The position numbers and the translations under genes are program-made. Below, in pieces: positions 1 through 29,845 of a stretch of 29,845 nucleotides of DNA. Every line of letters starts with the position of its first letter. Within the stretch, counting starts at the first letter, position 1. Below the pieces are notes generated by a model. That model saw only the letters and a program-made list of their open reading frames with translations, was not told the DNA's origin and searched no databases. The stretch is taken from positions 1 to 29,845 of IMG/VR virus record IMGVR_UViG_3300044742_000092; one strand, given 5' to 3'. This stretch comes from a virus.

Positions 1-144
1 GCCGCATCCCCGGCCGCATCCCCGGCCGCATCCCCGGCCGCATCCCCGGCCGCAGCCCAGGCCGCATCCCAGGCCGCATCCCAGGCCGCAGCCCAGGCCG
101 CATCCCCGGCCGCAGCCCAGGCCGCAGCCCCGGCCGCAGCCGCC
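1..144. repeat. 12-bp tandem repeat, about 12 units
   Basis: Units of the form GCCGCAKCCCMG follow each other without spacers from position 1 to about 144; the first four copies are identical (GCCGCATCCCCG), later ones vary at the A/T-G and C/A positions, and the last is degenerate. The repeat is in frame with the minus-strand gene that covers it and encodes a four-residue period. It probably continues beyond the window. Confidence 0.95.
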
Positions 145-584
145 GACTTCTGTGCCTTCGCGATGACGAGGCGCGCCGTTCGGCACAGATCGACGGTGCT
201 CAACTCGGGAAGATCGACGAGCGCCTGCGCGTCGGTGTCAAGTCCGGCGAGACGAAGCCACGCGGGGGTGAAAGTGCGCACCGCCCAATCGGCAGCCATG
301 AACGCGCGGGCATCCTGCACATCCGCAGTCGAGACGGTGCCAACAATCCGGGCGGCGTACGGCTTTAGGAGCCGGTTGCGATCCTCGGCCTGGACGGAGT
401 CGTTCCACGATCTGCAGAAGGCGCCGATGACCGGGCACACGCAGGCCGGGTGATCGGAGAAGGGTTCACCGGCGAGCCATGACGCCGCCTCGACGAGACA
501 GACCCCCTCGTCGATCGCGTTGTGCTTGCCCTCGTCGAGCTGCATGTTGTCCAGCAGGGCGAGACGGGATTCGATGATGGTCAC
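1..584 (-). CDS. Phage protein with C-terminal (W/G)(A/D)AA tandem repeat, 3' end outside window
   Basis: GTG start at 584 overlaps the TGA of the upstream gene (GTGA) and has AGGAGG seven bases upstream. The first ~146 residues form a non-repetitive domain beginning [20 protein letters not shown], with Cys residues in [13 protein letters not shown] and DHPACVCPV and a [18 protein letters not shown] segment. From about residue 147 the protein becomes runs of [12 protein letters not shown] and DAAG to the window edge. I recognise the N-terminal domain plus alanine-rich repeat tail as a recurrent actinobacteriophage and actinobacterial protein type of unknown function. At least 194 residues are in the window and no stop is seen. 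The repeat probably forms a long amphipathic helix; its role is not known. Confidence 0.85.
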
Positions 585-814
585 TTGACGGCCTCCTGGT
601 CTGCGGGGATGAACTCGGCGAGTGGTCCGACCCAGTTGACGGACGTGTTGAGCGACGCCATGAATTCCTCGATGGACCGTCGTGCGGTGGAGGTCTGGTC
701 GCCGAGTCCGACGACTGGGACGAGCTCGAGGGTGTCTTCGTCAAGCCAGGCGAGGAGGGCGGCGCGGGTGAGGACCTTCGGGGGGGCGTCGGCGCGGACG
801 GTGTGGGTCGTCAC
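581..814 (-). CDS. Hypothetical protein (77 aa)
   Basis: Starts at GTG 814, which overlaps the stop of the lipoprotein gene upstream (GTGA), and ends overlapping the next gene's GTG. The protein runs MTTHTVRADAPPKVLTRAAL at the start and is mildly acidic, with no Cys, signal peptide or membrane segment. Longer open frames extend upstream, but they overlap the lipoprotein gene in another frame and read as low-complexity Arg/Pro, so the short start is preferred. No family recognised. The position in a ten-gene coupled chain suggests co-expression with the other early or accessory phage genes. Confidence 0.7.
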   Translation of the reverse strand: MTTHTVRADAPPKVLTRAALLAWLDEDTLELVPVVGLGDQTSTARRSIEEFMASLNTSVNWVGPLAEFIPADQEAVK

Positions 815-1155
815 GGCAGGCCTGTGATGATGATGTCGCCCTGGTCGAGGCGGAGGGTGGAGTACCGGACGACGACGACACCCATGAGCGTCCGGCCTGG
901 GATGGCAGCCAGTTGCGCTCGGAAACACTGATCGATGTAGTTGGTGGAGGGGACGAGCGGCCCACAGATCTCGTCGGTGTAGACGTGGCCGGGGCCGTGG
1001 CCACAGTCGGTGCCGACGATGCCGAAAACCGAGCCGGAGATGGTTGACGTCGCGCAGTAGGCGGGGCTGCCGATCTGGGGGGCGGGGGCGCAGGCGGCGA
1101 TCAGGGGGGCGGCGATGACGGCGACGGTGGCGGCCAGGGCGCGGACATTGCTCAT
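811..1155 (-). CDS. Putative lipoprotein (114 aa)
   Basis: ATG at 1155 has GAGGAG eight bases upstream and overlaps the stop of the preceding gene by ATGA; the longer frame from 1230 overlaps that gene and was rejected. The N-terminus MSNVRALAATVAVIAAPLIA followed by AC is a typical type II signal with lipobox IAAC (lipidated Cys22). The mature part is about 93 residues with Cys at CAPAPQ, YCATS, DCGHG, ICGPL and QCFRA, so disulphides are likely. Inferred location is the outer face of the host membrane. A lipoprotein in a phage accessory operon could act in superinfection exclusion, but no sequence family supports that. Confidence 0.75.
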   Translation of the reverse strand: MSNVRALAATVAVIAAPLIAACAPAPQIGSPAYCATSTISGSVFGIVGTDCGHGPGHVYTDEICGPLVPSTNYIDQCFRAQLAAIPGRTLMGVVVVRYSTLRLDQGDIIITGLP

Positions 1156-1460
1156 GGTGTGCTCCTCGGTGTGTCGTGGCTGCGCATGTGCGCGAAGCCG
1201 TCGATGGCGTTGGTGAACGTGGCTCCGCACTGGACGCAGCGGGCCAGGAAGCGGCAGTCGATCTCGCGGTTCTGGTAGAGACGCAAATCGGCGGCATAGT
1301 CGTCACGGTCCCGTTCGGCGGCGAGACGGGCCCGTTCGGCGGCGAGACGGGCACGGCGTTCGCCGCGAAGCTGCCAGCGGGCATCAGACACAACCTCGGC
1401 GACGAGGCCGGCGAGAAGCCCCGCCGCGGTAGCCCCCAAGAACATTTCGCCGCCACTCAT
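1152..1460 (-). CDS. Membrane-anchored coiled-coil protein with C2H2-type zinc motif (102 aa)
   Basis: ATG at 1460 overlaps the TGA of the upstream gene; an in-frame start at 1508 would overlap that gene by about 50 bases. Residues ~7-25 (FLGATAAGLLAGLVAEVV) form one hydrophobic segment. They are followed by an Arg/Ala/Glu helix that contains a tandem heptad RARLAAE-RARLAAE, encoded by a near-perfect 19-21 bp DNA duplication at about 1311-1352. The C-terminus carries CVQCGATF then HMRSH, a CxxC-x12-HxxxH arrangement like a C2H2 finger. The combination suggests a small membrane protein with a cytoplasmic zinc-bound head; function unknown. Confidence 0.7.
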   Translation of the reverse strand: MSGGEMFLGATAAGLLAGLVAEVVSDARWQLRGERRARLAAERARLAAERDRDDYAADLRLYQNREIDCRFLARCVQCGATFTNAIDGFAHMRSHDTPRSTP

Positions 1461-1648
1461 CCGAGCCACCCGGCCCAGATCGGTGATTGGCTGAACGTCA
1501 AGGCCCACATGCCGGCGACGGCCACCTTCGTGGAGCGAGGGGCATAGATGCGGAGCACGGCGACGTCGAGAACGACGACGGCTACGAGGAGGGCGACGGA
1601 TGCTGCGGCCATGACCCAGGCCCAGACCATGACGTTGGCGGGGGTCAT
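1457..1648 (-). CDS. Small membrane protein (63 aa)
   Basis: ATG at 1648 overlaps the stop of the preceding small zinc protein (ATGA) and follows a GAAGG element. The protein contains one strong hydrophobic segment, VMVWAWVMAAASVALLVAVV continuing to residue ~30, and a second weaker one near KVAVAGMWALTF. It ends WAGWLG. No known family. Its end overlaps the start of the coiled-coil zinc protein, which also has a membrane segment, so the two may work together. Confidence 0.65.
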   Translation of the reverse strand: MTPANVMVWAWVMAAASVALLVAVVVLDVAVLRIYAPRSTKVAVAGMWALTFSQSPIWAGWLG

Positions 1649-1812
1649 GGTCGGCCTTCGCGATGGCCGGCGCGCGGCCCGGCGGTGAGCCGCGCGCCGC
1701 TCGGGGCCGGCTCCGGCTGGCGCCTAGGGGTGTGCGCCGCGGTCACCTCGCCCTCGATCGTTTCGGTGACGGCCCACTGCAGCTCGGCCTGGCAGGACTT
1801 GCAGCGGCTCAT
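1645..1812 (-). CDS. Small Cys-pair protein, zinc-ribbon-like (55 aa)
   Basis: The short frame starting at ATG 1812 (MSRCKSCQAELQWAVTETIE) overlaps the stop of the gene upstream by ATGA. It resembles small actinophage proteins that begin with CxxC followed by a W-A-V/I-T strand. Only one CxxC pair remains; the second expected pair is missing and the C-terminal half is Pro/Arg/Ala rich, so the ribbon is incomplete or dimerises through the metal. A longer frame upstream is an out-of-frame shadow of neighbouring genes. Function unknown. Confidence 0.6.
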   Translation of the reverse strand: MSRCKSCQAELQWAVTETIEGEVTAAHTPRRQPEPAPSGARLTAGPRAGHREGRP

Positions 1813-1979
1813 CGGGCGAAGTCCAACCAGGCGATGAGGCAGACCCGGCAGCGCATGACGTACCAGAGGACGCCATGGGAGTCTTTCCATGTGTCGATGA
1901 GGGTGGCGTCGAACTCGGCGCAGCGCGGGCATTCGCCGTGCTGTCGGCGATGACGTGCGACGACCTCGACGATGCTCAT
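1809..1979 (-). CDS. Small zinc-ribbon protein (56 aa)
   Basis: This gene fills the only gap in the overlapping chain. ATG at 1979 overlaps the upstream stop and TGA at 1809-1811 overlaps the downstream ATG. The translation starts MSIVEVVARHRRQHGECPRC, and CPRC plus CRVC further on (MRCRVCLIAWLDFAR at the end) make a two-knuckle zinc ribbon about 30 residues apart. Such proteins are frequent, poorly characterised phage products. Support is the exact overlap on both sides and the paired Cys motifs. Confidence 0.75.
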   Translation of the reverse strand: MSIVEVVARHRRQHGECPRCAEFDATLIDTWKDSHGVLWYVMRCRVCLIAWLDFAR

Positions 1980-2140
1980 GTCGTCGCCTGATGGTGGACG
2001 ACGTGGACGAGGGCGGGGCGGCCATCGGGCAGCTCAATCCGCGAGTCCTCGACGACCTCAGCGGCGCATGTCGCGGAGCACAGGTCGGCGTGGAGCGACA
2101 CGAGATGCCCGTCACGATCTAGCACTCGGAACACGCTCAT
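1976..2140 (-). CDS. Hypothetical protein (54 aa)
   Basis: Starts at ATG 2140 overlapping the previous stop; the sequence MSVFRVLDRDGHLVSLHADL is followed by CSATCAAEVVEDS and ends HVVHHQATT. It contains a CxxxC pair and several His residues that could bind metal together. The open frame continues far upstream but as Arg-rich shadow sequence, so the internal ATG is chosen. No family recognised. Confidence 0.6.
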   Translation of the reverse strand: MSVFRVLDRDGHLVSLHADLCSATCAAEVVEDSRIELPDGRPALVHVVHHQATT

Positions 2141-2388
2141 GACCCGTCTCCCACTGCGACGGCTTCGACGCCTTGACCGAGGCCGTCGAGCAACACTTCG
2201 ACGGGGATGCCGGTGAGGGTGGCGATCTGCCGGTAGGCGTGGTCGGCGAGGCCGATCGCGAAGGCGAGGCATAGGGCGAGGTCGTCGGCGGAGATCTCGA
2301 GGTGGAGGGCGTCGAGTTCGTCGTCCATGCCGTTCATGTAGGCGGTCAGGATCGCGAGGGTGATCCGGCCGATCTCCCGGCCGGTCAT
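2137..2388 (-). CDS. Hypothetical helical protein (83 aa)
   Basis: ATG at 2388 overlaps the TGA of the first operon gene. The protein, MTGREIGRITLAILTAYMNG onward, is predicted mostly helical with an acidic middle (MDDELDALHLEISADDLALC) and a hydrophobic region around CLAFAIGLADHAYRQIATLT. No signal peptide or recognised domain. It could be a small regulatory partner of the HTH-like protein encoded just before it, but this rests only on operon position. Confidence 0.65.
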   Translation of the reverse strand: MTGREIGRITLAILTAYMNGMDDELDALHLEISADDLALCLAFAIGLADHAYRQIATLTGIPVEVLLDGLGQGVEAVAVGDGS

Positions 2389-2582
2389 GAGGCCACCTCG
2401 GCCGTCTCATCGGGGTACCAGGCACGTAGTGATTCGTGGGCGACGGAGATGCCGGTGGCGTCGTACAGGGCCACGGAAACGGCTCGCCAGGATTCGCCGG
2501 AGTCACGACGGGAACGCACGAACCCTTCGAGCGGTTCATCGCCTAGGAGGCCTTGGATGGCGGCTCGGAGGCTCGTTGTCAT
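2385..2582 (-). CDS. Small HTH-like DNA-binding protein, first gene of leftward operon (65 aa)
   Basis: ATG at 2582 is the first gene of the leftward chain. The region SGESWRAVSVALYDATGISVAHESLRAWY (residues ~28-56) has the spacing of a helix-turn-helix: a charged first helix, turn at T-G-I, and a recognition helix ending in W-Y. I recognise similar short phage proteins with W-R-x-I-A-x-x-L and a final W-Y. Because it lies divergent to the regulator-integrase operon, a Cro-like or excisionase-like role is possible. No Shine-Dalgarno precedes the ATG, which fits a leaderless mRNA from the promoter at 2591-2626. Confidence 0.65.
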   Translation of the reverse strand: MTTSLRAAIQGLLGDEPLEGFVRSRRDSGESWRAVSVALYDATGISVAHESLRAWYPDETAEVAS

Positions 2583-2590
2583 CGGCGTCA

Positions 2591-2634
2591 GGTTTACGCC
2601 CGATTTCCACGACTTGTCAAGGATTCATGGACAA
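2591..2634 (-). promoter_or_regulatory. Leftward promoter overlapped by an operator-like inverted repeat
   Basis: Read leftward, a perfect -35 TTGACA (2620-2615) is followed by 17-18 bases and a weak -10 (GTAAAC or TAAACC, 2591-2597), which places the transcript start at or within a few bases of the ATG at 2582. The -35 lies inside an inverted repeat with arms TTGTC and GACAA separated by 11 bases (2614-2634). It also lies in the motif GAATCCTTGACA, which recurs at two other promoters. A regulator bound there would block RNA polymerase. Confidence 0.55.
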
Positions 2635-2675
2635 TCTCGCCAGGAACTGACGCGGGATCGTCACGCTAAGTGGGG

Positions 2676-2693
2676 TTGTCTAATCCTGGACAG
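2676..2693 (+). promoter_or_regulatory. Operator-like repeat and possible promoter of the HTH regulator gene
   Basis: TTGTC-TAATCCTG-GACAG contains TGTC/GACA arms eight bases apart and the motif TAATCCTGGACA (2681-2692). TCTAAT (2679-2684) is a 5/6 match to a -10 box with no clear -35; alternatively TGGACA (2687-2692) is a -35 for a transcript beginning near the second in-frame ATG at 2727. Either way the site overlaps the control region of the regulator gene and suggests autoregulation. Confidence 0.45.
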
Positions 2694-2702
2694 GGGGACA
2701 GA

Positions 2703-3140
2703 ATGACGGACATGAGCACAGCCCCGATGACGACGGATGCCGAACCCACCGAGGAGCTGCAGGAGCGTCTCTACGACAACCTCACGCGCAATATCCGTGC
2801 GCTCATCGGACAGCGACGCCTCCGCCGCGCCGACCTCTACCGCGCGCTCGGCATGAGTCGCCAGACCTTCTCGGCTCGACTGTCGTCAGTGAGCAGGCTC
2901 ACCGCGCCGGAGCTGCTGATCATCGCTCATCTGCTCGGTGTGCCAGCCGAGCGCCTAGCGGAGGACCCGGATCACCTACTGAGGCTCGGTGAGCCGACGG
3001 GTGAACCGATCGCGGCTCATCTCGACAGGATCGTAGGACCGGCTTTCAAAAGTAGATGCTCTGTGCCCAAGCGGCTGATCAGACGCCTGCCGCGCGGCGT
3101 GAGGCGAACCGCGCTACGTGGTGGCCGGGCCACCAGATGA
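2703..3140 (+). CDS. XRE-type HTH regulator, candidate phage repressor (145 aa)
   Basis: Residues ~22-88 hold a compact XRE/Cro-like fold: LYDNLTRNIRALIGQRRL, then the HTH RADLYRALGMSRQTFSARL and a third helix region LTAPELLIIAHLLGVPAERL. Start 2703 follows a purine-rich GGGGGACAG; ATG 2727 (eight codons later) is an alternative that would fit a leaderless transcript, and an upstream GTG at 2670 is unlikely because it would run through the operator-like site. The C-terminal ~33 residues (from KSRCSVPKRLIRRL) are Arg-rich and unlike the rest. The stop overlaps the integrase ATG. Orientation opposite to the ten-gene operon and linkage to integrase point to the lysogeny regulator. Confidence 0.75.
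   Translation: MTDMSTAPMTTDAEPTEELQERLYDNLTRNIRALIGQRRLRRADLYRALGMSRQTFSARLSSVSRLTAPELLIIAHLLGVPAERLAEDPDHLLRLGEPTGEPIAAHLDRIVGPAFKSRCSVPKRLIRRLPRGVRRTALRGGRATR
3042..3064. other. Candidate attP region inside the regulator 3' end (weak)
   Basis: A short A/T-richer patch (GCTTTCAAAAGTAGATGC and flanks) interrupts otherwise very G/C-rich coding sequence exactly where the regulator leaves its HTH domain, about 70-95 bases before the integrase start. No tRNA 3' end or long duplicated core is visible in the window. The call rests on base composition and on the known layout of phages whose attP lies in the repressor gene. Confidence 0.2.
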
Positions 3141-4063
3141 AGCCCAGCAAGTCGACTCGATCGCTGGGGCGATGTCCAGAAGCAGTCTTATCTGGTGGAC
3201 AACGGCGAGCGGTGGTTGAGTGGCTGACTGTGGGGCTGGACGTGGTACTGGAGGGGTTCAGGGTGGCGCAGGAGCGTCGCGGCCTGCTGCCCTCCACCAT
3301 CGAGGCCCGCGAGGTCCAGCTGCGCTGCTGGGCCGCCTGGCTGGCCCCTGGGAGTCTGGTGGAGGTGACCAGCGACCTGCTGGAAGTCTTCCTCGACGAC
3401 CGGGACCTGTCGGCGAAGACGCGGTACACGTGGCTGTCGAACCTTCACGCCTTCTACGGCTGGGCGCAACGGCTCGAGCCGGCCATCGTGGACCCGACCG
3501 TGTTCATCAATCGGCCTCGACTGCGGCAGGGTCTTCCGCGGCCGATGGCCGACGTCGACCTCGATCGGGCACTCGCGGCTGGTGGGCCCTGCCGGCGCGC
3601 CGCGGTGATGCTCGGCGCCTACGCGGGGTTGCGTTGCGCGGAGATCGCCTGGCTCGAGCGGGACTGGCTGGACGAGGACCGCGAGGCGCTGCGGGTGTTC
3701 GGCAAGGGGGCCAAGACCAGGGTGGTGGCGTTGCATCCGGCGGTGCTCGATGCGCTCGTGACGATGGGGATGCCGCGCGCGGGGCGGGTGTTCCGCCGGC
3801 CGTCTGGCGGGCCGTTCACCCCTGAGCAGCTATCGCGTTGGATGAACCTCTGGCTGCACTCGGTGGGGGTCACGGCCACGATGCACACGTTGCGCCACTG
3901 GTTCGGGACGGAGACCTATCGGGTGTCGAAGGATCTGCGTGCCGTGCAGGAGCTGCTGGGCCATTCGACGCCGACGGTGACGGCGGTGTACACGAAGCTG
4001 GATGGTGAGGGTGGCCGGGCTGCGGTGCGGGCTTTGCCGTTGATTGGAGGGTTGCGCCCATGA
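3137..4063 (+). CDS. int: Tyrosine recombinase, phage integrase
   Basis: ATG at 3137 overlaps the regulator stop (ATGA), giving 308 aa, a normal length; GTG 3212 is an alternative. Residues ~28-112 form the SAM-like core-binding domain (STIEAREVQLRCWAAWLA through YTWLSNLHAFYGWAQ). The catalytic domain has all expected residues: Arg166 in AYAGLRCAEIAWL, a Lys in GKGAKTR, His250-x-x-Arg253 in HTLRHWF, His276 in LLGHST and the nucleophile Tyr285 in VTAVYTKLD. It would catalyse site-specific integration and excision. It is co-transcribed with the HTH regulator and followed by a membrane protein gene. No excisionase is obvious; the first gene of the divergent operon is a candidate. Confidence 0.95.
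   Translation: MKPSKSTRSLGRCPEAVLSGGQRRAVVEWLTVGLDVVLEGFRVAQERRGLLPSTIEAREVQLRCWAAWLAPGSLVEVTSDLLEVFLDDRDLSAKTRYTWLSNLHAFYGWAQRLEPAIVDPTVFINRPRLRQGLPRPMADVDLDRALAAGGPCRRAAVMLGAYAGLRCAEIAWLERDWLDEDREALRVFGKGAKTRVVALHPAVLDALVTMGMPRAGRVFRRPSGGPFTPEQLSRWMNLWLHSVGVTATMHTLRHWFGTETYRVSKDLRAVQELLGHSTPTVTAVYTKLDGEGGRAAVRALPLIGGLRP
3173..3203. promoter_or_regulatory. Imperfect inverted repeat near the integrase start
   Basis: TGTCCAGA (3173-3180) is mirrored by TCTGG-TG-GACA (3191-3201). The right arm, preceded by GTCTTATC, resembles the GTCTAATCCTGGACA element upstream of the regulator with a two-base insertion. It lies between the ATG at 3137 and an alternative GTG at 3212 of the integrase, so it may be an operator or a recombinase arm site. 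Confidence 0.3.
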
Positions 4064-4527
4064 CCGAGCCACTGCCGCCGCCATCGGGCGTGCCCGCACC
4101 GCCGCCGACCCGGAACGCCTCGGCCAACCTGTCGACGTGGGGGCTTGCCGCGTCGGCCGCCGCTCTGATCGTGGGGGCGTTCCTGCCGTGGTTGACGGCG
4201 ACGTCGATCTTCGGGTCACTGTCGCGCTCGGGGATGGACTACGGCGACGGCAAGGTCACGGCCAGCCTCGGGGTGGGGCTTGGTGCCCTGGCTGTCTTCC
4301 GGTTCACCGGGCATCGGGTCGCGCGGTGGGTCGCGATCGCCGCTGCGCTCGCCTCGGCCGGCATCGTGTGGGTCCTGTTCCGGGATCACGGTCAGATCAG
4401 TGATCGGGTGGCGTCGGTCGGGTCCGACGCGCTGGTGGCCTCGGTGGGCGCGGGCCTGTATCTGTCGATTGGCGGCGCGGTGGTCGGCCTGGTCGCGTGC
4501 ATCGCGGCGATCCAGGCGATGGACTGA
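4060..4527 (+). CDS. Four-helix membrane protein (155 aa)
   Basis: ATG at 4060 overlaps the integrase TGA. After a Pro-rich cytoplasmic start (MTEPLPPPSGVPAPPP) there are about four hydrophobic segments: WGLAASAAALIVGAFLPWL, ASLGVGLGALAVFRF, WVAIAAALASAGIVWVLF and AGLYLSIGGAVVGLVACIAA. The pattern resembles small actinobacterial membrane proteins with a W-L-x-A loop after helix 1. Being the last gene of the regulator-integrase operon and just before a strong terminator, it should be expressed from the lysogen. A superinfection-exclusion role is a reasonable inference with no motif proof. Confidence 0.75.
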   Translation: MTEPLPPPSGVPAPPPTRNASANLSTWGLAASAAALIVGAFLPWLTATSIFGSLSRSGMDYGDGKVTASLGVGLGALAVFRFTGHRVARWVAIAAALASAGIVWVLFRDHGQISDRVASVGSDALVASVGAGLYLSIGGAVVGLVACIAAIQAMD

Positions 4528-4543
4528 CCCCGGGACGCGAAGA

Positions 4544-4590
4544 AGAGCCCTCGCACCGCCCGCCGATCAGGGCGAGGGTGCGAGGGCTCT
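4544..4590 (+). terminator. Long hairpin terminator of the regulator-integrase operon
   Basis: AGAGCCCTCGCACC (4544-4557) pairs perfectly with GGTGCGAGGGCTCT (4577-4590). The 19-base loop can itself form a small GCCC/GGGC stem. It starts 17 bases after the stop of the membrane protein gene. There is no U-tract, as is common in high-G+C actinobacteria, and the symmetric stem could work in both directions. Confidence 0.8.
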
Positions 4591-4591
4591 G

Positions 4592-4623
4592 CCTCCCACC
4601 AGAAGGGGGAGGACGGTGGGAGG
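4592..4623 (-). terminator. Hairpin terminator of the short leftward operon
   Basis: CCTCCCACC (4592-4600) and GGTGGGAGG (4615-4623) form a perfect nine-base stem with a 14-base purine-rich loop. It begins one base past the stop codon (4625) of the minus-strand gene and abuts the opposing hairpin at 4544-4590, giving back-to-back terminators between convergent operons. Confidence 0.7.
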
Positions 4624-4624
4624 G

Positions 4625-4786
4625 TCAGTAGTAGTCGTCGGCCTGGTCGTCGTCGAGCTCGACACAGGACAGGCAGGGCAGGTCGTCGTAGGCGGTGCCG
4701 TCGTCTTCGGTGGGTTCCACGTCGGGGTCGTCGCCGCAGATGAGCCGGCATTCGGGGCAGCGGAGCAGGCTCACGACTTCAACCAT
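4625..4786 (-). CDS. Acidic zinc-ribbon-like protein (53 aa)
   Basis: From ATG 4786 the protein runs MVEVVSLLRCPECRLICGDD and ends with an Asp-rich tail VELDDDQADDYY. CPEC and CLSC pairs about 30 residues apart look like a two-knuckle zinc ribbon. In-frame starts exist at GTG 4837 and GTG 4774, and no start has a clear ribosome binding site (a GGAGGA lies 24 bases above the ATG). The gene is separated from the next upstream gene by a hairpin, so it may have its own promoter. The acidity and metal motif would suit a small protein-binding or DNA-mimicking factor, but that is speculation. Confidence 0.6.
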   Translation of the reverse strand: MVEVVSLLRCPECRLICGDDPDVEPTEDDGTAYDDLPCLSCVELDDDQADDYY

Positions 4787-4861
4787 GTCGGGGTGACGTT
4801 CACCGACCCGTCCTCCGATGCACCGCACCACGAGCACACTGTCCGCTGATGCCCGCCGACG

Positions 4862-4889
4862 GAGGCTCCGGCTACTCGGCCGGAGCCTC
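4862..4889 (-). terminator. Perfect hairpin spanning a stop codon
   Basis: GAGGCTCCGGC (4862-4872) and GCCGGAGCCTC (4879-4889) form a perfect 11-base stem with a six-base loop. The TAG stop of the minus-strand gene is at 4874-4872, so the hairpin overlaps the last codons and the stop. It probably terminates or attenuates transcription coming from 5197. Confidence 0.6.
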
Positions 4890-4988
4890 TTCGTCGTCTA
4901 CGGGTTCATCATCCGGCTTGACCGCCAATAGGGCGCGCAGCGCCTCCTCGGGATCGAGCGGCAGCTTGACGCGGTCCTCGTCCTTCAC
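4872..4988 (-). CDS. Small acidic phage protein (38 aa)
   Basis: GTG at 4988 overlaps the TGA of the upstream gene (GTGA). The 38 residues read MKDEDRVKLPLDPEEALRAL then a Glu/Asp-rich tail. I recognise the V-x-L-P-L-D-P-E-E-A-L-R-A-L-L core as a recurring small actinobacteriophage protein, often next to the gene found directly upstream here. Function unknown; strong conservation of the motif argues that it is real despite its size. Confidence 0.75.
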   Translation of the reverse strand: MKDEDRVKLPLDPEEALRALLAVKPDDEPVDDEEAPAE

Positions 4989-5197
4989 GCTGGCTCCAGG
5001 ATTGTCACGGCATCGAGTGGCCACGGGAGCCCTTCGGCCTCGTCGCCTTCTTCCTCGGCTCGACGGAACTCCTCCTCTGTGCAGACCCAGACAACAGCGA
5101 AGTCCCGTCCGCGCGTGGGTTCGCCCAGGGCTCGTAGGCGCACCAGCTCTCCGGTCGCGGTCTTCGCTTCCACGATTGCTCCGGCAGTGATCGGCAT
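4985..5197 (-). CDS. Small phage protein of recurrent actinophage type (70 aa)
   Basis: ATG at 5197 begins MPITAGAIVEAKTATGELVR and continues through GRDFAVVWVCTEEEFRRA to PWPLDAVTILEPA. I recognise this pattern (a beta-rich start, the GRDFxVVWVC strand, E-E-E helix and a W-P strand at the end) as a small conserved actinophage protein of unknown function. No ribosome binding site precedes the ATG, and the promoter at 5204-5239 would start the RNA at about this ATG, so it is probably leaderless. Confidence 0.8.
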   Translation of the reverse strand: MPITAGAIVEAKTATGELVRLRALGEPTRGRDFAVVWVCTEEEFRRAEEEGDEAEGLPWPLDAVTILEPA

Positions 5198-5203
5198 GGC
5201 CCG

Positions 5204-5239
5204 ATGATGGACTCATGCCACAACTGATCTCAAGGATTA
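5204..5239 (-). promoter_or_regulatory. Leftward promoter with the shared TAATCCTTGAGA motif
   Basis: Read leftward, TTGAGA (5233-5228) and CATCAT (5209-5204) are 18 bases apart, and the expected start lies at the ATG 5197. The -35 is embedded in TAATCCTTGAGA, which matches the motif at the other leftward promoter (2615-2626) at 10 of 12 positions and the site before the regulator gene at 10 of 12. Confidence 0.5.
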
Positions 5240-5289
5240 TCTTCGTCGGCGTTGCGTATGGCATGGATTGGTGGCAGAGTGTCCGGAGC

Positions 5290-5327
5290 GCGACGGGTGA
5301 TCCGTCGCCATTGCCGTAAGGATGGCA
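5290..5327 (+). promoter_or_regulatory. Two inverted repeats in the leader of the DUF5343-like gene
   Basis: GCGACGG-GTGAT-CCGTCGC (5290-5308) is a perfect seven-base stem. It is followed by TGCC-GTAAGGAT-GGCA (5312-5327), whose loop holds the AAGGA ribosome binding site used for ATG 5331. The second hairpin could hide the ribosome site and the first could be an operator. The rest of the 5198-5330 divergent spacer shows no clear rightward -35/-10 pair. Confidence 0.4.
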
Positions 5328-5330
5328 GAC

Positions 5331-6095
5331 ATGGAGAACAACGAACGTTCCACGTTCAAGCCTTCGTACTTCGCCTTCGCGACTCTCTCCGGCTTCTTGG
5401 CAGACCTGGGCACAAAGCCTCTGCCGCCGCAGATCGACCGATCCATGATGGAGAGCAAGTCAGGCACGGACCAGATGAACCTGCTGTCAGCGATGAAGGG
5501 GTTCGGGTTCATCAGCGACGATCAGCACGTCAACCCTCTGCTGGTTGAGTACACCCAGGGAGATGAGGAGACGCGCAAGGCGATCGTTGGTCGCCTGCTG
5601 AGCGCCAACTATCCGCATCAGCTTGAGATCTCGGCGCAGAACGGGACCGAGAAGGCCCTGCTGGACTCGTTCGGAGACGACTTCGGCATTCAGGGGGACA
5701 CTCGGCGCAAAGCGATGACCTTCTTCCTGCACGCCGCGCGCTACGCGGGAATCCCGCTCAGCCCCCACTTCCCGGCGACTCGAGCCGGATCCGGGAACGC
5801 CAACCGCGCGCGGCGAAACACCCCGAAGAAGAAGGTCACCTCTGCGGCAGGATCAACCATCGCCGCAGAGGCCCGTCCGGTGCAGGGCGGCGACACATAC
5901 CGAGTGCAGTTGCGAGCTGGTGGCGAAGTCACCCTCACCGTCTCTGTCAGCCACTTCGCGCTGAGCAAGAACAAGGAAGACCGGACCTTCGTCAACAACT
6001 TGGTTGACGCCCTCATCGACTACGGCGGCGACGCGCTTGAGGCAGCCCCGGCCACCGAGGCCTCGCCCGCTGAGGAGGAGGACTTCGAACCATGA
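5331..6095 (+). CDS. DUF5343-like protein, lone plus-strand accessory gene (254 aa)
   Basis: Start ATG 5331 has AAGGA eight bases upstream; the in-frame ATG at 5322 would sit on that site. Residues ~8-140 match the DUF5343 pattern as I know it: a helical stretch (TLSGFLADLGTKPLPPQIDR), S-G-T-D-Q-M-N-L-L-S-A-M-K-G-F-G-F-I, V-N-P-L-L-V-E-Y and a final R-R-K-A-M-T-F-F-L-H-A-A-R-Y-A-G. A Lys-rich linker (NTPKKKV) leads to a C-terminal beta/helix module (DTYRVQLRAGGEVTLTVSVS) and an acidic end. It faces against both flanking operons and its codons are less G/C-biased, so it looks like a moron acquired on its own. Biochemical role unknown. Confidence 0.7.
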   Translation: MENNERSTFKPSYFAFATLSGFLADLGTKPLPPQIDRSMMESKSGTDQMNLLSAMKGFGFISDDQHVNPLLVEYTQGDEETRKAIVGRLLSANYPHQLEISAQNGTEKALLDSFGDDFGIQGDTRRKAMTFFLHAARYAGIPLSPHFPATRAGSGNANRARRNTPKKKVTSAAGSTIAAEARPVQGGDTYRVQLRAGGEVTLTVSVSHFALSKNKEDRTFVNNLVDALIDYGGDALEAAPATEASPAEEEDFEP

Positions 6096-6105
6096 GGAGG
6101 GGTTG

Positions 6106-6141
6106 AGCCCCCGGACCCTTTAGCGGGCTGTGCTCGGGGCT
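6106..6141 (+). terminator. Possible terminator between convergent genes (weak)
   Basis: AGCCCCCG (6106-6113) and CGGGGCT (6135-6141) can pair with one bulged C, just after the DUF5343-like gene. The remaining spacer to 6238 holds short imperfect hairpins (for example CCAAC-CAG-GTTGG near 6221) and no open frame that I can support. Confidence 0.35.
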
Positions 6142-6238
6142 GACGTGGTGGTGCGTTCCGTCGAGCGACCGCTTGAGCTGGCTGAAGAACCAGGGCGAGT
6201 ACGTCCGGGGCAACGTCACCACCAACCAGGTTGGCGTA

Positions 6239-6598
6239 TCACACCGGGACCGACTTGAACGTGTGGGTCACCGGGTTGGAGTTGCCGATCCCTTCGTCCC
6301 CCACGGCGGAGGTGATGACGGGGCGTTCGATGACGTCGATGGTCGTGTCGGCGCCCATCGCGGTGACGATCGCGGCGAGGGTGCCTGCGGTCCAGGCGGT
6401 GCGGGTGAAGTTGGGGGCGGTCGCGGCGAGGGTGATGTTGGCGGTCTGTTCGACGATGAGGGCGCCGGTGTCGGCTCGGAGGAGCTGGACCTTGGCGGTC
6501 CACCCGGAGGCGAGGTTGGCGACGGTGACCCGGTCGGCTTCGTAGAGAGTGAATGGCTGCCCGGGTAGTTCTTCGTTGACGTAGTAGGTGGTGGCCAT
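6239..6598 (-). CDS. Putative virion protein, last gene of the late block (119 aa)
   Basis: ATG at 6598 starts MATTYYVNEELPGQPFTLYE. The sequence is beta-rich: ADRVTVANLASGWTAKVQLL, ITLAATAPNFTRTAWTAGTL, and VTHTFKSVPV at the end. This layout (default strand, Val/Leu strands carrying modifiable loading terms, then T-A-G-T-L) resembles the N-terminal domain of baseplate upper or receptor-binding accessory proteins, but the resemblance is loose. It begins eight bases after the basic repeat protein and is the most promoter-distal late gene, as expected for a tail or surface component. Confidence 0.6.
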   Translation of the reverse strand: MATTYYVNEELPGQPFTLYEADRVTVANLASGWTAKVQLLRADTGALIVEQTANITLAATAPNFTRTAWTAGTLAAIVTAMGADTTIDVIERPVITSAVGDEGIGNSNPVTHTFKSVPV

Positions 6599-6607
6599 CG
6601 GCCCCTC

Positions 6608-7723
6608 TCATCCGGTGGGTCGGTTGCGCAACTCGGCGGCAGGGCGGAAGGCTTCGTCAGCTGCCATCCGCCAGTATTTGACTGGGGCGGGCCGGTACGA
6701 CACGGAGACAGCAGGCCGGTAGTAGGTGACCGCGGCGAGAAGCGACAGCGGAACGGGGGCCGCACCGGGGATGGTCGGTACCCACCGGCAGTAGACCCGC
6801 GGGGCGTGGTAGGTGACGGTGAGCCGTGACCGGCGTCGGCGTGCCGGGACAACCCTCGGTGGGAACGCTCCCGCGCGGGATGGTCGCCGTGTGCCGATCC
6901 ACTGGTAATGGTGGGCGGGAGTCCGGTAGCGGTGGGTGAGGTGTGGTGCTCGGCGGCGGGGCGGTGCACACGGAGGGGCTTTCGTCGTGACCGTCGGGGT
7001 TTTTGTCGGGACCCACTGGGGACGTCGGCATGGGGTCCGGTAGCGCTTCGCCAGGTGCGGGCGGGGATGCCTGGTCGGCGGGATCGGCGGTGCCTTGGTG
7101 GCGACGGTTGCGGTCTTGGTCGGCACCCACTGCGGCCGGCGGAACCGGATGCGGTAGGGCTTGGTGAGCCGGGAGCGGAGCCGACGGGCGGGGACGACCG
7201 GCGGCAGCGGGACGATCGCACGAGCAGGCCGGGGGCCGGCGATGAAGACGACGCGGACCGGGCGCGGCCGGTATTTCTTGGTGAGTCGGCTCTTGAGGCG
7301 ACGGGCCGGGCTGAACGGCGGCAGGACCGGGATGCCCCGCGGCGGTCGCGGGCCTGCGGTGTAGCGGGGCCGCGGGACCGGGAGCCGGTAGCGCTTCGCC
7401 AGGCGCATCCGAGGATGGCGCGGCGGTGAGAACGGCGGGGCCTTCGTGACGGGCGCAGCAGCGGTGAGGGTCGGCACCCATTGGGGCCGGCGGCCCGGGG
7501 CCCGGTATTTCTTCGCGAGCCGCATCCGCACATGACGCGGCGGCGGTGCGGGGATCCCGGTGCGGGGCCTCGGGCCGGCGATGAAGACAGGCCGGGGCGG
7601 GCGGACCTTGTACCGTTTCGTGAGCCGAGATTTAGGGCGCCTCGCTCCGATGGGCGTGGGGATCGCTGGCGCCTTGGCGGTGACGACTCCGCTGCTGGGT
7701 CGGTACAGCAGCAGAAGCGACAT
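6608..7723 (-). CDS. Highly basic eight-repeat protein, no acidic residue in first ~355 residues (371 aa)
   Basis: ATG at 7723 follows AAAGGGAT by about eight bases. After MSLLLLYRPSS the protein consists of about eight repeats of 36-39 residues. Each opens with R(R/H)xxxxRLxKxYR, then a short basic link, then either F-I-A-G-P-R-P or Q-W-V-P-T-K-T, and ends in a Pro/Val linker. Asp and Glu are absent until MAADEAF about 16 residues before the end, and Asn is also missing from the repeats. Conserved aromatic residues in every unit, G/C-rich third positions and a proper ribosome site argue that it is translated in this frame. It sits among tail-surface genes. Polyanion binding (cell-wall polymers or DNA) is inferred from charge only. 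Confidence 0.8.
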   Translation of the reverse strand: MSLLLLYRPSSGVVTAKAPAIPTPIGARRPKSRLTKRYKVRPPRPVFIAGPRPRTGIPAPPPRHVRMRLAKKYRAPGRRPQWVPTLTAAAPVTKAPPFSPPRHPRMRLAKRYRLPVPRPRYTAGPRPPRGIPVLPPFSPARRLKSRLTKKYRPRPVRVVFIAGPRPARAIVPLPPVVPARRLRSRLTKPYRIRFRRPQWVPTKTATVATKAPPIPPTRHPRPHLAKRYRTPCRRPQWVPTKTPTVTTKAPPCAPPRRRAPHLTHRYRTPAHHYQWIGTRRPSRAGAFPPRVVPARRRRSRLTVTYHAPRVYCRWVPTIPGAAPVPLSLLAAVTYYRPAVSVSYRPAPVKYWRMAADEAFRPAAELRNRPTG

Positions 7724-7755
7724 CGGCTATATCCCTTTCGTTTTCACGGCGCGGG

Positions 7756-8475
7756 CTAACGACGTCGCAGGCCCAGCCGCGCTCGCCCTCCAGTCCTAGG
7801 CGACCGGGTCTGGATGGCTTGGAGCTCCAAAGCGATGATCGACGCCTGACCGGATGTCGCCCACGAGGCGGAGGCGGACACCTCGAGGATGCCGTTGGCG
7901 TCGACAACACCCGGTAGCCATTGGACCTCACCACCACGCGTCGGGGTACTCCCGGCGACGTCGGACAGCTCAGCCCACGGTGCGGCGCGGGGCGTGGTGA
8001 CCTCATTCGCGCGGTGAGACACGAACACCACCCACCGGTTCGCGACCGACAGAGGTCGAGGCAAGGTGAGGGTGACAGACGTCGAGTTGGCGTTGGTGCC
8101 GACCGCGCGCACGATCGGCTGCGCCCCCCACACCCCGGCGACTTGGAGGATCGCCCAGCCCGTCCCAGTCGACGGCGTGTTCCCCGTTTCGGTGTAGGTG
8201 ACAGCACCGTTGACGGGGGCCGGCCCGCACGGTGCGGTGTCGCCGAACACACGGCGCACATCGGTCGGGTGCGCCTGGATGATCCGATTCGTCCACACGA
8301 CTGACAGGCCAGTGGGGGTGGACAGCGGCGCGGTGAGAGTGCCGTGAGATGAGTCGTTGAACGACACGAGGACCCGTCCGCCGATGACGGCCGGGGACAA
8401 CGTCGCGGTCGGATAGCTGGACAGGTCGGTGTTCGTGTAGGCGGCGGCCACAACGACCGGCGTGCCGATGGGCAC
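7756..8475 (-). CDS. Tail or surface protein, paralogous to N-terminal domain of the tail-tip protein (239 aa)
   Basis: GTG at 8475 starts two bases after the upstream stop. The whole protein is one beta-sandwich-like unit: YTNTDLSSYPTATLSPAV, GWAILQVAGVW, FVSHRANEVT and a final SASWATSGQASIIALELQ. The same landmarks occur in order in residues ~1-210 of the 889-residue tail protein (ATSYVTASVSPAAR, SWHVIQVTGH, HAVHRANESQ, WTTSARWQAQGIEVKI). This suggests a duplicated adhesin or lectin-like module. The last ~15 residues are Arg-rich. Likely on the virion tail and possibly host binding. Confidence 0.7.
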   Translation of the reverse strand: MPIGTPVVVAAAYTNTDLSSYPTATLSPAVIGGRVLVSFNDSSHGTLTAPLSTPTGLSVVWTNRIIQAHPTDVRRVFGDTAPCGPAPVNGAVTYTETGNTPSTGTGWAILQVAGVWGAQPIVRAVGTNANSTSVTLTLPRPLSVANRWVVFVSHRANEVTTPRAAPWAELSDVAGSTPTRGGEVQWLPGVVDANGILEVSASASWATSGQASIIALELQAIQTRSPRTGGRARLGLRRR

Positions 8476-8477
8476 GG

Positions 8478-9266
8478 TCAGTCCCTGACGACAGTGAAGT
8501 GGAAGATGAGGTCGTCTGTCGCGGCGGCGTCGTAGGCGCCTCGGGCGACCGCGATCCCGTAGATCGCCGAGTCACCGGAGGCGCACTTGTAGGGCATGGC
8601 GCATGGCCCGCCGAGCCAGGTGCCGATACAGGTCCGGTTCGAGCTGCCCTGGCTGTAGCTGTTCGCGGTGGAGAAGTTGACCCAGCCGAGCGGGACCGCG
8701 GTCGCGAGGTTGGCGTCTGTGATGTCGTAGACCCCGTTGTCTGCGTTCACCAGGGTCGGGGTGTTCTGGAAGAAGGCGACATCGATGTCGAGCACGCTGT
8801 TGGCGTCGTCGGTGAACAAGGCGCCGGCGAGGGTGCCGGTGCGGCCGTTGCCGATCGCCGCCGATGTGAGGGTCATCACCGATCCGAGCCGGTCGCCCGC
8901 GGCGTAGACGGCGGTGTCGATCGTCGGCGTGACTGTGATCAGCAGTTGGTCGAGGCGGGGGACGACCATCTGCGCGCCGGAGCGATCCAGCCAGATGGTG
9001 ACCAGGTCACCATCAGCGGACATCGCGGTAGGCACCGCCGTCGAGGCGCGCCCGCCTTGTCGGACCGGGTTCCCGGCGAGCGCCGCGTCCTCGGCGACCG
9101 AACCCTGGTGCGCCATCCCGTTGGCGTCGACGAGGAGAGCTGTCGCGGAGCCGTCCGCCGAGTAGAGCAGCTTCATCAGCTGCGCTTGGCGGCCTGAGCC
9201 GATGTCGTCGGTCGCGACGACGTAATCGGTGAGACCGCCATTGTCAACCGTCACATCATCGGCCAC
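8478..9266 (-). CDS. Putative virion structural protein (262 aa)
   Basis: GTG at 9266 gives MADDVTVDNGGLTDYVVATD followed by DIGSGRQAQLMKLLYSADGS. The D-D-I-G-x-x-x-x-Q-x-x-K-L-x-x-x-A-D-G stretch is a common N-terminal module in phage structural genes next to the tail and lysis modules. Residues ~70-230 continue as beta-rich sequence with VMTLTSAAIGNGRTGTLAGA and a CIGTWLGGPCAMPYKCASGD loop with three Cys, ending DDLIFHFTVVRD. No clear ribosome site; coupled to the gene upstream. Role inferred from family resemblance and position. Confidence 0.7.
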   Translation of the reverse strand: MADDVTVDNGGLTDYVVATDDIGSGRQAQLMKLLYSADGSATALLVDANGMAHQGSVAEDAALAGNPVRQGGRASTAVPTAMSADGDLVTIWLDRSGAQMVVPRLDQLLITVTPTIDTAVYAAGDRLGSVMTLTSAAIGNGRTGTLAGALFTDDANSVLDIDVAFFQNTPTLVNADNGVYDITDANLATAVPLGWVNFSTANSYSQGSSNRTCIGTWLGGPCAMPYKCASGDSAIYGIAVARGAYDAAATDDLIFHFTVVRD

Positions 9267-9299
9267 AGGTCACATCCACTCGCATCGTCACCGAGGGGG

Positions 9300-9782
9300 C
9301 TAGGCCAGTTCGACGACGTACAGGCAGCCTGACACCGACAGCGGATCGGCTGGGGTAGAGAGCATCCGCACGACGATCGTGGTGTTCGCCTGCGTGGCGC
9401 GGGGCCACAGCTCCTCGGGCCAGAATTCACGTAGCGGGACCCGGACGTTCCAGCCGAGGGGGACGAGGTCGACGGTCGTGCCGACCGACGCGATGGTGGT
9501 GTTGTTGACTTCGGCGGCGAACCCGGCTGCGGCGTCGAGCGGGTTGAGAGCGCCGGGCGTGGGGGTGGTGCCACCGGAACCGGAGGTGGTGTGGCCGCGC
9601 CGGATGAGGAGACGCAGGAATTCCTCCTGTGCGTCACCGGCGTCGGAGGTGCCCCCGACGTTGTCGAGGGTGAGGCCCATCAGCGCGACCGGGCGATCGT
9701 CGGCTGGGGAGATCTCGAAGAAGTCCTGAGACGCCGAAACGGTGACGTTCTCGAAGGGGACCGTGTAGACGCGTCCGATCAT
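9300..9782 (-). CDS. Conserved actinophage virion-associated protein (160 aa)
   Basis: ATG at 9782 has AAGGAG ten bases upstream. MIGRVYTVPFENVTVSASQD, then F-E-I-S-P-A-D-D-R-P-V-A-L-M-G-L, SDAGDAQEEFLRLLIRRG, TTSGSGGTTPTPGALNPLDA and AAEVNNTTIASVGTT form a pattern I know from many actinobacteriophage structural or hypothetical genes. It is probably a small beta-rich tail or capsid accessory protein. It begins a subcluster after the holin-like genes. Confidence 0.8.
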   Translation of the reverse strand: MIGRVYTVPFENVTVSASQDFFEISPADDRPVALMGLTLDNVGGTSDAGDAQEEFLRLLIRRGHTTSGSGGTTPTPGALNPLDAAAGFAAEVNNTTIASVGTTVDLVPLGWNVRVPLREFWPEELWPRATQANTTIVVRMLSTPADPLSVSGCLYVVELA

Positions 9783-9831
9783 GGGGTTGCTACTCCTTGG
9801 GGGATGCTTGGTGATTGAAGGTTGGAGGGCA

Positions 9832-10002
9832 TCAGAGGACCAGGAGACCGAGGGCGAGGAACGTCACGGCGGCGGGCAGCAGGGCGCCTTCGGCGGCACC
9901 CTTCACCACGGCCAGAATCGTCGCGAACGCGGCGAAGATGAAGGCGACGAGGAGAAACACGTCTGCCAGGTCGGCGTGCCCGGAGGCTACGACGGCGAGC
10001 AT
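9832..10002 (-). CDS. Small two-helix membrane protein, holin-like (56 aa)
   Basis: ATG at 10002 shares one base with the stop of the upstream holin-like gene (TGATG). MLAVVASGHADLADVFLLVA starts a first hydrophobic helix continuing FIFAAFATILAVV, and LLPAAVTFLALGLLVL forms a second one. Similar small proteins with the H-x-D-x-A-D-V start follow lysis genes in actinophages. It may be a second holin or antiholin, judged by size, topology and place. Confidence 0.75.
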   Translation of the reverse strand: MLAVVASGHADLADVFLLVAFIFAAFATILAVVKGAAEGALLPAAVTFLALGLLVL

Positions 10003-10181
10003 CAGGCGACCGGCGGGCGGTTGCCCTTGAGGAGGACACCTACCGCCACGACCGCGGCGAATACGATGCCGATGGCCTCCTGTTGACTGATTCCGTCTTC
10101 GGTGACGGCGGCCTGCACCGCGAGGAAGACAGGGGCCAGGGCGGCCACCAGAAACTTCCAATACTCGGCGAGCTTGGTCAT
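10002..10181 (-). CDS. Putative holin (59 aa)
   Basis: ATG at 10181 overlaps the upstream stop and follows GGAG. MTKLAEYWKFLVAALAPVFL begins helix 1, a short acidic loop TEDGISQQE follows, and AIGIVFAAVVAVGVLL is helix 2, with a basic end (KGNRPPVA). The order W-K-F-L-V-A, T-x-D-G, Q-Q-E-A-I matches small phage holins of actinobacteria. Located directly beside two lysin genes. It would permeabilise the inner membrane and release or activate the lysins. Confidence 0.8.
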   Translation of the reverse strand: MTKLAEYWKFLVAALAPVFLAVQAAVTEDGISQQEAIGIVFAAVVAVGVLLKGNRPPVA

Positions 10182-10648
10182 GGGGTCTCCTTCGGGGTTA
10201 CCGGGTGTTCGCCGGTGGTGAGCACCGTCAACTGAGCGACGATTGCTTCGTCTCGGGCCAGAAGGTCGGCGTGGATTCCGGCCGCGTGTGCCATCTCCTG
10301 CTCGAGCTGGGCGGCCATCGTCTCGAATGATGTGGCGACCGTTTGGAGCTTGTCGGCTAGGGCGTTGAGAGCGGCCGCCATGACGGCGTGGGCGTCGGTG
10401 AGGTCGGACACTTGGCCTTCGATCCGCACCATCCGTTGCTCGCCAGTCTTGGCGAACCCCCACGTGTCTTCGATCTGTTGTTTCTTCACACGTCCTGGAC
10501 GGATGACGTACCGGTTCATGATGGTGAAGATGGCGACCAGGCCGCCGAGCACGGCGGCGATCGTGATGACCCAATCTCCGCCCTCGCGGACAGTGATCGA
10601 TGCGAGCGCGGAAGCGAGGGGACCGGGGGAGAGTGGGGCCAGGATCAT
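10178..10648 (-). CDS. Membrane-anchored coiled-coil protein, DUF2746-like (156 aa)
   Basis: ATG at 10648 overlaps the preceding 41-residue gene by ATGA and has GGAG nine bases upstream. One transmembrane segment (WVITIAAVLGGLVAIFTIM, ~residues 25-44) is followed by a basic patch (RPGRVKKQQIEDTWG) and a long helical region rich in Ala, Glu and Gln (ALNALADKLQTVATSFETMA through GIHADLLARDEAIVAQLTV). This layout resembles the DUF2746 proteins near mycobacteriophage lysis genes, which are of uncertain function and have been discussed as holin-like or spanin-like. Confidence 0.7.
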   Translation of the reverse strand: MILAPLSPGPLASALASITVREGGDWVITIAAVLGGLVAIFTIMNRYVIRPGRVKKQQIEDTWGFAKTGEQRMVRIEGQVSDLTDAHAVMAAALNALADKLQTVATSFETMAAQLEQEMAHAAGIHADLLARDEAIVAQLTVLTTGEHPVTPKETP

Positions 10649-10770
10649 CGGTTCCGCTCCCGGTGCTCGAGGTAGGCGACAGCGACCACAGCAGCCAGGA
10701 CGAGGCCTGCGCCGAGCGCGAAGCCGATGATCGCGCCGGACGTGAACCCGGCCCACCACAGCTCGGTCAC
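10645..10770 (-). CDS. Single-helix membrane microprotein (41 aa)
   Basis: GTG at 10770 overlaps the upstream TGA and the TGA at 10645-10647 overlaps the downstream ATG, so it exactly fills the gap between coupled genes. The product starts MTELWWAGFTSGAIIGFALG, continues as a hydrophobic helix (AGLVLAAVVAVAYL) and ends in a basic EHRERNR tail, giving one N-out/C-in membrane segment. Small size, one helix and position in the lysis cassette suit a holin regulator or pinholin-type partner. Confidence 0.7.
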   Translation of the reverse strand: MTELWWAGFTSGAIIGFALGAGLVLAAVVAVAYLEHRERNR

Positions 10771-10853
10771 TCGTCGTCATGCCCGCCGTGAACAACCCAC
10801 CAGGAGGCCCGGTCGATGTGTCCCTTGAGCCACAGCCAGAAGGTGCGGATCAT
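10767..10853 (-). CDS. 28-residue microprotein in the lysis cassette
   Basis: ATG at 10853 overlaps the stop of the DUF1906 lysin (ATGA), and its TGA overlaps the GTG of the next gene. The sequence is MIRTFWLWLKGHIDRASWWV then VHGGHDDE, amphipathic and Trp-rich with an acidic end. Support is the exact start/stop overlaps at both ends and absence of any other frame in this gap. It may act mainly to carry ribosomes to the next gene. Confidence 0.5.
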   Translation of the reverse strand: MIRTFWLWLKGHIDRASWWVVHGGHDDE

Positions 10854-11563
10854 TGCGCCCAGGGACAGGGGTAGCCGAACAGGCAGGTGCGGTCGCCTGG
10901 CCGAGGATTCTGGCCCCAGTCAGGAAGAACGATGTCGTTCTGGTCGTAGAGGCCGGGCGCCCATTGCGGGTAGCTCTTGGCGGTCCGTTGGATGATGGCG
11001 GCCCGGTTGCTCACCCCGGGGACCGGACCCCATGAGGTAGCGGCGGTCTGCCAACCGACCCGGATCAGCCCGTTGGCGAAGCATTGGTCGATGATGTCGC
11101 GGGCCCCGTAGATGCCTTGCGGCCCGCAGCCACCACCGTCGTTGAACCCTCGCATGTACTCCAACGCGCCCGGACGCTGAGCGGCGCTGTAGTCGACGTC
11201 GAGGGACTGGATGAGGGGGCGTTCGTCGGGATGGCCGAGGACGCGGGCTTGAGCTCGGGCGTTGGCGCCGTGTTGTTGTCCAAGGCGGTACCCGCCGAGG
11301 GCCGAACCTTTCTGGTATTCCCAGTTGAGAACGACGCTCAGGCCGTGAGCCCGGGTCCGGTCATACTCCGCCTTGTGGATGACTTTCCAGTCCTGGTCGG
11401 GGAGAGACAGGTAGCGGGACACTCCGACGACCCCGGCCGCGATCATCTGGTCGAGCTGGACGTCGGTGGGACGCCATCCGGAGTAGTCGAGGACTCGGGC
11501 TGGGCCGACCGCGGCCGGGACGACGCCAAGGCGGAACCCGGCCCGCCGTAACCGGCCGGCCAC
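10850..11563 (-). CDS. DUF1906-type glycoside hydrolase-like lysin (237 aa)
   Basis: GTG at 11563 lies two bases after the amidase stop. After an Arg-rich start, VLDYSGWRPTDVQLDQMIAA and GVVGVSRYLSLPDQDWKVI match the (beta/alpha)8 opening of DUF1906 (Rv2525c-like) proteins. VLNWEYQKGSALGGYRLGQQ, LIQSLDVDYSA, GIYGARDIIDQC, WQTAATSWGP and LYDQNDIVLPDWGQN continue it; Asp26, Glu and the DVD acidic residues line the expected active site. It ends with a Cys pair in CLFGYPCPWAQ. Such domains are fused or adjacent to phage endolysins of actinobacteria and are thought to cut cell-wall glycan, although the substrate is not proven. Confidence 0.85.
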   Translation of the reverse strand: MAGRLRRAGFRLGVVPAAVGPARVLDYSGWRPTDVQLDQMIAAGVVGVSRYLSLPDQDWKVIHKAEYDRTRAHGLSVVLNWEYQKGSALGGYRLGQQHGANARAQARVLGHPDERPLIQSLDVDYSAAQRPGALEYMRGFNDGGGCGPQGIYGARDIIDQCFANGLIRVGWQTAATSWGPVPGVSNRAAIIQRTAKSYPQWAPGLYDQNDIVLPDWGQNPRPGDRTCLFGYPCPWAQ

Positions 11564-11565
11564 GA

Positions 11566-12465
11566 TCAGGCGAGTACGACAGGATGCAGGTTGACGGTCT
11601 CAGCGAACTTGGTGACCGTCGCGGCAGCGATGGCGGCGATGGTGACCGCGTCGAGGGTGGCGCCAACCGTCATCCCTTCGATGGTGTCGATGACGGCCTG
11701 TCGGATGGCGTCCAGGTCGACACCGGCTAGGAGCGCTTCGATCCGTGCGAGCGCCTGGTTGTTCATCTGTGCGAAGGCGCGGGTGTCGCCGATGGCCTGA
11801 CCGGTGCCGAACGTCGGCCAATCGGGGAGCGATGGGTCCGACAGGTAGGGAGCTACGGCGGCGAACTTGGCATCCAGGTAGGCGCGGTCCTCTGGGGTCA
11901 TGGGTTCCTCTTTCAGGCGGGCAGCTACGGCGGCAATCAGGTTCGGGACTTCACGGATCTTCCCCGGGCCGGGACAGATGTGGGCTGCGTTCGACCACGA
12001 CGGCACCTGATGGTGGTAGCCGATCCCGGTCCAACCGCCGGCCGGGTCGGCGTAGGCCAGGACCGGCGGGATGCCGTGGGTGGCACAGGCCCACACGAGC
12101 CAGTCTTCGAGCGTCTGACGTTGCCCGAGGTCGGTCCAGGACTTCTCCCACGGCGAACCGAGATCGCTCGTTTCGATGGAGATCGCACCGCAGAGGACGC
12201 CGGCACGGTAGAAGCTGTTGGCGGCGGACTGGCTGTCGGCGCGGGTGCCGGTATCGATGTACTGGCCGAGCCGACCACGCCCGTTTGGCGGCCCGCATTC
12301 CAGCTGAAAGTGGGCTTCGGTGTCGGCCCCCTGCCAGTAGCGGTACGACGATTCGAGGGTGTTGTTCCCGCCGTTGGTGTGCAAGACGACGAGGACCGGT
12401 CTGATGCGAGGCTGCGTCGCGGATTCCGGCAGGAGCATCTGGGCGGCGCCCGAGTAGAGCGCCAT
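11566..12465 (-). CDS. N-acetylmuramoyl-L-alanine amidase endolysin (299 aa)
   Basis: ATG at 12465 shares one base with the stop upstream (TGATG). Residues ~20-185 are an Amidase_2 domain: VLVVLHTNGGNN (zinc His29), AHFQLECG, AISIETSDLGSPW, GIGYHHQVPSWSNAAHICPG with His162 and Cys164 near the zinc site. It would hydrolyse the bond between N-acetylmuramic acid and the stem peptide. A linker (EPMTPEDRAYLDAKFAAVAP) and a helical region with IARIEALLAGVDLDAIRQAV-type repeats follow instead of a known wall-binding domain, possibly a coiled-coil oligomerisation tail. Followed by a second lysin and holin-like genes. Confidence 0.92.
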   Translation of the reverse strand: MALYSGAAQMLLPESATQPRIRPVLVVLHTNGGNNTLESSYRYWQGADTEAHFQLECGPPNGRGRLGQYIDTGTRADSQSAANSFYRAGVLCGAISIETSDLGSPWEKSWTDLGQRQTLEDWLVWACATHGIPPVLAYADPAGGWTGIGYHHQVPSWSNAAHICPGPGKIREVPNLIAAVAARLKEEPMTPEDRAYLDAKFAAVAPYLSDPSLPDWPTFGTGQAIGDTRAFAQMNNQALARIEALLAGVDLDAIRQAVIDTIEGMTVGATLDAVTIAAIAAATVTKFAETVNLHPVVLA

Positions 12466-13097
12466 CAGGCGATGTCGTATTCGTAGGTGAAGGACAACAC
12501 GTCACCGGAGCCGAGGCCGAGCGCGAAGGCTGAACCGGTCATACCTTGGTACAGGGTCACGCTGAGCGCGGGGTTGGTGGTGTCAACCAGGCGGATGTTG
12601 GCGGTAGACGTCAGCACGCACAGCGACGGGTAGATGTTCCCCGCGGACGAGTCGTAGATGATCCCTGAGCCGCCGTACTGGCCGGAACGGACCGCGGTGA
12701 CCGGTGGGGCGATGATGATCGGGTTGTTCGCCGTTCCCGTCCCGGTGATCGCCAGATTCACCTGCACGTAGCAGGTGTAGAACCGACGTTGGTAGGTGGC
12801 CGAGGTGACGGTGCAAGTGATCGCGCCCGGCTGGAACAGCCCGGGCGTGTAGCTCTGCGAAACAAGATCGTGAGCTAGCCACGTGGCGCCGGTGTAGCCA
12901 TAGAAGCAGTTGTCGACGGTGACGTAACACAACATCCCCTCGGTGGGGACAGCGATCGCAGCGTCGCGGGCGGCGGTCGACGCGAAGCGGTGAACGACCC
13001 GGTCCCTAATCGCGTTGCCCCAGGTCGCTTCGATGCGGCCGGTGGTGCCGACGACATCGGCGATCGCCCCGGGGTCCGAATATGTGGTCGCGGTCAG
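12465..13097 (-). CDS. Minor tail/fibre protein with displaced start, apparent CTG start (210 aa)
   Basis: The frame continues 54 codons above the first ATG (12935) up to a TAA, and the upstream part reads as real protein: TATTYSDPGAIADVVGTTGR, WGNAIRDRVVHRFASTAARD, AAIAVPTEGMLCYVTVDN. T-A-A-R-D-A-A-I-x-x-P-T-E-G-M-L-C-Y is a familiar join in actinophage tail or fibre genes. No ATG, GTG or TTG is available there; the only candidate is CTG 13097, which overlaps the TGA of the HNH gene (CTGA), as ATGA/GTGA do elsewhere. The remainder is beta-rich (GAITCTVTSATYQRRFYTCY). The natural start was apparently taken over by the HNH insertion upstream. Confidence 0.7.
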   Translation of the reverse strand: MTATTYSDPGAIADVVGTTGRIEATWGNAIRDRVVHRFASTAARDAAIAVPTEGMLCYVTVDNCFYGYTGATWLAHDLVSQSYTPGLFQPGAITCTVTSATYQRRFYTCYVQVNLAITGTGTANNPIIIAPPVTAVRSGQYGGSGIIYDSSAGNIYPSLCVLTSTANIRLVDTTNPALSVTLYQGMTGSAFALGLGSGDVLSFTYEYDIA

Positions 13098-13519
13098 ACC
13101 ACCTTAGGAGCGCGGCGCTCTCGCGACGCGTTACACGGATGGCAGGACGGGACCAGGTTCCCGGAAGCGTTGTTGAGCCGGTCATGGTCGAGGTGATCAG
13201 TGACCAAATCGACACCCCAGGTGACTTCGCAATGACACCAGTGGCATGGATGCGATCCATCGCCGATGGCCTCGAAGAGCACGAGACCATGCTCAAGGAT
13301 CTGACCGGCTGGCGTCGCGAGCGGATGGCCCTTGTAGCCAGACATCTTCCAATATCCACACGCCGTGATGTGGCCGGGAGACTTCGGCTGGACGTACCGC
13401 GGATCCCCGTGGCGAGCGATGCGGAGACGATGTAGCTCGCACCACAGAGAGTTAGTTGATCGGGGAACCTGACCACATTCCGGGAGGAGGCACGTGCGCG
13501 TCATCGTCAAGGTGTTCAT
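13094..13519 (-). CDS. HNH homing-type endonuclease between tail genes (141 aa)
   Basis: ATG 13519 has TAGGAG five bases upstream. Residues include a Cys/His cluster CLLPECG...CELHR, the DNA-contact region GYWKMSGYKGHPLATPAGQI, then CHWCHCEVTW, DHLDHDRLNNASGNLVPSCH and PCNASRERR: the His-Asn-His core with two CxxC zinc pairs. It would nick or cut DNA and move as a free-standing homing gene. An in-frame ATG at 13504 (MTRTCLLPEC) is the probable original start; the first five codons (MNTLT) fit the N-terminus of the downstream tail gene better. Its stop overlaps the tail frame. Confidence 0.88.
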   Translation of the reverse strand: MNTLTMTRTCLLPECGQVPRSTNSLWCELHRLRIARHGDPRYVQPKSPGHITACGYWKMSGYKGHPLATPAGQILEHGLVLFEAIGDGSHPCHWCHCEVTWGVDLVTDHLDHDRLNNASGNLVPSCHPCNASRERRAPKVV

Positions 13520-13526
13520 GCGGCTC

Positions 13527-16196
13527 CTAGGTGGGGAATCGGGCCAGGCTGATCGTGCAAATCCACTTCATCTGGTGACCGACCTTCGTCACCTGGTGAT
13601 GCATCCCCTCCGTGTACGAGGCCTGAGTGAACGACGCCGCGATGGCCGAAGGGTGGAAGTAGTGGATGTCGGTCGGCTCGAACAGCCGCATGAACGACAG
13701 GTGGCTGTACAGCGAGGAGGGGGCCATATCGGCGTCGACGACGATCGAACCGATCCCGGTGTCGCCGCCGGCCCGGAAGTCGAGGACGTCGTTGACGATC
13801 GCGGCGACGGTCGTGTCGGACTGGCAGATCAGGTCGCGGCGTGGCCAGCCGTTCCCGGTGTCGACCCTCCCGAACTTCGAGACGGAGGCACCGTCCTGGA
13901 CCTCGATCTCGTGGCCGTCGACCCGTGCCCCGATGACCGCGTTGAGGATCCGCTGGTTGTTGGCGTAAGGCTGAGCGGAGGCGACTGGCAGCTCGCCGCC
14001 GGTGGGGGCGTTTGAGAAGGTCCGGGGCGGCGCGGAGGACAGCGGGTTGTTGAGGATGACGCCACCGTCGGCGTAGCCGTAGAACTCGACACCGGCGGAG
14101 TCTGCGGTGAGGTAGAGCTCGGCGAGGCGTTCACCGGCGAGGGTAGTGGAGGTGAACGTGGCCGCCTCGGAGAACGCCGGAACGTCACCGGCGTAGAGCC
14201 CGTAGGGGAAGAGGGCGTCGGAGAGAAGCCGGTCTACCCGGGCGTAGATGCCCTCGCCGCCACCCTGCTCACCCTGCTCGATCCCGTTGTGGGTGGCGAG
14301 GGTGGAGATCGGTTCGACGAGGGTGACGGCGATCCAGGCGTCCACGTTCTGTTCCGCGTGTTCGACGATGTCTTCGACGAGGCCGGTGAACATGGTGCGG
14401 GAGAAGATCTCCGATGCCCCATCGGACGAGGTCGACCCGATGCGCATCAGTAGCCCGGAGCGCATCCATGACACGCCACCGTTCGTGTAGGCGCCCGACG
14501 TCGCCCACGGTGAGACGGCGCCAGTCTGGTTGTCGAGGTCGATTGAGCCGACACCAACCCGAGGACGGCCGCCCGGCTGATCGGCGCCGACCTGCCAGTC
14601 GACACCACGAACGATCGAGGTGTTGTCCTCCCAGCGGCCATCACCGGACCACTGCTCAACATCCCAGAAGTTGCCGTCGGTACCCGACGACCAGACCCCG
14701 CCGCCACCGTTGAACGGGTCGAACACCTGCACCGAGAAACGGACCTGGTAGGTGGTGTCGATGGTGGAGCAGGCGGTGCCCCACGTGCGCAGGGTCTGCT
14801 GACGGACAGCGGCGCGCAGGTCGCGGGTGACCGGCAGCACCGTCGGGTCGGCGGGTCGGAGAGCGATGGTAGTGGCGATCCATCCGCCGCCCGGGTTCGG
14901 TGGATCGACCGGGGCGAAGGTGTGTGTGCGGACCAGGTCGAGCTGACTGGGAATGATCTGGTGGTGAAAAACGCCGCAGGTCGCGAGGAGCTTCCCGCCG
15001 GTGCCCCCCGATTCACCGTCGGCGGCGTCGACCATCGTGAACGGCGAAATGGTCGTGTCGTCGGTGAGGGTGATGCCGTTGATGGTGGCCGCGTCGGAGC
15101 AGGAAGCGTAGGTGACGATCGCGGCGCAAGCGGTGGCCAGCACTCCGATGTCCGGACCAGTGTGCGTGGTGGTGCTGGTGCCTGTGTTAGAGGTCGCCGC
15201 CACGTCAAGGGCGGTGGTGGCGTCGACGCCTCGGAAGATCGACAGATAGGTCTGGAGGGCGGATGCGGAGGCAACGACCACGGTGGGGGCCGCCGTGCCG
15301 TTGGCGAGCTTGCGACCGTACAGGGCCTGGACGTGGGTGACGGAACGTTGCGTGCGCAGCAGGAGGGTGTACCCGGACGGGGTCGTGATCGCCGAGTTAG
15401 AGCCCTCCTGGTGGACACACAGGAGGGCATAGTCGTCCGCGACGGCGGCATAGCCGGTGGGGTAATTGGCGGTGACCGAGGTGCCGCTCGACGTCGAGGA
15501 CGTGCCGGACTTCTCACCGGTGCCGTAATGAACGATGAACCCGGGGGGCGTTGTCGGCGCAACAGCGATCTTGACTTCGATGCCTTGCGCCTGCCACCGC
15601 GCCGACGTGGTCCACGTCTGCGTGGCGGACAGGTCGGCGGACGCGACCCGCCACGTAGCGAGACTGGAATGGTTGGGGGTCGTCCCAGACCTCGAGGTGC
15701 CAGCCGTCCAACCAGCCTCAGCCGACTGGGATTCGTTGGCACGGTGGACGGCGTGGAGGATCTGAGCGTTGCTCGCGTCGGCGAGTGCGGCGAACGTAAC
15801 CGTTGCCGTCGTCCCGGTCAGGCCGGTTGCGGCGATCGGGGACTGAACGACCGGGACGGATTCCTGGTGGCCGGTGACCTGGATGACATGCCATGAGCAG
15901 CCGGTGGCGGTCACCGCGCCGTCCATCGTGAGCGTGATCGTGAAGCTGCCGGGAGCATCGCCGCACTGGGCGGTCCAGGAACCGATGGCGGTCAGGCCAT
16001 CGACCTGCTCCGGTTCCGTCTCCGACCAGGTCAGGCCGCCACCGGAGATCGTCGCGGCCGGAGCCGTCGTGCCGTGGGTCGTCGAATAGGGGACGTAGAG
16101 AAACGCCCGGGCGGCGGGGCTGACCGAGGCGGTGACGTAGGAGGTGGCGTTGCCGTTGTCGTAGTTGGAGGTGAGCTCTGAGACGGCCAGCGCCAT
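13527..16196 (-). CDS. Large minor tail protein, tail tip/hub with duplicated N-terminal domains (889 aa)
   Basis: ATG 16196 follows the tape-measure stop by three bases. Residues ~1-210 form a beta-rich domain homologous to the protein at 7756-8475; residues ~215-430 (FIVHYGTGEKSGTSSTSSGT to GGGWIATTIALRP) form a second similar domain, often seen in phage adhesion proteins. The C-terminal ~450 residues, with YQVRFSVQVFDPFN, IVRGVDWQVGA, GVGSIDLDNQTGAVSPW, MFTGLVEDIVEH and AWIAVTLVEPIST, look like the distal tail/hub unit of siphoviruses. It is expected at the tail tip and to contact the host surface. Confidence 0.85.
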   Translation of the reverse strand: MALAVSELTSNYDNGNATSYVTASVSPAARAFLYVPYSTTHGTTAPAATISGGGLTWSETEPEQVDGLTAIGSWTAQCGDAPGSFTITLTMDGAVTATGCSWHVIQVTGHQESVPVVQSPIAATGLTGTTATVTFAALADASNAQILHAVHRANESQSAEAGWTAGTSRSGTTPNHSSLATWRVASADLSATQTWTTSARWQAQGIEVKIAVAPTTPPGFIVHYGTGEKSGTSSTSSGTSVTANYPTGYAAVADDYALLCVHQEGSNSAITTPSGYTLLLRTQRSVTHVQALYGRKLANGTAAPTVVVASASALQTYLSIFRGVDATTALDVAATSNTGTSTTTHTGPDIGVLATACAAIVTYASCSDAATINGITLTDDTTISPFTMVDAADGESGGTGGKLLATCGVFHHQIIPSQLDLVRTHTFAPVDPPNPGGGWIATTIALRPADPTVLPVTRDLRAAVRQQTLRTWGTACSTIDTTYQVRFSVQVFDPFNGGGGVWSSGTDGNFWDVEQWSGDGRWEDNTSIVRGVDWQVGADQPGGRPRVGVGSIDLDNQTGAVSPWATSGAYTNGGVSWMRSGLLMRIGSTSSDGASEIFSRTMFTGLVEDIVEHAEQNVDAWIAVTLVEPISTLATHNGIEQGEQGGGEGIYARVDRLLSDALFPYGLYAGDVPAFSEAATFTSTTLAGERLAELYLTADSAGVEFYGYADGGVILNNPLSSAPPRTFSNAPTGGELPVASAQPYANNQRILNAVIGARVDGHEIEVQDGASVSKFGRVDTGNGWPRRDLICQSDTTVAAIVNDVLDFRAGGDTGIGSIVVDADMAPSSLYSHLSFMRLFEPTDIHYFHPSAIAASFTQASYTEGMHHQVTKVGHQMKWICTISLARFPT

Positions 16197-16199
16197 CGG

Positions 16200-18119
16200 T
16201 CAGCGGCTGCCGTTGCGCAACGTGTACCGGTCGAACGCGCGACGCACCGCAGTCGGATCCGAACCGACGGGAAGGTTGATGGTGACGTTGGCGCCGGGAG
16301 TCCCCCAGCTGGACCAGCCCGGCCGGGCCGCCATCTTGTCCTGGTCCTCGTTAGAGATGACCTGCTCACCACCGTGGACGACCGCCATCTGCGCCTTGCC
16401 CCTCGGGCCGGGCACCTCGCCGCCCTGCGCGAAGTGGAGGGTGCCCGTCGTGTTGTAGCCGGCACCACCCTTCGCGATGATCTGGGCGTTGATGATCGCG
16501 TTGCGAGTCCGGGTCAACGACTGCAACGCAGCCTCCGCAGCCGACACGCCGAGCACCTGTGTGATCAAGGCCGCGTTACGGGTACGGCTCGTGCTGTTCA
16601 GCAAAGCCTCTGCCGCCGCCACCTGACCTTGGTCGATCAACGCCTTGATCTCCGACACCTTCTCCGGCGGGATGTTGTTGATCTGGGCGATGTGATCGAT
16701 CAACGCGGCGCGCGTCGGCCCCTTCAACGTGGCGGCCTGCTGTAGGGCGGACTGGTTGAACAGCTCGATCGTCTGGGCGCCAGAGAGCGTCGCCCCGTTG
16801 GCCTTCAAGGTCTGCTCGTAGACGGCCACGGTCGCGTCGGCGAAGTCGATGGCGGCCTTCGCGCCATCCCGGTAGATGTCGTTCAGCTTCAACTGGTCGT
16901 CTTTGGCGTCCTTTACAGCATCGTCGTAGCCATTGACGAACCCGGTCAGCTTGTCCTGTGCCTCGGCCAAGGCGAAGGTCGAGTCGGACGAGGCGCGGGC
17001 AGCGTTCGCCTGATCCTTGACGGCTTGCGACGCGGCGGTGGCCGATGCCACCGCCGCGTCGAGCGCGGCGTTGTAGTCGCGCTGCTTGTCGGCCGCTTCC
17101 TTCGCTGCGTCGGCAGCGTCCTTCGTGACGTCGGCCATCGTCCGGGCCTTCGGGATGTAGCTGGCGAGGCGATCCTCCAAGAACTCGGCGCTCTTCTTGG
17201 AGTCATCGATCTTGGTGATGAACTGATCCCAGGAGTCAGCCTGGAAATCGATCTTGATTCCGGTCAGCTTGCCGAACAGACCGCCGCCGCCTGCGTTGGT
17301 CCCGGTCTTGTCCTCGATCTCTGCGATCTTCTGGCCCATCTTGTCGAGCCACTTGACCACGCCAACCGATGCCTCAGCAGCCCTGATCATCGCCGGAGCA
17401 AGAACGCCGCCCAACTCGAGCGACAGACCTCCCACCGCGTCGCCAGCGTCGTCCATGGCGTCACGAAGAGCCTTCGCCTTCGCGAGCTCTTCCGGGTTGA
17501 TGGCCTGGGCGTCACCGACGGCCTTCATGTCGGCCACGATCTTGTTGGAGCCTTGGCCGATCAGTTCGGCCATGTTCGTCCAACCCTTACCGAACAGCTG
17601 CGACGCCACCGCCGCCCGCTTCGCCGGATCCTGGATGCTGTTGAGCGCGTCGACCGCGTTCAAGAAGGTCTGCTGGACATCGACCGCACCCGACGCCGTC
17701 CGAGCGATCTCGATCCCGGCGGCCGCGAAGGCTTGCGGCGTGTTCTGCGCCGCCTTGTTCATCTTGTTCAACGCACCCTCGACATCAGACCCGGAGATCC
17801 CGATGTCCCCTGCCACCTCGATCAACCGAGACGAGGCGTCCACCGAGAGGCCGGTGGCGTCCGCGAACTTCCCTGCCGCCAGCGCCGTGTTCTCGAAGGC
17901 GGAGATCGACTTCGCTGCGAACCCGGCCACCGCGACCGCAGCCCCAGCGATCGCCGCCGGCGACGAAGCGATAGCGGAGAAGGCACCACTGGCCCCGGCC
18001 TTGAGCTTGCCGAACCCACCCTCTGCGTTGCTGACGTCGGTCTTGAGCTTATTGAGCTGGGAGGAGGCACTGCCGGTGACGACATCGACAATGAGCGAGA
18101 TCTTCTCGGTGAAGGCCAT
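16200..18119 (-). CDS. Tape measure protein (639 aa)
   Basis: ATG 18119 directly follows the TAG of the upstream gene. The start MAFTEKISLIVDVVTGSASS and long Ala-rich helices with a hydrophobic segment (AIASSPAAIAGAAVAVAGFA) are typical. Residues ~330-420 are coiled-coil-rich (AAKEAADKQRDYNAALDAAV). The region KGPTRAALIDHIAQINNIPP through SRTRNAALITQVLGV carries the tape-measure repeat of short D/H-I-x-x-I segments. It ends with a Gly-rich motif and NLPVGSDPTAVRRAFDRY near residue 616, a common tape-measure terminus. At about 1.5 A per residue the tail would be near 95 nm. It sets tail length and may aid DNA ejection. Confidence 0.92.
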   Translation of the reverse strand: MAFTEKISLIVDVVTGSASSQLNKLKTDVSNAEGGFGKLKAGASGAFSAIASSPAAIAGAAVAVAGFAAKSISAFENTALAAGKFADATGLSVDASSRLIEVAGDIGISGSDVEGALNKMNKAAQNTPQAFAAAGIEIARTASGAVDVQQTFLNAVDALNSIQDPAKRAAVASQLFGKGWTNMAELIGQGSNKIVADMKAVGDAQAINPEELAKAKALRDAMDDAGDAVGGLSLELGGVLAPAMIRAAEASVGVVKWLDKMGQKIAEIEDKTGTNAGGGGLFGKLTGIKIDFQADSWDQFITKIDDSKKSAEFLEDRLASYIPKARTMADVTKDAADAAKEAADKQRDYNAALDAAVASATAASQAVKDQANAARASSDSTFALAEAQDKLTGFVNGYDDAVKDAKDDQLKLNDIYRDGAKAAIDFADATVAVYEQTLKANGATLSGAQTIELFNQSALQQAATLKGPTRAALIDHIAQINNIPPEKVSEIKALIDQGQVAAAEALLNSTSRTRNAALITQVLGVSAAEAALQSLTRTRNAIINAQIIAKGGAGYNTTGTLHFAQGGEVPGPRGKAQMAVVHGGEQVISNEDQDKMAARPGWSSWGTPGANVTINLPVGSDPTAVRRAFDRYTLRNGSR

Positions 18120-18575
18120 CTAGAACACCTGCCCCAGCTTCACCACCAGCGCCTGATGCGCCGCCTTCGGAACGACCGTCGTCGCCTTACGCTGCGCATT
18201 GGTGATCGTCCGCAACCCACGCGACGGCCCAGACCGGAACGACCGGCGCGGGCCGCGCGGCGTATTGAAGATGACGCCCGGCTTACGAACCTGCTTCGAC
18301 CCTTTGCGCCCGGACTCGGCCAGCTTCCAAGCGCCGGCCGGCCGATACTTGATCTCCGCCGACGTCCCACCCACCGAATCGAACCCGGCCGACAGGGCGC
18401 CCATCCGACGGAACCCGGAGAAACGCCGGTCACCGCCAAGCGACGACGCAGCCTCCTCGAGCGCCGCCACCTTGGCCGCCATCCCACCGGCGCGCAGCAT
18501 GGCCTGCACCGTCGAGGGATCCAACACCTTGCCGACCTTGGCTGCGGCATCGGCCAGCGACGACGACGTGCCCAT
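18120..18575 (-). CDS. Tail-assembly region protein, gp10-like (151 aa)
   Basis: ATG 18575 shares one base with the stop upstream (TGATG). The protein is basic with helix-rich ends: MGTSSSLADAAAKVGKVLDP, then IKYRPAGAWKLAESGRKGSK, RSFRSGPSRGLRTITNAQRK and AAHQALVVKLGQVF. The Y-R-P-x-G-x-W-x-L-x-E-x-G segment is found in small tail-completion or HK97-gp10-like proteins. It sits where tail-assembly chaperones normally lie, directly before the tape measure, but no frameshift site or fused frame is visible. Exact role uncertain. Confidence 0.6.
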   Translation of the reverse strand: MGTSSSLADAAAKVGKVLDPSTVQAMLRAGGMAAKVAALEEAASSLGGDRRFSGFRRMGALSAGFDSVGGTSAEIKYRPAGAWKLAESGRKGSKQVRKPGVIFNTPRGPRRSFRSGPSRGLRTITNAQRKATTVVPKAAHQALVVKLGQVF

Positions 18576-19030
18576 CAGCTGTACGCCTCGGTCGGTGCTG
18601 CGGTGAGTGGATAGGTCTGAGAGTCGGTGGAGACTTCGCCCACCTGGCCGCCGTAGCCGACGCCGGACACCAGGAACCGGCCCGACCACTTCGGGTTCGA
18701 CGTCGACACGACCCCACCCTTCAACGTCCCCTCGTAATACAGCGACCCGGGCGGCGACGCTGCGGTGTCCGACATCGCCGCGATCAGCAAGCGGGTTAGG
18801 TAGGCCGCAGAGGTGGCGTCCGGGTTAGAGAAGTACTGGATCGAGAGCGTCCAGTCGGACCAGCCGACCCGGTTGTCTCGCACCGTCGCCGTGAGCACAG
18901 GTGGGATCGGGACAACCTCACGGACACCCTGCAAGCGGAACGACGAGACGACACCGCCGACCTCGGTGCAGGAGACCGACGATGCCCCGATCTTGAGGTT
19001 GCCGACGATGACGACCGGGACTGCGGCCAT
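18575..19030 (-). CDS. Putative tail protein (151 aa)
   Basis: ATG 19030 follows AGGAGG five bases upstream. MAAVPVVIVGNLKIGASSVS, then VGGVVSSFRLQGVREVVPIP, WSDWTLSIQYFSNPDATSAA and YYEGTLKGGVVSTSNPKWSG show alternating strands of a tail-tube-like or Ig-like fold. YLTRLLIAAMSDTAASPPGS is a loop-helix typical of tail tube subunits. With the major tail protein candidate next to it, this could be a second tube-related protein or a tail terminator. Function inferred from position and fold type. Confidence 0.6.
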   Translation of the reverse strand: MAAVPVVIVGNLKIGASSVSCTEVGGVVSSFRLQGVREVVPIPPVLTATVRDNRVGWSDWTLSIQYFSNPDATSAAYLTRLLIAAMSDTAASPPGSLYYEGTLKGGVVSTSNPKWSGRFLVSGVGYGGQVGEVSTDSQTYPLTAAPTEAYS

Positions 19031-19077
19031 AGCAACCTCCTAACTGGCAGCGAAGCGAATAAGGCCAGGTCAGAGGC

Positions 19078-19497
19078 TTAGGCCACGGGATAGGTGACAC
19101 CTGTCTGGCTCGCGTTCGCGAACTCGACTGTCATCGCCGACGGCTCACCTACTGCCGCGTCAACCATCATGTAGTCGAACAGCAAAGCCGAAATCAGATA
19201 GGCCGGGTTCGTCGCCGACCGGGCTGCGCTGGTTGGCCGGATCTCGACGTTGAACGGGGTAGTCGACGCGATCAGCGGAGACAACGTGGCGTGGACCTTG
19301 GCGGCGGCGAAGTCCTGAAGGAACGTGACCGACACGCCGGCATCTCCGAGCCCCTTCAGGAACGCGAGGCTCGTTGCACCCATGCAGGTGACGTCTTTCT
19401 TGGCGCGGGAGTCGGTCGTCGTCACGTTCGTCACATGGTCGGACAGGGTGACGCCGTTGATGATGATGGCGACATCGGTCGCAATGGCGATGGCCAC
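19078..19497 (-). CDS. Major tail tube protein candidate (139 aa)
   Basis: GTG 19497 has AAGGAG five bases upstream. The sequence reads MAIAIATDVAIIINGVTLSD, DHVTNVTTTDSRAKKDVTCM, FLKGLGDAGVSVTFLQDFAA and MTVEFANASQTGVTYPVA. A V-x-L-x-D-H-V opening, a central D-x-K-K-D-V-T and a G-D-A-G-V-S-V-T-F-x-Q-D-F strand are characteristic of small siphovirus tube proteins of about 140 residues. It would polymerise around the tape measure. It is followed after a 47-base gap by another tail gene with a strong ribosome site. Confidence 0.75.
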   Translation of the reverse strand: MAIAIATDVAIIINGVTLSDHVTNVTTTDSRAKKDVTCMGATSLAFLKGLGDAGVSVTFLQDFAAAKVHATLSPLIASTTPFNVEIRPTSAARSATNPAYLISALLFDYMMVDAAVGEPSAMTVEFANASQTGVTYPVA

Positions 19498-19499
19498 GG

Positions 19500-19886
19500 T
19501 TACTCCTTAGGTGGTCGGGTTGACTTCTCTGGCTTGACGGGCGGTGGCGCAGCGACACGGCGGATGTGGAAACGGAGCTGCTCCTCACGGGCGAGCGGCA
19601 CCGCAGCCTGGAAGGTCTCGCCCGGTTGCACGACATCACGTTGACGGGACGCCGGGCATTCGATCAGGTTCACTTCGATCGTCGAGTCGCCAATCACCTC
19701 ATACCAGTCGGGTTCCAAACCGAGCAGCCCGGAGTCGACATTCGCCCACTCGTCCTCCGCAGTGAAGACGTGGTCGAAGACGTCACCCTGGACGTATGTG
19801 CCGTCCTCCAGATGGACGGTGACAGGCAGCAACACCTTGTAGCGGCGCGTCCCGGCCTCGACCTTCAGCCCCTTGCCGATGGTCAC
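19500..19886 (-). CDS. Small phage structural/head-tail protein (128 aa)
   Basis: ATG 19886 overlaps the stop of the gene upstream (ATGA). MTIGKGLKVEAGTRRYKVLL, VHLEDGTYVQGDVFDHVFTA and DEWANVDSGLLGLEPDWYEV are landmarks. The motif G-D-V-F-x-H-x-F then D-E-x-x-x-V-x-S-G-L-L-x-L-x-P-x-x-Y-x-V-x-G recurs in actinophage proteins of the head-tail gene region. A Lys/Pro tail (VKPEKSTRPPKE) ends it. Precise function unknown. Confidence 0.75.
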   Translation of the reverse strand: MTIGKGLKVEAGTRRYKVLLPVTVHLEDGTYVQGDVFDHVFTAEDEWANVDSGLLGLEPDWYEVIGDSTIEVNLIECPASRQRDVVQPGETFQAAVPLAREEQLRFHIRRVAAPPPVKPEKSTRPPKE

Positions 19887-20221
19887 GGCTGGGAGAGGTT
19901 GAGGACCGCGACGGTGACCGACGTCGTGAAGCTATGCGTGACGGTGCACAGCCCGGTTGTCGGATCAGCGAAAAACTGGGGGGGGAACGGGCCGATTACC
20001 CGAGACTGCGCGTTGGTCACCGATACCGAGTTGTCGGCAATCGTCAGGCCGGGAGGGTCGCCGGCCGCGACCACCTGAGCACAGGTGTCCGGGGAGCCCC
20101 CGCCGTTCGTGACATACAGAAACGTCTGACTGCCAGGCACGAACGTGTCGGACGCGCTGACCGCCGTGAACGACGGGTTGAGCCCCGTCCGACTGATGGA
20201 CTGGGTGGTAAGCAGAGCCAT
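19883..20221 (-). CDS. Decoration-like structural protein (112 aa)
   Basis: ATG 20221 has AGGAGA upstream. MALLTTQSISRTGLNPSFTA starts, followed by VSASDTFVPGSQTFLYVTNG, DNSVSVTNAQSRVIGPFPPQ and TVTHSFTTSVTVAVLNLS. The order L-N-P-x-x-x-A-x-x-A-x-D-x-F, T-N-G-G, a V-x-V-x-N-A-x-x-R-x-I-G-P-F strand and a F-A-D-P turn is a recurrent phage structural family of about 110 residues, thought to decorate or stabilise capsid or tail parts. No Lys at all is seen, unlike its neighbours. Confidence 0.75.
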   Translation of the reverse strand: MALLTTQSISRTGLNPSFTAVSASDTFVPGSQTFLYVTNGGGSPDTCAQVVAAGDPPGLTIADNSVSVTNAQSRVIGPFPPQFFADPTTGLCTVTHSFTTSVTVAVLNLSQP

Positions 20222-20229
20222 GATCTCTC

Positions 20230-20640
20230 CTAGGCGGTGTTGTGAATCAGGAACCGCACAGCCGCCCCGTAGGCCCCGTAACCGGCGACCTCTTCGAAGC
20301 CGAGCTGGCGGCAGTCCATGGCGACGGCGTTGATGTTGGCTAAGCCGAGCGTCTTGTCGTTGTCGACCGCGGCGACGATCGACTGCGGGCCGTCGTCATC
20401 GATGTACGGGAACAAGCTGATGGCCTGGCGGTCGACCACCGACGAGACGAGGATCACCACCTCGAGCTCGAGGCGGATGACGCCTCGCTGCATGGTCTGG
20501 CGGTAGTCGATGGCCGGCGGGAGGATGAAGGCGGCCGGGTACTCGGCGGTGCCGGGGACGTGGTCGAACACCCGCAGCCCGGCGATAGACCGCAGCTGCT
20601 GCTCGAGGCCGGCGATGATGTCGACGAGGCGAGGACTCAT
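20230..20640 (-). CDS. Tail terminator/minor capsid-like protein (136 aa)
   Basis: ATG 20640 overlaps the connector stop (ATGA). MSPRLVDIIAGLEQQLRSIA opens with a helix and continues GLRVFDHVPGTAEYPAAFIL, IRLELEVVILVSSVVDRQAI, DDDGPQSIVAAVDNDKTLGL and AAVRFLIHNTA. The pattern helix, strand with V-F-D-x-x-P, then E-L-E-V-V-I-L-V and a N-I-N-A-V-A strand is that of tail-terminator (gpU-like) proteins, located correctly between connector and tail tube. It should cap the tail. Confidence 0.7.
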   Translation of the reverse strand: MSPRLVDIIAGLEQQLRSIAGLRVFDHVPGTAEYPAAFILPPAIDYRQTMQRGVIRLELEVVILVSSVVDRQAISLFPYIDDDGPQSIVAAVDNDKTLGLANINAVAMDCRQLGFEEVAGYGAYGAAVRFLIHNTA

Positions 20641-21245
20641 GCGACGAGGGAGAGGCGGTAGCCGGTGAGGAGTTGGGCGACGTCGGGGTCGAGCCGACCG
20701 GAGATCCGCATCGGCCCGAACTCGCCCCATCCGGACACACCTTCGGGGGATTTGCGGCGTTGCAGGATGCGGGATACCTGCATCTGGCAGGCTTGGCTGA
20801 CCGGCTCAGGGATGGCAGGCCAGCCCCACGTACCGGTCACCTGCACGAGCCCGATGCGCCCCGGGTAGTAGGGGCAGGGGAAGACCCGGTTCCCGGTCGA
20901 GTGCAGACTCCGGTACGGCTTCGCTTCGGGTGACGCCACGTTGAGCGGCAGGAGCTGGTAGTCGGCGGCCGCCCAGGTCGTCTCGAAGGTGCCGTCCTGG
21001 TTTTCGTCGGTCTTGACCGCGGTCACCGTCGTCACGTCGGTCAGGTCGACGCATTGGCCATCGTCGGAGTCGAACACGCGGGCAGTCCCAGCCGTGGTCG
21101 CCCAGAACTGCCGTCGGCAGTAGTTGTCGATCCACCGGGAGACGGTGGTGACGATGTTCTCGATACGGGAGTCGTCGAGGTTGTCGGTGAGCCCAATCCA
21201 ACCCTTCGCCTCAGGAAGGGTCGCGTACCCATTGACGATGGCCAA
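20637..21245 (-). CDS. Head-tail connector protein, gp6-like (202 aa)
   Basis: The frame starts at TTG 21245 after a GAGAGGG stretch; no ATG precedes the conserved residues. MAIVNGYATLPEAKGWIGLT, then DDSRIENIVTTVSRWIDNYC, RRQFWATTAGTARVFDSDDG, DYQLLPLNVASPEAKPYRSL and VTGTWGWPAIPEPVSQACQM are landmarks of the phage gp6-like head-tail connector: an N-terminal helical pair with E/K, a C-R-R-Q-F turn and a central G-x-W-G-W. It joins portal and tail. The gene is preceded by two lipoprotein genes, which is unusual. Confidence 0.8.
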   Translation of the reverse strand: MAIVNGYATLPEAKGWIGLTDNLDDSRIENIVTTVSRWIDNYCRRQFWATTAGTARVFDSDDGQCVDLTDVTTVTAVKTDENQDGTFETTWAAADYQLLPLNVASPEAKPYRSLHSTGNRVFPCPYYPGRIGLVQVTGTWGWPAIPEPVSQACQMQVSRILQRRKSPEGVSGWGEFGPMRISGRLDPDVAQLLTGYRLSLVA

Positions 21246-21259
21246 GCGGGATCACCCTC

Positions 21260-21595
21260 TCAAGGTGTTGGCGGGATCTCGCCGAAGGTGAGCGCCCAAC
21301 CCTCAGGCTGATGACAGCCAGGAGTCGCGGTCGGTTCATCCACATACCAGCCGGCTGCGGTGTTGGTCCATCGTGTGGCGCAGCGGAACGCGGCGGGCTG
21401 CTCGGCGACGAAGGTTTCGTAACCAGCTTCGACCCGTTGTCCGTTGGCCCGGATGTAGCGGGTGCAGGCGGGGTGACCGGTCGGATCGCAGGGGTGCTTC
21501 TCGACCGGGGCGCCGTTGCTGGCGACACCACAGGCGGCGAGTGTCGCCACGAGGGTTGCAACGAACGTCAGTCGAGGGTGCTGTTGCCCGGTCAT
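21260..21595 (-). CDS. Putative secreted lipoprotein in head gene block (111 aa)
   Basis: ATG 21595 overlaps the stop of the metzincin-like gene (ATGA). The N-terminus MTGQQHPRLTFVATLVATLA is a short signal with lipobox TLAAC (Cys22). Four more Cys (HPCDPTGHPACTRY, AFRCATRW, TPGCHQPEG) suggest disulphides in the mature domain, which is small and beta-rich (AGYETFVAEQPAA, AAGWYVDEP). No family recognised. It is co-expressed with the putative metalloprotease by overlap, so it could act with it on the cell surface or be its partner. A longer upstream frame is a shadow of the protease gene. Confidence 0.75.
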   Translation of the reverse strand: MTGQQHPRLTFVATLVATLAACGVASNGAPVEKHPCDPTGHPACTRYIRANGQRVEAGYETFVAEQPAAFRCATRWTNTAAGWYVDEPTATPGCHQPEGWALTFGEIPPTP

Positions 21596-22209
21596 CGGTA
21601 GCCCGCCCTTTGCAGCATCTGCTGGTCTTGGATGCCCCACCAGTTCGGCCGTAGCCCTGTCGCGTCGGACCAGTAGAACCCGCAGTAGGACATCACCCCG
21701 AGATAGGTCTGCGGCGCGCAGGTGTCGATGCCACCACCGGGGGTGAAACCGAGGCAGTGGCCGATCTCGTGCTGAAGGACGGTCGTTGTCAGGATCACGG
21801 TGCCGGCCGCGTGTTCCGACCACAACAGCCGGCACTCGCGCATCGTGCCGCCGGGGTTCAAGTAGAGCTCGGGGTAGGCGCCGATGGCGTTGGCTGCGTT
21901 GTTGCAAGCGGTGCCAGCCGGGTTGTAGTCGCTCCATTTGCAGAGGATCGGGCGGCTTGCAAAGGTGATGTCAGCAGTCGCGGTCGAGACGGGCTGGAAC
22001 AGTTGCCATCCGGCCGTGTAGTTCCACGGCGCAAGCAGGTCGGCATCAGCCGTCACCCCGGGCAGGTCGGGGATCGGGGCGACACTGATCGACTGCCGAT
22101 TCGGGGTTCGTGCCTTCGACCAGCCGCCGTTGCCGAGGCTGGGGCCGCATGCTGTCACCGAGACGACGAGGGCAAGGCCCGCTGTTGCCGTCAGCAGGCG
22201 ACGGGTCAT
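21592..22209 (-). CDS. Metzincin-like metalloprotease lipoprotein (205 aa)
   Basis: ATG 22209 overlaps the stop of the preceding gene. Signal MTRRLLTATAGLALVVSVTA then Cys21: lipobox VTAC. Residues 146-154 (QHEIGHCLG) carry the HExxH zinc motif, and ~22 residues later GVMSYC gives a metzincin Met-turn, so this looks like a matrixin-type peptidase. The third ligand of HExxHxxGxxH falls on Pro157, so it is missing or replaced (for example by Asp162). The Met-turn is close to HExxH, again unlike a standard matrixin. Six further Cys are present. It is unexpected in the structural block. Activity not certain. Confidence 0.75.
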   Translation of the reverse strand: MTRRLLTATAGLALVVSVTACGPSLGNGGWSKARTPNRQSISVAPIPDLPGVTADADLLAPWNYTAGWQLFQPVSTATADITFASRPILCKWSDYNPAGTACNNAANAIGAYPELYLNPGGTMRECRLLWSEHAAGTVILTTTVLQHEIGHCLGFTPGGGIDTCAPQTYLGVMSYCGFYWSDATGLRPNWWGIQDQQMLQRAGYR

Positions 22210-22409
22210 TTATTGGCGGCCGGCTTCCGGGCCTTGTTCGCTGGCGGCGCCGCTTGCTTGGTGGCGGCGTCCAGCTCGGTCACCACTGCGGCCGGGACAG
22301 GCTGCCCGGCCGGATAGGCGAGTACCGAGGCGGCCGGGTCGCCCTGGGCGACGTGGCGGCCATCGTCGGTCAGCCAGATGTGGTGGTCGAGGGTGACGAC
22401 GCCGCTCAT
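22206..22409 (-). CDS. Small head-block protein (67 aa)
   Basis: ATG 22409 overlaps the stop of the upstream gene and its TGA overlaps the protease-like gene. MSGVVTLDHHIWLTDDGRHV then AQGDPAASVLAYPAGQPVP form a short beta-rich N-terminal part, and the C-terminus is a Pro/Ala/Lys tail (APPANKARKPAANK). The first part resembles small phage proteins with a D-G-R-x-V-x-x-G-D-P turn seen next to capsid genes. It is likely a head accessory protein. Confidence 0.65.
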   Translation of the reverse strand: MSGVVTLDHHIWLTDDGRHVAQGDPAASVLAYPAGQPVPAAVVTELDAATKQAAPPANKARKPAANK

Positions 22410-22816
22410 CGGTAGAAGAGCACGACGCGCATCTTGCCGGCGGTCACGGTGCCGGTTGCGATGGTCGCCACGATCGAGCGGGCCACGGTCGTCTTGAGGG
22501 TTGTGGCGCCGGTGAACGCCGGGGTGATCGACTTGCGGCCGGTCGTCGAGTACGGGGCACCCGACACGACGGTCGCCGTTTGGATGTCGTTGGCGCCTTC
22601 GACGCTGATTGCCATAGTGGCGGCCGAGCCGGTCGTGAACAGGGTGTCAACTTCGAGGTAGCCACCGGTGATGACAGAACCGGCGGGGATGTAGTTGCCG
22701 ATGCTGTCGTCCGCGGAGGCGCGCAGTGTGATGGCGGAGATGGCGCCGCCGTCTACGGCGAAGTCGTATTCGCCCTTGGCCTCCTTGAGACCGCGGGTTG
22801 CTTCGATGGTGGCCAT
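22406..22816 (-). CDS. Capsid decoration-like protein (136 aa)
   Basis: ATG 22816 has AAGGAG six bases upstream. MATIEATRGLKEAKGEYDFA, AISAITLRASADDSIGNYIP, GSVITGGYLEVDTLFTTGSA and TVTAGKMRVVLFYR show many short beta strands with G-S-V-I and G-x-L-E-V pairs. The layout (Gly-rich barrel ending in R-V-x-L-F-Y-R) resembles small phage head proteins. It is in the usual place downstream of the major capsid protein. Role inferred. Confidence 0.7.
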   Translation of the reverse strand: MATIEATRGLKEAKGEYDFAVDGGAISAITLRASADDSIGNYIPAGSVITGGYLEVDTLFTTGSAATMAISVEGANDIQTATVVSGAPYSTTGRKSITPAFTGATTLKTTVARSIVATIATGTVTAGKMRVVLFYR

Positions 22817-22829
22817 GATGTCTCCTTGG

Positions 22830-23090
22830 TCAGACGCGTAGGACTGAGATGACGGCGTCGGCGCCGCCGGAACGGATGGCGAACAGGACGTCGCCCGGGT
22901 CGAGGGTCACGTAGATCGCGGCAGAGGCGGCGAGCGAGTAGCCGGCGCCGGCGGTGACGCCCGAAGGGCCTAGGTCCGCGGCGTTAGCCGAGGTGTTCGT
23001 CACGAACATCGGCGTCGGCGACAGAGGGTCGGCCGTGTTGAGGGCCACCGCGCTGGTGGACGCGGTGACCCTCGCAGCAGTGATCGCCAT
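22830..23090 (-). CDS. Small capsid-associated beta protein (86 aa)
   Basis: ATG 23090 has AAGGAGGAG six bases upstream, the strongest ribosome site in the window. MAITAARVTASTSAVALNTA, FVTNTSANAADLGPSGVTAG and YVTLDPGDVLFAIRSGGADA are landmarks; A-D-L-G-P-x-G-V-T-A-G-x-G-Y-x-L is a repeated motif in small proteins downstream of phage major capsid genes. It is probably a head-decorating or head-completion protein. The strong site suits a protein needed in many copies. Confidence 0.75.
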   Translation of the reverse strand: MAITAARVTASTSAVALNTADPLSPTPMFVTNTSANAADLGPSGVTAGAGYSLAASAAIYVTLDPGDVLFAIRSGGADAVISVLRV

Positions 23091-23121
23091 AAGGCTCCTC
23101 CTTCTCAGGAGGACTGGCCTC

Positions 23122-23697
23122 CTATGGCTTCTTGTTGCCTTCGCGCAGAGCTGACAGACGGCAAGCGTTAGAGCAGAACCGTGACCCCGCTACCCGACTG
23201 GCCTTGTTCCAGTAGTGGGCTCCGCACCCTTCGCACACCTGCTCCACGCGACGTGGTCTCGTCTGCGGGAAGTCGTGGATGCGCTGATGCTCTTCGTTCG
23301 TGACGACGAGCAGATTCTCGGGACGGTTGTCGTCCTTCACGCCGTTGATGTGGTGAACGTGCTCATCGGGCAAAAGCGGATGCCCAAGCAATCGCTCCAC
23401 GACGAGCCGATGCTCAAGCCGCCACTTTTTGATGCCAACCCGCACGACCGCGTAGCCCTGCTGGTTGATGTACCGGGTGACCTTCGTCCGTTCCACACCG
23501 CGCTGCGCTTCGTTCTTGCAGGCGTGAGAACAGAACCGACCCTCACCGTTAGCGAGTTGGTTCGCTTGGAAGTAAGAGACAGTCCCGCACTGTTCGCAGG
23601 ATCGGGACTCGCCAGTCTTCTTGCGGCCGTTGCAGTAATAGCAACGCTTCCGCTTGCCGTACGGATGATCACATAGTGGACAGCTGGGGATCTCCAT
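23122..23697 (-). CDS. HNH endonuclease inserted after the major capsid gene (191 aa)
   Basis: ATG 23697 follows GGGGG. The N-terminal ~65 residues carry several Cys pairs (CPLCDHPYGKRKRCYYCNG, CEQCGTV, CSHAC), then YINQQGYAVVRVGIKKWRLE and the HNH core EHRLVVERLLGHPLLPDEHV-HHINGVKDDNRPENLL, in which His115/His116, Asn118 and a later His137 are seen. A final CEGCG...CSNAC ribbon closes it. Its codons are visibly less G/C-biased than the flanking structural genes, which fits recent arrival by homing. It lies between capsid and decoration-like genes. Confidence 0.93.
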   Translation of the reverse strand: MEIPSCPLCDHPYGKRKRCYYCNGRKKTGESRSCEQCGTVSYFQANQLANGEGRFCSHACKNEAQRGVERTKVTRYINQQGYAVVRVGIKKWRLEHRLVVERLLGHPLLPDEHVHHINGVKDDNRPENLLVVTNEEHQRIHDFPQTRPRRVEQVCEGCGAHYWNKASRVAGSRFCSNACRLSALREGNKKP

Positions 23698-23736
23698 GAC
23701 CCCCAGCCTACCACTAGAATCCCGTCACAATGCCAA

Positions 23737-24981
23737 TCAAAGGCCTGTGACCGTGCAGAGCGCGGCGGGTCGGTAGACGACCAACGCGACTCGCATGTCA
23801 GCCCGGAGGGCCTGCTTGCCCTCGATGAAGAACGTCGAGTGGCTGTTGGACACCTGGACTTCGATGCCCCGCCGGGTGACCAGCTGGGTGTAGGTGCCGA
23901 AGTCGCCGACGAGGGCGGTGCCGAGCGTGATGGCGTCCGACTGGGCGACCATCAGACCCCACATGCGCGACGGTCCGGCATCGGAGGGGTTGCCCCAGAT
24001 GTAGATGCCGTCGGCGGTGCGGAGCAGGCGGATGTCCTGCCAGTTGGTCGGGTGGTACACGATGCCGTCGGGGTTGGCTCGGCCGGTGACCTGCACCTTG
24101 ACCATCGCCTTGTAGACGGCGTCGGGGGACGGGTCGGCGCCCTTGGCCTGGGTTGAGATGCCGGCGACGTTCAGGAACCCGGTCAGGTTCGGCGGCGTGC
24201 CGTTCCCGGTGAGGATCTGACCGTCGAGCCGTTGGCGAAGCATGAACGGCAGCCGCTGGTTCAGGTAGCTCTCGACCATGGGGACGTCGTCGAGTTGCTC
24301 ATCGGTGACGGGGAGGAACGTGGCGATCTTGCGGACCGTGTTCGTCGTCACCGTGAACGCCTCGGCCGACTCTGCGTAGGTGCCACCTTCGGAGGCTTCC
24401 GCAGCCGAGTTGGTGAACGTCGATTCCACCATGTACACGACCGCTGCTTGATCGGTCGCACCCGGGGGCACCAGGTCGATGACCTGGATGGGCCGGGTGG
24501 CGGCGTCGACGACGCGACCGGTGCGGATCGTCTCGGGTGCCCAGCCGGCGCTGGTGGTCATCAGCGTCTTCAACTCGACATCAAGGTGGGCCTCGGGGCC
24601 GGTAGAGCCGGTGCGGCCCTTGTACGCCTGCGACTCGGTGAAGAGACGGCCGACGGACTTGGCCTGCTGCTGCCCGGCGGGGGGAGCCTCGGTGCCCGTC
24701 TCGGTGCCCGGCTTGTTCTCGTCGGAGAGGCCGGCGACGCGGATGCGCTCGGCGGCCTGCTTGACGCCTTTCAGCTCGTTGCGCTGCGTGCCGAGATCGG
24801 TCAACTCGTCGTTGAGCTTGCGGATGTGGGCGGCCTTCGCGGACGTGTCACCGGCGACGACCTTGACCTTGCGGAGGTCGACGTCGTCGCCGGCTTCGGA
24901 GAAGATGAGGCCGAGCTCGTCGTTGCGCTGCTTGATCTTGCCTTCGAGCTCGTCGAGGGCGGGCATGGTGATCGGGGACAT
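23737..24981 (-). CDS. Major capsid protein, HK97 fold (414 aa)
   Basis: ATG 24981 follows AAGGAG seven bases upstream. Residues ~1-105 form a helical delta (scaffold-like) domain (ALDELEGKIKQRNDELGLIF, AAHIRKLNDELTDLGTQRNE), which the prohead protease is expected to remove. The rest carries typical HK97 landmarks: VVDAATRPIQVIDLVPPGAT, FTNSAAEASEGGTYAESAEA, VRKIATFLPVTDEQLDDVPM, LRQRLDGQILTGNGTPPNLT, DGIVYHPTNWQDIRLLR and a C-terminal RADMRVALVVYRPAALCTV. It builds the icosahedral shell. The 38-base gap to the protease holds the ribosome site. Confidence 0.95.
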   Translation of the reverse strand: MSPITMPALDELEGKIKQRNDELGLIFSEAGDDVDLRKVKVVAGDTSAKAAHIRKLNDELTDLGTQRNELKGVKQAAERIRVAGLSDENKPGTETGTEAPPAGQQQAKSVGRLFTESQAYKGRTGSTGPEAHLDVELKTLMTTSAGWAPETIRTGRVVDAATRPIQVIDLVPPGATDQAAVVYMVESTFTNSAAEASEGGTYAESAEAFTVTTNTVRKIATFLPVTDEQLDDVPMVESYLNQRLPFMLRQRLDGQILTGNGTPPNLTGFLNVAGISTQAKGADPSPDAVYKAMVKVQVTGRANPDGIVYHPTNWQDIRLLRTADGIYIWGNPSDAGPSRMWGLMVAQSDAITLGTALVGDFGTYTQLVTRRGIEVQVSNSHSTFFIEGKQALRADMRVALVVYRPAALCTVTGL

Positions 24982-25019
24982 GGGGTTGCTCCTTCTGAGC
25001 GTTCGAGGGGTGGGTGCAG

Positions 25020-26186
25020 CTAGGCGGAGAGGCGGCGCTGCATGGCGACGTATCGCGCGTACTGGTGCGCCATGTCGTCGTCGGGGGTGTCACAGAGCGC
25101 GGCGATCTCACGCAGGTCATCGCCGATCCAGTCCAGGATCTCGCGGTTGACCAAGGAAAGGCCCTTGCCCTTGGGATGCGATGCGCGCACGGCGACCACA
25201 CGACGCATCATCTGCAACAGATCATCGACCCCGACCAGGGTGACGGCTGCTTCGTCAACGACCTTCACTTCACCGCCTGCCGCCCGCAGATCAGGCACAT
25301 CCCGATCGGCGTCACGCAGGTGGGTGGCGAGGTGTTCGTACACGTCGTGGCGGTCGGCGTCAGGGACAGACTGCCCCTTCGCCCCGTTCAGGACGGCGAT
25401 GCCGGCGACGAGCGCCCGGACGTTGGCGGGGCCGTCGATGCCGTGGTGATGCGGGAACCGGTAGGAGGCCTTGGCGGTGGGATCCCCGTCGCACCAGGCG
25501 TACACGGAGCGGAGCGCGTCGACGCCGGCGTCGGGCGGGATGGCGTCGACGATGGCGGCGGCGTCCCAGGCGCGGGCGGTGATCTCCGTCGAGTGGGAGC
25601 GAATCGCCTTGGTGGACACGGTCGCCGTCCTCTCGCCGTTGCGGAGTGCGTAGGAATCGATCGCACGACGAACGGCGGCTGGGTCACTGCCGTTCGGCAG
25701 GTTGACAGTCACGGTGTTCGCGTCTGACTTGGCGGAGAGGGTGCGGGTGTTGACGCCGGCGCCGATCAGAACCGGGGACACCTCATGAACCTTCAGCTTC
25801 GAGAGGAAGCGGACCTTCTGGCCGTCCTGCTCACCGAAGCTGTACTCGACCGGGTCATATCCGTAAGACCACTCGCCGAGCCCCTTATCGGCGAGCGCCT
25901 TGACCGTGGCGAACGTGTCGCGGCCGTGGGTGGTGTCCATGAAGAACTGGCCTTCGAGGACGGCCTGTTTGGCGGTGGAACGGATCGAACCGAGGCCGAC
26001 GGGCAGCTGCCCGTCCCAAGAGGCGTGGCCGTAGGCGGAGATGGGGACGGTGGCACCTTCGTCGAACGCGTCGGGCTGGGTGACGTCGCCGTCTTTGTCG
26101 ATGACCCCGAAGGTGCTGAAGACGGCGCGGACCTCGCCGCGGGCTTCGTCCTTCACCTCTAGGCGGGTCAGTTGCTTGTAGTCCAT
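25020..26186 (-). CDS. Prohead protease fusion with embedded tape-measure-like motif and C-terminal domain (388 aa)
   Basis: ATG 26186 shares one base with the portal stop. Residues ~1-155 match the HK97-type prohead serine protease: EVRAVFSTFGVIDKDGDVTQ, YGHASW (His54), GEWSYGYDPVEYSF (Ser107) and VHEVSPVLIGAG. Residues 158-186 (VTVNLPNGSDPAAVRRAIDS and following) match the tape-measure C-terminus at 21 of 28 positions. A domain at ~205-300 (YRFPHHHGIDGPANVRALVA) is common after phage prohead proteases, and the last ~70 residues are helical (HPKGKGLSLVNREILDWIGD). It should mature the capsid by cleaving the delta domain. Confidence 0.85.
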   Translation of the reverse strand: MDYKQLTRLEVKDEARGEVRAVFSTFGVIDKDGDVTQPDAFDEGATVPISAYGHASWDGQLPVGLGSIRSTAKQAVLEGQFFMDTTHGRDTFATVKALADKGLGEWSYGYDPVEYSFGEQDGQKVRFLSKLKVHEVSPVLIGAGVNTRTLSAKSDANTVTVNLPNGSDPAAVRRAIDSYALRNGERTATVSTKAIRSHSTEITARAWDAAAIVDAIPPDAGVDALRSVYAWCDGDPTAKASYRFPHHHGIDGPANVRALVAGIAVLNGAKGQSVPDADRHDVYEHLATHLRDADRDVPDLRAAGGEVKVVDEAAVTLVGVDDLLQMMRRVVAVRASHPKGKGLSLVNREILDWIGDDLREIAALCDTPDDDMAHQYARYVAMQRRLSA

Positions 26187-27577
26187 CAACGTGCTCCCTG
26201 GGTGGCGTTCGTGGGGGTCGCGCCGTTCGTGGCGGGCGTCGTCGTGGTGCCGGGTTCCTGCAGCTGCACGCTGAGCTTCCCGGTGTGGCGCAGCAGCGAC
26301 CAGTCCTCAGCGTCGACCGCCTTGATCACCGATGCGGGCTCGAACCCTCCGTCGGTCAGGGTGCGGATGGTTCCGGCCTGCTTCTGCTGGATGTCGGCCA
26401 CGTCGGCCCGGTCTTCGCGGAGGAAGGCCACGTGACGATCGTCGTAGTACAGGTCCGTGTCCGGGCCTGGTGATTCGACGAGGGTGGCGAGGCTGGCCGC
26501 CGCCGAGCCCCACAGCGGACGGATGAGTCCGTCAGCCATGGTCCGCCGAGCGACCCCGGCGTTGCCGGCGTTGAGCGACGAACCGGCCAACCCTTCGGAG
26601 ATCCCGAGGATGACGGCAGGCACCCGGGAGTCGACAGCGATACGGGTCTCCGAGGCACCCTGGGTGGACTTGAAGTCGAGCTGGCGCAGGTCGGCGCCGA
26701 CCAAGGTGACGTCCGCTCCGCCACCGAGGAACAATGTCTTGTATGCCTTGTCGACACCCTTGTGCTGCTTCTCGAAGCTGGCGACGAACTCGTTGAACTC
26801 GTCCGCGCCGATGTCCTTGTCGAGCGACGCTATGGCGGACAGGGTGGCGCCATTCTCGAAGAACTTGAGCTTGTGTGTCGTCGCGGCCCGATCGGCGGCG
26901 ATCTCACGCAACGTCGGCGTGAGCCACGACATGCCCCGGAACCGGGCCGACGGATCGGGGATCGGGGAGTAGTGGCACACCTGGGCGGGGGTAAGCAACG
27001 TCGAGGACTTCGAGACGCCACCGTTCGTGATGATGTTGCCGTACGGCTCGTGGAGGTAGCCGACCGGCTGAGCATCCAACGCGCGAGGGTCACCGGAGCG
27101 GGCACCGACGATGATCGTCACCTGATCGGGTCGCATGATGACGATGCGTCGACCAGGACCGGTCGCGGCTGCGCCGTAGCGGCCGTTGTCGTCGACGACG
27201 GTGGCGTAGAAGTTGCCGCCGAGCGAACGGTCCACTTCCATCCGCATCAGAAGCTCGCGAGTCGTCCCGTTCGGCCAGGGCCGCTCGAGGATCGAGAGTG
27301 CCTGGGTGCCGAACAGATCACCGGGACCGCCGGGGACACCCTTGCGGAAGGGGCGCCACAGGAAGCGGGCCTCGGAGAAGACGAGCTGCGTGGCGAGGAT
27401 GCAGGCGAAGACGATCCCGTCGGCCTTGTAGGCACCCTGGATGTAGCCCTCGAAGTCGTTTTCGATCGTCTCGCGCTCAGGCTGGTTGCTGGAGAGCAGC
27501 GATGTCCGATAGCGGTCCAACGCCCAGAACGGCGGTTCGGACCAGCCCTTGCGTGCGAGTCGGTTGATGAGCTTCAC
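26186..27577 (-). CDS. Portal protein (463 aa)
   Basis: GTG 27577 overlaps the stop of the 61-residue membrane gene (GTGA); the longer frame to 27676 has only an Arg-rich shadow, so the GTG is chosen. MKLINRLARKGWSEPPFWAL at the start is followed by YKADGIVFACILATQLVFSE, LFGTQALSILERPWPNGTTR, LLMRMEVDRSLGGNFYATVV, LTPAQVCHYSPIPDPSARFR, HKLKFFENGATLSAIASLDK and GISEGLAGSSLNAGNAGVAR. These are standard landmarks of siphovirus portal (Phage_portal) proteins. It forms the dodecameric DNA channel at one capsid vertex. Confidence 0.95.
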   Translation of the reverse strand: MKLINRLARKGWSEPPFWALDRYRTSLLSSNQPERETIENDFEGYIQGAYKADGIVFACILATQLVFSEARFLWRPFRKGVPGGPGDLFGTQALSILERPWPNGTTRELLMRMEVDRSLGGNFYATVVDDNGRYGAAATGPGRRIVIMRPDQVTIIVGARSGDPRALDAQPVGYLHEPYGNIITNGGVSKSSTLLTPAQVCHYSPIPDPSARFRGMSWLTPTLREIAADRAATTHKLKFFENGATLSAIASLDKDIGADEFNEFVASFEKQHKGVDKAYKTLFLGGGADVTLVGADLRQLDFKSTQGASETRIAVDSRVPAVILGISEGLAGSSLNAGNAGVARRTMADGLIRPLWGSAAASLATLVESPGPDTDLYYDDRHVAFLREDRADVADIQQKQAGTIRTLTDGGFEPASVIKAVDAEDWSLLRHTGKLSVQLQEPGTTTTPATNGATPTNATQGAR

Positions 27578-27759
27578 GAGCCACCCACATCGAGCAGCAG
27601 GAGCACGGCGAGAGCGGCGAGGAGAGTGCCGGCGGTGATGAACCCGGCCGGCCGGTAGATCAGCTGCACACCCCACGAGATGAGCGTCGCGGCGGCGACG
27701 AGGAGGACGACCAGGACTGCTTGTGAGATTCGGCTAGGGGCCTCAGGCTTGTCAGGCAC
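27574..27759 (-). CDS. Small two-helix membrane protein between terminase and portal (61 aa)
   Basis: GTG 27759 has GGAGG four bases upstream; TGA overlaps the portal GTG. MPDKPEAPSRISQAVLVVLL leads into a hydrophobic helix (VAAATLISWGVQLIY), a short loop RPAGF, and a second one (ITAGTLLAALAVLLLLDV), ending GGS. Similar small membrane proteins in the terminase-portal interval occur in some actinophages. Its role is unknown; a holin-like action or an association with DNA packaging at the membrane are both possible. Confidence 0.7.
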   Translation of the reverse strand: MPDKPEAPSRISQAVLVVLLVAAATLISWGVQLIYRPAGFITAGTLLAALAVLLLLDVGGS

Positions 27760-27771
27760 AGGGCCTCCCGT

Positions 27772-29379
27772 TCACACCATGGCAGCGAGAGGGACCCGCT
27801 TGCGTCGGCCCTCTTCGGGCATCGTCATAGCCGCCTCGAACGCCAACACATCAGCGACGCAGGCATCGATCTTGCGGCCGTCCTCACCCTTCACGACCAC
27901 ATACAGGGTCCGCGAGTCGGCCTCGTCGGCAGTCGAGCGGACCTTCTTCAGATGCGCCGCCTCGACGTGGCGGGTCAGCACCGGATCGCCGTCATGGGTG
28001 TGCGAGCCTTCACGGATGCCGGTCAGCCACCGGTCGACCGCCCGAGCGAAACGGCCCGTCTGGTTCGTGTCGAACAGCAGCACACGTTCCCGTTCGTCGT
28101 CGGTGCGGCCCGGCAGACGGAACTCCTCGGCCCATTCCTCGAGCTCGGTCCACCACTTCGGCGGATCACCGAACATGCGGCCAACGTCCCACGTGTCGAA
28201 CGCCCGCCGCACCGCGGCGTGCACAGCCAAGCGCGGTACCCGCCAGCTCTTCTCGCCCAGCGGACGTTCCCACACCTCGACGACGAACGAACGGCCATCT
28301 CGGGTGCAGCCCACCAGGGCGGTGGAATCCTCGGAGATCGAACCGTCGAACCCCAGGCCGATCCGGGCACCGACCGGCGGCGGACCGCCCGGACGGAGAA
28401 GCTCGGCCCACCGCTTCGGGTCGACCGCCCGACCCTCACCCTTACGGTTCCAGTTGAAGAAGAACCGCTCGGCGTCAGTCCATTTCGTGTCAGCGTCACG
28501 GATGTCGGCCACCAGGCGCCGCTTGTCGATCCACCACGAATCGCCGTACGCCACCGCGAGGGCAGCCTCGAGGATCTCGTCGGGGGCGTCCTCGGTGACC
28601 TCGACTCCGTCGATGACGATCGGGGCCTCGACGGCGTCGACGAACACACCGCGGCCCAACTGGATCGCTTTCCATGTGCCTTCAGCGACGGAGCCTTCAC
28701 CGGGGATGAAGCTGTTCGTCGTCTCGTAGGACCGGCCGCCCATCTTGGCGACGTTCCGGCGCAGCGTCGCGGCGAGCTTCGTGCCGCCGTTCGCCGGGGT
28801 CCACAGATGAGTCTCGTCCAAGACGGCGTAGGTGTCCGGGGCGCCCTCTCGCGCGCCGGCCGACGCCGTCACCGGCTTGCCTCCACCGGGGCGATCCATC
28901 AGGAAGAACCGGGTCAAGCCGGCATCGATGCGCAGCAGGTCGGCGGCCCGGCCCTCGTTCGCGATGAGAAGGTCATACGCCGCGAGCCACGTGTTGTCCG
29001 TCTGATCCTCCGAGCAGGCCGCCACCTGGATCTGCGCCGGCGGGAGACCACCAGTCCCCCACGGCCGACCCTGCGGCTGTCCATCGGCACGCCACCCGTC
29101 GAACACGACTTCGCCCGTCAGCTCGGCGATGATCTTCGCCGCCTCGAGCGGCGACTTGCCCCAACCCTTCGCCCGCCTCGAGCAGCCCCGACGGTAGACG
29201 TAGCGGCCCTCACCATCGACCCTGAACCATTCGACCAGCAGCATCGCCTGCTCATCGGTCAGGATGAACTCCGAGCTGTGATCACGGGGCGACGGCAGAT
29301 AGTCAGCGATCCAGTCGAGCAGATCCCAACCCAGCGACCGCACCCGCGGCCTCGGGTCAGCCGACTTCGGCTTCACCAT
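27772..29379 (-). CDS. terL: Terminase large subunit (535 aa)
   Basis: ATG 29379 lies inside the small terminase gene (23-base overlap). Residues ~60-80 contain a Walker A (SRRAKGWGKSPLEAAK, Lys75), and TYAVLDETHLW (Asp188-Glu189) is the Walker B with catalytic Glu. A nuclease domain starts near GFDGSISEDSTALVGCTRD (~residue 350) and includes DTNQTGRFARAVDRW and KIDACVADVLAFEAAMTM, which supply the acidic metal ligands. The length is normal. It powers DNA packaging and cuts the concatemer; the sequence alone does not tell headful from cos packaging. Confidence 0.95.
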   Translation of the reverse strand: MVKPKSADPRPRVRSLGWDLLDWIADYLPSPRDHSSEFILTDEQAMLLVEWFRVDGEGRYVYRRGCSRRAKGWGKSPLEAAKIIAELTGEVVFDGWRADGQPQGRPWGTGGLPPAQIQVAACSEDQTDNTWLAAYDLLIANEGRAADLLRIDAGLTRFFLMDRPGGGKPVTASAGAREGAPDTYAVLDETHLWTPANGGTKLAATLRRNVAKMGGRSYETTNSFIPGEGSVAEGTWKAIQLGRGVFVDAVEAPIVIDGVEVTEDAPDEILEAALAVAYGDSWWIDKRRLVADIRDADTKWTDAERFFFNWNRKGEGRAVDPKRWAELLRPGGPPPVGARIGLGFDGSISEDSTALVGCTRDGRSFVVEVWERPLGEKSWRVPRLAVHAAVRRAFDTWDVGRMFGDPPKWWTELEEWAEEFRLPGRTDDERERVLLFDTNQTGRFARAVDRWLTGIREGSHTHDGDPVLTRHVEAAHLKKVRSTADEADSRTLYVVVKGEDGRKIDACVADVLAFEAAMTMPEEGRRKRVPLAAMV

Positions 29380-29809
29380 CGACCACGCTCAGATGCTCAT
29401 ACCGGGTGCCCTTACGCTCCGCCACCGGAGACACCACCGCCACGGTCGGCTTCGCTTTGTAGGGGGCCCGCCACCGCCGATCCTGCTGCCCCTTCGGCGT
29501 GATCCCGTAGTTGTCCATCTGCAACCGGAGCTCCGAGCAGCGCTGAAACTCGCCGCGCTCGACCTGGTCGTACAGACGGATCAACGTCCGCAACCCCGGC
29601 AAATCCTCCGGCGTCCAGAACGAAGCGAACCACGCACCCATCCACGTCGACCACGCCTGCCGACTCGCAGCCATCAACCCAGTCGGCGCCACCGGCCGCT
29701 TCCCATGCTGCCAACCCTGCGAATCCGCCACCCGGATCTCACCACGCACCGGATCAGGCGACCGAACCCGCTGCGCAGCATCCTTCGGCGCACGGCCACG
29801 TCCAGCCAT
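29357..29809 (-). CDS. terS: Terminase small subunit candidate (150 aa)
   Basis: ATG 29809 has GGAGG six bases upstream. MAGRGRAPKDAAQRVRSPDP, then WQHGKRPVAPTGLMAASRQA, WSTWMGAWFASFWTPEDLPG, LIRLYDQVERGEFQRCSELR and LQMDNYGITPKGQQDRRWRA match actinophage small terminases, which start R-x-A-P-K-D, carry a W-x-x-W helix pair and end with a G-x-T-P-x-x-Q-x-x-R-W motif. It would recognise the packaging start. Its C-terminus overlaps the large subunit. Upstream (29810-29845) the window ends with no further gene visible. Confidence 0.85.
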   Translation of the reverse strand: MAGRGRAPKDAAQRVRSPDPVRGEIRVADSQGWQHGKRPVAPTGLMAASRQAWSTWMGAWFASFWTPEDLPGLRTLIRLYDQVERGEFQRCSELRLQMDNYGITPKGQQDRRWRAPYKAKPTVAVVSPVAERKGTRYEHLSVVDGEAEVG

Positions 29810-29845
29810 CCAAGGCCTCCAGATCCGTACACACAGCGAGCGAGA

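Follow-up and report, generated by a model that had tools for sequence, protein, structure and literature searches.

The window, by which we mean the whole stretch of DNA analysed here, is an IMG/VR viral contig of 29,845 bases with a GC content of 67%. Its late genes lie on the minus strand and lead from the terminase, portal, protease and capsid genes through those for the head-tail adaptor, tail terminator, major tail protein and tape measure to P0008, after which the block continues with two lysins and a run of small genes; an integrase gene lies beyond the late block on the plus strand. The terminase is 35-38% identical to its closest counterparts, which come from phages whose hosts are Arthrobacter, Microbacterium, Rhodococcus and Streptomyces, suggesting that the host of this temperate siphophage is probably an actinobacterium. 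In viral contigs, 30 relatives of the capsid protein were found, 44-70% identical to it. An inserted HNH endonuclease gene (23122-23697, minus strand) separates the capsid gene from the conserved head gene that follows. At 10850-12465 on the minus strand, two cell-wall enzymes are encoded in tandem, one of them a lysin of the Rv2525c glycoside-hydrolase-like type and the other a protein with a weak match to amidase-2 (E = 0.004). The tape measure protein ends in a 29-residue stretch (VTINLPVGSDPTAVRRAFDRYTLRNGSR; 16200-16286, minus strand) that recurs with 72% identity at 25629-25715 on the minus strand (E = 2e-7); there the copy (VTVNLPNGSDPAAVRRAIDSYALRNGER) belongs to the head maturation protease and sits just past its protease domain. 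A motif common to a tail protein and a head protein was unexpected. At the end of the contig (1-138), a 12-bp tandem repeat (GCCGCATCCCCG) is present in 11.5 copies with 92% matches.

The gene P0001 shares its strand and the late block with the TerL, portal, capsid, tail and lysis genes and is placed after the lysis genes, between P0005 and P0004 (Table 1). P0005 is 29% identical to the N-terminus of P0008 over ~210 amino acids (E = 5e-11 to 1e-13) and carries a short basic stretch (RSPRTGGRARLGLRRR) at its C-terminus; P0008 is, from the position of its gene, a probable large tail protein. Neither P0005 nor P0004 gave a family match at a useful score; no relatives of P0008 or P0004 were found in viral contigs, nor any of P0008, P0005 or P0006 in phages. 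A beta-rich AlphaFold model of P0005 was of low confidence (pLDDT 35) and could not be used for fold matching (best Foldseek E = 0.016, TM about 0.1).

Table 1. Genes and repeat cores at the P0001 locus, in window coordinates
Feature	Position	Strand	Remark
P0001, acid-free polycationic repeat protein	6608..7723	minus	371 aa; stop codon included
Shine-Dalgarno-like GAAAGG	7734..7739	minus	10 nt before the P0001 ATG, read directly
P0004, small late protein	6239..6598	minus	119 aa; 9 nt after P0001
P0005, paralogue of P0008 N-terminal domain	7756..8475	minus	directly upstream of P0001
P0006, acidic late protein	8478..9266	minus	no family match
P0007, acidic late protein	9300..9782	minus	no family match
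Endolysin, Rv2525c glycoside-hydrolase-like (PF08924)	10850..11563	minus	marks lysis block upstream of P0001
P0008	13527..16196	minus	889 aa; directly after tape measure gene; N-terminal domain paralogous to P0005
Repeat core 1, A subtype	7571..7645	minus	RLTKRYK...VFIAGPRP
Repeat core 2, W subtype	7466..7540	minus	RLAKKYR...QWVPT
Repeat core 3, A subtype	7349..7423	minus	RLAKRYR...RYTAGPRP
Repeat core 4, A subtype	7232..7306	minus	RLTKKYR...VFIAGPRP
Repeat core 5, W subtype	7115..7189	minus	RLTKPYR...QWVPT
Repeat core 6, W subtype	7001..7075	minus	HLAKRYR...QWVPT
Repeat core 7, divergent W subtype	6887..6961	minus	HLTHRYR...QWIGT
Repeat core 8, divergent W subtype	6770..6844	minus	RLTVTYH...RWVPT

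The open reading frame described by the initial annotation is present and lies on the minus strand, which had been left unstated. Its product contains 74 Pro, 68 Arg and 18 Lys, with a pI of 12 and a net charge of +83. As had been noted, acidic residues are confined to the last ~16 residues: Asp and Glu occur at positions 356, 357 and 364 only, leaving the first 355 positions without a negative residue, and the single Asn, at position 367, lies outside the repeats. The other late proteins tested in the window are mostly acidic, the exceptions being P0005 (pI 10.6), a lysin and the portal protein. The ribosome site that had been proposed is found as a Shine-Dalgarno-like element. The proposed in-frame coupling to tail genes did not hold up, since the neighbours on the same strand are non-overlapping, 32 nt away upstream and 9 nt downstream, which indicates tight operon packing rather than overlapping coupling. 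The maximum 19-residue Kyte-Doolittle mean is 1.4, with no transmembrane-like or otherwise strongly hydrophobic segment, and a charge-hydropathy comparison places P0001 clearly on the disordered side. AlphaFold, with only four self-derived rows, did not predict a structure for the repeats (pLDDT 53, pTM 0.10).

The repeats were located by their L-[T/A]-x-x-Y cores, eight of which occur in P0001, at residues 33, 68, 107, 146, 185, 223, 261 and 300, in agreement with the about eight units counted at the outset. Successive cores are separated by 35, 39, 39, 39, 38, 38 and 39 residues, and for lags 39 and 38 the periodicity z scores of the protein were 8.6 and 7.3, where shuffled sequences reached at most about 4.8. 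An Arg is present six residues ahead of the core in all units; the Tyr is conserved, and Trp occurs in five of the eight. Two subtypes can be told apart: units 1, 3 and 4 belong to subtype A (GPRP), and units 2, 5, 6, 7 (IGT) and 8 (VPT) to subtype W, so the strict alternation between them that had been described is not observed.

With its ORF GC content of 0.72, its Pro/Arg-rich composition and its lack of any homologue, P0001 carries the hallmarks of a spurious reading frame, and three overlapping ORFs, long ones, are found on the minus strand at this locus. We therefore considered a non-functional, frame-shifted or antisense shadow in GC-rich DNA, an explanation that the following results largely refute and that we regard as very improbable. 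In the P0001 frame, GC content by codon position is 0.69/0.67/0.81; this profile had been put forward as a check, and GC is highest at the third position of the P0001 frame, where it is close to that of most neighbour genes, versus 0.67-0.68 in two overlapping minus-strand shadow ORFs. Identity between units at codon positions 1, 2 and 3 is 0.60, 0.55 and 0.41, compared with 0.32, 0.29 and 0.35 expected by chance, so that third positions have diverged almost to saturation although the amino acids are retained. The third position is the most variable between units (within-codon permutation, p = 0.0006). Values of dS between units range from 0.7 to 1.9 and those of dN from 0.28 to 0.63, and in each of the eight unit pairs tested dN is the smaller of the two, by a clear margin except for units 4 and 5. 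Amino-acid identity between units is 0.42 in the P0001 frame, as opposed to 0.26 and 0.27 in the other frames. Together, third-position divergence, dN<dS and the better amino-acid conservation in this frame indicate that the repeat is old and has been maintained as protein. P0001 is thus a genuine gene in the frame given here, with purifying selection on its repeats, and the earlier case against a frame artefact is strongly supported.

The absence of acidic residues was examined at the level of dinucleotides. GA at codon positions 1 and 2, which would give GAN codons, occurs in none of 355 codons, where ~10.5 are expected from the positional base composition; the naive probability of this absence is 2e-5, a value that treats the non-independent repeats as independent. 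Across codon junctions (positions 3-1), the same dinucleotide occurs 30 times. The lack of acids is therefore no by-product of base composition, and acidic residues in P0001 have been selected against.

P0001 is an orphan at the sensitivity of the sequence searches used, which covered family databases, phages, plasmids and viral contigs, collections from which near-identical records may be missing. A profile search with one repeat unit had been suggested; family searches with P0001 gave no match in Pfam, PHROGs or PDB sequences. No match was obtained by tblastn in 50,697 phages or 72,556 plasmids, and one peptide-pattern and three DNA-pattern scans of 2.9 million viral contigs revealed no relatives. 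The DNA patterns were the W-cassette, the M-x-LLLL-YRP start and two cores at 39-residue spacing; the last two gave 5 and 20 matches, respectively, all of which were attributed to chance. Among 28 records sharing the capsid, no relatives of P0001, P0008 or P0004 were found, and literature searches on acid-free or polycationic phage repeat proteins returned nothing relevant among the titles and abstracts listed.

A parallel came from a sister phage, G002 (IMGVR_UViG_3300044257_000011), whose capsid protein is 63% identical and whose second gene downstream of the capsid gene is 73% identical to that of the window. Between its capsid and head-tail adaptor genes lie tandem paralogues, P0010 and P0009 (L003:8001-10602), with beta-type domains that are 47-50% identical. 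P0009 (L003:8692-10602), directly before the adaptor gene (PHROG 442, E = 6e-11), combines such a domain at its N-terminus with an acid-free basic tail of 329 residues built of strict 20-residue repeats (period z 10.2). Among the 648 genes called in the GC-rich contigs and phages examined, P0001 and P0009 have the longest acid-free stretches, 355 and 329 residues, followed by one of 146 in a tape measure protein. Like P0001, P0009 thus has a long basic acid-free stretch with an internal repeat and is encoded close to virion genes. It differs in its Ala/Thr/Gly-rich repeats of 20 residues, as opposed to Arg/Pro-rich repeats of 38-39, in the fusion to a beta domain and in its location between capsid and adaptor. 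We detected no homology between P0001 and the P0009 tail, the best BLASTP match having an E value of 0.54 over 20 amino acids. The P0009 tail is also more hydrophobic and predicted to be folded, so the two may not work alike. The window's own capsid-adaptor interval (adaptor at 20637-21245, PHROG 442) contains no P0009-type gene, and P0004 showed no similarity to the N-terminus of the G002 adaptor. Comparison of P0008 with the P0009 beta domain gave a weak signal (best z 3.2, a value reached by 4 of 500 shuffles), by which homology of the P0005/P0008 beta domains with those of P0009 and P0010 is only suggested.

The initial annotation had proposed a polycation on the virion surface or tail tip that docks to anionic cell-wall polymers or DNA. 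Late expression and a surface-type neighbourhood are supported by context; the presence of P0001 in the virion, its partner and its ligand are inferred. Our tentative reading, held at somewhat less than even confidence, is that P0001 may be an elongated and mostly disordered polycation on the virion surface, with affinity for anionic polymers. Each ~38-residue unit would present a cluster of Arg and Lys together with a conserved Tyr (and a Trp in five) on a Pro-rich backbone. Since Asp and Glu are absent (as is Asn in the repeats), internal salt bridges would not form and all of the charge would be free for binding. Placed on the virion exterior and possibly held there by its neighbour P0005, which is a possible partner or anchor, the protein might make many weak contacts, through which the particle would bind, multivalently and with low specificity, to anionic polymers on the host envelope or in the surroundings; this might lengthen the stay of the particle at the cell surface ahead of specific receptor binding. 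The late-operon context and the adjoining paralogue of the P0008 N-terminus are consistent with a surface polycation; its main support is the acid-free tail that G002 carries on a surface-type domain in its head-neck block, by analogy and not by homology. The tail tip in particular is unsupported, because the neighbours of P0001 form a post-lysis late accessory module and not core tail genes, and the analogue in G002 lies in the head-neck block. As P0001 lies after the lysis genes and away from the core tail genes, it could also be a non-structural late gene or a moron-like one.

Other functions would draw on the same features of the sequence. A nucleic-acid-binding polycation, protamine- or histone-H1-like, that is packaged with or bound to the genome and condenses DNA or is ejected with it, would suit the pI, the charge, the acid-free Arg/Lys/Pro-rich repeats, the late gene and the predicted disorder of P0001. 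We nevertheless consider it unlikely, as Tyr/Trp cassettes and a fixed unit length exceed the needs of charge neutralisation, the gene adjoins the P0008-N-terminal paralogue and not capsid-interior genes, and in G002 the acid-free stretch occurs as the tail of a protein with two domains. A late cationic accessory that perturbs the envelope, displacing ions from wall polymers or membranes and so aiding the two lysins, would fit the place of the gene downstream of both lysin genes (amidase-like and glycoside-hydrolase-like) and of a possible membrane protein. Three other genes intervene, however, there is no transmembrane-like segment and no export signal is apparent on reading the P0001 sequence, so that we give a role in lysis little credence. 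Even less probable in our view is an intracellular host-takeover protein that acts on ribosomes or RNA in the manner of a multivalent proline-rich antimicrobial peptide. The Pro-Arg-Pro motifs of the repeats (PRPRY, PRPP) resemble such peptides (PMC11678341, PMC11549390), but the likeness is one of composition, with no known processing and with a different unit length and context, and a translation inhibitor expressed from the late structural block would hurt the phage.

Should P0001 be on the virion, it would represent a multivalent polycation encoded by a phage and selected for the exclusion of all negative charges. It would then allow one to test directly whether phage adsorption to bacteria with anionic wall polymers includes a selected stage of nonspecific electrostatic adhesion, and would show that composition can preserve a virion trait even as the sequence is replaced entirely, which hides such a trait from homology searches. 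It is tempting to speculate, although we hold this to be rather doubtful, that acid-free cationic repeat proteins recur in this phage lineage as a functional class, recognised by charge and repetition and not by sequence, which arose independently in sister phages and is attached to beta-type surface modules as fibres for electrostatic adhesion or anchoring.

Among known systems, the accessory head and tail fibres and decoration proteins of siphophages resemble P0001 in that its late gene lies near a module of the P0008-N-terminal type; unlike them, P0001 showed no recognisable fibre, lectin or decoration domain in searches of Pfam, PHROGs and PDB sequences. Basic tails of the histone-H1-like, HupB-like and protamine-like kinds are Lys/Arg/Pro-rich, acid-free and repetitive, and P0001 is likewise a very basic, acid-poor, repetitive chain. 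It departs from them in its Tyr/Trp cassettes and its place in a late operon, and has no match to the HU, H1 or protamine families in Pfam or PHROGs. Apidaecin, oncocin and other proline-rich antimicrobial peptides (PMC11549390, PMC6160386) share Pro-Arg-rich motifs with P0001, and some insect precursors are polyproteins. No test pointed to homology with P0001. These peptides are secreted and processed, whereas P0001 is a phage late protein of 371 amino acids whose repeats are built around Tyr/Trp cores.
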